A stretch of DNA of 64,000 nt from Beroe forskalii. Its lineage: Eukaryota > Ctenophora > Nuda > Beroida > Beroidae. The stretch spans positions 186,001-250,000 of the forward strand of contig WFMF01000157.1 in the NCBI GenBank assembly GCA_011033025.1, in the 5' to 3' direction. Numbering within the stretch: the stretch's first letter is position 1; each line of letters opens with the position of its first letter. Shown here piece by piece: positions 1 to 64,000 of the stretch. A model generated the notes under the pieces. That model searched no databases. It had not been told where the DNA came from and worked only from the letters and a program-made list of their open reading frames with translations. The position numbers were made by a program, and so were the translations under genes.

Positions 1-1300
1 TCAGCAGTGTTCTGTCACTGGGATGAGGTGTGTGCGCGTGCGAATCAGATGCCTTTGCAGCAAGGATCTGAGATCAGTGCTGTGTCGCTGAATAACCGTG
101 ATTGATGCACATGAATTGAAATTCATTGTCGTTGATTCAGATGTTTCAACAGTTTTTTTAGGCCTAGATGCCTCAATTAAATTGAATTTTATAAAACCAA
201 CATCTTCAGGAAAAGTAATATGCCAATAATTTCAGAATGAAGAAACGAGTTCCAGCAAGGTTCAGGCAGGTAAGTTACCCAGACAGAACTCTGACATTAA
301 CTTAATCATTTCAGAGTACGAGGATGTGTTTGACAACAGCACAGTCGGCTGTATCAAGAACTATGAGTATGATATCAAGCTCATACCCGGAAGCATTGCT
401 AAGATTAGCCAAATGTAGACCAGTTGCGTTTGCAAAGAAAGAAACGAATTGAAGCTGAACTTGAAAGAATGACTAGACTAGACATCATAGAACCTGTAGA
501 TGAACCTACGGACTGGATTAACAGCTACGTTGCTGTTGAGAAGAATGACAAGACAAGGATCTGCCTTAGTCTAATCAGTTGAATAACTACATTCAGCGTG
601 AGCGAAATTCAACTACCGACAGTTGATGACATCTACAGTGAGATTGCAGTGAAAATCTACACAAAATTGACTTGAAAGATGGCTACTGGCAAGTACCTTG
701 ACTGACTCCAGTAGTAAGCTGACCACATTTCATACGCATGTAGGTAGATACAAGTTCAAACGACTACCATTTTGGCTTAAGTAGCGCCAATGAAGTGTTC
801 AGAAGCGTGTAACCCAAGTGTTTGTGGACTGACAGGCGTTTCAGTAATCTACGACGACATCCTGATTTATGCTAACACAGAGAAGGAGCACAATGACAGA
901 TTGCGGAAAACTGCAACGAGCACAGCAGTGTGGGTGAAGCTCAACAAGATGAAGTGTAAGTTCATGCTATCTGGAAGTGACATACATTGGACATGTTATA
1001 TCTTCACAAGGTATTAAGGTAGACGAAGACAAAGTTGTTGACGTAATTAATATGCCAGCTCCAGTTGATAAGAAAGGTTCAAAGGTTACTAGGGTCCCTG
1101 AACTTTTTTTTGCTAAATATATACCCTAATTATTATTACTCTAACCTATACGAGATCTACTATGTAAAACACCTTTGGACGAGCTGTACGACAATATTCA
1201 CTCAGATAAAAAAGATACTGACTAATGCAAAAAAAATCTTATTCTTATCGCAATGATTTTAAAGTGTTATACGAATTCTTGTAACACCGTAGTGCCGCCT
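1..1300 (+). pseudogene. Decayed Ty3/Gypsy-type retrotransposon pol fragment
   Basis: Retroelement remnant read across several broken frames. A protease-like tail ending in FLGLDAS lies near 120-190. After that comes the start of a reverse transcriptase (ELERMTRLDIIEP, then WINSYVAVEKNDKTR, near 440-560), the DLKDGYWQV-like block near 670-700, and the YDD catalytic box (IYDDILIYA) near 850-875. The LLGSLNFF block that leads into the RNase H region follows near 1090. In-frame stops and frameshifts separate almost every block (for example near 414, 580 and 705). The longest open pieces are about 75 codons, so no functional enzyme is encoded. No LTR is visible here and the upstream end lies outside the window. 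Block order fits Ty3/Gypsy. I did not try to restore a reading frame. Confidence 0.85.
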
Positions 1301-1532
1301 TGTGAATGTGCGTCGTGCGCGACGATGCCAAAGCTTCGTCGTGCACAGAGCTGTTCATTGCTTTAAAATGCACAACTTACAATGTAAACAACAAACATAG
1401 TCCGAGGAGTCTTATTCGGTCTAGAAGCGCTGCTAAGCGAGAGGGTAATACGGTGATTATTATAATGGTTTAATAATAACTCTCAATTTCTCAATAGTCA
1501 ATATCTGAAACATACAATGGACAACTGTCCGT
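1264..1532. other. Intergenic, no gene seen
   Basis: Sequence between the retroelement remnant and the next repeat. It contains a short self-complementary CG-rich patch (GTCGTGCGCGACGA near 1310), which resembles the palindrome cores of other small elements in this window. No coding signal is visible. Confidence 0.4.
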
Positions 1533-2758
1533 GTCGGACAAATGGGGGGGGGCCAACCCCCCAAAACCCCCCAAAATTAAGCCCCCTATTGGCAATTTGT
1601 TATATCCACCGGGGGGTTAAATTAAACCCCCCAAAATTAAACCCCTATCGACAGCAAAGATGAGTCTAAAATGAGTAAAATTAGGCAATAAAAAGGTACC
1701 ATTTGAAAAAATTGCCAAAAATCACGAACAAAAAGGTACCATTTCGAAAGGTGCAAATCGGACACAATTTTGGTACCATTTCAAAAGGGCCGCCTGTAAA
1801 ATCAGAAACGAAAAAGGTACCAATTGAAAATGATGCAAAAATCAAAACAAAATTGGTACCATTTAATAGGGCTGAAAATAGAAACAAAAAACGGTACCAT
1901 TTTAAAGTGCCAAAATCACAAACAAAAATGGTACCATTTGTGAAAAAAGGGGGTCAAAAATCATAAATGGTACCATTTTGAAATAAAAAAAAAAATCAGA
2001 AACAAAAAAGGTACCATTTGAAAAAGATGCCAAAAATCAGAAACAAAAATGGTACCATTTGGAAAAATATGTCCCTTTTTTCACAGAAAGGTGCAAAAAT
2101 AAGAAACGAAAAATGGTACCATTTGGAAAAAGGGTGAAAAATCACGAACAAAAACGGTACCATTTCAAACAAGTGCCAAAAATTACGAACAAAAATGGTA
2201 CCATTTTAAAAACAGTTCCAAAAATTATGCAAAAAATGGTACCATTTGGAAAATGTGTCAAAAACCGGAAACAAAAATGGTACCATTTCAAAAGGTTCAA
2301 AATTATGAACAAAACGGTACCATTTTGAAAAATGTGTCAAAAACCGGAAACTAAAATGGTACCATTTCAAAAAGTACCAAAATCACGAACAAAATGGTTC
2401 ATCTGAAAATGTGTAAAAAAACTGACAAAAATGGTACCATTTCAAAAAAGTGCCAAAAATCACAAACAAAAATGGTACCATTTGGGAAAAAAGGGGGTCA
2501 AAAATCACGAACATAAATGGTACCATTTTGAAATGGTGCAAAAAATCAGAAACAAAAAAGGTACCATTTGAAAAAGATGCCAAAAATCAGAAACAAAAAT
2601 GGTACCATTTGGAAAAATATGTCCCTTTTTTCACAGTTAAGGTTGTTTTGACACTGAAAATTAAGCCCCCCAAAACCCCCCAAAATTAAACCCCCTATTG
2701 GCGATTTTTCATATCCACCAAATTTGAGGGGGTTGGCCCCCCCCCACAAATGTCCGAC
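1533..2758. mobile_element. Non-autonomous inverted-repeat element with GGTACC tandem array
   Basis: The ends are imperfect inverted repeats of about 30 bp: GTCGGACAAATGGGG at 1533 and its complement ending at 2758, both followed inward by G/C runs and CCAACCCC. A second inner pair (AAATTAAGCCCCC, TATATCCACC) repeats near 1570-1650 and 2658-2720. The interior (about 1690-2625) is a degenerate tandem array with a period of about 40 bp. Each unit carries GGTACCATTT next to an A-rich CAAAAATCA/GAAACAAAAA spacer, and I count at least 20 KpnI palindromes. No transposase ORF exists; the open frames are low-complexity by-products of the array. I could not define a target duplication. Confidence 0.7.
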
Positions 2759-2893
2759 TAACTACCTTTTTGATCGCCTATCGGAGAGCAATAAGCTCAG
2801 TGAGCAATATGACTAATGACTTAATGAGCAATATGGCTAATGAGCAATACGCCCAGTGAGCGCTCTGCTGTAATAACTCCCCCAGGTACTCAC

Positions 2894-3088
2894 AATGGCG
2901 GCGTAGGCGGCGGCGTCGCCCCCAAACTCGCCGTAGTGCTCCTTCATGTCGAAACCGAGGCTGAAGAAGATGTTGTTCCACAGGAACATCCGGGACTTCT
3001 TGTCGTCAGCAGCGTTGAGGGGCGGGATGTTGCCGTCAACAACCGCTTGGGCTCCCTTGATTGCCATGGAAACGAAGTCACACGTCAC
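2894..3088 (-). CDS. Orphan internal exon of an unrecognised protein
   Basis: A 195-bp, phase 0/0 exon candidate on the minus strand. It is bounded by a C-rich acceptor (CCCCCCAG) at 3089-3090 and a GTGAGT donor at 2893. It encodes 65 residues from [14 protein letters not shown] through [18 protein letters not shown] to [13 protein letters not shown] content and codon use are clearly higher than in the flanking repeats, which supports a real exon. I do not recognise the family and no neighbouring exon is evident. It may be one exon of a gene extending past the left edge or a relic cut off by repeats. Confidence 0.5.
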
Positions 3089-3089
3089 C

Positions 3090-4385
3090 TGGGGGGTATA
3101 AGTGGTGTCAAGGAGAATTACATTTAGTGGTGGTGTCAACATTGTGACAACAAAATGATGAGAAATGACCTATAATCTAGAATTCTATTAGAATTATCCA
3201 ATTCGCAGTAAACACCCTCCAGAGGTCCATTTATTATTAATTTGAGTCACGTTGAAATAACTTTCTCTCCTTCTCACTCTCCTCCTCCTTTGCCCCCCTC
3301 TTTACTTCTCTAGAAAGTACTGTTTTGTAGATTAGATTACTTCTTTAATTAATATTATATAACGATCGTTATATAATTCTTGCTCTGATAATTTTTTCCC
3401 TCCCCATTGGCCTTTTTGTGTATACAAAAAGGCAAATGAGAGGGTTGGCAGAGATCGTGGTCTGGGAGGGTGAGAAATAGGATATGTGCATAGCAGGTCC
3501 AGTTTTGCAATACAACTACTGTAATTTCTGGAAAGTGCCCGGATTGCTCCTTTATAATATCAGTCGCGAAAATGTCCCTCCGTCCCTCCGTCCGTCCCCC
3601 CCCCCATATCACATACATCTTCAAAATAACGAATTTCTTAATTCATGGAGCTGTCGGTTGTCAAAAGTATAAATCTTATAGGTTGATCTGGCCCACCCGT
3701 GCCACATGCTCGAACTCCTAAATTATGATAAGTTCTAAATTTAATTAGACTGTTGAAGAATTCGTGTCTTAAAAAGTTAAAATCTTAGGTGTGAGTTGGG
3801 TGGTGGATTTGAGGAAAAGGCTTCGGTTTTGTACTAGGTTTAGTACCAAACTGCATAACTATTAGACTTTCTGCTGGATTCGACTAAGTTTGAGAAATAC
3901 TATTCGCTGTGAAAAACGAATATTGCTTTTTGGAACAAGAGACAGCATTCAAACAGAAAACAAAAGCACGAAATTTGAAAATCATATAAAAAGTGATATC
4001 AACTTAGTATAAACATTCAAGAAAATACATCGCGTGAATAAACGGTGACACAATTTGATGTGAAACGTAAAACAATTCAACAAAATGGCGCGAAATCTAC
4101 AACGAACTGAGTACAACAACGAACGCGCGCGCAGGAATTTTAGAAGAAATGGCGTGCCAATTCGTATTCTCGGTGGTTGCGCGCAACACCCGCATCGGAA
4201 CAAATACAATATTCATACTCAGAGTCTTACTCTTATTAATTTAAAACGACTGCGTTTTGTATTATCTTATTATGATGCTAAGGTTACATCAAGCACCGTG
4301 GGGGAGGGAAATTAAGCGCCTGCATACGGCCTACGGGAACTACAATAATTGTGTCGGTGCAGGCGCAATTCTTGTTGTTATATAA
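3090..4385. other. Intergenic with a perfect palindrome
   Basis: No gene is visible. A perfect palindrome TATATAACGATCGTTATATA lies near 3356-3376 and recurs near 14235, where it sits next to the 4.4/14.3 kb repeat family. The small open frames in both strands (near 3360-3670 and 3980-4315) have no recognisable protein and overlap each other. They look like chance. Confidence 0.4.
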
Positions 4386-4655
4386 CAGATTCAAAAATGG
4401 AGTTTAGGGGTCAATTAATAATTTTCATAAGATTTTAAAATTTTCGAAATTTTGGGGTGTGATAATTTTTCCAGGTGTGTGATAACTGTACAGTTATCAC
4501 ACCCCTCAAAGAACAGTTATCACACCTTTGAAAAATTATCACACCCCAAAAATCAAAACTTTAGAATTTTGTTATTCGTATTTATCAACTATGTAAAATC
4601 ATTTCAATCTGACTTTTAGTCAATTCCCTCACTCCCATACACCAGTGTATCTTAT
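4386..4655. repeat. Repeat family copy 1, palindromic 5' part
   Basis: About 265 bp, nearly identical to 14283-14550 (TTCAAAAATGGAGTTTAGG onward). It contains a long hairpin: GGGGTGTGATAATTTTTC near 4453 pairs with GAAAAATTATCACACCCC near 4540. Nested inside is GATAACTGTACAGTTATC. The copy is interrupted exactly after CTTAT at 4655 by the transposon that follows. Confidence 0.8.
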
Positions 4656-6795
4656 GGTCACCTGTAGGTATCATTGGTGATTTTTTGCAAAATTTTTCAT
4701 CAAAAATTTCAAAAGTTGTCACCATGGTGCATTAAATGGGCAATATCTCAGCTTCCGCAATGAGCAGCATGATAAAATTTGGATATGTTGACCAATATGG
4801 ACATAAGTTGATATTGCACTGGTTTTTAGGTCATATCTCATCCAACATGGAGCCAACTCACATCAACCAATGACATTTACATGTGGAGCCGCCACCCTTA
4901 AGGAGAAGAATTTGAACAGTTTGCTGTTAATGATTACGTCTTATGAATGGCATATGTTTGCTAAAAGCCCTGGATGAGCAGGTGATTCTGCTCATCCTCT
5001 GTGGAGCACTTATTTGAAATAAGGGCAAATTTTGATCGTCTACAGAATGGTCTATGAAAGTGATATCAGGCTGAAACAACAAATAGAATTTCCAAAAACT
5101 ACCTCAATTCAAAATAGAAACATATCTTACCCTCTAACCCTTCTCATCCGGTGTGGAGCACAATTTTAAATATCGTACTGAAAATTAAAAACAGTTGACT
5201 CTACATTACTCATGGATAATCTTAAGATAGTAAATATCTAGCACTTCAGGGAGGTACGAAATTCCATTCTTGATAGACCATAATCGGTAATGTATAGTTC
5301 TAACATCTATTCATCCACATGGAGCCTTTAGAAACTCTGAAATCAAATCATTACGAGGAACTTTTTATTGGCTGATAATGATGGTTTTTCGGAAAATTTG
5401 GCAATGAAACATGTTGCTCGATGTGTTTATAAAGGTACTTGATGGATTTGAGAGCCTCCAAATGCCCATCCAGTGTGGAGCAGGCCTTGTTTTAGGATAA
5501 ATTCCATACACTTTCCTTGGACCGAAACTATATCAAGAAGCACTAATTTGATTGATATCATCAAAAAACACCAAGAACTATCACCTAAGACAAAAAAGAT
5601 ATGATCTCATCCGATATGGAGCCTAATTTGAATCTTTAATGGTATCCAGTGTAGTGCTCCACACTGGATGATGCACTTTCAATATCTTCATTACTTTAGA
5701 TATTTGGTGTTGGACATGGGAGACATATTTGAGGCGTTTTCAGATCAAAAAGATGTAAACTCACTCCATATGGATCCATGAGGAGCTATTTTCAGCCATT
5801 TCATGGTCATGCTCCATATGGATGAGGCCACAACATGCTAGACATTGGCAGATGCTATCATGTATTATATTACCTCTGTGGTAACTTCAAAAACAACAGC
5901 ACTTGAAGCCTCAAGAGGCCACAATGAGACAATATGATATGCACATTACGGGCAGGCAACTCACGAAAAGTTCTAATTGGATGATGGTTCCACACTGGAT
6001 GAAGTCCATAGCAACTCTTTGATGAATCCAAATTGATGATACGTATTCCCTGCTTAAATTACAATATGAAACAGAGCATATAACCATTACTCATTCACGG
6101 TGGAGCTGAATTTGTGCAAATAACCACTGTAGCTCCTCATGGATGAGTTTCAATTTAAGATTTTCCCGCGTTATATTGCAGTCATGGGTATTAGGATCAT
6201 ATTTTGTACTCGATCCAGGTCATGATACCTCATGGTTGAGGAGAACATGAGAATAGCTTTAGCCAACTGTTAAAAGGAGCAGAAGGCACAAAGAGAATTA
6301 GCAACCAGGTACACCAAAAGTGATGCTCCACTTTGGATGAGGTATTTGGCATAAAGAAAATTGTTCGAGGTGGAAGAAAAAGGATAAGTCTACGCAAATA
6401 TCAAACTTTCAAATTCAAACGGCTTGAAATCACCCTGGATGAGCACCATTTTAGACAAAAAATTGAATTGCTCCACATTGGATGAAGTCAGAATCATGAA
6501 ACAACCTGCTCATCTGTTGCCAATTGATAAGCTACACTGATTCACTGAGTTTCAAAGCTCTATCTCGAAAAGCCTTTGCTACAGACCCTGGCTCCACACT
6601 AAATGGCTCCACACCAAACAATTGCTGATATCTTTGGATCCACATTGAATGAGTACTTGCTTCCAACGATATATGTAAATTCAATCATCTGGGATCAAGC
6701 TCATATAAACAAGAAATTCCTATTTCATGGACATCTACCTCAAAATTGAATTTCAAAAAGGGTCCAAAATTCACCAATGATACCTACAGGTGACC
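4656..6795. mobile_element. 2.14 kb DNA transposon (non-autonomous), TSD TTAT
   Basis: The termini are perfect 25-bp inverted repeats starting GGTCACCTGTAGG and ending CCTACAGGTGACC. They are flanked by TTAT at 4652-4655 and TTAT at 6796-6799. The paralogous uninterrupted copy near 14535-14560 reads CTTATACACC, so the insertion and its 4-bp target duplication can be read directly. No ORF of useful length exists inside. The interior carries about 18 degenerate copies of GCTCCACACTGGATGAG in both orientations. A 4-bp duplication is compatible with several superfamilies; I cannot choose one. Confidence 0.85.
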
Positions 6796-6810
6796 TTATA
6801 CACCTTATAC

Positions 6811-7541
6811 GAATAACAAAACACAACCACCTACCGCAACTCTTTGTTTTTTAAGGGTCCCATGCTATACTCTACCCTTAAATTAGTAAATGACCTTGCT
6901 AAAGAAAAACATGTATATTATGTAAGATCTTTCAGGAACAGATTAAAGGCTGCTATATTGGACTGCCAAAATACCGGGGAATCTTCCATATGGGATACGA
7001 GTAATTTTGTACTTTATGATTATAAGGGTCTGCGGTCTGTAGCATCAAAACGGAACACCACTTAAGTTAATTACACTCAGTTTTTTGATTAAATATTACA
7101 CTACAACTGGCAGTAAAATCTAGAAATTGTCTCGCTAACAGAAAAAGTCTCGCAAAAATTATGGGTATTACACGATTAACCTTGAAGGATCCTTATCTCT
7201 GGGGTCAAAAATTTGCCAACTTAGTACAGCAAGAGCCATTTGTTAGTTTGTATAATCTACCTTTAATTTGTACGATTTTTGTCGTCAGCGAACTGCACGC
7301 ACAGATAATACGGGTCTAGGTCATAGGAAGAAAACGGATTAAGAAATTAGGCTTAGGCAAGTCAAAATAAGCTGCAAGTTTCCAAATTTAAATTTTAAAT
7401 TTTAAATTCTGTATAACAGAGTGTTTCTTTGTGTGAGTATTGAATCAGAGTATCAGTATTATATTCCATATATTTTGATTTATATTATCACTTTTCTGCC
7501 CGTAAAAGCGGCAAGCCTCCACGGAGGTTTTCAATCCATCC
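6811..7541 (+). mobile_element. Second insertion in the same repeat copy, possible LINE 3' fragment
   Basis: Relative to the uninterrupted copy near 14545-14565, this block is extra. It is bounded by TATAC at 6806-6810 and TATAC at 7542-7546. It includes a 73-codon open frame (6844-7065) ending FRNRLKAAILDC...YDYKGLRSVASKRN. That end resembles the tail of a reverse-transcriptase ORF of a LINE-like element in style, but no catalytic motif is present. No poly-A or inverted termini were found, so the class is uncertain. Confidence 0.4.
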
Positions 7542-7544
7542 TAT

Positions 7545-8335
7545 ACATCCATTAGCATTCACCAGTGTATACATCTTATGTTATCTTGTTTTGGTTTCAT
7601 GAGTTTATGCATTCACCGTTCACGTTAGTCTTTATATGAGCCGCGCACGCACGTGCCAGTTAAGCAGTAAGACCACTTGCTCTCACTCCATTACGATACA
7701 CCAGTGTATACATATTGTGTTATCTTGTTTTGGTTTCATGAGTTTATGCATTCACCGTTCACGTTAGTCTTTATATGAGCCGCACGACGTGCCAGTTAAC
7801 AGTAAGACCACTTGCTCTCACTCCACATGATACACCAGTGTATACATATTGTGTTATCTTGTTTTGGGTTCATGAGTTTATGTATACTTGTTGGTCATTA
7901 TATGAGCGCGCACCCACGTGCCAGTAACAGAACTTGCTCTCACGCCATAACGATACACCAATGTATACATTTATTATATGTTATCTTTTGGTGTCGAGTT
8001 TATGTATACCCGGTAGTCGTTATATGAGCCGCGCACCCACGTGCCAGTTAGACCACTTGCTCCCACTCCATTACGATACATCCATTAGGATTCACCAGTG
8101 TATACGTATTACGTTCTTACGTTATCTTGTTTTGGTTTCATGAGTTTATTTATACTTGTTGGTCATTATATGAGCCGCGCACCCACGTGCCAGCAAGACC
8201 ACTTCCTCTCACTCCATTAGGATACACCACTGTAGCAGTGTATACATTTATTTTGTTATCTTGTTTTGGTTTCATGAGTTTGTATATACCCGGTAGTCGT
8301 TATATGAGCCGTGCACCTACTTACCCTCACTACAA
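7545..8335. repeat. Tandem repeat of about 140 bp, copy 1
   Basis: Six or so units, each running through ACACCAGTGTATACAT, TTATCTTGTTTTGG, TTTCATGAGTTTATG, a TTATATGAGCCGCGC block, CACGTGCCAG, then GACCACTTGCTCTCACTCCATTACG. Units differ by small indels. The same array occurs at 14560-15205. Open frames across it are repeat artefacts. Confidence 0.85.
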
Positions 8336-9000
8336 TTTGCCTATAAATGTGCATCCGTTACGGCGTTACACACGTACACAGAAATGATCTCCTTTCAATT
8401 TTGTTTTGATGTTGCTTTACACATATCAATCGACAATCACTTTATATAAAACCTAGTTGAATCAAAAGATAGAGAAAAGTTTTTAAAACAAAATTTAAGG
8501 CAAAAATTTTGATATAAAATAGCCACTCTTCACCATCTAATCTTAAAAATTCCCGGCCAATCTTATACTTTCCCTAACCAATTTTAGGCCCTCTACCTCT
8601 AGCTCAAGGGTTTTTTTTATTTTAAAGTTTTAAATTTGCTTTTTAAGCTTTTATGGGGAAAAAACCAGTGGAAACTCCCCCGTTTCTCCGTTTATAATAA
8701 TTAATCAAAACCCCCAAAGGGTACCCTTTTTTAACCAAAACACTGCCTTTATCGAGTGATAATTGGGAAATTTTTCACCCCGCCCCCGGGCCGGGCAGCC
8801 CAAAATTTCGCCCCAAAAAGATTCTTATAAAATTTAAGGGGGAACTTTATTTTTATTTACCCCCGTGGCCCCCAAACCCAGTGGGGGAAATTTTCGATAT
8901 ATCACCCTTTTTAGAACCACGCCTTGGCGGAATAATAGGGTATCTTGGGAATAAATTGTTTATTTTTGAAGGAAGGGGCACTCAAAATCTATAAAACGTT
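8336..9000. repeat. 3' part of repeat family copy 1, homopolymer-distorted
   Basis: Homologous to 15215-15620, but from about 8460 the match degrades in an unusual way. Runs of G, C, A and T are lengthened or collapsed, and the sequence becomes a string of homopolymers (around 8560-8960). The second copy is not distorted. The pattern looks more like poor consensus than natural divergence. Confidence 0.6.
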
Positions 9001-10030
9001 GAATTCAGATGAGGGTCGTCGGGACCCGAGTGGGAGGGATCAGTACTGTTTTGTCGGTGTATTACAATTCTTTTCAAACTCATGGATCGTGTGATAATAT
9101 CGAAAATTGTCAAACTCGGCTGACGCCTCGTGTGATAATTTTCGATATCACACTCCCATTCGTTTGTTAATCGTACAATATCCCATATATTTCAGGTGTA
9201 TTTTGCAGCACACACATATTAATTAATTGTATTATGTACAAGGTACACATCTTCCTAAGTGAATTAACATCTCGATATATTCTACATACTTGTGTATTCA
9301 CATTCAATTTGTCTTTTTGTATTGCGTTCAGATGGGTCCGGGTATTGATAAAGAGCGGAATACCATTGTATGACACGTACAAGAAAGCAAGAAATGATTT
9401 ATTATTTATCATTTGACAGCATAGGCTTTCGTCGAAAACTGAGAAATCCAATTCAATCATTAATTTTCGCTGATAGTCCTCTGCCTCGTTGAATGCTCAG
9501 CATTAACATTTCAATTAGGTTTGAAAATAGAAATTTTTCCCTTTAAGGTAAAAAGTCCTTGAAGAACCGGGTTCTCAAAACCGATTATAATCAGTCTGGG
9601 TTTAAAAAAAGCAGTTACCAAATTTAAAATTATTCTAATTCAACTATTTAAACACAAAGATCTAAACCCTAAATTAGGTAATAAATTTTGTTCATTTCAG
9701 ATTTAATACATTTCTGGGAAATAAAAGAACGCATTATTTTTGAATAACAAGTCTCTATCCTCTATGTAAAGGATAGAGACTTAAATAAAATCATTAAAAT
9801 TTGCTTGGTTTTGAGAAATTAGGGTAGATATTATGATGCACCAAAGTGGGATTAAAAAACCTACACAGGGGAAGACAATTCATGAATAGAGGCCCGGGGG
9901 TTTGGTGGCCCACTGTCTACAAAACACTCAATATGGGGCGCCCTGGTATTTTTATAGGAGACCTATTACAGCAGCTAACTGCAGGACTGGTGACCCAAAC
10001 TAGTTGTTCCAGTACCCGAAATCGATCTAT
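9001..10030. other. Intergenic with palindromic element
   Basis: 9076-9172 is an imperfect hairpin (GTGTGATAATATCGAAAATT pairing with AATTTTCGATATCACACTC, core GGCTGACGCCTCG). It recurs inverted at 12480-12580. 9740-9785 holds a short hairpin around TCTCTATCC/GGATAGAGA. No gene was recognised in the remainder. Confidence 0.5.
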
Positions 10031-10420
10031 AATTAAAAATGGTGCGGTCTATGACACCCTGAAAAAATTTGGAAAAGGGGGGTCTCTGATTACCCTGAAA
10101 TGGTGCGGGCTCTGACTTTCCCCGAAAATGGTGCGGTCTCTGACACCCCCGAAATGGGGGGTTTTCTAACCCCGAAAATGGTGCGGTCTCTGACTTACCC
10201 CGAAAATGGTCGGTTTCTTCCCCGAAACCCCGTTCCCCGAAAATTTTTTTTGGTGGGGCCCTGGAAAAATTTTTTATTCCCCGAAATGGGTCTTTTCCCT
10301 TTGGGGGTTTTACTTTAAAGGGGGCCCCGGAAATGGTGCGGTTCACTTCCCCAAAAAGGTGGGGACCCAAATTCGTTTTTTCCCCCAAATTTTTAGCCCA
10401 ATTTTAACCAGGGTGTCTTC
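10030..10420. repeat. Minisatellite of about 27-30 bp with homopolymer-rich decay
   Basis: Units contain GAAAATGGTGCGGTCTCTGAC followed by CACCCC or TTACCCC. They are regular at 10040-10210 and then dissolve into long homopolymer runs at 10210-10400. The open frames on both strands here are repeat by-products. Confidence 0.65.
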
Positions 10421-10533
10421 AATATGTCTATACAATATGATTTTTGTTTCATTATGTATATTTCATTTTATACAATCTCAACACAAATCCACCGTAATTA
10501 TCATGACCCCAGTGTCTCGACCTTTTCGTGCAG

Positions 10534-11244
10534 TGTGTATCAGGAAAAGGTCAAAACACCATTACCCATTACTCAGCCGGACCAGACTGCATTGCTACAG
10601 CTGAGTACTGCAGTCTAGGGTGCTGGAAAGACACTAGATACGACAGAGCTATGAGCGAGAGATTGTGGGACTGCTCCTGGTCTGTGGACGCGTGTGGGCG
10701 CTGTGCCCGGGACAAAGGTTTGTTAGAAGTTTTTAGATATTGCAGCGTTCAGAATATCTCAGCAAGTAACCGGGTTATCTCACTGACTCGCTGAAGATGT
10801 TCTCTACCACCATTGCTTATACTTTCTTACTTTGGAAGAACTAATCTATTCTAATATTATCTAATCTAATCTAATCTAATCTAATCTAATCTAATCTTAT
10901 CTAATCTAATCTAATCTAATCTAATCTAATCTAATCTAATCTAATCTTATCTAATCTAATATAATCTAATCTTATCTAATCTAATATAATCTAATCTTAT
11001 CTAATCTAATTTCATCTTTTAATCTAATCTAATCTAATCTAATCTAATCTTATCTAATCTCATCTCAATCCCCCCTTCTCCCGCAGGGTGGAGAGTGTTC
11101 GGGCTGCAGTACAATGGGAAGGAGTGCTGGAGCGCCGCCGACGCTGCAGAGACTTACGATAAGCACGGAGCAAGTGACGAGTGTCTGGACGGAATGGGGA
11201 AATGTGGCGCATCAGCGTCTACCAGATCCGCTACACGTGCACAA
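10534..11244 (+). CDS. WSC-like cysteine-rich domain protein, two exons (partial)
   Basis: Exon A is 10534-10717, after a pyrimidine-rich CAG acceptor and ending GACAAAG|GT. Exon B is 11087-11244, after CCGCAG. The phase 1 junction joins ARDKG to WRVFGLQYNGKECW. The protein has LGCWKDTRYDRAM, a C..C pair, FGLQYNGKECW and DECLDGMG, matching the layout of WSC-like extracellular domains (GC-x-D, then FGLQ..G.C). A related exon lies on the minus strand at 32415-32570. Near 11194 the frame slips. One more G in the GGGG run would restore the conserved WRISVYQIRY segment, so this is either a base-call error or a disabling frameshift. No downstream exon was found. The intron holds a (CTAAT)n array. 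The 3' end of exon B merges into a 22-bp minisatellite. Confidence 0.65.
10838..11066. repeat. (CTAAT)n pentanucleotide microsatellite in the intron
   Basis: More than 35 near-perfect repeats of CTAAT/TAATC with occasional CTTAT variants. The array lies inside the intron of the WSC-like gene, ending about 20 bp before the exon B acceptor. Confidence 0.95.
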
Positions 11245-11606
11245 GTAGGTGATGGCACGTGCACAAGTAGGTGATAACACGTGCACAAGTGGGTGATGAC
11301 ACGTGCACAAGTAGGCGATTACACGTGCACAAGTGGGTGATGACACGTGCACAAGGAGGTGATGACACGTGCACAAGTAGGTGATAACACGTGCACAAGT
11401 TGGTGATGACATGTGCACAAGTAGGTGATGACACGTGCACAAGTAGGTGATGACATGTGCACAAGTGGGTGATGAGTGATGAAACGTGCACAAGTAGGTG
11501 ATGACACGTGCACAAGAAGGTGATGACACGTGCACAAGTAGGTGATGAAACGTGCACAAGTTGGTGATGGCATATGCACAAGTAGGTGATGACATGTGCA
11601 CAAGTA
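11232..11606. repeat. 22-bp minisatellite starting at exon B end
   Basis: About 16 units of CACGTGCACAAGTAGGTGAT plus two bases. The first unit is the last coding bases of exon B (ACACGTGCACAA) plus the presumed donor GTAGGT at 11245. Each unit therefore repeats an exon/intron-like junction. Variants GTGGGT and GTTGGT occur. The open frames on the minus strand are artefacts of the repeat. Confidence 0.9.
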
Positions 11607-11654
11607 AGTATTTGCGAATTTGGAAATGGGTGCACATACACACGCACACACTGG

Positions 11655-11815
11655 GTAATTTATACGTGCACACTGTGTAATTTACACGTGCATACTGTGT
11701 AATTTACACGTGCATACTGTGTAATTTACACGTGCATACTGTGTAATTTACACGTGCATACTGGGTAATTTACACGTGCACAGTGGTTAATTTACAAGTG
11801 CACACTGGGCAATTC
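11655..11815. repeat. Second 22-bp array, CACGTGCATACTGTGTAATT
   Basis: Seven or so units with the same 22-bp period as the array just upstream. They share the CACGTGCA core but carry a different second half (TACTGTGTAATTTA). The common period and core suggest one array gave rise to the other. Confidence 0.85.
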
Positions 11816-12580
11816 AGAAAGAATTGATATATTTTATAATTAGCTATATCTTATATATGGACATATGAGGATATGGGACTGTCTAAATTTTCTATACAGA
11901 AAAAACCTCCCGTTTCACATGAATGCGTCCCTTAACTCAGATAACTAGGTTACATAGATTTTTTTTATTTCGAAGGTTTGAGGCGCCTGTAACGTTCGTC
12001 GGTCGATCGAATGGAATTGGTCGATCGATCAACTTCATTTGATCGACCGATGTGTTCTAAATAGGAAATCCTTGAGCTAGTAGGGAAACAACTAAATATT
12101 AAGCGGTTACATGTCGAAGTGGTGACCGTATACCGCAACTTACATGGTCGAGGCGACAGCCGAGACTGTGTAAGTTGGATAATGGACGAGGCGTGCCGAG
12201 TTCATTATCAAAGGTATACGGTCACAGCTGAGATCATGGAACCGGATTATACCCCGACCGGAAACAGCTGGGACCTACTATTCTCTGACCAAACAGCACT
12301 ATTTCTTCCCACTCGGGTCTGACGACCCTCGTCCGGAGTCAACGCTTAAGTAGATTTTTGAGTGCTCCTTTATAAAATCTAATTTCATTTTATGCTTTTT
12401 ATGCACTGTTATTCAGTGGAGACCGTATAACCAAACTTACACGGTCGCTAAAACAAGCTTGGGAGGGGTATAATGAACGATTAACTAACGAATGGGAGTG
12501 TTATATCGAAAATTATCACACGAGGCGTCAGCCGAGTTTGACAATTTTCGATATAACACGATCCATGAGTTAGTTAATTG
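11816..12580. repeat. Intergenic with dispersed repeat fragments
   Basis: 11985-12058 (GTCGGTCGATCGAATGGAAT) is the inverted match of 15795-15855. 12125-12230 holds an inverted pair (GTGACCGTATACC at 12121 and GGTATACGGTCAC at 12212). 12295-12350 matches 13960-14020 (CCACTCGGGTCTGACGACCC) and, inverted, about 9010. 12480-12580 is the inverted mate of the 9076-9172 hairpin. No gene was found. Confidence 0.6.
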
Positions 12581-13850
12581 TATTATTACCCTGCAGTGTA
12601 ATTACTTTTCGAATTTTTGAGCAATATTAATCATGTAATTCCACCGTACCCAGCAGTTGAATTACTGTCAAGTGTGTAATTACTATACCTCAACTGTTGA
12701 ATTACTATTCAGGTGTTGAATTACTATTCCCAACTGTTGAATTACTACTGTTGAATTACTAAAAATTTTCTGAAACGGCCATTCGAACGATTCTTACCTA
12801 TTTGCTATTTATGTGAGGATGTAAATAGGATAATAATAAGCTCCCATGATATCTGTTATCGCACTTTTCATATAAAAAACGATTCGATGTAATTTATTCT
12901 TAACCGCATGTATACTGTGACACAAGATAAAATAGCGATAAGGAGCACAATATGTTCGGTACGATATATTATGTTATATTCTTAATGGTACATTCGGTAG
13001 CACAAGATAAAGTAAATAAGGAGCACAATAGATAAAATACGATAATATATCTTAACGGTATTATAGGGCAACACAAGATTAAAGATAAATTAGATAAAAG
13101 GACTGCTATCGTATATACCTGAATGGCGCCACCTAGACGCGCTTGATAACTCCATCTAGGTTCCAATGTTTATTCAATATTTATCTAGTGTTAGAGATAT
13201 AACGCAGACTTATGGCGCCATATATATGGTGTATTGCTCCATTTTATCAATTTCATTTGAATTATTACTGTGCGCCGTCATTTTTATCTGTCAGTTTTCG
13301 TTTCTTATATGGTTGTGGAGTGAATTGATTTGTTTTTGATTGAGTACCTACTTAACTTTCATGATTCTGTTTTTGACGACGATGAAAGATCATAACAAAA
13401 TTTTAGTATAAAGTACATACACTACGTCATACACTAACAGTATGCATCAATGCTGGGCGCTGGTTCTATCATATTTTGGTCTTTTGAGAGTTTGAGTATT
13501 CGCTGAATTGACCCTGATGATGATGTGATGTTGACTTTACAAATTCATCCCTTTTTACAAATTCATCCCTACCTAGCTGTTGTTCATAAAACATTGGGTT
13601 CGAATACGTAGTACGTTCATCCGTATGTTTCTAAGTTTCAAACCGTCTCCCTTTGATTGTTGCATAGTGGTAATAATCGCAAAACACACGCGGGTGTGTA
13701 ATCACATCGTAATTGCACTCGCAAGCTCGTGCATTTTCCAATAAATGCACTCGCAAGCTCGTGCATTTATTGCATGAATTCCACTCGCAAGCTCGTGGAA
13801 TTAATGTGGTAATTACACACCCAAGTGTGTATTTACCGTATATTATCACC
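12581..13850. mobile_element. 1.3 kb repeat element, copy 1 (inverted mate at 28.3-29.8 kb)
   Basis: Runs from TATTATTACCCTGCAGTG, through several GTTGAATTACTA units (12650-12760) and a block containing TAGAGATATAACGCAGAC near 13195, to a terminal palindromic block (13690-13830). That block holds three copies of CACTCGCAAGCTCGTG-type sequence. All parts reappear in reverse order at 28345-29805. No transposase was found; probably non-autonomous. Confidence 0.75.
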
Positions 13851-14282
13851 CGACCCTACTTGGCTAGACCTAGCTGCTTCTGATTTCGGTATTTACGCTG
13901 CCTACATCAGGATTCTAGCTCTTTTCTTCAGGATTCAGCCAGGGGCTAGCCATACAACAGTATTTCCTTCCACTCGGGTCTGACGACCCTCGTCCGGATT
14001 GAACGCCTTTATAGATTTGCAAGTGCTCCTTTATCAAAATTTCTTTTCAAGTTTTTTTCTGCACTCATTTTTTCGGGATGGCTGTTTACCACCTAGATTT
14101 GGTTTTATATTTGGGCTTCATTTGCTCCTTTAGAAATTTTTTGCGCGCGCCACTATACAGTTGTTTTAAAGGGGTGATATATCGATAATTATCACACCCG
14201 AATTATAATCACGAGAGGGTGATAATGCTCATTATATAACGATCGTTATATAATTGTTGCTCCGATAATTTTTGTTATATAA
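13851..14282. other. Intergenic with repeat fragments
   Basis: 13960-14020 matches 12290-12350. 14170-14260 carries TTATCACACCCG/GTGATAAT hairpin pieces and the perfect palindrome TATATAACGATCGTTATATA that also occurs at 3356. No gene was found. Confidence 0.5.
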
Positions 14283-15730
14283 CGGCTTCAAAAATGGAGT
14301 TTAGGGGTCAATTAATAATTTTCATAAGATTTTAAAATTTTCGAAATTTTGGGGTGTGATAATTTTTCCAGGTGTGTGATAACTGTACAGTTATCACACC
14401 CCTCAAAGAACAGTTATCACACCTTTGAAAAATTATCACACCCCAAAAATCAAAACTTTAGAATTTTGTTATTCGTATTTATCAACTATGTAAAATCATT
14501 TCAATCTGACTTTTAGTCAATTCTCTCACTCCCATACACCAGTGTATCTTATACACCTTATACATCCATTAGCATTCACCAGTGTATACATCTTATGTTA
14601 TCTTGTTTTGGTTTCATGAGTTTATGCATTCACCGTTCACGTTAGTCTTTATATGAGCCGCGCACGCACGTGCCAGTTAAGCAGTAAGACCACTTGCTCT
14701 CACTCCATTACGATACACCAGTGTATACATATTGTGTTATCTTGTTTTGGGTTCATGAGTTTATGTATACTTGTTGGTCCTTATATGAGCCGCGCACCCA
14801 CGTGCCAGTAACAGGACTTGCTCTCACGCCATTACGATACACCAATGTATACATTTATTATATGTTATCTTTTTGGTGTCATGAGTTTATGTATACCCGG
14901 TAGTCGTTATATGAGCCGCGCACCCACGTGCCAGTTAGACCACTTGCTCCCACTCCATTACGATACATCCATTAGATTCACCAGTGTATTTCTTACGTTA
15001 TCTTTGTTTTGGTTTCATGAGTTTATTTATACTTGTTGGTCATTATATGAGCCGCACACCCACGTGCCAGCAAGACCACTTCCTCTCACTCCATTAGGAT
15101 ACACCACTGTAGCAGTGTATACATTTATTTTGTTATCTTGTTTCGGTTTCATGAGTTTATGTATACTCGGTAGTCGTTATATGAGCCGTGCACCTACTTA
15201 CCCTCACTAAATGTGCATCCGTTACGGCGTTACACACGTACACAGAAATGATCTTTCAATTTTGTTTTGATGTTGCTACACATTTCAATCGACAATCACT
15301 TTATATAGTTCCTAGTTGAATCAAAAGATATGAGCAAAGTTTATGAAGATTCCGTACTTACGTTTTATGCATACTTTGAAGGCAAATTTAGATATACATA
15401 GCCACTCTTCACCATCTAATTTAAGATTCCTGGCCAATCTTGATACTTTACTAAGTCAATTTCAGGCCTCTACTCTCTAGCTCAAAGGTTTTTATATTTG
15501 AAAGCTTCTAAATTTGCTTTTTTATGGAAAAACCAGTGTAGATCTCCGCCCGTTTTCACGTTATATAATAGATTAATCAAACACCCTAAGGATACGTTTA
15601 TATCAATTATCACACTCGCCTTCGGCTCAGTGTGATATTGGTATTACACTCGCCTTCGGCTCGAGCATTCGAATTATCACACTCGCTTCTGCTCGTGTGA
15701 TAATTCATATAAACGTATCCTAAGGGTGTT
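14283..15730. repeat. Repeat family copy 2, uninterrupted, with 140-bp tandem array
   Basis: 14283-14550 matches 4386-4655. 14560-15205 is the 140-bp tandem array, and 15215-15575 matches 8350-8700. 15579-15731 is a terminal hairpin: AAACACCCTAAGGATACG pairs with CGTATCCTAAGGGTGTTT. Its loop contains three CACTCG-CTTCGGCTCG palindromes. This copy lacks both insertions found in copy 1 and serves as the empty-site reference. Confidence 0.85.
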
Positions 15731-15864
15731 TGATTATCCTATATTTAAACACGATTCAAGTCAAAAGGGACCAGTAAAACACATCATTCGTTCCAATGGA
15801 GTTGATCGATCGACCAATTCCATTCAATCGACCGACAAACGTTACGGGCGCCTTACTTCTATTC

Positions 15865-16145
15865 CAACAGCTGTAACAGCCGATGACAGGAATCGAAGGA
15901 TTCAAGTAAACAGGCCAGTGACGGTTAAGGAAGTGTGATCCATACTTTCTTCGCCCGAGACTTCGCTGCAATGGGCAGCTCCTCATCTAACCCTCCTGCA
16001 CAGTTTCCTGTATTCTCGGCTGAGTGAACCATGTGGCTGCTTAGGTGAGAGTTCTCACCCTTAGCACGGTAGGCAAGGCCGGGAATCGAACAACCAACCT
16101 CGCGATTGAAAGTACGACGCCCTAACCACTGCGCTACCTGGCCAC
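15865..16145 (-). mobile_element. tRNA-derived SINE, copy 1
   Basis: On the minus strand it begins with a tRNA-like head (about 16074-16145): GGCCAGG, A-box-like TAGCGCAGTGG and B-box-like GTTCGATTCC, then CCTTGCC. The acceptor arms nearly pair but the T stem does not. A non-tRNA body follows (GGGTGAGAACTCTCACC hairpin, then through TGTGCAGGAGGGTTAG to CCTGTCATCGGCTGTTACAG). A diverged plus-strand copy lies at 63190-63430. The shared head-plus-body structure marks it as a SINE and not a tRNA gene. Confidence 0.75.
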
Positions 16146-18700
16146 CAAAACCATGATAACCATGAGGTCGCTGCCCAGAGCTGCTATTGTGATCGGTACA
16201 CAGGTTCGTACAGTATAATTATGAAAGTTAATTCAATGTTTAGATAAGTTATGAATTATCACTAACGTACTTATCCAATGACGGCTCGGTCGCGCGGCGC
16301 TATAGTCTAGTCTGACAGCTAAAACGGAGTCAAAAGTAACTGAAAGTGAAATCATTGCTTGAACAGAGCTGGGATCAGAGTCATAGACATGGCGTGTAGA
16401 ATAGGGATTTCTTCTGTCATGGACAGTTTTTAACTTGAGCAAAAAAAAAATAAAAGTGATTTCAACAACCCTTCCTGGAACTCGTTTTTACTACAGCTCC
16501 CCTTTTTACTGACGAGCACACGTAGCAGTTACTGGTGAACAGTAACCACATCAGTTAATTAAATTGCCTACCTTTTCAGCATTTCCACATTCTTTGAAAG
16601 ATGAAAAGAAATGAGCTATGAGAGTATTAGTAAAGCACCCAACTGTGGTACTTCCTTGATCCTTCATTACTTGTCAGTTAATATTGTAAACATAAAGGAT
16701 TTTATGTTCATTTTGTTGTCTAAGTCAGGACTTGGGGATATATTGAAAATATACACGATTATCAACATTCAGTAACAAATCTGTTATCTCCCTTATTCCT
16801 GCCCCGTCATGCAGGTCCCTTTTGCAGTTGACTCTCCCATTGTGCTGTGTACGTGGTGCTTCTCTCATATTCTTTAACCTCTGTACTTCTGTAGTTCTCC
16901 CCTGACATGCTTCGTCTTGTAGTTGTCCTTCAAGTCCCTTTGTTCAGCTGAATCTTCTCCCCTGTCACACTGCTAACCCGTTCCATCTTGAGAATCCTCT
17001 TAGTCTCTAGCCAAACATCAGCAACACAATCTAAACCGAGAGGACAGCACAAACTTACTGAGGTAAACACAGTCAATATAACCAAAGCTCATGGCTATTG
17101 GAAAGTGCTTCACTTTGATTGGTCCTCAGGTCCAGTTACCTTGTTTTCCGTTCTCTTATTGGTCCCTACAACTGCACTGACAGCGTGTCTCACTGTGATT
17201 GGTCCCCTTCTTTAAAACGCTAAATTATTGTTATAATATTCCATAACTGCTAACACTGGCCTAACAATAAACTTATAATTAAACTCAATTGTTATCACAT
17301 ATGTTCAAAGGTTTTAAGTGGTCTTGAATGGTCAACAGAGCAAAGCAAAACTGGAGTACAAAGGCTTCGCTCTGCACCTTCTGGTAATAATGTTGCCATA
17401 TACACGCCTCTTGTTGTAAATAGTAATTATAAGCTTCACCATAATATTTTATTATTTACAGTAAACGCAAAACTCCAAAATAATATGCTAAATTCAAGAG
17501 TCCAATTATGGCATCACCAACATCACATTGTTTCTTTTTTAATTATGAATCTATCTCACGGAGTTTTGTTGAAATTCTGACTTCTTTCCATAGATATCCA
17601 TACATTCATTTTATTATTGCAACTTCATATTGCAACTTCATATTGCAACTTCATATTGCAACTTCATATTGCAACTTCATATTGCTGAAAATATATGCTC
17701 TTTTGTAAATTTGTCAAGTTGCAGCAGTTGCTTGAGGGGATTTAATTATATTTAATTATAATTATTGTACTTATTTATTTATCTTAAAGCCCTTAGTGGT
17801 ACCCAACCGCTGGTTTTCAATCATTAATGCTATGCGGGACGCGGGTGGCATTTTTTATGAAATGAGGTATTTTGTAATTACCAGTTAACGAAAGAGTCGG
17901 TTAACAAATAACCGCACAATCTGGAAGCAGGATTATATATTAATTGCTTCTTTGTAACTTAACATAATAGGTGTTTATATAATGTGGAATATATGAATAA
18001 GGAAATTGCACTTATTATCATACTAATTGGAATTCAATGTACCTTATTAAGGCCCTTCCAACAAAGTGACCGCAACAGTATAAAAATAAAACGTTTAGTA
18101 CAATATTGTGATGCTAAAGAAAATTAACGCATTCTTAGAGATTAAACGTACCTAAATTCAATTTGTGCAGAGTGTTTACTGTTAAATCTCTATTTTATTG
18201 CATTGCATTAAATTAATAAGGTTAGTGGTAACGCCCCGCACCTTGCTTTCATGTAGCCACGTATTCCATATTCAAATTTGAGATCAATTGATTCAGAATT
18301 TCATTTCATTAAATTCTGATAGTGTTTTGAATCGTGATATAATTCGATTTTCGACCTATTAGCATTGATCTATTCATTTATTAACGACGGTTAATAAAAG
18401 ATCAGTGTCAGCAGTATTCCAGGAGTCAAAGTAGCTTGTGAGCAAACAAACATACATGGACCATTAATGTTTTAATGGCACCACCAGAAAATATAATGAT
18501 GATGTGAAATATTTATTAATTACAGAATGGTCCAGAACACTGATTAGTCACTGCAGTAATAATCTTAAGTTATTGACATGATAATATTCTACAGTCAATT
18601 AATTGCAAAAAATACCAAAATAGAGTGGGTGTTCATTTTCGGATATTTTGAAAAGTTCTTTAGACAAAAATATTGTACTTTTTGAACATACCACAGTAAA
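16146..18700. other. Intergenic region upstream of the receptor gene
   Basis: No coding region was recognised. 17587-17685 holds a 13-bp tandem repeat (TTGCAACTTCATA, about 6 copies). 17105-17210 has three ATTGGTCC (inverted CCAAT) motifs about 40 bp apart, which could be promoter-like. The rest is AT-rich unique sequence. Confidence 0.5.
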
Positions 18701-18750
18701 CTTGATCAGTTTCTAGGCGCTTTTTTTATTGACAGTCCATCATTGCAGGA

Positions 18751-21700
18751 ATGAATTCCACCCCCTTGCACTATTTAATGTTGCTCGCCACCGTGACCAT
18801 ATCCAAACAGGAACTCAGGAACTTGCCGACAACAACAGGAAAAATACCTCTCAAGGAAATGTTAGCATCAGAATGGTATTCAAAATCGAACCACACTTGG
18901 ATTTTCAGTCCTAAAGAGCAGCCACTAGTAGGGACATCTGTGGTACTCTACATAAATGCAGACCCAAACAATCTATGCCCTAGCTATGTGTTTGAACTGG
19001 TTGATACATCAGAACTGGTGATATTTCAGCTCAACACTCATTCTCAAATCCAGTTCACCGAAACAAGAAGTTTGCAATTTATAGCAGATTCCCAGCTCAA
19101 TGATTTGAACGATGGACATTGGTTGAGCCTTTCGAATAGTCATGTGCAGTTTCATTACCAATTCTGGGGATCAAAATACAAGATGGAAATTGTTGTCAAC
19201 ACTCAGTTTTATGAAATAAGAATAAACGATGTGTTAGTTGAAGCTTCACGATTCAAAATTAATTGGCAGAGACTGTTGAATTTCCAGTACTATAAAATGC
19301 ACGCAACAGAAGAAAGCGAAAACTCCTGCATTGATATTGATTCGTCCTATGTTCACCATCCATCTGAAACAGGTTTGAAAGTTTTAAGAAAAGTCAGAAA
19401 GGAAGAGACCTCTCCAGTTTTCATTATTTGCAAGGGCGGGGATTGAAGAAGTTAGCCAGTTCAGACATGGTCAAATAACAGAATATGGAAATCTGACATA
19501 GTCATAGTTTCATTCTAAACGTGACATAAACTTCTTTTACATGATAATATATTGTAATTATTGAATATTTGAAAATAATGCCAATTCAAGCATAATATAA
19601 TTTAATACTAATCACATAATATAATTCCTTTTTCAGCAATATGCAACCCTCTCAAACTAGAATATGGGTCAGTTTCACCTGCTGGCTACATCCCAGAGGG
19701 AGTAGCTGTCACACAGTCATGTGACTTTGGGTACACGCTATCTGGGGAGTGGTTTGCAGTCTGTGATGAGGGAGACACCTACTACAACGTCTCGTCATGT
19801 GTTCCTTTAAAGAGAGGTACAGATCGTCTAAAGAGTAAAGATCTCAATTAACAATATTAAAACACTTGGTCTGATATAAACTAAGATATCTAATATGAAT
19901 ACCGTCAGAGGTGTCTAGATAAAACGTCTAGATACTAAAAGATAAAGCTTCATCTCGTCACCAGCTCACCACTGACTCTTTGGCACCTCTCTTATTCGAA
20001 TCCCAGTGTATTCGAATACATCTCCCTCTCCTTATGTGATCTCATAAGCACTTGATCTCTCTTCGCTTTCAGCTGGCAATGATTGTCATATGATATTAGA
20101 AAGCTCCAATGAACGAGAAACCTGTTTTTGGTCAAATGTGATCATGACTATCAGTGTGATGATGCCTCAAACTTAGTCCTTAATAATAATGCCCGAAATA
20201 TCCTGAATGTTTCATTAATTTTTTTACACTAAGTTTCATGTCATTTTCTTATTTTCAGGACGGAGAAAGAGGTTCAGTGAATTCGAAAAAACCAACATTT
20301 TCGAACACCTAGAAGTCTGTACCAAAGATAACATGTATCTCACAGATAAACGACTGGATATCTCTTCGATCTTTTACCTGAACTTGAAATTCAGTGGAAT
20401 TTATGAGCACAATTGCAGAGTGAGTTTCAACATAATCGATGAAAGTACGATGTATCATTTAGACTTCAGGTTGAATTGGGACGACCACAGCTACCGAAAG
20501 GTTATTCAGAATTCCAAATGGAATGGCTATTGGGGCTACATCTATGATCAATCAGACACGGATCTGCCAGACTTCAAACTAGACAACGATGTGTACATCG
20601 TGATAACCCACGACAACTATGACATAACAATCAATGGTGTTGATCTGGAGAATAAGTTTCCAGTGGATCTAGATAGGTTACATAACTTCCGGGGCATTTG
20701 CATCTACACTAAGGGATCGTGTGCACACATTGATCTACAAAACAGCTACATGTCGGATGGAGGTTTGTCACAGTAAGGGTTTATAATTGACCTTTCAATA
20801 AAATCTCAATTCCTCTGTCTTTCTATAACTTAATTTTGCAATTAGAACATCTTTAAAATACGAATACCTTATTGGACATAGGTGTACAGGGTTGGTAATA
20901 AGTCAGCACCCCCCCCCCCCTCTGCAGCCAAAACCATAGAAGTTGAAAACAAATCATTTGGTACAGTTTTAGATTGATCTATTGCGATTGAATTTGAGTG
21001 ATAAAAATCAGTCTCTAAGTGCAGAATATTTTATGAAGGAGCAATTTGGAACTTACCCAACAATAATTGCTTCAATATGCAGGGTTGGTATGGAGCCTGA
21101 GTCCCTGCCTCCAGCCAAAACAGTTAAAGATAGAGACTTCTCCTTTTAAATTTATTCAAGGCCATCTATTAGTGAAAGAAAAATGTGGTCACATCACCGG
21201 AAAAGAAAAATAATTGTGAAGGAGCACCTTTGAAAAGTGTCTTATTCGCCAACAACATAAATTTTTATCACAAATCACATACGGACACAAATTTTATAGA
21301 ATGTATGTCAAAAAATTCATTAAAAGCCAAAAAAGAGGCTGAAAAATGCCCAAAATAAGCAAAATTCATTGTTTTTGGCCACTTTCCAAATTGCTCCTTC
21401 ATAAAATATTTTGCTTTAGGAGGATCATTTTTCAAACTTAAATCCAATCAGAATGTATCAAAGTAAAACTGTACCAAAGGAATAATTACCAACTTTTATG
21501 GTTTTGGCTGAACAAGGGGGGTGCCGACTTATTATCAACCCTGTACAGCCAAGAAATACACGTGGAATCGATATACAATAAAAAAGTAAAAATTATGCGC
21601 CTTTACAAGATGCAGAAAGTGCCAAAGAGCAATTTCTAAAATCTAAATCGATTGCAGGAGGATATTCCTTCCACTTGGTGGACGGAGAAGGGAAAAAGGT

Positions 21701-24700
21701 GGAGCTTGGAGAGACTTCTGGACTGATCATAGCAAGAAGACTTGGTTACCCTAAGGTAATCAATCATATGCAATCCAATAACTACAGGTAGTGTTTGAAA
21801 AGCATCATAGACAGATTGTCGATTTACTCAAGATAAATAACAGTTCTCCCCTCCTCTATTGTGAATCAGGCATTATTTGCACAACCATCACCTATTCAGA
21901 TTTAACAGTATGTGCAAAGGTATTACACACACAACCACCACAAAACACGATCTCTGCTAACCTTTTCTCAATGCCTTTTTGTAAAACAAACACGAGATTG
22001 AGAACAGGAAAAAATCTAAAGATGATCAAATTTTCCAGGAAGGTACCGTATGTGGTCACGAGTTTGACGACGAAAAAGCGAATAGTCTGTGTCACGAGTT
22101 AGGCTTCCCCAGCTGTGAAGAGTGGCATGTAGATGGGTTACCCGTAGAGATGCAGACCCACTATACGGTATTCATTTACCAAGTTTCCTGCCTTGGAAGG
22201 AAGCGTTGTGACTACAGCACGGCATCTGACAGTCAGGAGATCCGTGAGAAGTGTCAAAACTCTAACCATGTGTTCCTGACTTGCAAGTCCAATGAAGGTT
22301 AGTTCATTCGCGTTAAATGAACGTTGCAGTAGTTGATGCAATTCCAATAGAGGTTAGTTGATGCAAGTTCAATGGAGGTTAGTAGATGCAAGCCCAATGA
22401 ACGTAGTTGACGTAAAGTAAAGTTGGTTCATGTAGTTCCAATGATTGTAAGTGGACGCAAGTCCAATGGAGCATTGTTGATGAAAGTCCAATGAGCATTA
22501 GTTTCTCTCTTTAAGGGGAAATAAATGTATTTGAAGAGAGGTTGTCCTCACGATTCAAACAATCTATGGGCATAATGATTCAAAACGTTTCACTTTATAC
22601 TTTTATGGAAAATTATCCATTAAACCTATATCAATACTTCTGTGTTTTTGATAACATTTCAATTCGGTAGTCTGTACTAAATACAAAATATGTACAAGTG
22701 AAAGTGTCAAATCTTTCAGATACCTGTCAGATCAAGGAGTACAATAACTTCATGAAGATCGTGTGCACTGACTTTCGTGGCAACGAATACTTCAAATGCT
22801 TGGACTCTGACGTGTACTACTGGGTGGAAGCCGCCCTGCCTGGCTACAGCAAGTTCAGCAGCCTCTGTGAGGAAGACCCTTACTTTTACCAGGTCTGCGG
22901 GGCCGGGCACACCGAGGACATGACTAGCGGCAGGACAGTAGCAGGGAGTTTCTGCAGCTACTACATATGCGAGGATGAGCACGGCATCTACACTAGCAGC
23001 TACAAGGCTGAGCACACCTACTCGTGCAATGGGAAACAGGAGTGTACCAACACTCAGCTGGACGAGGCAGACTGTGAAGGGAGGGAAGGTGGGCGGCTGA
23101 GTATACCCAACTCCCAGGTTTGCAACGGAGTCTGCAACCTACAGAACTGCGAGGATGAAGCGAAGTGTAATGGACTGACATACGGCACATTCAATGGAAG
23201 ACAGTATAAACCTCCATACCTCTTGCAAGCAGGAGACATGGACTGCTGCTGGAGGGATGACAGCACTCCCACTTGCCAGCACTTCAACCCATTCGAGCAG
23301 AGACACGAAGAATTTCCACTGTTTAACTATACAAGATGTGCCGCATTCTCATTTTCAGCAAGAGCAATGGACGAGGGCCAATATCTGACCAAAGAATTAA
23401 ACCCTTATTGTACTTCCTTTTTGGACCAGACGAACTGCACTGACACTTCCAGAATAGCAATGACATGCGAAGTAATGGGCTATCCCACTACCATATCGAA
23501 GCAAATGATGTGTCATGGGATAGAAAACCTATCCATCTGCAGTGACAGCATTGAGAATGTTTGCTATGAGCTGTCCACCACGTGCAAAGTTCACAAGCAT
23601 CTCATGTGTGACGGTGTTGATGATTGCCAAGATAGAAGTGATGAGTTAAATCATATCTGTCAAAATCTAACACCCGAACCATGTGTTCGAAGGGCAGGAT
23701 TTGGTGATAATGATAATAATAAACCACTCAAGTTTCCACTTGCCTGGCTTCACGATAACGTCATAGATTGCCAGGATGGTATCGATGAAAAGGATGGTAT
23801 CGTTGAAAAGGATGGTGGGATGAAACCTTGGCCTTCTTGCGGCAAAAACAAAACTTTCAGATACGTGTCGGAATATGACCATGTTTGCACGGAAGACCTC
23901 ATCTGCTTACACGACAGTAATACAGAGTTTATCCGATCAGAGGAGCTGTGCGATGGAATAGAAACTTGTGGTAATGAGAACGCAATGTGCCAGGTATCAG
24001 TGGGTTGGGATACCATTTGGAAAAAACAGCAAAAAAACCTAGACGAAGAAAAACACTTGTTTCACTGCTTAAAAGGACTATCTGAGTTACAGAGGCTTAC
24101 GTCTCCTTGTGTACATGCTGCTTTCAGACACAATAAAGAAAATTTATTCGGCATGTCAGAAAAAACGGACCATCTCTTTTTCCCAATGAAAAAACACGAT
24201 TGCAGTCACCTATATGGGGAGTTGTATGTCTACATTGCATGTATGGGACTATGCGAGGGGACTTTAAAGTGCCCATTGACAAAGAAGGTCAGATACGACT
24301 CATGTCCAGGGCAATATTCCCGGAGAATTTTTACCACACAAAACCAACAGGATTTGGTTTTCTTGTTGAAGTCCAGAGGGTCCTATCATAGTGATGTGTT
24401 TGTATGTGATAACAACAGATGTATTGATTACAGCCAAGTTTGTGACTTAGTTGATGACTGCGGTGACAATAGCGATGAAATCAACTGTGCCAATTTTTTT
24501 CGATGTAAAAACAGTCATGAAACGCTGGTTTGGACGAGAGTTTGTGACGGTTTTATAGATTGCCGAGACATGTCGGATGAGTGTAACAGTCGATGCAGCA
24601 GAGAGATAATTAATAACCTGCCACTGACAGTATCTGCATGGATCATAGGAATTTTAGCTGTGATTTTCAACTTGGTAATGATAATTGATAACGTAGCAAA

Positions 24701-25766
24701 GTTGGGAAAGTGCAGAACACCTATGGTTTTGCTGAATAAAATACTCGTCCTATTGATAAGCATTGGCGATTTCTTAGTTGGTGGGTACCTGATAATAATT
24801 TCGTGGACAGATGCTAAGCGAAAAAGCAACTACTGTTCAATCCACAGGGAGTGGATAACCCAACCCTTTTGCTCCGTGCTGGGTGTCCTAAGTACGTTTG
24901 GTTCGCAGATTTCTCTGTTTTCAATGACTGCTCTAAGCTGTGCCAGGTATGTTGGCATACGAAATGCTATGAGTGTGGGTGGTAGTGTTAACAAAAGATC
25001 AGTTGCACTGATATGTGGACTTGTTTTGATGCTAGTTATACTTGCATTAGCAGTGGCTGTAGGACCACTTCTTATCTCACTCGAAGATTTCTTTGTAAAC
25101 GGACTTTACTATGACAAGACCATTCCTTTCTTTGTAGGACTGCCAGATAAGAGTCTTCTTACAACGATCATAGAGGCATACTATGGTAATATCAGAGGGA
25201 AGCAGCACATTTCATGGAAGAGAATAAGAGACATGATTTCCAAGATGTTCACTGATAACTACTCTGGAATCCGTTCCAAGAGAGTTAATTTTTATGGGAA
25301 TGACCCAGTTTGTTCATTCAAATACTTTGTTCGAGACGACGATCCGCAAAAGTTTTATGTGTGGATGATCTTAGTCATGAACTTCATCTGTTTTTTGGTT
25401 ATTTCATCTCTGTACATTGTCATCACTATCATCTCCATTGGTACATCCAGTGCCCTTGTGTCAAGTGGCCAAAACAAGGGGATTTCAAATAGAAATAAGA
25501 AACTAGATCATGGATCAATTACACCAGCTGGCTACATTCCAGAAGGAGTGGCTGTCACACAGTCATGTGACTTTGGGTACAAGCTATTGGGGGAGTGGCT
25601 TGCAGTTTGTGATGAGGGAGACAGCTACCACGACGTTTCGTCATGTGTACCCTTTGAAGGAGGTACACCAACTACCAAGACCCTCCTTGCTATAAAACTA
25701 AGAACTAAGTTTGCGATAATTTATGGTTTTTTTCCCATTTCCAATCACCGTTTTCGTTTTACGTAA
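18751..25766 (+). CDS. Galectin-like/sushi/SRCR-like/LDLa serpentine receptor, truncated after TM5
   Basis: Six exons with fully phase-compatible junctions: 18751-19372, 19637-19816, 20259-20762, 21658-21755, 22039-22297 and 22720-25766, giving about 1569 residues. Exons 1 and 3 each encode a beta-sandwich resembling galectin (FEIRINDVLVEASRFKIN-like; DNYDITINGVDL...LDRLHNF). Exon 2 is a sushi/CCP domain with four cysteines. Exons 4-5 form an atypical SRCR domain (GTVCGHEFDDEKANSLCHEL). Exon 6 is long and intronless. It has a cysteine-rich ectodomain with LDLa repeats (CDGVDDCQDRSDE, CDLVDDCGDNSDE, CDGFIDCRDMSDE). Five hydrophobic segments follow at roughly exon-frame residues 640-665, 675-702, 724-750, 767-795 and 885-915, with CARY in place of DRY after TM3. 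TM6 and TM7 are absent: after TM5 the frame enters a second sushi domain. LDLa-bearing receptors include the relaxin/GRL101 type, but no leucine-rich repeats are seen here. The start follows a CAG, so a 5' exon may exist. Intron 3 carries a MITE. Confidence 0.75.
20887..21543. mobile_element. Tc1/mariner-like MITE in receptor intron 3
   Basis: Inverted termini of about 30 bp (CAGGGTTGGTAATAAGTC at the left; complement with GACTTATTATCAACCCTG at the right) are flanked by TA on both sides (20885-20886, 21544-21545). Length is 657 bp with no ORF. An internal repeat of the CAGGGTTGGTA motif lies near 21080. It is inserted between the second galectin-like exon and the first SRCR exon. Confidence 0.75.
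22283..22500. repeat. Degenerate 25-bp minisatellite at SRCR exon 5 donor
   Basis: Starts at the exon 5 end (CAAGTCCAATGAAG|GTTAGTT) and repeats imperfectly downstream as GAGGTTAGTTGATGCAAGTT and related variants up to about 22500. It is the decayed counterpart of the regular array at 27437-27990. Confidence 0.75.
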
Positions 25767-27450
25767 GACACCGAGGAAGAGTTACGAGAAATGGTGACTA
25801 GTAATAGTAAGAAGCTTGTGAGAATATCACCTTAATCTATAGTGTTGAATCTAGTGGCCTTATTAGCTTTTATTACGTCGTCCTTTTTTAACTGGTCCTA
25901 TGGACAAAAAATCGAATCATTTTTGAGCCAATTTAACAGACGCCTAGGACATTTTTTCAAAACAGATGCCAGATTTAGGATTTTATGCTCTGAAGTAGCT
26001 ACTAAAAACCTTTCATCCCAGACTTCAAACTAGACAACGATGTGTACATCGTGATAACCCACGACAACTATGATATCATTATAAATGGTGTGAACCTGCA
26101 GAATAAGTTTCCAGTAGATCTAGATAGGTTGCATAACTTCCGAGGCATTTGCATCTACACTGAGGGATCGTGTGCACACATTGATGTACAAAACAGCTAC
26201 ATGTCCGATGGAGGTTGGTTACAGTGAGGGTTATCGAACTTTCATTAAGTCTCAATTGCTCTGCCAATCTTTAAAATAAGAATAATGACACTGGAAAGCG
26301 TAGTGCAGCCAGAAATGCACATTTAATCGATAAAAAGAACTATGTGCCTTTACAAGGCACAATTGCCAAATTTGAATTGATTGCAGGAGGATATACCTTT
26401 CACCTGGTCGATGGAGAAGGGAAAAAGGTGGAGCTTGGACAGACCTCTGGGTTGATCATAGCAAGAAGAATTGGTTACCCTAAGGTAATCAATTATTAGA
26501 AATCCAAGGTAGTACTTATTGGAAATGCATCACAGAAAGATGTCATATTGTACACTTATTCAAGATAAATAAGTAAATAACAGTTCTCCCTCTTTTATTG
26601 TGAATTAGGCAGTATCTCCACAACCTGGTCTTCTTTTATATAAAACTTCTCTAACTCTATTGTACAGCTATAGAATTGAAAATAAATTCCAAAAAACTGT
26701 CATATCTCCAAAAATTGTGGCCAGTATGTTATGACCATCTTAGCATGGGACTTCACACCCCCCCCCTTGTTTTCAAAAGGCCCCTTCTAGAAAAATCTTA
26801 GGGGGGGCTAGGCCCTGTCTAGGGTTTTTCTCTAAAATTTGAACATCAAAAGGAAGTTGAAATCAAGTTCAGTCAGAGAGAAATTTTTCTTGAAATTCAC
26901 CTTTTTAAAAGTTTTAAAGTCGAAAATCTCATGTAATAAAACATGATATTACATGAGCACAACTTCGTAATTTTTCATCCAATTTTGGCAAACAAATACA
27001 CTAATTAATCATCAGCTCGTGGAGACAAATCGACAGGGCTACGTTAAAAATCACACGAAATGGACTAGAGAACACTGTCAAACTGTTGGTGCACGCCAAG
27101 GCTATCCTTGCCAACTCCCAAATTCTTGTATTCCAAAGTATAAGGCTTGAACCCCCTCCTCCCCTCCCCTCAAATATGACCTATTTTTCAGGAAGGCACC
27201 ATATGTGGTTACAAGTTTGAAGAACAATCAGCGCAAAGCCTGTGTCAGGAGTTAGGCTTTCCTGGCTTTGAAGGCTGGCACGTTAATAGTTTACCAGTAG
27301 AGATGCACACCAACTATACGGTATTCATTTACCAAGTTTCCTGTGATGATCAAGGGCGATGTGATTATAGCACGGTATCTGACAGTCAGGAAATCCGTGA
27401 GAATTGTCACAACTCTAACAATGTGTTCCTGTCTTGCAAGTCCAATGAAG
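25500..27450 (+). pseudogene. Second, partial sushi/galectin/SRCR unit (duplicated ectodomain)
   Basis: Copy of the first unit's exons 2-5. The sushi sequence (25507-25662) lies in frame after TM5. It has lost its acceptor and first cysteine (ICNP-equivalent reads ISNR) but keeps the phase 1 donor G|GTACAC. The galectin-like exon survives only as its last 64 codons (26022-26213), with a substitute CCCAG acceptor of matching phase. The 5' part is replaced by sequence resembling the repeat at about 57890. SRCR exons 26387-26484 and 27192-27450 have exactly the same lengths (98 and 259 bp) and phases as copy 1 and stay open. No second LDLa/7TM exon follows. It may be spliced to the upstream receptor, but these disulfide domains would then sit on the cytoplasmic side of TM5, so a rearranged non-functional unit is more likely. 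Confidence 0.65.
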
Positions 27451-27990
27451 GTTAGTTGATGCAGGTCCAATGAAGGTTAGTTGATACATGTCCAATGAAG
27501 GTTAGTTGATACATGTCCAATGAAGGTTAGTTGATGCATGTCCAATGAAGGTTAGTTGATACATGTCCAATGAAGGTTAGTTGATACATGTCCAATGAAG
27601 GTTAGTTGATACATGTCCAATGAAGGTTAGTTGATTCATGTCCAATGAAGGTTAGTTAATGCAAGTCCAATGAAGGTTAGTTGATACATGTCCAATGAAG
27701 GTTGATGCAAGTCCAATGCAGGTTAGTTGATACATGTCCAATGAAGGTTAGTTGATGCAGGTCCAATGAAGGTTAGTTGATGCATATCCAATGAAGGTTA
27801 GTTGATGCATGTCCAATGAAGGTTAGTTGATACATGTCCAATGAAGGTTAGTTGATGCAAGTCCAATGAAGGTTAGTTGATACATGTCCAATGCAGGTTA
27901 GTTGATACATGTCCAATGAAGGTTAGTTGATGCATGTCCAATGAACGTTAGCTTAGGCATGTCCAATGAAGGTTAGTTGATACACCTGCA
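27437..27990. repeat. 25-bp minisatellite of SRCR exon/donor junctions
   Basis: About 22 units of GTTAGTTGATACATGTCCAA plus TGAAG. The unit contains TCCAATGAAG, the last bases of the SRCR exon ending at 27450, and GTTAGTT, its splice donor. Main variants are GCAAGT, ACATGT and GCAGGT before CCAATG. One unit has lost 6 bp near 27700. Confidence 0.95.
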
Positions 27991-27999
27991 CAATGACTG

Positions 28000-28340
28000 T
28001 TAGTTAAAGCAAGTCCAATATATGTTTGGTGCAATAGTCGCAGGCCATCACGACCCCCAGCAGGGTGTGATGGCAACTCTCCATAGCAAAGTGTTCTGCT
28101 GTAACCCACTCGGCTGAACTACTAGTCAACTAGAACCACTTACCGGGTACAAGGTGGTGCTGCTCTTTCGGGCATCAACTGTGCGGGGGCGACTCTCCGC
28201 AGATATCCTACCTTGATCCCTTGGTAAGTATGGCTGATGAGGCAGGAGGCTATTTCTAACGCTTAAAGCTTTGAGAAAGTTACAGGTGCTGGACATAGTG
28301 AGTAGGTTAACATAGGTAGTTGAAGTTGCTTTCAATGAAG
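28000..28340. other. Unassigned segment between minisatellite and repeat element
   Basis: GC-richer than its surroundings (CATCACGACCCCCAGC, CTCGGCTGAACTACTAG). It has no exon with clear splice sites. A trace of the minisatellite unit (TTTCAATGAAGGTTACTTG) reappears at 28330, suggesting the array once extended this far or that the segment is inserted. Confidence 0.35.
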
Positions 28341-28344
28341 GTTA

Positions 28345-29805
28345 CTTGGGTGTCAATTAGCCACATTAATTCCACGAGCTTGCGAGTGAATTCATGCAAT
28401 AAATGCACGAGCTTGCGAGTGCATTTATTGAGTAATTGCGAGCTTGCGAGTGCAATTACGATGGTAATTTTAACACCCAAGTGTGTATTTACTGTATTAT
28501 TACCCTGCCATATACGCAGCAATCAAAGGAGACGGTTTGAAACTTAGAAACATTTTAATATGAACGAACGTGCGTGTTTGTATTCGAACTCAACGTTTAA
28601 TGAAGAATAGGTACACTATCTCATAATTGAAACAGGCAAAAATTTTGGACAAATTTGCCAGTGATAAATCATCATCGTTTCGGGGTCAATTCAGCAAATG
28701 TATCCAAAAGTCCAAATGATAGAACCAGCGCCCAGCATTGATACATACTGTTAGTGTATAACGTAGTGTATAACGTAGTGTATGTATAATGTATATTATG
28801 TACTTATGTACTTCACAAAGATTTTGGCATGATCTTTCATTGCCATAAAAACATGAATCATTGAAAACATGAATCATTGAAGATACGTACTCAATCGAAA
28901 ACAAAACAATTCACACCACAACCATAAACAACTGACTCTAGAGCTACAATCTTATGCGGATCTCGTATGTGAATATAGTCAGCTAAATCTTTAGAATGTA
29001 TCAAAATGTATGTATTCACTCCTCAAGTTGAACAATCAGTTTTGCGCCATGATCATTATCTTCATCCCGATCTAAATTAAGAAACGAACACTGACAGATA
29101 GAAATGACGGCGCACAGAAATAATGAAAATGAAATTGATAAAACGGAGCAATACACCATACATACGGCGCCACAAGTCTGCGTTATATCTCTAACACTAG
29201 ATAAATAAACATTGAGACAAGGATGGAGTTATCAAGCGCGTCTGGGTGGCGCCATTTAGGTATATACGATAGTACTGTTCCATTTATCTATTTTATCTTT
29301 AATCTTGTGTTTCCCTATTATATCATTTTGATACATCGTATTTTATACATTGTGCTCCTAATTTACTTTATCTTGTGCTACCAAATGTACCATTAAGAAT
29401 ATAACATAGCATATATCGTACCGAACATATTGTGCTCCTTATCGCTATTTTATCTTGTTTTACAGTATATATACGGTTGAGAATAAATTATATCGAATCG
29501 TTTTTATATGGAAAGTGCGATAACAGATATCATGGGAACTTATTATTCTCCTATTTATATCCGCATAGAGATAGCAAATAGGTTAGAACCGTGCGAATGG
29601 CTGTTTTCAGAAAATTTGCAGTAATTCAACAGTAGTAATTCAACAGTTGGGAATAGTAATTCAACACTTGAATAGTAATTCAATAGTTGAGGTATAGTAA
29701 TTACACACTTGACAGTAATTCAACTGCTGGGTACGGTGATATTACATGATTAATATTGCTCAAAAATTCGAAAAGTAATTACACTGCAGGGTAATAATAT
29801 CTGTA
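28345..29805. mobile_element. 1.3-1.5 kb repeat element, copy 2 (inverted)
   Basis: Inverted copy of 12581-13850. The palindromic CGAGCTTGCGAGTG block (28360-28490) comes first, then GACGGTTTGAAACTTAG, the GCGCCACAAGTCTGCG block near 29165 and CAACAGTAGTAATTC units near 29620-29720, ending at CTGCAGGGTAATAATA. Divergence is small, mostly indels. The two copies are about 15 kb apart. Confidence 0.75.
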
Positions 29806-29837
29806 AGTTTGGTTTACTTGTTAGGGTTGCTTTGCTT

Positions 29838-31125
29838 GTATTCCCGCCCTGGCCAGGGCGGTAACCCCCTGCATATCAGAAAAAAAGAAATAGAGAGTCG
29901 GGACCTATCTAGAACGATTCGTCGTAAAATTTTAGGTCTAGAACAACCGTTCTCATAGATACGTGTATACTTAAATCGCGCGCTACAGTAACGTAACTGG
30001 CCAGGGCTATATATGAGAGAATTCGGTGTCACAGTAGTTTAATAAGACATAATAATAATAATATGAAGATAATTTGGGACCCAATTTAAAACGATGAGAT
30101 CTCAAGTTCCACAAATAGTAGAGACACGATCGAGGTCACGTTTTGTAGATCTAAGATGGGAAAATGTAATAGGCTATAAGAGAAGCTCTGGTGACGTCAT
30201 TATGACGTCATCAACTTAGCGAAATTTTACTGCTTTTTTTTGCGAAAATAGGTCGTTTTCGAGCGCTTTTTTCACCAAGAAGGAATGGAGATAGCTTCTT
30301 GATTTTTCCGAATGGGAGTTAGCAAATTTAAAGAGCTTTCAGAAAATCATATGGATTATTGGTCTATCTCGATTCTTCATCGAGATATACGCGATTTTCT
30401 AAGGTGCGGTAAACAATCGATGTCGAAAATTTAGGACAAAACTTAAACGAGTGATATGTCAAGAACTGCGACTTATCTTGAGATTAGACCGGTCAAAGTA
30501 TGTTGTACTAAGGCGGAATTGTCTTATAGGCTATATGTATATGGGAAGTTGGTTTGAGCCTATTTGGGTGCTGTGATGACGTCATCAAAATCGCGTAAAA
30601 CCACTAAAATAGCGTATTTTGCGATGAAACGCTATTATACGCTACTTTGAACATCTCTAACTCAGAGAGTTTTCATCGGAATATGTTAAACTTCGATATT
30701 TTGCTTTTAGACCTCGAGATTTAGCTATAAAACGAGTTTCAAGGTGATCGGTCAAAATATGTCGTCATGCGAAGCCTCTAAATATTGAGCCGCAAAATGG
30801 TTGAAATTATGTTAATGATGAAAAATTGTACTTTAGCCTTATTCTGTGATACGATGACGAACTAATAATGGTTTCCTCATGTCTCTCAGTGACTAAATGT
30901 GGGAAATATACGATGAAATAGTGAATCACGTGAGTTCACGCAGACGTTTTGTAGAAATTAGGGGATTTAAAGAAATTGATATTTACACGCGATTTTCGAC
31001 TTGATTACGTTGAAATGAGTTCAAATACGACTAATTCACATGAAATTAGATCTGGGTGCTACATTTCAGCACGTGAGTTCACGTGGACGATTTGTAGAAA
31101 TTAGGAAATTGGTCGGTTCTAGTAA
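29838..31125. repeat. Left arm of a long inverted repeat
   Basis: 29838-30050 (CCCGCCCTGGCCAGGGCGG onward) is inverted at 41097-41311. 30043-31125 (from an AATAATAATA run through TGACGTCATTATGACGTCAT) is inverted at 35460-36540. The two stretches are contiguous here. In the right arm they are separated by the Helitron-like array and other sequence. No ORF was recognised in the arm. Confidence 0.85.
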
Positions 31126-31339
31126 TTCCAAGGGTCATTTGTTGGGAAGGAGAAGGGGTCATTTGGTGTGGAAATCGTTTATTTAGATATCATGAGTGAA
31201 TTTCAGAAAACGCCAACATATTGCAAGAAGAAAACTTCCCCTTGGATATACTTGAATCGATAACAAATCTGATGAATCTGATCATGGAATGTACCTATGG
31301 ATGTTATGAATTTAACATTGAATGATTGAAGGAATGTAC

Positions 31340-32570
31340 CTATGGAAGTGTATGTCGTCGAGTGCTATGTCTCCCTGAGTGTTACTGCCCAGGGTTCCTT
31401 TGAACGTTACGACCGCCTGGTGTCGCTCCCCAACAAAGAAGCCTGCGTATCGCCATCCGTCACCACTTGCTCCTGTCTGAGACCACGCCTCGAGTTGACC
31501 CGAGGTGTCAGTCACGTAAACCTGGGGTGGGAGGTGTCAATCTCAGGTTAGAATAAGCTTATTGGTGGTAAAATGGTGATAAATGGGATAGGTATGCCCG
31601 GAGAAATCTGATAGCTATCAATTAGTTTTTACTTGATAAAGTTAAAGTTAAGACTCTTAACTTAAGAATCCATATGATTAGATGATTGATGCCTACGCAC
31701 CTGCAGTTTTCCAGATCCGGTTCCCTTCATGTTGTACCAGAAGGTGATGGTACAGAGGGGTCCTGTGTTCTCGATGGTTTGGGAGACCAGAGTGCCGATC
31801 CTACCTCGGTACCCGGCGCTGGCGTTTAGTAACATGTAGTTACCCAGTGCGTTACCTGGGGGAGACACGTAACTTGAGTGCCAGAGACAGGTAACCGAGG
31901 TGTCACAATGTAACTTCAAACATGTAAGAATTCAGAGAATTTATTCATTTAGCTATCAGAATATGTTCACTTGACAAATAAAAAGGAACATGATGCACCC
32001 TCACTATGATTGCCCCCTTACCGAGTGTGTGATCGAAGGCAGGTCCAGTAGCGGGAGGGTTGCTTGGTCCCCTGTGTCTCACCCACTTGAAGGAGCTGGG
32101 TGTGGTCCACGAACACAGACCGAACTCGAAGTTACACGATCCGTCTGAAATGTAGCTCAGTGTCGTATACATTTTGAAAATAAAACGAAACTGTCGTTTT
32201 CCTTAGTTTGAAAATTGTAGCTATTCAAAATATGGACACGAGTCTTGAAACACCCTGTATGTGGCACATAATCTGGGTTTGTGTTGAGGAAAACAATTTT
32301 TACTACCCAGCTTCCATCTGAGCACTTCAAGATTGCCGTAGATGAAGATGATCGAGTGATTTTGATCTTTTGAACGCCTTCTTTTGAACGTTTACAATTT
32401 CATTGGTTACGTACCTTGCCCGAACACGTAGACGTCGTTGGCATTGTAGCCTCCTTTGCCGTTGACACACTCAGTTGATATACCGTACTTGTTGTAGTTG
32501 CTCAAAACGTCCTTCCCAGAGTAACACTGTCCACCGTCTTGTAGTGCAAATGCCGTGTACTTGTATGTTA
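31340..32570 (-). CDS. WSC-like/MAM domain extracellular protein (partial)
   Basis: Four exons in transcription order: about 32570-32415 (WSC-like: YTAFALQDGGQCYSGKDVL then ECVNGKGGYNANDVYVFGQ), 32144-32022, 31855-31701 and 31521-31340. All joints are phase-compatible (1, 1, 0), with donors GTACGT, GTAAGG and GTGCGT and CAG acceptors. The last three exons form a complete MAM domain: DGSCNFEFGLCSW, HTLGNALGNYMLLNASAG, TITFWYNMKGTGSGKLQV, GDIALDDIHF. MAM domains are extracellular adhesion/dimerisation modules. The WSC-like exon is related to the plus-strand gene at 10.5-11.2 kb. Its acceptor (ACATACAAG) abuts a dispersed repeat at 32575. Further exons upstream (possibly 35454) and downstream are not resolved. 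The gene lies inside the long inverted repeat. Confidence 0.75.
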
Positions 32571-32574
32571 TTAT

Positions 32575-33510
32575 ATCCACTCGCGTGCGCTTTTTGAAGA
32601 CATTTTAGGTAGCGGGCGCGCGCGGCCCGGTAAAATATCTGCACGCTAAATTTGATATACCCACCGGATATAGCCCGGCCCGCGAGAGCAGTTCTACGCC
32701 GGTTCCAATATAGCCCGCCTCTTGGAAGAAAATATTTTTTTGGTGCTAAACTGGCTGAGATCGTGAAAGTGTCCACAACAACAATTTTAGCAGCAAAATA
32801 TCGATCATGAGGCAAAAAAACTAACAAATAGAAGGATTTTTGTGGGTTGATTATCGACAAAAATATCGAGGCGATGGAAAGTTAAAGTCAAAACACTGAA
32901 ATTGATATTCATCATTGTTCAGCAGCTTACTGAATCATGAAATTATGAGAAGTAGTTCAACTTCGAAATAAATTGGATAAAATTGACAGCAAAACAACAT
33001 AGGTATCGATAATTAATAAATATTCAGCAAAATATGTGGCCAACAGTAGACAAAAGTCAGGTCAAATAGCAGAAAACAGTGAACTGCAGTGATAGCAGTG
33101 ATAGCAGTGATAGAACAATTCTGTAAAATTCTGTAAAAGCAATCATTCCGAGAAGAGAAGTAAAAAGATAGGTACAAAATCAAAACGAGAGAATGAAATA
33201 CAATATCATGAAATAAAGTTAGGAATTTGAATTTGAGTTGATCATTAATTGCATTGCCATGTTGTCATGGTTACATTCTTCGAAATGTAAGAGGTGAGGA
33301 GCAATACGTCATTATCATTAAGTAACAATGGTGCATTATTTTTCTCACACACAGCGGATACGATGTAAAATAAATGCCGCCTAATTACGACACTCTGATA
33401 CATTGTGCAACTTCTCATGAGAAAAATTTTGAGGGACACTTTATTCTATTGACTTACCATATTCAACCATGGTATTACGTCATTCTCATTTGCCTATTAT
33501 AACAGTGCTG
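32575..33510. repeat. Dispersed 0.9 kb repeat, copy 1
   Basis: Same orientation and order as 41311-42195: TCCACTCGCGTGCGC, GCGGGCGCGCGCG, TAGCCCGCCTC, AACAACAATTTTAGC, GATAGCAGTGATAGC, ATTGCATTGCCATG, TTCAACCATGG. It begins immediately upstream of the WSC-like exon of the MAM gene. It has no ORF of substance. Ends are not defined by inverted repeats. Confidence 0.8.
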
Positions 33511-34500
33511 CAGAGTTTCACCAAATGTAAATACGCTCATTTTAACCAATTTTCTTTCATCGTTTTGTATCACTTTTCAAGTTCTGCTGTAACTGATGCG
33601 TTTCACAAAGTGACATGCTACCATTTTCCCCTTTGTTTGTTTTTCCAATTATTGTTTGTTTTTCCAAGATTGCTAGTGTTTTAAGTTTAATTAACAGCAT
33701 CTAACCACATTTTTAGCCAATAATCCTTCGATTGCAAGACCTTTGAGATTGATCCATGCTTTGATTCGATTCGCCTTTAAAATTTTCGCCCTCGGGCCCT
33801 TCGGGCCCTCGGGCTCACAACTGCTAGATATGCTTTACCAACCCCTTCGATCAAATACTTACGGTGCTTAATCGTGTTTGTATTGCATTTGTGAAAAAAT
33901 TAGATTTTTGTTAATTAGAGAAAAAACTCAATATTATTGTTGCAAAACCTTCCTGTGTGTTCAAATCTTCGGTTGGCAGACATTCAACTTTTTCATCTTA
34001 GATATGCCATTCTCCCAAAAGCTCACGCGAGTGGGATATATACCATATACTCCTCTCGCCTCGTGGGCTGAATTTCGTATAACACTCGGGCTCTTCGAGC
34101 CCTGCGTGCTATACGATATATATCCCACTCGGGCTAGCGCCCTCGAGGGATATATTTTCATATCGCACGCGCATGCGCGTGCGATATGAAATTCAGCCCT
34201 AGAGGCTGCGGGTATATGTATATATACCACTCCAGTGCAGATAACTACAGTGCAATATAAAATACATAGACACGGTGCGCGAAGGGATCTATTTCAGATA
34301 GAACCCGCGTAGCGGGTTCTATCTGATAGAATGATACGAGTGCGCGCAGCGCACGAGTTTTCATTCTTTGTGTAATCCCGAGACGAAGTCGAGGGGTTAC
34401 ACTTATATAGACTCTGAGAGCACCGTGTCTATGTATTATAGATGAGTCCGGGTTATTGCATGAGAGTCTAAAAACACAACTAATGGAAATAACTGGTAAC
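33511..34500. repeat. Two palindromic foldback elements
   Basis: 33785-33820 is a GGGCCCTTCGGGCCC palindrome cluster. 34020-34230 folds on itself: GTGGGATATATACC and GGGCTGAATTTCGTAT pair with ATATGAAATTCAGCCC and GGGTATATGTATATATACC, around a GCACGCGCATGCGCGTGC centre. 34262-34436 has perfect 17-bp arms (ATACATAGACACGGTGC) and two inner palindromes (GAACCCGCGTAGCGGGTTC, GTGCGCGCAGCGCAC). No gene was found. Confidence 0.75.
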
Positions 34501-35180
34501 ACGATTGGCAGAACAAGCATTTCAGCTTTTCAAGAGATTCAGTGCTTTGATTGGTTGATTTGCAACTTTGCAGAATTGACTTGAGGATGGCAGGAGAAGG
34601 ATGGTTCATGAACAGAAATAAGTCTATGAATTAAACAGGAGTATATTTCAAAGAGGACTATTGTACGATAACAAATGCAATAACAAAAACAATATCAATC
34701 AAAGAATCAAAACAGCAAACACAATATCGACGAATATTAGGGCACTACGATAATCTGCAGGAGCATGCAAAAGAGGTAAATTGACCTCTTCTCGCCGTGT
34801 TAACAAGTAAAGCAGAGCCAGAACGGCGAAACGAAACAGAAATTAAGTGCAACAACTGTGTATGAGAGAATGAGAAACCGTTTTCTGAAGGATATTGCTC
34901 CGAAACCAGTGGCACGTGCGCGCGCGCAACACGTGACCTTGATTTGGTACAGTAACAGTGGCACGTGTGCGAGTCACGTGGGACGGTAATTACATGTTTA
35001 GAGAGATTCTCGTGGGAACGAAACATTTGGTATACATGTTGCGAGTAAGAGTGCGTGTTGTTTGAAAGGAGTACAATAAACTGAAACTATGTGATAGAGA
35101 CAGTGAATGTATTTGATAGAGGGATTATGCCAGCGTGTCTATCGCTCTATTTTTTATCCCCTCCCGCTGGCTAAATCCTC
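34501..35180. other. Intergenic, no gene seen
   Basis: AT-rich sequence. It contains CACGTGCGCGCGCGCAACACGTG near 34912 and a GAGTCCGGGTTATTGC motif (34444) matched inverted at 35190 (GCAATAACCCGGAC). No exon was recognised. Confidence 0.4.
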
Positions 35181-35324
35181 ACGCAATAACCCGGACGAAT
35201 CTATAAGGACATATTGCACTCTCAGATATCTGATATTTGCACGAGTGCAATATCAAAATATCTAAATATGCACGAGTGCAATATCTCCATACGAAGGTAG
35301 TTTTCCGTACTGATAAGGAATTAC

Positions 35325-35454
35325 TATATATTATAGGCTCTCCAAAACCGAGACGGTTGTCGTAGTAACCCCCTGCTGATTTGGTGACGTCAGTCCATGT
35401 CTTTCGGTTGGAACCAATGTAACTAAACCTCACGCAGTCCGAAACAACGTTATT
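35325..35454 (-). CDS. Candidate exon beside the inverted-repeat arm
   Basis: On the minus strand a CAAGTTAG acceptor precedes an open segment reading SDCVRFSYIGSNRKTW, then TDVTKSAGGYYDNRLGFGEP. The donor is uncertain (a GTAATT near 35325). It could be an upstream exon of the WSC-like/MAM gene. I do not recognise the domain. Its acceptor sits within 10 bp of the right arm of the inverted repeat. Confidence 0.35.
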
Positions 35455-35459
35455 CTAAC

Positions 35460-36540
35460 TTGGAATTACTAGAATTGACCAATTCCTAATTTCTACAAAT
35501 CGTCCACGTGAACTCACGTGCTGAAATGTAGCACCCAGATCTAATTTCACGTGCATTAGTCGTATTTGAACTCATTTCAACGTAATCAAGTCGAAAATCG
35601 TGTGTAAATATCATTTTCTTGAAATCCCTAATTTCTACAAAACGTCCACGTGAACTCACGTGATTCACTATTTCATCGTATATTTCCCACATTTAGTCAC
35701 TGAAAGACATGAGAAACCATCATTAATTCGTCATCGTATCACAGAATAAGGCTAAAGTACAATTTTTCATCATTAACGTAATTTCAACCATTTTGCGGCT
35801 CAATTTTAGAGGCTTCGCATGACGACATATTTCGACCGATCACCTTGAAACTCGTTTTATAGCTAAATCTCGAGGTCTGAAAGCAAAATATCGAGGTAAA
35901 ACATATTCCGATGAAAACTCTCTGAGTTAGAGATGTTCAAAGTAGCGCAAAATAGCGTTTTATCGCAAAATATGCTATTTTAGTGGTTTTACGCGATTTT
36001 GATGACGTCATCACAGCACCCAAATAGGCTCAAAGCAACTTCCAATATAGCCTATAAGTAAATTCCGCCTTAGTACAACATATTTTGACCGGTCTCATTT
36101 CAAGATAAGTCACAGTTCTTGACATTGCACTCATTTAACTTTTGTCCTAAATTTTCGACATCGATTGTTTACCGCACCTTAGAAAATCGCGTAGATCTCG
36201 ATGAAAAATCGAGATAGACCAATAGTCCATATGATTTTCTGAAAGCTCTTTAAATTTGCTAACTCCTATTTGGAAAAATCAAGAAGCTATCTCCATTCCT
36301 TCTTGGTGAAAAATGCGCTCGAAAACGACCTATTTTCGCTAAAAAAGCAGTAAAATTTCGCTAAGTTGATGACGTCATAATGACGTCATAATGACGTCAC
36401 CAGAACTTCTTTTATAGCCTAATGCAATTCCCCATCTTAGATCTACAAAACGTGACCTCGATCATGTCTCTACCATTTGTAGAACTTGAGATCTCATCGA
36501 TTTAAATTGGGTCACAAATTATCTTATTATTATTATTATT
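35460..36540. repeat. Right arm (inner part) of the long inverted repeat
   Basis: Inverted match of 30043-31125 with few differences: GGAATTACTAGAATTGACC at the inner edge, GATGACGTCATCACAGC near 36001, TGACGTCATAATGACGTC near 36370. It ends in an (ATT)n run at 36520-36546, where the Helitron-like array is joined. The open frame at 35486-35692 is not a gene. Confidence 0.85.
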
Positions 36541-36548
36541 ATTATTAC

Positions 36549-39500
36549 TAGTCGGTTCCCGTCCTACGGACGGCGAATGATGGCAGCCGCATGAGCTAAC
36601 GGCCACATGTCCCTTTGACAGTGATTTGACCGATGGAGTTTGGAGGGGAAATTCGAAACTTTAATTTCTGCGAAAAAAAAGCTTCCCACGCCGCCAACGG
36701 TAACCCAATATTGCCGACAATATTTTCAAAGCCTTTACTCATCATAAGAAACTCCATAGCGAAGGAATTTTGAAAAAATTCGAAAATCTATTTTTCCGAA
36801 AAAAGGGCGTGGCCTCCCACGCCCCTTAGGGTGACCCAATAATTCGGACAAAATTCTCAAAACTTTTATTCATCATAAGCAACTTGATGGCGAAGGAATT
36901 TTGAAAAAATTCGAAAGTTTAATTTTTGCGAAAAAAAGGGCGTGGCCTCCCACGCTCCTCAGAGTGACCCAATAATTCGGACAAAATTCTCAAAATTTTA
37001 TTCATCATAAGCAACTCAATGGCGAAGGAATTTTGAAAAAATTCGAAAGTTTAATTTTGCGAAAAAGGGCGTGGCCCCACGCCCCTCAGGGTGACCCAAT
37101 AATTCGGACAAAATTCTCAAAATTTTTATTCATCATAAGCAACTCGATGGCGAAAGAATTTTGGAAAAATTCGAAACTTTAATTTTTGCGAATAAAAGGG
37201 CGTGGCCCACCACGCCCCTCAGGGTGGCCGAAAAAATCTCATATTATTTTTCTGATTTATTATAAAGTTTTTGCAACACGATGAAAAAAAATTTCGTTGC
37301 CTACTTGAAAACGAATCGCCATAAATAAATAAATATATATATATTAACAACACGCATTATATATAGTAAGATTATTATTACTAGTCGGTTCCCGTCCTAC
37401 GGACGGCGAATGATGGCAGCCGCATGAGCTAACGGCCACATGTCCCTTTGACAGTGATTTGACCGTGCGAGTTTGGAGGGGAAATTCAAAACCTTAATTT
37501 CTGCGAAAAAAGCTTCCCACGCCCCCAACGGTAACCCAATGTTGCCGAAAATATTCTCAAAACCTTTACTCATCATAAGCAACTCCATAGCGAAAATCTA
37601 TTTTTTTTTCGAAAAAAGGGCGTGGCCTCCCACGCCCCTTAGGGTGACCCAATAATTCGGAAAAATTATCAAAACTTTATTCATCATAAGCAACTTGATG
37701 GCGAAGGAATTTTGAAAAATTCGAAAGTTGAATTTTGCGAAAAAAAGGGCGTGGCCTCCCAAGCTCCTCAGAGTGGCCCAATAATTCGACAAAATTCTCA
37801 AAATTATTAATCATCATAAGCAACTCAATGGCGAAAGAATTTTGAAAATATTCGAAAGTTTAATTTTTGCGAAAAAAAGGGCGTGGCCCTCCACACCCCT
37901 CAGGGTGACCCAATAATTCGGACAAAATTCTCAAAATTTATATTCATCATAAGCAACTCGATGGCGATGGAATTTTGAAAAAATTCGAAAGTTTAATTTT
38001 TGCGGAAAAAAAGGGCGTGGCCCCCATGCCCCTCAGGGTGGCCGAAAAAATGTCGTATTATTTTTCTGATTTATTGTAACTTTCTTACAACACGATTAAA
38101 AGATAATTTTGATGCTAACTTGAAAACGAATCGCCATAAATAAATAAATATATATATATTAACAACACGCATTATATATAGTAAGATTACTAGTCGGTTC
38201 CCGTCCTACGGACGGCGAATGATGGCAGCCGCATGAGCTAACGGCCACATGTCCCTTTGACAGTGATTTGACCGTGCGAGTTTGGAGGGGAAATTCAAAA
38301 CCTTAATTTCTGCGAAAAAAGCTTCCCACGCCCCCAACGGTAACCCAATGTTGCCGAAAATATTCTCAAAACCTTTACTCATCATAAGCAACTCCATAGC
38401 GAAAATCTATTTTTTTTTTCGAAAAAAGGGCGTGGCCTCCCACGCCCCTTAGGGTGACCCAATAATTCGGAAAAAATTATCAAAACTTTTATTCATCATA
38501 AGCAACTTGATGGCGAAGGAATTTTGAAAAAATTCGAAAGTTGAATTTTTGCGAAAAAAAGGGCGTGGCCTCCCAAGCTCCTCAGAGTGGCCCAATAATT
38601 CGGACAAAATTCTCAAAATTATTAATCATCATAAGCAACTTAATGGCGAAAGAATTTTGAAAATATTCGAAAGTTTAATTTTTTGCGAAAAAAGGGCGTG
38701 GCCCTCCACACCCCTCAGGGTGACCCAATAATTCGGACAAAATTCTCAAAATTTATATTCATCATAAGCAACTCGATGGCGATGGAATTTTGAAAAATTC
38801 GAAAGTTTAATTTTTGCGGAAAAAAAGGGCGTGGCCCCATGCCCCTCAGGGTGGCCGAAAAATGTCGTATTATTTTTCTGATTTATTGTAACTTTCTTAC
38901 AACACGATTAAAAGATAATTTTGATGCTAACTTGAAAACGAATCGCCATAAATAAATAAATATATATATATTAACAACACGCATTATATATAGTAAGATT
39001 ATTACTAGTCGGTTCCCGTCCTACGGACGGCGAATGATGGCAGCCGCATGAGCTAACGGCCACATGTCCCTTTGACAGTGATTTGACCGTGCGAGTTTGG
39101 AGGGGAAATTCAAAACCTTAATTTCTGCGAAAAAAAGCTTCCCACGCCCCCAACGGTAACCCAATGTTGCCGACAATATTCTCAAAACCTTTACTCATCA
39201 TAAGCAACTCCATAGCGAAAATCTATTTTTTTTTCGAAAAAGGGCGTGGCCTCCCACGCCCCTTAGGGTGACCTAATAATTCGGAAAAATTATCAAAACT
39301 TTTATTCATCATAAGCAACTTGATGGCGAAGGAATTTTGAAAAATTCGAAAGTTGAATTTTGCGAAAAAGGGCGTGGCCTCCCAAGCTCCTCAGAGTGGC
39401 CCAATAATTCGGACAAAATTCTCAAAATTATTAATCATCATAAGCAACTCAATGGCGAAAGAATTTTGAAAATATTCGAAAGTTTAATTTTTGCGAAAAA

Positions 39501-39806
39501 AAGGGCGTGGCCCTCCACACCCCTCAGGGTGACCCAATAATTCGGACAAAATTTCAAAATTTATATTCATCATAAGCAACTCGATGGCGATGGAATTTTG
39601 AAAAATTCGAAAGTTTAATTTTTGCGGAAAAAAGGGCGTGGCCCCATGCCCTCAGGGTGGCCGAAAAATGTCGTATTATTTTTCTGATTTATTGTAACTT
39701 TCTTACAACACGATTAAAAGATAATTTTGATGCTAACTTGAAAACGAATCGCCATAAATAAATAAATATATATATATTAACAACACGCATTATATATAGT
39801 AAGATA
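36549..39806 (-). mobile_element. Tandem array of four Helitron-like elements
   Basis: Four direct units begin at 36549, 37382, 38191 and 39006 (about 833, 809, 815 and 800 bp). Read on the minus strand, each unit starts TCTTACTATATATAATGCG after an A. Each ends with hairpin CCGTCCGTAGGACGG, then GAACCGACTAG followed by T: the 5'-TC, 3'-hairpin-CTRR, A/T-insertion pattern of Helitrons. Units are separated only by short TAATAATAA tracts. Inside each are 4-5 subrepeats of about 135 bp containing AAAAGGGCGTGGCC, GGGTGACCCAATAATTCGG and CATCATAAGCAACT. No Rep/helicase ORF exists, so these are non-autonomous. Confidence 0.75.
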
Positions 39807-41096
39807 TAATACCTTCAAGCACGTTATTTCCGATAACCCTCATGGTGCTTCATGATTGATAACCTTCATGTGCGTGGAGAGTGAATTGTCAGCATACGGT
39901 GATAATCCGTTCTCATGAGAGAATTATATCCCATAATACCTTCTCGACATTTCAAACACTGTATCCCGCTAATTATCGAGAGAGCACCATGTTTCATAAC
40001 AACTTCGCGACATTTCCCAGACTGTGTCTAACTTGCCCGGGCATAAGAGGTGTCGCGCACGAACAATAGGCGCTTGGATCGTTACTGCTGGTAACAATGT
40101 GGGGCATATTGTTTGTGCGCGACTTCTAATCGGTACCCTCGACAGAGCCTTGCAATATTTCAAAAGTTTTGTGTGATGCAATTATCATACGTTATAGTGT
40201 TGTTTTAAGAACGTTTCAGGTCAAGAAAATGTTCCTATTAGTATTCATAGTTTTCAAAGATGTGTCATTCTTTGAGCTGGCATATCGGTGTTCAGTACCT
40301 TTTTAAATTACACAATTCAGTCATTTCTCAAAAGAGCATGCGTTATTTTCTACCGATTTCAATTTCTCGTTTCGTGGATTGTGGTTGTGGCTCAAGAAAA
40401 TGTTCGGAGTTTGCTAGTTCCTGAATCAGAATTCACGGTATCTTCAATAGTTAAATCATGGTTTGATTGCGAATGATGTTTGGAATTAGATTGAATTTTG
40501 CAGCCTTGGTTCTGACCAATATCTGAATATGTTTTCACAAGTAGAAAGTTACAGCTCGAGTAGTGCACCGTTGCCCCAGTTTATTAGACATTTTGCCAAC
40601 CTTTTTCTACCTACTTTCCTACTACGATCTGATGTAGATAGTACATATCAGCCTAATATCAGCCCTCTGACCTGTCACAGCTTCACAGATCATCAATATC
40701 CTGTTCCTGATTTAAGAATTTCAGTCTATTTCAGTGTTCAATCCGTCAATTCTTTGATAGTTGTGCTGTTATTTCTGACATTTGTATAGGTGCTTTATTT
40801 TGCTGCAATAACTTTCTGTTGGTTGAAAAAATTCGAAGATTTATACTCAAACTTTCAACATTTACTTTCAAGAAGAGTTAAATCTCTCAAATAGCTCCCG
40901 AGAGTGAGTATTGGACATACATTTCACAGTCAAATAATTGGCCCTGACTATTTAAGTGCTCGTCACTTGAAAAATCGCAATAAATTCATCCTTCAGGTAT
41001 TATAACAGATAATACCTTCGTACTTTGAGACGCCGCGCAAACGCTCTCACTTTGTTCGAGCGTTATCACGCGCGGCGCTCAAAGTACGAAGGTATT
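39807..41096. other. Intergenic with two hairpin elements
   Basis: 40052-40123 has 17-bp arms (GTCGCGCACGAACAATA) with one mismatch. 41001-41107 has arms of about 29 bp (ATAATACCTTCGTACTTTGAG) around GCCGCGC and CGCTC palindromes. ATAATACCTTC also occurs at 39807, beside the Helitron array end. No gene was recognised. Confidence 0.6.
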
Positions 41097-41311
41097 ATCA
41101 TGTTATAAACTCCTGTGACACTGAATTCTCTCATATATAGCCCTGGCCAGTTACGTTACTGTAGCGTGCGATTTAAGTATACGCGTATCTATAAGAACGG
41201 TTGTTCTAGACCTAAAATTTTACGACGAATCGTTCTAGATAGGTCCTGACTCTCTATTTCTTTTTATTTTTCTGATATGCAGGGGGTTACCGCCCTGGCC
41301 AGGGCGGGAAT
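41097..41311. repeat. Right arm (outer part) of the long inverted repeat
   Basis: Inverted match to 29838-30050, ending in the CCGCCCTGGCCAGGGCGG palindrome at about 41290-41308. The dispersed 0.9 kb repeat copy 2 follows directly. Confidence 0.85.
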
Positions 41312-42195
41312 ATCCACTCGCGTGCGCTTTTTGAAGACATTTTAGGTATAGCGGGCGCGCGCGTCCCGGTAAAATATCTGCACGCTAAAGAAAAACCCCC
41401 CGATATAGCCCGGCCCGCGAAACAGTTCGCCGGTCGCAATATAGCCCGCCTCTGGAAGAAAATATTTTTTGTGCTAAACTGGCTGAGATCATTGAAAGTC
41501 CACAACAACAATTTTAGCAGCAAAATATCGATCATGAGGCAAAAACTGGCAAATAGAAGGATTTTTGTGGAGTTGATTATCGACAAAAACATCGAGGCCA
41601 TGGAAAGTTAAGAGTCAACACACTGAAACTGACATTCATCATTGTTCAGCAGCTTACTGAATCATGAAATTATGAGAAGAAGTTCAACTTAGAAATAGAA
41701 TTAATAAATATTCAGCAAAATATGTGGCCTACGGTAGACAAAAGTCGAGTCAAATAGCAGAGAAAACAGTGAACTGCAGTGATAGCAGTGATAGCAATGA
41801 TAGCAGCAATTCTGTAAAATTCTGTAAAAGCAATCATTCCGAGAAAGAGAAGTAAAAAGATACAAAATCAAAAACGAGAGAATGAAATACAATATCATGA
41901 AATAAAGTTAGAATTTGCATTTGTGTTGATCATTAATTGCATTGCCATGTTGTCATGGTTACACATTCTTCGGAAATAGCAAGAGGTGAGTGAGAGCAAT
42001 ACGTCATTATCATTAGTAACAATGGTGCATTATTTTTTCTCACACACAGCGGATATGATGTAAAATAAATGCCGCGACACTCTGATACATTGTGCAACTT
42101 CTCATGAGAAAATTTTGAGGGACACTTTATTCTATTGACTTACCATATTCAACCATGGTAATTACGTCATTCTCATTTGTCTATTATAACACTTT
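41311..42195. repeat. Dispersed 0.9 kb repeat, copy 2
   Basis: Direct copy of 32575-33510 with scattered indels. Both copies include GATAGCAGTGATAGC and the stretch around TTCAACCATGG. No coding potential. Confidence 0.8.
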
Positions 42196-42817
42196 TTAAT
42201 TCTGTGCTGTAGCTTTTTGAAAATTTTTGACGTTTCCTTAACTTCAAATCTAAGATATCAAGATGGAGAAAGGACATAACTTGAATAACGGAAGATATTC
42301 TCTTTGCTTTAATTGTGGCAGAGGTTGATCGATAATCAAAGTTGAGTCGGTGAAAAAAGAAGTAACTGCAGTTTTGAAATTAACAGTTAAGGTTACAACG
42401 TGTGCACAATTCAATCGAGTCGAATGTAGGTGTAGCAGATTTCGAAGACAGTTCCTGGCCTGGATCAATTGTGAACGAAACAAAATTAGCCAATGTCAGT
42501 AAGCCAGTATGAGAATCAGTTGTCACAATTAACATCATCTTGCGATCGAAACGGAACAAAAGTCACTTGGTTTAGCACGACAAAGACTAACCAAGGAATT
42601 CTATTTTCCACTCTGCTCCTTCATAAAGGTTTTTGAATATTTGAAATCAAATTGGAATTTTTTGATGCGGTAGAAAGTGTCCGATCAATTTGAATGGTAG
42701 TGTTTTGAACTTGCGAACGAGGTGCTGCGTAGCAGCGCCGAGTGAGCTGTGTTTTTGCAGGCCCAACGGGCCTGCTAGTTAGATATATTTTGAAGGCTCC
42801 TGTTGTGAGGGAGACTA
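42196..42817 (+). other. Intergenic ending in a Helitron-like 3' terminus
   Basis: No gene was recognised. Near 42745-42776 the sequence reads GCAGGCCCAACGGGCCTGC overlapping CTAG, then T. This is a strong hairpin followed by CTAGT, the form of a Helitron 3' end. The matching TC 5' terminus was not located, so the element is undefined. Confidence 0.4.
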
Positions 42818-43439
42818 CCTTATCGGACGGACATAATTATCACGGACATAATTATCACGGACATAATTATCACGGACATAATTATCACGGACATAATTAT
42901 CACGGACCAAAAATTTCACGGACATTAAATTTAATATTCACGTTCGATCCAGCCACTTCAAATTTCAACAAAAATTCGAAATTATCCGCTCGATTTTCCC
43001 ATTTTCTTCTACGATTGGAATACTTGAATTGAAGATTTTTTCAATATTTTTCGCTCATTAATATGTTAAACTTAAATTTTCATATTGCAGGTACTAAGCA
43101 TGAAAAAGAAATATTATTTCCTAGAAAATTTTATTAATTGTGCATTTAAAGAGATGAAGTCAGAAATTTTGGGTCTCTACCCTACAAATTGAAAAACTAG
43201 ATCTACAAATACCAATCGTCATTTATACCCATGGAACTATTAAAAATCGACAGACATTTTTGCTCGTTCCTAGGAAACGTATATAAACTTCAACACCTCG
43301 TCTCTACCCTAGAAAGGTGATTAAAGCGTGAATTAATTTTTCACGGACCTGAAAATCACGGACATTAGTATCACGAAAATTTTAAGGACATTATATTCAC
43401 GCCCGAATGTGTGCGTGATAAAATGCCATACGGATAAGG
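42818..43439. mobile_element. Tc1/mariner-like MITE, copy 1, with 15-bp tandem in its terminus
   Basis: Termini CCTTATCGGAC and the imperfect complement CGGATAAGG are flanked by TA on both sides. Just inside the left end CGGACATAATTATCA is repeated five times (42830-42905). The interior shares CCAGCCACTTCAAATTTCAA and ATTGCAGGTACTAAGCAT with 58799-59274. 622 bp, no ORF. Confidence 0.8.
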
Positions 43440-44340
43440 TATATCGCCCGAATCTGTGCCTAATGCCAGACACCAATTTACATTACAGTTGTTTATGATT
43501 AACTTAATAAATTATCTTCAGATCTGGGAAGGACGAGGTTGAAAACGAGGGGTGAAATCAAAACTTTTATGAGGGTCCACAGGCAGGGGTTCAGTCAATT
43601 CCACACTCGGTATTTGTGATTTGTAACACTTCAGACTGCACATTCAGCATGATAACGTGGCTTTTACTTTTACAGCTTGCATGCAGATTGATTCAATTAA
43701 ACGATTTACGTTGATTCAATTAATGATGATTTGATTTGATAGATCATTGACTTTTGAGCATTTGGTAGTGGTTCTGGTACTGTTTTATTTTGATTTGCAT
43801 AAAAATAATAACATGAGGATCCCACATGAATATTGATTAACTGGTGTTTGTAAATATTTGTTTTCAGAGTCAAAAACAGTATTTTTGTTGGTTTTGGGAT
43901 TAATTTTCATTGGTTTGAACGTTCCTCTTATCGTTAATGTTCATTTCTGTGTATACTGTAAATGTTATTATCATATTTATTGCTTAATATTTTCTACAAG
44001 GACATTTGTTTCTTTCAGCTTCAGTTCTGACTTCTGGTTAGGTTTTCTATTTTTTAGTTGTATAAACCCGAATTATTACTGCGCTGTGCAGGACTGTGTT
44101 TCGACCTGAAACTTGAAATTGTTGCTAATGTTATTAATTGTCAGGCGTCGCTTGTCGAGTGTTGTCAGTCGTCTGACCCACTGACGCCAGCTACGGAACT
44201 GAATTCTCACGAGGGTCTGTCAACGGCCTCAGATCCCTGGCGACGTCAGACAAATGCTAAAAGTAAACACTACCCGCTTAGGAATAGGTGTGCGTTGTCT
44301 GGCGTCGTCAGACTAGACCCCTTATTTCAAATTTTAAATC
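43440..44340. other. Intergenic, no gene supported
   Basis: Short hydrophobic open frames near 43858-44109 lack a recognisable family or splice context. From about 44150 the sequence becomes rich in GTCTGAC/GTCAGAC motifs that continue into the next palindromic region. Confidence 0.4.
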
Positions 44341-45080
44341 TTATTTAAAATTTTAAATTGTTGCGCCCGCGCGAGGGGGTCAGCCGTCAGGCAACGCCTG
44401 GCAAGGTGTGCGTACGTTGCTTATATTATATTTTATAAACTTGCTAAACACGTATATCCCTGTTTCAGTTTGCGTTTTCCTAAGCCCACATAGGTGTGCG
44501 TACGCGCAACGCGACGCAGCTCAGACAGGGATATACGTGTTTAGCAAGTTTGCGTTGCGCGGCGCGTACACACACCTATGCGGGCTTCAGGAACTTATAA
44601 ACACGTTTGCCCTAACCAGGGCCCTGGAATTCCGCACACGGAGTGCGCGGCGCGGCAAGCGCTAAACCCCTGGTTAGGGAAATAAACACGTATACCCCTG
44701 TTCGGGTGTTCGCTTTGCGCGGCGTGCTTCCTATCATGAGAACGGTGTGTTCGTAAGGAAGCGCGGCGCACGTACCAAAGTATAACGAACTTCTTTTGTC
44801 GCACGATGTATGACCGGCCGGACCCGGGCCAGCTGCGAAGCGGCTGGCGTCAGCTAGAATCAGATGAGAATCAGCGCCGCGCGCGCTTACTTGTCAGACG
44901 TTGTCTGAATGTCTGAGGTCTGACCCGACCACTTTGCCTGACAAGCGCACGCGGCGCTGATTCTCGAGAGGGTCTTCAACGTCATAGCAATAGCATACCC
45001 ATACACCTCTGCCTTCGGCGGACGCGCGCGCCCGCCGAAGGCGTAGGGGTCAGACAACGTCTGACAACACCTCTATAGCT
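44341..45080. repeat. GC-rich nested palindrome cluster
   Basis: Perfect 24-bp arms at 44440-44463 and 44525-44548 (CTTGCTAAACACGTATATCC) overlap a second imperfect pair near 44478 and 44562 (CCCACATAGGTGTGCGTACG). Further pairs are CTAACCAGGG near 44613 with CCCTGGTTAG near 44668, and CTTCCTA/TAGGAAG-type arms near 44727. CAGACAACGTCTGAC occurs near 45053 and again at 60487. No gene was found. Confidence 0.7.
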
Positions 45081-45346
45081 AAGACATTGGATTTGAATAT
45101 TTTTCCACATAACTTTTGATCATAATTTTTTGATGCGGTAAAATCAATTCAAATGGCAGTGTTTGAAACATTTGCTTCAGTTCATATGAATTCGGTTTTG
45201 GGCATTTTTAAAATTAGTATTTGACACAGAGCCACTGTGTTTGCTGTGTTTTTATCTCCTTCATTGAAGCAGTTATTACCTATGCCGTATGTTAATTTCT
45301 ATTAATTTATCAACATTAAATTATTATGCGCTAATTTATTATCCCA

Positions 45347-45375
45347 TCTTACTACTTATAATTCTTCCTCATATA

Positions 45376-45418
<43 letters not shown>

Positions 45419-45678
45419 ATATATATCTGTCTGTCCGGTCTTCCTTATATATAGCCACAGACCTCTCTGACACCACTCAGTACCCAATCAAGCATACCGA
45501 TGATCGGAATGTTCATACGAAAGTACCAATGACGTTTGACACCACCAGGTATATAGACATCACTTAGAGGAGTGGGCACACCCGATTAAAATAGACCTCA
45601 TCACTGATAAGAACTACGGTACGAATTGCTGGAGCGAAAAAATGGTGAACGGTGGCCGGAGGCCACGGGCCCTGCTAG
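45347..45678 (+). mobile_element. Solo Helitron-like element
   Basis: 332 bp. Starts TCTTACTACTTATAATTC after an A, contains an (AAAT)n tract (45376-45420), and ends with hairpin GTGGCCGGAGGCCAC then GGGCCCTGCTAG followed by T. The 5' end matches the start of the array units at 36.5-39.8 kb on the opposite strand (TCTTACTATATATAATG). Confidence 0.65.
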
Positions 45679-47180
45679 TAAATTATAATGTTTAACTTAT
45701 AATGTTCAATTTATTTTTCAATGTTAATGTCTATAAAATAATATGGGCTGGAAGATCCAGCAGATTGGCCAATGAATCATTGACATGTTTATGAAATTAG
45801 TGTTGATGTAATATCAAAATATTTTATTTTATTTTATTTATTTTAAGGCTTGTCCGTGAAGACAATTACTGCAGCTGCAGCCTCTCATGGTCTCAGTAGC
45901 ATTGATCATTGAAGCATCTTCCAGGCCTAAATTGAGTGGAAGCCATCGATATCTGAGGATTGCTATTGATACTTGACAAATTAGACTATTCATGGATTTT
46001 TTAAATAAACTATTGTGTTTATAAAAATTTCTTCTTTATAGAACAAATACAGTCATCTGTACAAATACAGTTTATAAAAATTAATCAATTTTATAAATTT
46101 GCCCGTCCTTCTCCGGACTTCACTTTCAATTCTAAAGTTGATTTCAATTTAAATTTTTTGAATTACATGCCAATAAATTTTCATTTGGGGGTGTGCGTAT
46201 GCCCCCTGCATGGATCCATGCCTGGCTCTTTGGTCTTTGTATTTACTCCAAGCATCAATAAATTAAGCAACACTCTTAGTGAAGAGAAGTAAAGGGCCAG
46301 TGGATGGATCTGGGTATATTTGTGACCTTTTACATTTCACATAATAATAAAATTAATGATAGTGGCATGCATCCTGATCCAAAACTCCATCTTGAGAAAC
46401 GCTTTCCTCAAGAAATTCAGGAAATCATGATTTAAATATATCATCAATTATCATTGACCATGAATAAAAAATATTAAAAAATTAAAAACCAATAGATAAT
46501 TAATTAATTAATTAATTAATTAATTAATTAATAATTCTACTTAGTTATACCCACGGTATAACCTGCTCCTTATTGTGAGCCCGATGAACAATATTCAACA
46601 CAATCAATCATCATGCTATAAGTCACCATGTTATACTCAAACTCGGTAATAATTTAATCATAATAAATGTTAAAAAGTTTGAAAATTTTAAAAAGTCTGA
46701 AAATTGAAAATAAAAGGAGCCATTACACTCAATTGATCAAAATATACAGATAACAATAGATAATTCAAATAGATAACTTAGTTGTTAAATCAGGAGTGAA
46801 GAAGAGGGGTTTCTTTTGAAGTTTTATGATAAACTAGCATGCCCGATGGAGTGGCTAATACATAGCTCAATAGCCCACTCGGTGGCATTACTTCGGCCAA
46901 TGCAATTCACAACACATCGATGAATTTCATTTTAAATCACAACTGATCCGGAAATAAAGCGCAGATTGGACTTTATAACCCAACCAAGAATTGCGTACCT
47001 ATGCCTGATTTAGTGATTCGTCAATGTTTTAAGAATTTTCAATTTTCCATTAGATCATGTTTTTACTGCTTCGAAAAATTCCAATCAGTTCAAAAGTTAT
47101 GAATAACAACGCAATTAAAACACCACTACACAGAAATGATCGTACACGCAAATCTTAGTTGCACATGTTGCCATAGCAAC
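45679..47180. other. Intergenic, AT-rich
   Basis: Contains an (ATTA)n microsatellite at about 46497-46532 and runs of AT-rich unique sequence. No exon or RNA gene was recognised. The last 300 bp may hold the RNASEK promoter and 5' UTR. Confidence 0.4.
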
Positions 47181-47412
47181 GCGTGCAATTCTTACAAAAC
47201 TGCACGTGGGCGTGCAAAAGTGACCACAAAGTTACAGAAAATGACACACAAAGTTACAAAAAACACCTAAAAATTACAGAGACTGGAAAAAACATGAAAC
47301 TTCACTTTATATATAAGATAGGACAAGCAGAGTTGTCACAAACATCATTTATTGTTAAATCAGACTCTGGTGAAATCATGAATTTTGACAAATATATCTT
47401 TTATTTTGAGAC

Positions 47413-48221
47413 ATGAGAGTTTGTGGGCCCAAAACAAGTGCTTGCTTCTTCCTGCTTTCATGTTGGGGCACAGTCATGCTCATCATGCTTGGAATATTTT
47501 TCCAGACTGAGTCAGTCATGCTTTACAAAGATATTGGGTAAGTTAATTTTAGTACATTTTGTTCACTGTTGTCATAATTATCCAATAGCATAATACCTCT
47601 TACACAGGCCCATAGCCAGGATTCTTTCCAGGTAGGTTCCTGCACAGTGAGCAAGCTACAGCAGGGGTTTGGGGCACAACCCTTGGAAAATTTGAAAAAT
47701 ATGGTTTCTAGACTCTTTTGGGGTAGAAATTTATCAACTTTATCATCTATGCATTCATTCTACTCAAAAATATCATAGTACCTATCATCCTATAATCCTG
47801 ACATGAATATAGCGATATTTGTTAAGATTATAGCAAGATTTTGGGAGGTTTCCATTTTTCTAGGAGGGGGGGGGGCATCCCCTATGGCTCTCATATTAGG
47901 TATCATCCTGAAATGAATGCAACAATAATTTTTTAAATTAGAGAAAGATTTTTGGAGGTTTCTATTTTTCTGAGGGGGCCACAGCCCCCATGGCCCTCCC
48001 CTGTCTATGGGCCTGCTATTACACTGTGTATAAATTTGACGCACAACAAATAAATAATATTTTGTTTCAGATATGATGAAACGAAATACTCATCTGCTGC
48101 AACAAGCTGCTATGTTGCTGGTGCAATCTACTTCGTCATTGGGGGGATATCATTCTGGCAAAAAGTTGTAAATGACCGGTATGCAGCTCTTGAACCAGAA
48201 ACAGCTACCATAGTATTTTAG
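47413..48221 (+). CDS. RNASEK: Ribonuclease kappa homologue (V-ATPase-associated)
   Basis: Two exons, 47413-47537 and 48071-48221, joined in phase 2 by GTAAGT...TTTGTTTCAG. They encode 91 residues, close to the usual length of about 98. The start MRVCGPKTSACFFLLSCWG and the following MLIMLGIFF are the family's hallmark first membrane segment. The second exon gives CYVAGAIYFVIGGISFWQ, the second membrane segment. RNase kappa is a small two-pass membrane protein, first described as an endoribonuclease and later found associated with the vacuolar H+-ATPase and endocytosis. The usual insert between the helices is shortened here. The C-terminal tail (ETATIVF) differs from vertebrates. AATAAA at 48248 is a plausible polyadenylation signal. 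An upstream 77-codon frame ends in the TGA that overlaps the start codon. Confidence 0.93.
47606..48017. mobile_element. Possible MITE in the RNASEK intron
   Basis: CAGGCCCATAGCCAGG at 47606 and its near complement CCTGTCTATGGGCCTG ending at 48016 bracket about 410 bp. The interior has two related blocks (CATCCTATAATCCTGACATG / ATCATCCTGAAATG, each followed by GGAGGTTTC and GGGGG). The target duplication is not clear. Confidence 0.5.
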
Positions 48222-49650
48222 CTGTTTTTTGTCTTGTGTTGACTCTTAATAAACTATATCCAATGTTTCAAAGAGATTCTAAAACAAATATTTGATTATG
48301 AGCATTTTGTTGGGACAATTCATGTAATGTACTAATGCAGATTCATAATCATGGTATATTGACTGTATATATTTAAGAGTATACATCAATTATGATCTCT
48401 TTTATCTACATACTTGGTACATTAATGCTAAAATTTGACAGAAATACGATACTGTTATGATACTATGATAAAACTTAAATAGTAAGATGTACTGGCAGTT
48501 GCTACATAACAAGTTTGTGTTCTGTGCTCATAGGTCAAAAGAAATGCATCAAAAAGTAAGTCCCAGGGAAGAAAGAAGAGAGCCTTGTCCCATAGCTCCT
48601 TTTTGGACAGTTTCTCTTATCTTCCTCACCTCTCTTATTAAAGATTGGGATCATGTTGTGCAATTTTTAACTGCTGATAGTCTTTGGTAAGACCTTCCAA
48701 CATGTCATTTTCATCTACAGTTCAATGTGTTGCTTTTGATTAAAACACAATGAAGAATGTGAAATATTATTGAAAAGAGCAAATACTGGGTGAGCTGTTG
48801 CAGTGTTGTATACTAGTATAGTATTGGCAAACTTGCCAAAAGGAAAAGTCACATTTCCTGTGATGTTTGAATTTTAAAATTATAAGATGATTTACTAGAA
48901 GGTTCAATAAGCTACTCTAGTCAAGAATATTCATGAAAAGTTATCATAAATCTATAGATAAATTTTGATATTTATATAACCATAATAGATAATCTTCAAT
49001 AGAAAGAAAAATGTGACAATTTGATTCATCTTTTATCCACAATCTGTAGTCTGAAAATTTGATTCTCTATATTTTGATTCTAATGTGAGATCTTATTAAA
49101 TGTTGTTGATTGAACATTTGTTTGTTTAGGACTTAGGAGCTGGTCTCCAAATTCCATACATCAAAATTTAAGCATACTTTAAACATAGACTGATACTTAT
49201 TGTATTTAAATCTTCATTTGAATCAGTATTAATTTGGAAGCTGATATGAATGAAATAAGTGTTGTTGAATGTAGAATCTTAGAATTATGAATTTGTTCTG
49301 AAATGAACTTACATTTTCAAAAATATATAGTTTCTTATTGTAGACTTGTCAATTAATGTATTTTTGAAATACATACAGTATAACATCTAGATCTTGATCA
49401 TGGTTAAAATATTACTGCCCTGAAATTTCTGTAACTGTTACTGAAATTTCATGCAAATGGATTTATTGTATTCAGTGATGAACTACACAGAATCCCTTTA
49501 AATAGTCCTTATAGTTATACAGGTTGTTATCTAGAGAGCTTTGAACTATTCTAATTTCCAATTCAAATAAAGTTGTTAATATAGTTGTGAATTCGCAGGT
49601 GGTTAATATCATTACATAATGACCTAAGTAACATTATCAATAACCATAAA
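48222..49650. other. Spacer downstream of RNASEK
   Basis: AT-rich. One weak exon candidate at about 48533-48685 ends in a good donor (TTTG|GTAAGA) and reads KEMHQKVSPREERREP. Its acceptor (CTCATAG) and neighbours are uncertain. Nothing else was recognised. Confidence 0.35.
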
Positions 49651-49657
49651 ATACTGT

Positions 49658-49906
49658 AGGTATCCCCATGAAATCAGACATATGCTGGGAAGTTATTCCT
49701 ACTCCAAGACCAGACCGGCCAGAATCTGAAGTACCATCAATGAAATTCTTCAAAGAAACACAAACAGAACCAAATACTACAAAAGTTAGCAATATTGCTC
49801 CAGACTCAATGAAAACTCTGACGAAGTCTGATCTACTTTTCATTAAAGATCTTGAACCTACTGAAAAGTCGAAAATAGCCCTCATGATACAACAGATAAC
49901 AGTTAT
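49658..49906 (+). CDS. Candidate exon with LC8-type TQT motif
   Basis: Open segment after a TACTGTAG acceptor, reading ICWEVIPTPRPDRPES, then MKFFKETQTEPNTTK and TEKSKIALMIQQ. KETQTEP fits the dynein light chain LC8 docking motif (KxTQT). The similar QTEP in the gene at 52.7-53.6 kb suggests both belong to one gene split by the giant foldback element. I did not find a phase-matched donor, so the link is unproven. Confidence 0.4.
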
Positions 49907-50135
49907 TTACTGCTATATTATTTTATTGACAAATTGAATATCATTCAAAATCATCCATATCATTCAAATTTAATATCATTCAATTCGAATATTTCTTTTG
50001 AATATTTAATGAAGTTCTTTCAAAGTTTCAAGCAACAATTTCGCAAGTCCACTGCATCATCATCAGCAATCTAATGAAAAACTAGATGAATATCTTTTAC
50101 CTAACTTCTGTTTTTTATTCGAGCACAGCCACAGA

Positions 50136-52334
50136 GGTCGTAGAGGGAATTTCGACGACACACCTGCGACACAACTGCGACATACCTGCGACACACCTGC
50201 GACATACCTGCGACACACCTGCGATATACCTGCGACACACCTGCGACACAACTCAAACATAAGTTCTATCGTTATTGTGATACAACTACGGCACACCTAC
50301 GACACACCTGCGACATACCTGCGACACAATTCAAACATTAGTTCTATTGTTATTTAATGATACACCTACGACACACTTACTACACATCTGCGACACAACA
50401 TAACTATATGGGTAATTTGGTAATCTGTCAACAAAGAGTTAGCGGTCGGTTAATGGTCGGTAAACGGTCGGTTAACCGTTGGTTACCACCCACGGACATA
50501 GGGCAGTTACAGGTCGGTTACCGGTCACTAACGGTCAGTTAGAGGTCAGTTTACGGTCACTTAACGCCATAAGTCAGTCACTGGTCGGATGAAAGTAAAC
50601 CAATGACCCCCTGGTCAACCTCTGGTTACCCCATGGCCATACTGACTTACAGACCACTTCCTGATCATTTGTCTGACATTTATCAAGACTGTTTTAAAAG
50701 CACTTAAAATGTCAGTAAGACCATAAACGCACTCATAGTTAGGTAAGTGAGTCAAGTCGGTCTGACTAGTCAAGCTAACAAGTTGGTCACGTAGCCCCTT
50801 GACTTACGGCTTTATTCCGAATAAAAGGGCTAACAGGACAAACCGACGAATTGATAATACTGACCCAGCTTTGAATCTGACTTGGACTTGACTCTGACTT
50901 GACTGACTTGACTGACTTGACTGACTTGGACGGGACTGACTTGGACTGACCGGCTGACTTGACTGACTTGACCAGCTGACTTGACTGACTTTGACTGACT
51001 TGACTGACTGACTGCCTTGACTGACTCTGACTGAACTTGACTGACCCAAGCGACTGACGGACTGACTTGACTGACTTGACTGACCTGGACTGACTGACCG
51101 ACTTGACTGACCTAACTGACTTGTCCGACTCTGGACTGACCTGACTGACCTAATCTCGACCTGGACTGACCTGACTGACCTGGTCGGACCTGACCGACCT
51201 GGACTGACCTGACTGACTCTGGACGACCTGACCGGACTTGACCGACCTTGACCGACCTTGACTGACCTGACCGGGACTTGACTGACCCTGACTGACCTGG
51301 ATTGACTGACTTGACTGACTGACTGACTGAATTTGGACTGACTCTGGACTGACTTGGACTGACTCTGACTGACCTGACTGGACTCTGGACTGACTTGGAC
51401 GACTTGACTGACTTGACTGACTGACTGACTCTGGATTGACCTTGGACTGACCTGGACTGACTTGAGCCTGACTGATCGAATTTGACTGAATTGGACTGAC
51501 TCTGACCAATTTGGACTGACTCTTTGGACTGACTTGACTGACTTGACTGACTTGACTGACTGACTGGACTTGACTGACTTGGACTGACTTGACTGACTCT
51601 TGGACTGACTTTGGACTGAACGACTGATCTGACTGACTGACTGACTCTGACTGACTTGACTGACTTGACTGACTTGACTGACTTGACTGACTTGACTGAC
51701 TTGACTGACTGACTGACTTGACTGACTTGACTCGACTTGACTGACTTTGACTGACTTGGACTGACTTGACTGACTTGACTGACTTGACTGGACTTTGACT
51801 GACTTGACTGACTTGACTGACTTTACTGACTTGACTGACTTGACTGACTTGACTTACATAATATGACTTATTAACCTTGAGTGCGTTTATGGTGTTTTGG
51901 GACCGACTGGTCATTGACTTGTTTAGCGCCATCATAAAGGCTGAGTGATATTTTAAGCGCTTTTTGAAAAGTCATGATAAGTGTTAGAATAATGACCAGA
52001 AATTGGTTAGTAGGGGGTCAGTTGGGGTTCACCACAAGGTCAGTAAAGGGTTCACCTGGGGTCAGCAGGGGTTCATCCGTCATTGGACCATTGGTTTACC
52101 TATACTGACTGGTAACTCAAACTGTCCGTTGGTGGTAACCGTCCAAAGGTATGTCGTAGGTTTATCACAATAACAATAGAACTTATGTTTGAGTTGTGTC
52201 GCAGTTGTGTCACAGGTGTGTCGTAGGTGTGCCGTAGTTGTATCACTATAACGACAGAACTTATGTTTGAGTTGTGTCGCAGGTGTGTTGCAGGTATGCC
52301 GCAGGTGTGTCGTCGAAATTCACTAGTACGACCG
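50136..52334. mobile_element. 2.2 kb foldback element with 9-bp satellite core
   Basis: The outer ends are inverted: AATTTCGACGACACACCTGC at 50149-50168 is the exact complement of 52301-52320, and GGTCGTA adds a few bases outside. Moving inward, both arms have 11-bp CGACACACCTG tandems, then CAAACATAAGTTCTATCGTT (50255) matched near 52175-52200 and 52250-52268, then the GGTCA/GGGGTCA zone. The centre (about 50860-51860) is about 1 kb of degenerate CTGACTTGA repeats. The long serine/glutamine-rich frame on the minus strand is an artefact of that satellite. No transposase was found. Confidence 0.8.
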
Positions 52335-52724
52335 GCACGGTCATTGAGTTATTGGAATGTTTTTTAGAATTTTTGAGTCTTTGTTTCTATATCACAGTAT
52401 TTTATTTTGAAAGAAAAAAAGTCTATAAAGTATTAAATAATCACATTGTGAAAGTTCAAACCTATAGACTCCGGAATCCTCTTCTCAAACTGACATCCCT
52501 TCTCGCATTGGTTGCTAAATTTATTTAGTGACTTATTAGGAACTATTTTACCCTATCATAGTATTATGAGTAATGTTCTATCTGAATCTTGTTGTTATGA
52601 TGTATAGGTACACCATATTCTTATATTTCATGGCAACATATTTATTTTGATATTTCTTGGTCAATATTTGATGATTTCAATCAATGATACTAAAAAGCTG
52701 CAAGTAACGCCGGATATTTTCCAG
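52335..52724. other. Spacer or intron, no exon recognised
   Basis: AT-rich sequence between the foldback element and the coiled-coil exon. It ends in the TTTTCCAG acceptor at 52717-52724. An open frame at 52274-52528 starts in the foldback and has no recognisable protein. Confidence 0.4.
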
Positions 52725-53627
52725 AAAGTCAGAGTTGTGCGACGAGGTACAGGAGTGCATCGAGAGATTATCTACTGAGAATGATTTGCTGAAGAAAGAA
52801 CTAACATCAAAAGATGAAATTATGCAGCAAAATTCCATGAAAATGGACAAAACTAATGAGCTTCTCAAACTTACCTCATCAACTAACAAGAAGTTGCAGA
52901 AGAAACTTAATACAAAAAAGCGACATGTTGAGGTATTTTTTCCTACTTTATTGATATCATGTTCTTCACCAATATAACACTATCTACTATATGCTTACAT
53001 GGAAAACGGTGTTTCTGGTTGATTGAATTTAAAATAATTTTCAAATTATGAAGTCTTTAAATACTTAAATATCTTCTATTACAGGTGCAGACTGAACCTG
53101 ACTCAAACTCCTGCAACATTTCGCTTCAGACGACTCTACTGGAGCCTCCAGTTCCACCTGCTTCGTCACACCAGTCTCCTCCTAAAAACCAGGACACTGC
53201 AAGTAATCCTTCCAACCATCAGGACTCCATGGCAGTCTTCCTATCTAAGCTAGACACACTGTGTGACAAGTTGTCTGCCATCGACAGACAGCCCCCAGTG
53301 AAAGAGCCTGGTAGTGTCCTGGTACATAACCACAAGAAAGAGGGGCAGCTTGTGGCTGCTGACACCAGCATGGAGGTGGTGTACCGTGCATCTGAAGAGG
53401 AGGGAGGTGGAGTCATTGAACCGGACAAGATCAAGGACAGCATAATGCTGGTCAAGGAGAGCATTAAGTCTGGAGCTGTTAATGGAGTGGGGCCTAAGAA
53501 CATGGCAGGTTACAACAGCAAGTTGTTCTCTATCATAGATGAGTTGGAAGGGGTCTCACTTGAAGATGAAGAAGAAGACGACGATGATGAAGAGACTCTC
53601 TTGTGTGATTTGTTTTATAAATTATAA
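52725..53627 (+). CDS. Coiled-coil protein with acidic C-terminus (partial)
   Basis: Two phase-matched exons, 52725-52932 (CAG acceptor; donor GAG|GTATTT) and 53085-53627 (TATTACAG acceptor). The first encodes a heptad-rich helix (SELCDEVQECIERLSTENDL, KKLQKKLNTKK). The second has VQTEP, a Pro/Ser-rich linker, a helical DSMAVFLSKLDTLCDKLSAI, a DKIKDSIMLVKESIKSG segment and a Glu/Asp run near the end (EDEEEDDDDEE), stop at 53625. The 5' exons are missing; the candidate exon at 49658 could be one. I do not recognise the family. Coiled coil plus TQT-like motifs suggests a dynein light chain or centrosome/cilium partner, which is inference only. Confidence 0.7.
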
Positions 53628-54160
53628 TTACAATTATTTAGGTCAAGATTTCTGACGACTTTTAATTTTTTATTATTAATGTTACTTTTTATATATTATT
53701 GTTAAGTATATGATACAGAATTAACGTTAACATGTAACCAATGCGATGATCTAAGTAGACAGAGGGACTTCATGTCTCAGACCCTTTTTATCTTTTTATG
53801 GAGTAAAGTTCACAGTTCACACAAGTTTTTGACTTCGATATCAGCTATACTTAAAGTGTATTTATCATGTAAATATTATCTATTTATTTATTATTAAAGA
53901 ATAGTTTTTATAATACTCAATTGAATATGATTGTTATCAGTATTGATTTGGCACTCATTTTATTTGTGAATCCTTTGCATGGATATGTTATTAAGCAGTT
54001 GTAACACTCAAATTAAGGAGCATTATTATCAATAAAATTACAAATCAATTGATCAACTTCGTCTAGGTTGGTACTTCCATGGATTTCTGATGGTACAATA
54101 ATGCTATCAACTAAGTTATGCACAAGATCGCCTTCACCCACTTCTCTCTTCCTTGCACAG
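53628..54160. other. Short intergenic or 5' region of the sirtuin gene
   Basis: Contains the 3' UTR of the coiled-coil gene (an ATTAAA-type signal near 53890). It ends in a strong polypyrimidine tract and CTTGCACAG acceptor at 54160. An upstream sirtuin exon may lie here, but I could not identify it. Confidence 0.45.
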
Positions 54161-55234
54161 CGGACTATATTCAAACTATTTGGGTACAAGAAGGAGACTA
54201 GGGTTGATCTTATCCGAGAGGACTCCGAGTTAGCTGTACGGGAACCTGAGTACCCTGTCTCGCTTACTGGGAAGCCTCGTCTCACTGAGCTGTCCTTGAA
54301 GGGTGTAGCTAAGTACATGATGACAGCACAGTGCCAGAACATTCTAGTTCTGTCTGGAGCAGGGATATCAGCCCCTGCTGGAATTCCAGACTACCGGAAG
54401 TATGGAGGAATCGAGGCCAGGAAACTCATGGGTGAAAAGGGTTATGTGGAAAAAGAGGACGCCGACAAGCTGTTCTGTAAAATCCATTTCGCTATTCAGC
54501 CGTATGGGATGATAAGGTTCGTACAAGCACTTTGGCCGGGTAACTTTAGGCCAACATACGGCCATTACTTCATAAAAACACTTCAAGAAAAGGGGTTGTT
54601 GTTACGGAACTGGACTGAAAACTTGGACTGTTTAGAAAAGCTGAGTGGTATCAGAGACGATAAGTTGGTGGAGTACCACGGTTCATTCCTCAAATGGAAA
54701 TGTCAGAACAAGAAATGTTTTGCTGAATACGACTTAATTTGGCTGAAAGAGCGGCTGGAAATGTTCCAGTTTCCGAACTGTTCCAAGTGCTTCAGCAAGA
54801 CAGTTCCAGATATTTACTTCCAGGAGGAAGAACCGACAGAGCTCTTCAGACAAGCCTCAGTAGATGCAGAGAACTGTGACTTGCTCATTGTCATTGGCTC
54901 CGACCTCCTGCTCCATCCCTTCTCCAGCATCCCTCACATGGTCCCCTGGGACGTGCCCAGACTCGTTATCCTCGACTCAGAACTGGAAAACGATCACGAC
55001 ATGCTCGACATGAGCGTTAACTTCGACTTCGACTCCAGCCAAGCGTACCGGGACGTGTACTGGGGAGGGAACACTGACCTCGGTATCCTCTCGCTGTGTA
55101 GTTATCTGGACTGGGATGATGATGTGAAGTTCATGATGAGTCAGGACAGTGTGGCCATGCCTACTAGGCGCCACATGCAGGAGAGACTTGGGATGTTCAG
55201 AAATAAGAACGAGAAGTTACCTAAACTTAGGTGA
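54068..55234 (+). CDS. Divergent class I sirtuin (SIRT2/3-like NAD-dependent deacylase)
   Basis: One long open exon; the catalytic domain starts around residue 78. Sirtuin motifs appear in order: LKGVAKYM, VLSGAGISAPAGIPDYR, GLLLRNWTENLDCLE, YHGSF with the catalytic histidine, two zinc Cys pairs (CQNKKC and CSKC) and VIGSDLLLHPFSSI. The layout matches SIRT2/SIRT3. Several normally invariant residues differ: TQNID reads TENLD, FFGE reads YFQEE, GTSL reads GSDL, and the adenosine-contacting Asn segment reads ILDSE. NAD use may therefore be weak or altered. The start is uncertain. A strong acceptor at 54160 is in frame (RTIFKLFGYKK follows), so the 31 residues from the ATG at 54068 may be intron. 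The C-terminal part adds an acidic region not typical of the family. Stop at 55232-55234. Confidence 0.88.
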   Translation: MVLPWISDGTIMLSTKLCTRSPSPTSLFLAQRTIFKLFGYKKETRVDLIREDSELAVREPEYPVSLTGKPRLTELSLKGVAKYMMTAQCQNILVLSGAGISAPAGIPDYRKYGGIEARKLMGEKGYVEKEDADKLFCKIHFAIQPYGMIRFVQALWPGNFRPTYGHYFIKTLQEKGLLLRNWTENLDCLEKLSGIRDDKLVEYHGSFLKWKCQNKKCFAEYDLIWLKERLEMFQFPNCSKCFSKTVPDIYFQEEEPTELFRQASVDAENCDLLIVIGSDLLLHPFSSIPHMVPWDVPRLVILDSELENDHDMLDMSVNFDFDSSQAYRDVYWGGNTDLGILSLCSYLDWDDDVKFMMSQDSVAMPTRRHMQERLGMFRNKNEKLPKLR

Positions 55235-55663
55235 CAATTGACAATAGTTAATGCATACTATTTCATTGAAATTAACTTATTAATTTTCTATTTTTCTATT
55301 CCAAATTTCAATGGTCAAAATTTCACTGAACAAGTTGCTCGGGTAATTTGAAAAAGTTGTTTTGTTTTTTCGGCGAAAGGTATTTATATTTGACCATACT
55401 GAAATGTTTATTGAAACAGAGCTGTTATGTATGATTTGATACTTTCTTGAGATATCATCTTACCATGCGATAACTTGTACTAGTTCCAAAAATAGCAGTC
55501 CTTGAATCAAATAATTGTTATTTTGAGAAGTTCCAGTTATTTACTGGAACTCACCATTTTCTTTTTTAATGTTTTCCCGAAAGCAATTGGAGGTCAATGA
55601 TAATTGAACGATAAGTTTCTCCCCAAACTGATTGAATTAACTAACTGAGGTTTAGATCACAGA
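55235..55663. other. Spacer between the sirtuin and TEX261
   Basis: Sirtuin 3' UTR and probable TEX261 promoter/5' UTR. TTATTTACTGGAA/TTCCAGTTATT repeats lie near 55530. No gene was seen. Confidence 0.45.
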
Positions 55664-57215
55664 ATGGGGTTGGCGTTTGCTATCATTCACTGGATAGCCT
55701 TCATACTTCAGCTGATATTCGCAACAGTTTGTATTGGTAAGTGAAGCGGTAATTGATATGAAATACAGTGCCAACCCCACCCCTGATTGATTACTCTTAC
55801 TTTCAAATATTAATTAAACTCAGTGAATTTTAATTGTGCCGCCGGGCTAGTTAAGTACCCCCACCTTAATTCTGTCTGATCTGCTACATAATATTTGTTT
55901 TCATTTGACTCATCTACCTTACATTTCAGCCTGTGGGTTATTCTACATAACGGAAGTGATAGAAGACTACACAGTCATCACGAGACATGTATTCAAATGG
56001 AGTAACATTGTGAGTAACAAATCAACTACAGACGTTGCCATCTCAGTAACACATTGATACGTTACTTGATATTATGACATATAGATTGTTTTCTCATCTT
56101 CTTGTAGATAGCTCTATTCCCGCCTATACAAGTATAAGAAATAATAGAAACTTAATACCAATCTCGAATAGTATAGATAGAGAGTAGATATGTTGCTCTA
56201 CTTTCTCTAGCTCTTTCTAAGAGCCCATTTCTTGTACAGGCAGTAGCTGTTACCCATGTGGTACTTTACTTATTGGAGGACACCTCTCTACTTGATCTAG
56301 CTGTTGGGTTGTTGGTGTGTGGTGCGGCGTGGTTTGTACTCCAACAGTTCCCAAACATTGACATGTTCTCTCCTTCCTTCCTTCTTCTCATGTGTAAGTC
56401 AGTAGATAGTGTGTAAGTCACTAGTTGAGTTATTGTGTGAGTCAGTAGTTGAGTAAGTGTGTAGGTCGTTAGTTGAGTAAGTGTGTAAGTCAGTAGTTGA
56501 GTTATTGTGTGAGTCAGTAGTTGAGTTTGTGTGTAGGTCAGTAGTTGAGTTAGTGTATAAGTCAGTAGTCAAGTAAGTGTGTAGGTCAGTAAGTAGTGAA
56601 ATGTGTAAGTCACTAGTGTGTAAGTCAGGTAATGTGCAAGTCATGTCCAATATGTGAGTGTGTCAGTCACCCACCCTTGCTAAGTCCCTCTTCTTTCAGT
56701 TCTGATGGTTGTGAATCACTTCGTTGCGTACCAATTCTTCAGAACCAGATACCTATCTTTTTCACAGGTTAGTTATACAATATCCGCCCTAGTCCCACGA
56801 TTAGTAAGTACTCCGTAAGGCGTAGAAATAGGGTATTACAGCGCGAAATACAATTTGTTTTTACTTAACACCGGAGCACCGTGATTGTTATCCAATCAAT
56901 CGGCGGGATTGGTTATCAGAATCCAATCAACGACCAGTATTCGAACTAAATCAACTCCTGGTGTGGCTGAAATCTAATTTCTGCAATGTTTTCAGATAGT
57001 AGCTTATTTCACGATATGTATCTGGTTGGTTCCTCTACAGATGGTTTTAGGTCTGGTAGCTGGGGAGAATATCCTTCCAACTACATTTGACAGTGAGTTA
57101 TCTACGTTTCATTATATGCAAAAACTGGTGTCAAGATCTTGAATAATGGATTTTGATTTTTATAATTTTGTCTCATTGAAAGGTTAAAATGTCATTCATT
57201 TCAGGTGCACGCTGA
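55664..57215 (+). CDS. TEX261: TEX261/SVP26 homologue, ER-Golgi membrane protein
   Basis: Six small exons with consistent phases: 55664-55736, 55930-56009, 56240-56393, 56700-56767, 56996-57092 and 57205-57215, giving 160 residues. Donors are GTAAGT, GTGAGT, GTAAGT, GTTAGT and GTGAGT; acceptors are all TTTCAG/TACAG-like. The product is multi-pass: MGLAFAIIHWIAFILQLIF, then ACGLFYITEVIEDYTV, then the diagnostic VVNHFVAYQFFRTRYLSFSQ, VAYFTICIWLVPLQ and AGENILPTTFD. In yeast and animals this family acts in COPII/ER-Golgi membrane protein transport. The protein ends three residues after the LPTTFD motif, about 35 residues shorter than the roughly 196-residue vertebrate form, so the usual basic C-terminal tail is missing. 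Intron 3 begins with a donor-derived minisatellite. Confidence 0.92.
56391..56650. repeat. 24-bp minisatellite of splice-donor copies in TEX261 intron 3
   Basis: About ten units starting TGTGTAAGTCAGTAGTTGAG. The first is the exon 3 end (ATGT) plus the true donor GTAAGT at 56394. Later units keep TGT|GTAAGT, TGT|GTGAGT or TGT|GTAGGT, so each repeat carries a possible 5' splice site. The minus-strand Thr/Asp-rich frame is an artefact. Confidence 0.9.
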
Positions 57216-57860
57216 ATAATGAAGATGCTTAATTGGGAGATTTCTACTCAGTTTACTCAATCGACAGGCGTTTCTGCAGTCTTACTTTTAGTTCGTTTTG
57301 TTTTGAGGAGTATTTATATTTTATTTTTATTGAGTTTTTATTTATTCAAGTGTATTTAGATTTGTAGCGTAGTTTTCTTACTGAGATGTCAGTTGTTTAA
57401 ACTTCTAGAAGCGCTAAACCTGCAATAGTTTGCTTGTAAAACCTCTGCAACGAGTTTTGGGACACTGAATTTGGCTCTGATTATCAGTCTTAACTTTTTA
57501 TTCTATTGATTTACCAGCACAAATCCTTATTCCATGATTTGATTAAGGTGTCGCTATCAATTGTTTTGATTTTAAAGCGCTGGGTTGAATTTGAATTTTG
57601 ATATTTATTCACTATTAGTCTGAGCGTATGGTAAAGTTAATCAACCAGTTTTTCTTTTAATGTGCCACAGGGACTTCCGTGAATAGAATTTTTTGTAACG
57701 CGCGGTAGAATAGTAAAAGCATGTAGTGCGCTTTAGGGTCAGTTATAATTAATGATTAATTAAGTACGTTACCTTTGTGCGCGTAGTTTTGTCACTCGTT
57801 CTGTAATTTAATAGTTAAGCACTGATGGATGTTCTTGCCGTTTATTGGCTAAATTTCTAG
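57216..57860. other. 3' UTR and intergenic sequence after TEX261
   Basis: AT-rich sequence with no recognisable gene. TATTTTATTTTTATTGAG near 57310 is the likely low-complexity part of the 3' UTR. Confidence 0.4.
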
Positions 57861-58248
57861 TTACGTGCCTTATTGGCCTTCATTTAGCTGGCCTTTTTTT
57901 TGAACCGGGCCTATGGACAAAAATCGAACCATTTCAACCGGCCCCTTGGACTTAATCTTTTCAAGCAGTTGCCAAACCAAGAAATTTTTGCTCAAAAAGA
58001 GCCACAAAAACCGATTAATACCCAGTAAATTGCAAGAACAACCTAAATCCCGGTCTATTATCATGATGTATGTTATAATCGGTGATATAAAATGGCGGTC
58101 AAATGAATTTAACAGTGCATGAGCCAAGAAATAAATGTTGCTTCCATGAACGGTTTTTTGGCCTTTCAATCGGCCCAAATTTAACCGGCCTTTTGGACAA
58201 AAATCTCGAAGTCGTTTCTCCTTAAGGGCCGATTAAATAAGGTATAAG
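57861..58248. repeat. GGCC-rich dispersed repeat, related to 25.85-26.0 kb
   Basis: Runs from CTTATTGGCCTTC through GGGCCTATGGACAAAAATCG and AACCGGCCTTTTGGACAAAA to AAGGGCCGATTAAATAAG. The segment CCTATGGACAAAAA-TCGAA also occurs at 25897-25920, where it displaces the first part of the duplicated galectin-like exon. Confidence 0.55.
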
Positions 58249-58256
58249 CAACAAAA

Positions 58257-60367
58257 GGCTAAAAAATGGGTGGACTTAACTCCGCCGCGGACCCGCTGCG
58301 GACCCGGTGGACCCGCTGCGGGTCCGCCGCGGACTCCACTAAAGTCCACCATAAAATTTTTTTGGTGGGCTTTGGTGGACCCGCAGCGGACTTTTCGAAA
58401 CTCCGCCGCGGAGTGGTGGGTCCGCTGCGGGTCCGCTCGGGCTCCGCCGCGCACTGGTGGACAGTCGTCCAAAAAAGTCCACCAAAACAGTCCACCAGGG
58501 AAAAAAGTCCGCCGTGGATTGGAGTCCACCGCGGAGTTTTTTTTTCCACCGGTGGACTCCCCAGGTGGACTCCACTAGCGGACTTTGGTCCACCGGTGGA
58601 GTCCACAGGTGGATTCCACCAGCGGAGTCCACAGGTGGAGTCCACCAGCGGAGTCCACAGGTGGAGTCCAACTCGACCAGCGGATTCCTCTCGCGGATAA
58701 CATTTTTGGCCCCGAAATTCCATGATTTTCTGGTGAAATAGCCGTCAAATCGCTCAAAATTTCCATGAATTGCGGAGGTCCGCATTTTGTCCCATATACC
58801 TTATCGGACATAATCATCACAGACTTTATGCTTTAGTTTCACGGACATTAATATTCACGCTCCATCCAGCCACTTCAAATTTCAAAAAATCTTCAAAATT
58901 ATCGGCTCGATTTCTCCCATTTTTCTCCCACTTGAATGCCTGAATTGAAGATTTTTTCAATATCTTTCTTTAATAAATATGATAAATTTCCATATTGCAG
59001 GTACTAAGCATTAAAAAGAAGCATAATTTCCTTACAATTTCTATTATTTGTGCATTTCAAGAGAGGAGGTCAGAAATTTTGCGTCTCTACCCTATAAATT
59101 TTAGGACGAAATGCCGGACTTAATTTTCACGGACCTGAATATTACGGACATAAATAGTATCACGGATAAAAATGGTTTTTACACAGTAACGAGGGACACT
59201 TTAATATTCACAACTGTGGGTGCTCACGGACGTGAATTTAATGTCCGTGTCCATGATAATTATGTCCGATAAGGTAAACGGGGCTGAGTGACGTCACAGA
59301 TCCGAAGGTCAATTTTTCTCTATCCTAAACCTTACCGAGACTCTTACCAAAACCCTTACCTTAATCCTGACCCTAAACCTAACAAATCCTGACCCTAATC
59401 CCGACCATAACCTTCAAAGCGCTAGATGCGCTTGATTTTATTTTTCTGAGTGACGTCATTGTCATGGAAAATGAAGGCTCTCGTTAATACATGGGAGACG
59501 TATTGGCCGGAATCCCCCAGGACCCTCTCAGATTTGGGCTAATATCAACTTTTTGGTGGTAATCTAATTATCCCCCATTTGTCTTAAAAAGAGGTGTGAC
59601 ATGTTTATTTTTGGTCAAATCCTTAATTTCACTTTCGCACCGGACACACCCTTTTTCCAATTCCAGCTGGAAAAAAGCATTGAAATTACTATTAGGGGTT
59701 TCTGGATTGCGGACGTTTGCGGACAAGGGGGGAGGAGGGGTCTGAAATGGCCAAAATTTTGCGGACGTCCTTTATGGATGGCCCCCAAGTTGATTTTGAA
59801 ATATCGATCAAATCTGAGAGGGTCTACTCACCCCTCCCCCCTCATTGCGACGCCCTTTATGGATGGTCCCTTTGAAATATCGACCGAATCTGAGAGAGCT
59901 ATGTGTACTGCACATGGCACTCCTTTCCAAAAACCATACAGCCCTAATGGCGGAGTCCACTGGCAGATTCCACCAGTGGAGTTTACTGGTGGACTCCACC
60001 GGCGGAGTCCACTGGCGGATTCGAGTCCACTGGCGGATTCGAGTCCACCAGTGGAATCCACTGGTGGAGTCCGCCAGTGGACTCGACTCCGCCAGTGGAC
60101 TCCGCCGGTGGAGTCCACTGACTCCGCGGCGGACTTACCTCCACAATTATTTTAGTCCACGGCGGACTTTTTTGGTGGACTGTCCACCAGTGCGCGGCGG
60201 AGCCCGAGCGGACCCGCAGCGGACCCACCACTCCGCGGCGGAGTTTCGAAAAGTCCGCTGCGGGTCCACCAAAGTCCACCAAAAAATTTTTATGGTGGAC
60301 TTTAGTGGAGTCCGCGGCGGACCCGCAGCGGGTCCGCAGCGGAGTTAAGTCCACCCATTTTTTAGCC
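58257..60367. mobile_element. 2.1 kb DNA transposon, 27-bp TIR and 8-bp TSD, with nested MITE
   Basis: The termini GGCTAAAAAATGGGTGGAC (27-bp perfect inverted repeats) are flanked by the duplication CAACAAAA at 58249-58256 and 60368-60375. The subterminal arms (58262-58500 and 60140-60365) are inverted copies rich in CCGCCGCGGA and GTCCACC. Further in, both sides carry tandem CCACCAGCGGAGTCCACAGG-type units (58540-58690, 59955-60125). The MITE at 58799-59274 is nested inside. An 8-bp duplication fits hAT (also P or Merlin); the terminal bases are not diagnostic and no transposase remains. All open frames here are GC-rich repeat artefacts. Confidence 0.85.
58799..59274. mobile_element. Tc1/mariner-like MITE, copy 2, nested
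   Basis: Termini CCTTATCGGACATAAT and ATTATGTCCGATAAGG are flanked by TA on each side. 476 bp, homologous to 42818-43439, without the 15-bp tandem expansion. It sits inside the larger 58257-60367 element, so it inserted later or was captured. Confidence 0.85.
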
Positions 60368-60375
60368 CAACAAAA

Positions 60376-61070
60376 CATCTCCAGTTGTGCGAAAAGTAAC
60401 ACATTCCAAATCCTGTTAAGGATCGTTCAAATATTACGTAATCAATTGTTGGCATTTTCAACCCCCTCGCGGCTGGCGTCAGTGGGTCAGACAACGTCTG
60501 ACAAGTACCCCCACCACCTTGAGTAAAAATGAAGAAAATGGACAGTGTAAATACTTGAATATTGATCATACTTCAACTTGAGAAAACTTTGATGAAAATA
60601 TTGAGGAAAGTTTTGAAAAATTTAGCTAAAAATTTTGCTTTTGAGTCGGTTTTTCTGAAAATTTTGCCAAAATACCGATAATTTGTGGCAAAAATTGTGT
60701 CGAAAAATAGTCAATTTTTAGTAAGTAGTCAAGTAAAACCTCCTCGCTGTAATCATTTCCGTCACCAAGTCTTATGTTAGCTCTGGTCATAAGACTTGGT
60801 AACACGCCGCTTGTCAGTTGTCAAATTATATGCTAGTGGATTTATAAAATGAAGTAAACATGAATCCATTTGTGCAATAAGCAACTTTCTATTTTCTCCT
60901 GTGGTACAAATTAAACTAGAAACAGTAATAAATTTATTGCGTTATAAATATGTCATATAAGAAATGCTACCAGAAATTCATACAGCCTGTTATTAAACTA
61001 CATATATCATATTATTGTATTTACAGAAATTATTGTACATAACCAATACATTAGTATTATGGAAATCGTC
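60376..61070. other. Intergenic, with CAGACAACGTCTGAC motif
   Basis: 60470-60500 repeats the GGGTCAGACAACGTCTGACAA sequence also present near 45049. 60755-60800 holds a hairpin (CCAAGTCTTATG / CATAAGACTTGG). The last part is the 3' UTR of the minus-strand gene. No other gene was seen. Confidence 0.5.
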
Positions 61071-62991
61071 CTAACACAGGGCTGCTTTAGTCTCAACATA
61101 CTCCAATTGCTTGTTAAGCCTTTCTTCCAGATGTGACTGGATCGACCATTCCTTCTGTAAGAACTCGTAAGCCAAGGCTCGTGTGTGTTTTTCTGGTTGC
61201 GTTAGAATCTCGTTTCTTAAAACGTTGTACTCCTTGATAATATCGTCTGTTCCCACTTTAGCTTCCACTTCCTCCAGTATCGGTCCCAGAAGTTCCTTTT
61301 TAGTTGCCAAGTCTAAAGTGTCCAAGATGTGGGTCTTGGGTATCAGCTCGGCTAGCTTCTCACGTTGATTCCTCTTACTTTGCTGAAGAGTGTGGCACAT
61401 CTTCTCAATCCGGTCCAGTCTACCTTTACTCTTATCTACAGCACTTTCGTAGTCCTTCGCCCCTTTCTTATAGGCCTCCTCATTCTTCGTAGCAATCTTA
61501 TTCCTGTTCTGCAGACTCCCCATGTCAGCTGTCAAACTTGATATTTTGCCCTCCAAGTCCGTGATGCCACTCTGGAGCATGTTCAGGTTACATTTCAGGG
61601 TTTGTGTGACCGTCCATTGGCCAGCTGGGTCCTTGTGCTTCGCCTGATCTGCGAACAGTTGAGGTTTGAGGAGACTGATGTCGAACACGCCGGCATTAAA
61701 GAGGCTCTTGAGGGCCCTGTCTCGCCAGATGGTGCAGTTGACATCCCCATCCTTGGCTACATCCTCAATGCAGGTCTCCAGGTCACGTGTTATCCTGGCC
61801 TCTCTATCACGGGCTGCTGCTATCTTCTCATCTAACTCCAAGTTAGCTTGTCTCTCCTGTTCGGAATAAATGCTGTTAAACGCGAAGTTAATGTTCTGTG
61901 AGGAACATTTTTCTATTTCAGATTTTATTTTCGGTTTTATATCCTTTGAAAGATTTGGATGGATAAGGAAAAGAATTAAAATTTTGTTCATAGATTCATA
62001 GAATTGTGAAGATTATTAGTTGTATTACCTGTTCCAATTCATTTTGGTTAGTTTGTCCTATGACATTCAGGTTCTTTTCTTCAGCAATGAGGTCTGATTT
62101 CTTCGCTTTCAACATTCTTAGCTTTTCAGATCGCTCCTTAATTTGCAGTTCGATTTCCTCTTTAGTCGTGTGAAGTGACTCAGTAGCCCTTAATGCCGAA
62201 TCATCATGCTGGTCTAAATTCAGGGCCTTCCTTTGCAGCAATGTCTTACAAAGAATCGCGTTTCTTTCCTCTCGTAAGATTGAAGATTGTTCCCGAACTT
62301 CCCTGAAGGCCAAGTTAGTTTTTTCAATTTCGCCCTTCTTAGCATCAGTAACTGTCATCAGCCCAGAAGCCTTGCCCTCGGCTGCACTCAACAACGTCCT
62401 GTCCTCCTCCAATTGGGACGTGATCTGCTGGACACGTGTCTCCACTGAGGACAACTGACTCTCCAAGCGCGCCTTGTCTTTCTCCAGGTTTTCCTTCATC
62501 TCAACGTCCCGTTTCAGGAATCCGTCCTTCGTATACACGTCGTCCTCGCCCAACTCGGTCTGAACCAGCGACAAGTTTTCCAGCTTTGTGTTGAGCTCTC
62601 CTAACTTACCATTGACTACGTCCAAGCAGTTAGACAACGTTATGTCGCTCCTTTGAACAGTGCTCTGCGTCTCTGGTTTTGCGTTATCGGCCGAGAGAAG
62701 GGCAAATATTTCCCGTTCAGTACCTTCAATTCTTCTTTGGACATCTTTGGTCGGCAGGATGGCGTTACTGTCAATAAGAGGTTGCATCTGAGCTTCTTTA
62801 ACCGCATAGTAAGTTCCGAGTGATTTGAGTTGGATCAGTCGCTTGAATTCCTCAGCAAAGTTCTCATATCCTCTCAGTTTGCAATGGACCAGCTTTTGTC
62901 CAGCGATGCGTTGTAGCCGAGATCTCTTCTCGATGATGGCATGCATCTGCCTTTCCACCTCGTAGAAATGATCGACCTTCGTTATTTCCAT
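61071..62991 (-). CDS. Long coiled-coil protein, unrecognised family, 611 residues
   Basis: Two exons in phase 0: 62991-62029 (321 codons; donor GAACAG|GTAATA) and 61943-61071 (290 codons plus stop; acceptor TTTCAAAG). The start MEITKVDHFYEVERQMHAII follows an untranslated stretch with no upstream in-frame Met. Nearly the whole sequence is helical and charged with heptads. One coiled coil runs from about residue 110 to 320 (KENLEKDKARLESQLSSVE, ERSEKLRMLKAKKSDLIAEE). Another is in the second exon (EKIAAARDREARITRD, IEKMCHTLQQSKRNQREKL). There is no signal peptide or membrane segment, so it is probably cytoplasmic and structural. Its length and make-up resemble axonemal or centrosomal CCDC proteins, but no diagnostic motif was found. 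Confidence 0.8.
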
Positions 62992-63189
62992 GTTGAAATG
63001 GCTAATCCCTGAAGTAGAAGAGGTATTAATCTTACTGGAGGCAAAACCGAAAATTCTTATAACTATAAAATGATTTGTTCCACTATCCTAGAATAAAAAT
63101 TCGGAATGTCTCGTATAACTTTTCTAATTGACGTCACAGCCTCAACCTTAAGTTTAAATAACAAAACCCATCTAAGTCGAACTTTCAAT

Positions 63190-63430
63190 CGAGAATTTGG
63201 TGGTTCGATACCCGGCCTTCCTAAAGCTATCGTGCTTTAAGGGTGAGAATCCTCACCCACATAGCCACAGTCCATGCACGGTTCACTCAGGCACAGCAAT
63301 GACCAAACTGTGCAGGATGAGCCGCCCGTTGCAGCGAAGTCTTGAGCCAAGCATGAATACACTGACTTGATTAAACTCGAATCCTTCGATTCCAGATTCC
63401 TGTCATTGGCTGTAATACAGCTGTTGGAAA
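63190..63430 (+). mobile_element. tRNA-derived SINE, copy 2, 5'-truncated
   Basis: Begins within the tRNA-like head (GGTGGTTCGATACCCGGCC). It continues with the same body as 15865-16145 reversed: GGGTGAGAATCCTCACCC, TTCACTCAG, TGTGCAGGATGAG, CGATTCCAGATTCCTGTCAT, then TACAGCTGTTGG. The A-box half is absent. Confidence 0.7.
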
Positions 63431-64000
63431 AGAGAATACAAATAAAACCTTAAAAGCACTATTACATTCACTCTCACACTTAGTGTTGAAAGTGTCAGAG
63501 TTTTAATAGGGTTTGAGTAAGGTTTGGGCATCCAAAATGATCATGGTTTGCGCTGTAACGTCAAGTAATAAGGTAGATCGAGACACCCAAAATTCAAGTG
63601 CCGTTTAAGGGGGAAGTCAGTTTATAATATGAATAGTTATGAGATAAACTTGAAATGTAAACTTGAAATGTAAACTTGAAATGTAAAATTTTCAGTTCCG
63701 TTATTTCAATAATTCTATTAAATTCTGGTCTAAATTCTGAGTTCTAGTCTAGTCTCTAAATAAGTAAATGAAGATAGTACTTAATGAGTACTCAATGCAG
63801 AGCATTTACAATGTACAGAACAAACTTCGATTCAAAGAAAATAGAAATGCGATAATGCGTGCTTCCAAACCTTTGCAAAGTTATTTTCGCTATTTATTTT
63901 TTAAGCTTTTTCTAAATTCAGCGGCGCGCGCGTATGCAGTATGGCTGGACTTGATGGATTTCTCCCACGGTCCCACCCTAAGCACGCAACACTCGAAGGT
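63431..64000. other. Intergenic at the right edge
   Basis: Contains a short triplication of AAACTTGAAATGT at about 63650-63690. No gene was recognised before the window ends. Confidence 0.4.

Follow-up and report, generated by a model that had tools for sequence, protein, structure and literature searches.

Tandem arrays overlapping an exon-intron boundary were found in Beroe forskalii at 17 of the 34 arrays listed from a genome-wide search, and also at SRCR and TEX261 exons. These minisatellites probably began as tandem duplications ending just past a 5' splice site, and would be tolerated because splicing would use the first donor. The analysis started from the window, a stretch of 64,000 nucleotides located on contig C200 of an assembly of 216 Mb in 1134 contigs; its genes include SRCR, LDL-receptor class A plus 7TM, MAM and TEX261 genes. 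An initial annotation had described an array built from the end of an SRCR exon and its donor. This observation was confirmed, and it is wider than had been noted.

The SRCR exon in question belongs to the younger of two paralogous modules (27192..27450, + strand). It was identified by Pfam (PF00530, E 2e-6, 28.4 bits for a cut-off of 26.1), is open for 90 codons up to the junction and ends in phase 1 at the first donor, GTTAGT (27451..27456, +). The exon end reads AATGAAG|GTTAGT, in the frame TGC AAG TCC AAT GAA G|GT TAG, and reading through this donor gives GGT TAG, a stop at once.

A minisatellite of about 23 copies (27435..28019, +), defined by TRF, a unit list and donor scores, overlaps the junction. 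TRF reported a period of 25 bp, 23.5 copies, 89% matches and a score of 893, far above chance, so that the earlier count of about 22 copies with a 25-bp period was right. The unit does hold the exon end and the donor, as had been proposed, with 16 terminal exon bases instead of the "last 10 or so", followed by 9 initial intron bases. AAG|GTTAGT or CAG|GTTAGT occurs at 20 sites within 27451-27972. Among the 20 full units variation is found chiefly in columns 21 and 24, and exon-derived and donor columns are both almost invariant; since the exon-derived columns are as constant as the donor columns, the array is simply young rather than donor-selected.

The older module also contains an SRCR exon (22039..22297, +; donor at 22298). 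Pfam matched 22036-22299 with E 1e-6 and 29.4 bits, and both modules thus exceed the cut-off. The decayed array reported at this junction was recovered in the same 25-bp register (22282..22503, +) by TRF, alignment and a fuzzy scan. TRF gave 3.3 copies at 22330-22410, the fuzzy scan four units at 25-bp spacing from 22353 to 22495, and 22282-22503, about nine units long, aligned to stretches of the younger array with mostly 72-75% identity. Of the roughly 8 units after the first, only 3 still have a donor-like site (score above 6). The younger array thus has about 23 copies and the older one about 9 decayed units, but the paralogues are only about 78% identical.

The source block of the module duplication was placed by blastn at 19654..22503 (+), with its right edge inside the array; pieces of it match pieces of 25500-27657 at 73-87%. 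No homology was detected beyond the array, between 22504-23300 and 28020-30000, and the duplicated block therefore ends at its array. Judging from the period and edges that the two copies share, the array was most likely present before the module duplicated; the common register and junction, together with the alignment to the older paralogue, lend support to this part of the initial annotation. With the SRCR exon-plus-array DNA as query, the organism's own genome returned only the two copies at this locus.

One exon (20567-20833) was copied only in part, and the 7TM receptor beside the start of the copy gave a partial Pfam match (44-117 of 260). The younger module thus resembles an incomplete copy fused to a receptor that the duplication seems to have broken, and whether it serves as a working gene is doubtful. 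An open frame with LDLa and 7TM receptor sequence (22671-25766) continues directly into the first exon of the duplicated module, at about 25500.

The same arrangement had been claimed for two other genes of the window, and one of these cases stands. TEX261-like exon 3 (56240..56393, +) was assigned through the match of the joined exons to Erv26 (PF04148, E 4e-8) and ends in phase 1 at a donor at 56394, ATG T|GTAAGT. A 24-bp array starts from this donor (56391..56643, +; TRF rows within 56407-56643, donors and unit); its unit has only 3 exon bases (TGT) and an intron part of 21.

The WSC-like case is the weakest and is doubtful, owing to a weak domain match, an exon end fixed by nothing and an apparent shift of frame. 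The exon (11089..11244, +; boundary uncertain) matched PF01822 below the cut-off (E 6e-5, 23.7 bits vs 27.8), its reading frame appeared by eye to be shifted shortly before the 22-bp array (11233..11606, +; TRF), and the best-scoring donor lies near the array end, CAA|GTAAGT at 11604. Neither the TEX261 nor the WSC-like case has AG before the donor.

The WSC-like array is directly followed by another array of 22-bp period (11640-11814) whose unit is different; ACACGTGCACA is common to both units (TRF). Elsewhere in the window, TRF located four satellite blocks of 128-133 bp at 36649-39659, with 3.3-4.4 copies each and starts about 0.8-1 kb apart.

The genome was searched by pattern for three exact copies of AGGTAAGT separated by gaps of 6-36, 37-67, 47-67 or 23-32. 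The numbers of triples, each against the reversed motif, were 229 vs 48, 308 vs 107, 158 vs 85 and 72 vs 16, respectively. The matches listed were the first 100 of 229, of 308 and of 158, and all 72 for gap 23-32; among them were 34 distinct AGGTAAGT arrays. Reading of the 5' flanks placed 17 of the 34 at a coding exon end, while one spans an acceptor, ten are not at exon ends and six were left without a call. In the 23-32 gap class, for which all 72 matches were listed, 9 of 17 arrays are at exon ends. The arrays at C248:412 kb and C248:400 kb were counted as one, and those of the window stand outside the 17 of 34.

An enrichment of the motif itself, as judged from triple counts, was rejected: control motifs vary wildly and the counts depend on satellites. 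Triples of AGGTGAGT (gap 20-50) numbered 1230, vs 2305 for the control; those of GATGAAGT (gap 23-32) numbered 857, from one dispersed satellite, and 25 for its reverse; single AGGTAAGT sites occurred 8045 times genome-wide, vs 10531 for the reverse. On C110, C215, C214 and other contigs, GATGAAGTGTCG units spaced by about 20 bp form a dispersed satellite, in both orientations at some places.

The exon-end arrays lie on C67 (WWE), C209, C248 (NEK-like), C1:1.7536 Mb, C110 (citrate synthase), C285, C358 (kinesin-14), C386 (Sushi), C441 (dynein heavy chain), C481 (PIP5K family, PIKfyve-like), C536, C599 (OCRL-like RhoGAP), C816, C410 (HYDIN-like), C455, C636 (leucine-rich repeat) and C1059. Those not at an exon end are on C1:1.948 Mb, C122, C159, C181, C247, C281, C292, C343, C714 and C914, and those without a call on C2, C35, C270, C287, C562 and C658.

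In seven of the 17 exon-end cases (C67, C110, C248, C358, C441, C481 and C599) the exon or the joined exons contain a Pfam domain above the cut-off. The other ten calls draw on open reading frames or lower-scoring matches, none above the Pfam cut-off: the Sushi match of C386 (19.9 bits) is just under the cut-off of 20.7, the leucine-rich repeat of C636 is also below it, C410 has no Pfam match above it and was called HYDIN-like by eye, and the open frames of C1:1.7536 Mb and C285 are short (29 and 34 codons). Beyond the domain matches and the NEK1 match, the names NEK, kinesin-14, OCRL, PIKfyve, CPEB and HYDIN are those of the presumed relatives.

The array that spans an acceptor has a 40-bp unit and lies on the minus strand of C253 (228.6-228.8 kb), at an exon named CPEB-like by eye; junction-spanning arrays are therefore not limited to donors. 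The proposal that arrays recur at junctions was thus borne out in unrelated genes outside the window, for 17 of the 34 arrays listed, and its wording "exactly at 5' splice sites" was too narrow.

The 3' flanks of 13 arrays were read. In seven of them (C248, C67, C209, C110, C358, C1 and C599) the array gives way to unrepeated intron sequence, then to a separate acceptor and the next exon; for the other six no certain next exon was reached or recognised. The intron of the NEK-like gene consists of about 1 kb of array and an unrepeated remainder of about 50 nt. Joining the first donor to the next exon yielded, for citrate synthase (C110), the sequence ...HKTKFWE^TTYEDAMDLIAKLP..., which aligned to solved citrate synthases with no gap at the junction (E 3e-40), and for the NEK-like gene (C248) the sequence ...DLHTWLSA^RKGEHVEEL..., which aligned end to end with NEK1 (E 1e-22). 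With these alignments, the array reads as intron. The joins of the OCRL-like, TEX261, kinesin and C1 cases are open; the OCRL-like join forms a RhoGAP domain (E 3e-22), that of TEX261 gives the Erv26 match and that of kinesin a microtubule-binding match.

Read-through from the first donor was followed for 20 exon ends, i.e., the 17 together with both SRCR exons and TEX261. A stop was reached within the fetched sequence in 19 of them, in 11 before the end of the next unit. Only two of the 17 arrays have a unit length divisible by 3 (p 0.07). Use of the second donor would lead to an in-frame stop or a frameshift at 19 of the 20 exon ends; only kinesin-14 would be clean (36 nt, no stop). Since later donors give stops or frameshifts, the extra copies would hardly serve as a reserve, and production of the conserved proteins, if it occurs, would require frequent use of the first donor. 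When all of several 5' splice sites are bound, splicing often prefers the intron-proximal site; by this rule the arrays would be harmful.

For each of the 17 arrays we determined the unit length (u), the exon part (p) and the intron part (q); the edges were set partly by eye for C386, C481, C410, C455, C636 and C1059. When the by-eye edges were rechecked, those of C481, C410 and C455 agreed, and C386 gave a p of 52 instead of 50. The intron part was 10 nt or less in 11 of the 17 arrays and 16 nt or less in 16, against means of 2.7-3.9 and 5.9-6.8 under a null in which q is drawn uniformly from 3 or 6 up to u-2 (P about 0.0002 or less each). With the three window cases added (n=20), the counts were 13 and 18. 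The first 13 arrays, combined with five more treated as exon ends (three without a call and two judged not to be at exon ends, all with edges by eye), had q of 10 nt or less in 11 of 18 cases (P 3e-5). TEX261 (q 21) and C285 (q 37) speak against the clustering of edges.

Short words shared by the two edges were picked out by eye in several units: AGTACT (C248), CTTATYTC (C536), CATC (C481), AGT (C386), GTT (C816) and AGG (C110). Slippage alone does not account for the clustering of the right edge. A second donor would be more dangerous when it sits in exon context, so that units with a short exon part should be the ones favoured by selection on splicing; the opposite was seen, the exon part exceeding half of the unit in 15 of the 17 arrays, and we think that the edge bias is mutational.

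As a comparison, 36 single AGGTAAGT sites were read, 16 in a sampled 204 kb and 20 on contig C1. True donors made up 8 of the 36 when only clear ones were counted and 14 when possible ones were included. Against these two figures, the 17 of 34 listed arrays gave p 0.024 or 0.47, and the 17 of 28 arrays with a call p 0.002 or 0.13; the array flanks read were longer than the single-site flanks, which favours finding exons at arrays. Enrichment of arrays at true donors is unproven and hinges on the leniency applied to single sites.

These results bear on the origin of the arrays. Seeding may have been purely random in a minisatellite-rich genome, arrays at exon ends surviving only where exon and donor are intact, so that junctions matter for tolerance only. 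This is a possible explanation: arrays are dense (a 140-kb sample contains 31 with a period of 14-75 bp and at least three copies, or one every 4.5 kb), their GC content is higher than that of the sample (0.46 vs 0.40), a bias that could favour exon sequence, one array spans an acceptor, and the enrichment at donors is not robust. Random seeding does not, however, predict that the intron part stays within 16 nt for 16 of the 17 arrays, and the comparison of arrays with a call to clear sites is also against it. The initial annotation had suggested a mechanism acting on junctions; the clustering of the right edge argues for it, while the dependence of donor enrichment on the criterion (p 0.002 to 0.47) does not. 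A process anchored at the donor is possible and unproven. We tentatively propose that microhomology to the donor sequence, polymerase pausing or U1 binding during transcription might fix the right edge at +3 to +16 and in this way seed, in many genes, minisatellites that lengthen introns from the 5' end.

Splice sites of dual specificity appear improbable. In this case each AG|GT would serve as both acceptor and donor and the array would be removed stepwise or at random, on the pattern of the tandem array of UBC. All units found by pattern hold AG|GT, by construction of the patterns, and the intronic arrays of C343 and C714 have a pyrimidine-rich CAG|GTAAGT. YAG is found, however, at 6 of 18 unit ends vs 8 of 8 picked acceptors of these genes, the mean pyrimidine content is 0.56 at unit ends vs 0.69 at acceptors (p 0.06), and the donors of the TEX261 and WSC-like cases have no AG before them. 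The arrays at C343:165.9 kb and C714:250.6 kb lie about 190 and 100 nt inside introns, and resemble recursive or dual-specific sites. It is very improbable that the arrays represent introns in the making under the Rogers model, in which an AGGT segment of an exon is duplicated in tandem; AGGT is present in the units, and its first GT serves as the donor, but the seven next exons seen among the 13 fetched 3' flanks have a separate acceptor after an unrepeated tail. The other suggestion of the initial annotation, selection that keeps many donors as redundancy, is most unlikely. The SRCR array has kept its 20 donor sites, with donor columns that hardly vary over 20 full units, and this is countered by exon-derived columns that vary as little, by the decay of the older array to 3 donor-like sites in about 8 units, by a younger module that looks like a partial copy, and by the stops or frameshifts that later donors give at 19 of 20 exon ends.

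The reading that we prefer, tandem duplication at the donor edge, may be pictured as follows. A duplication would have its right end a few bases past the 5' splice site and its left end inside the exon, and could be produced by slippage or by microhomology repair at short direct repeats, such as AGTACT in the NEK-like gene. The block of exon end and donor would then multiply as minisatellites do. Splicing, as suggested by the protein homology, would use the first donor, and later copies would become intron; because the coding exon and the first donor stay intact, the array would be tolerated and presumably neutral. The outcome would be a longer intron, and a repeat able to sit at the edge of a segmental duplication.

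Such an edge was seen in the SRCR block, which ends at its array. A larger second copy of the NEK-like array is found at C248:412220-415230; the pair has only one flank in common, the 3' side (83.6% over 687 columns), and not the side of the kinase exon. On this alignment, the C248 array is the edge of that duplication.

If the first of several identical donors is really used, the arrays would be natural experiments on how the spliceosome chooses among equal 5' splice sites. If the right edge is really fixed at the donor, splicing signals or the splicing machinery would shape DNA mutation, a new link between transcription and the birth of repeats. Either way, the arrays offer a route for intron growth from the 5' end and place repeats at the edges of module duplications.

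Tandem arrays have been tied to intron boundaries before. Zhuo and colleagues reportedly described, in 2007, human introns derived from tandem arrays, both boundaries of one intron sharing a repeat. The likeness lies in the tie between arrays and boundaries; in the Beroe cases read, in contrast, only the 5' boundary shares the repeat.

Intron gain by tandem duplication of AGGT segments is represented, in the accessible part of PMC4974935, by the Rogers model, by ATP2A1 and by the 24-bp duplications of fission yeast (SPOG_01682/SOCG_00815). As in those cases, a short AGGT segment was duplicated several times here and the array is inside an intron. Introns of the Rogers type, as that part of the source presents them, take one repeat as donor and another as acceptor, whereas the acceptor lies outside the repeat in all seven cases with the next exon seen.

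The UBC tandem array has dual-specific AGGT sites, and its expansions were suggested to be less harmful since they can be spliced out (PMC10809524, accessible part). AGGT within the unit is common to both systems; here it is met by construction and in SRCR, and not at the TEX261 donor. In UBC, according to the text available of the same source, the unit is an entire coding monomer of 228 nt, and it is used as donor or acceptor. The Beroe units, by contrast, are 22-86 bp long and mostly not multiples of 3, and 12 of 18 unit ends have no YAG.

The nearest relatives come from human segmental duplications, in which minisatellites with units of about 30 bp at exon-intron boundaries lengthen introns and change splicing, with 27 intron modifications according to the accessible part of PMC2812944. 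The Beroe arrays belong with these tandem repeats of exon-intron boundaries, with which they share the position, the lengthening of introns and the tie to segmental duplication. The human cases, as far as that source was available, concern paralogues of recent primate origin that vary in copy number and are supported by RNA; the Beroe arrays are mostly in conserved genes, have units ending at the donor and rows of donors, and were read from DNA alone. In the literature searched, no report of donor-anchored arrays with such right-edge clustering was found. Arrays at boundaries are thus already known, and what seems new is their recurrence in conserved genes, such as that of citrate synthase, and the clustering of their right edges just past the donor.
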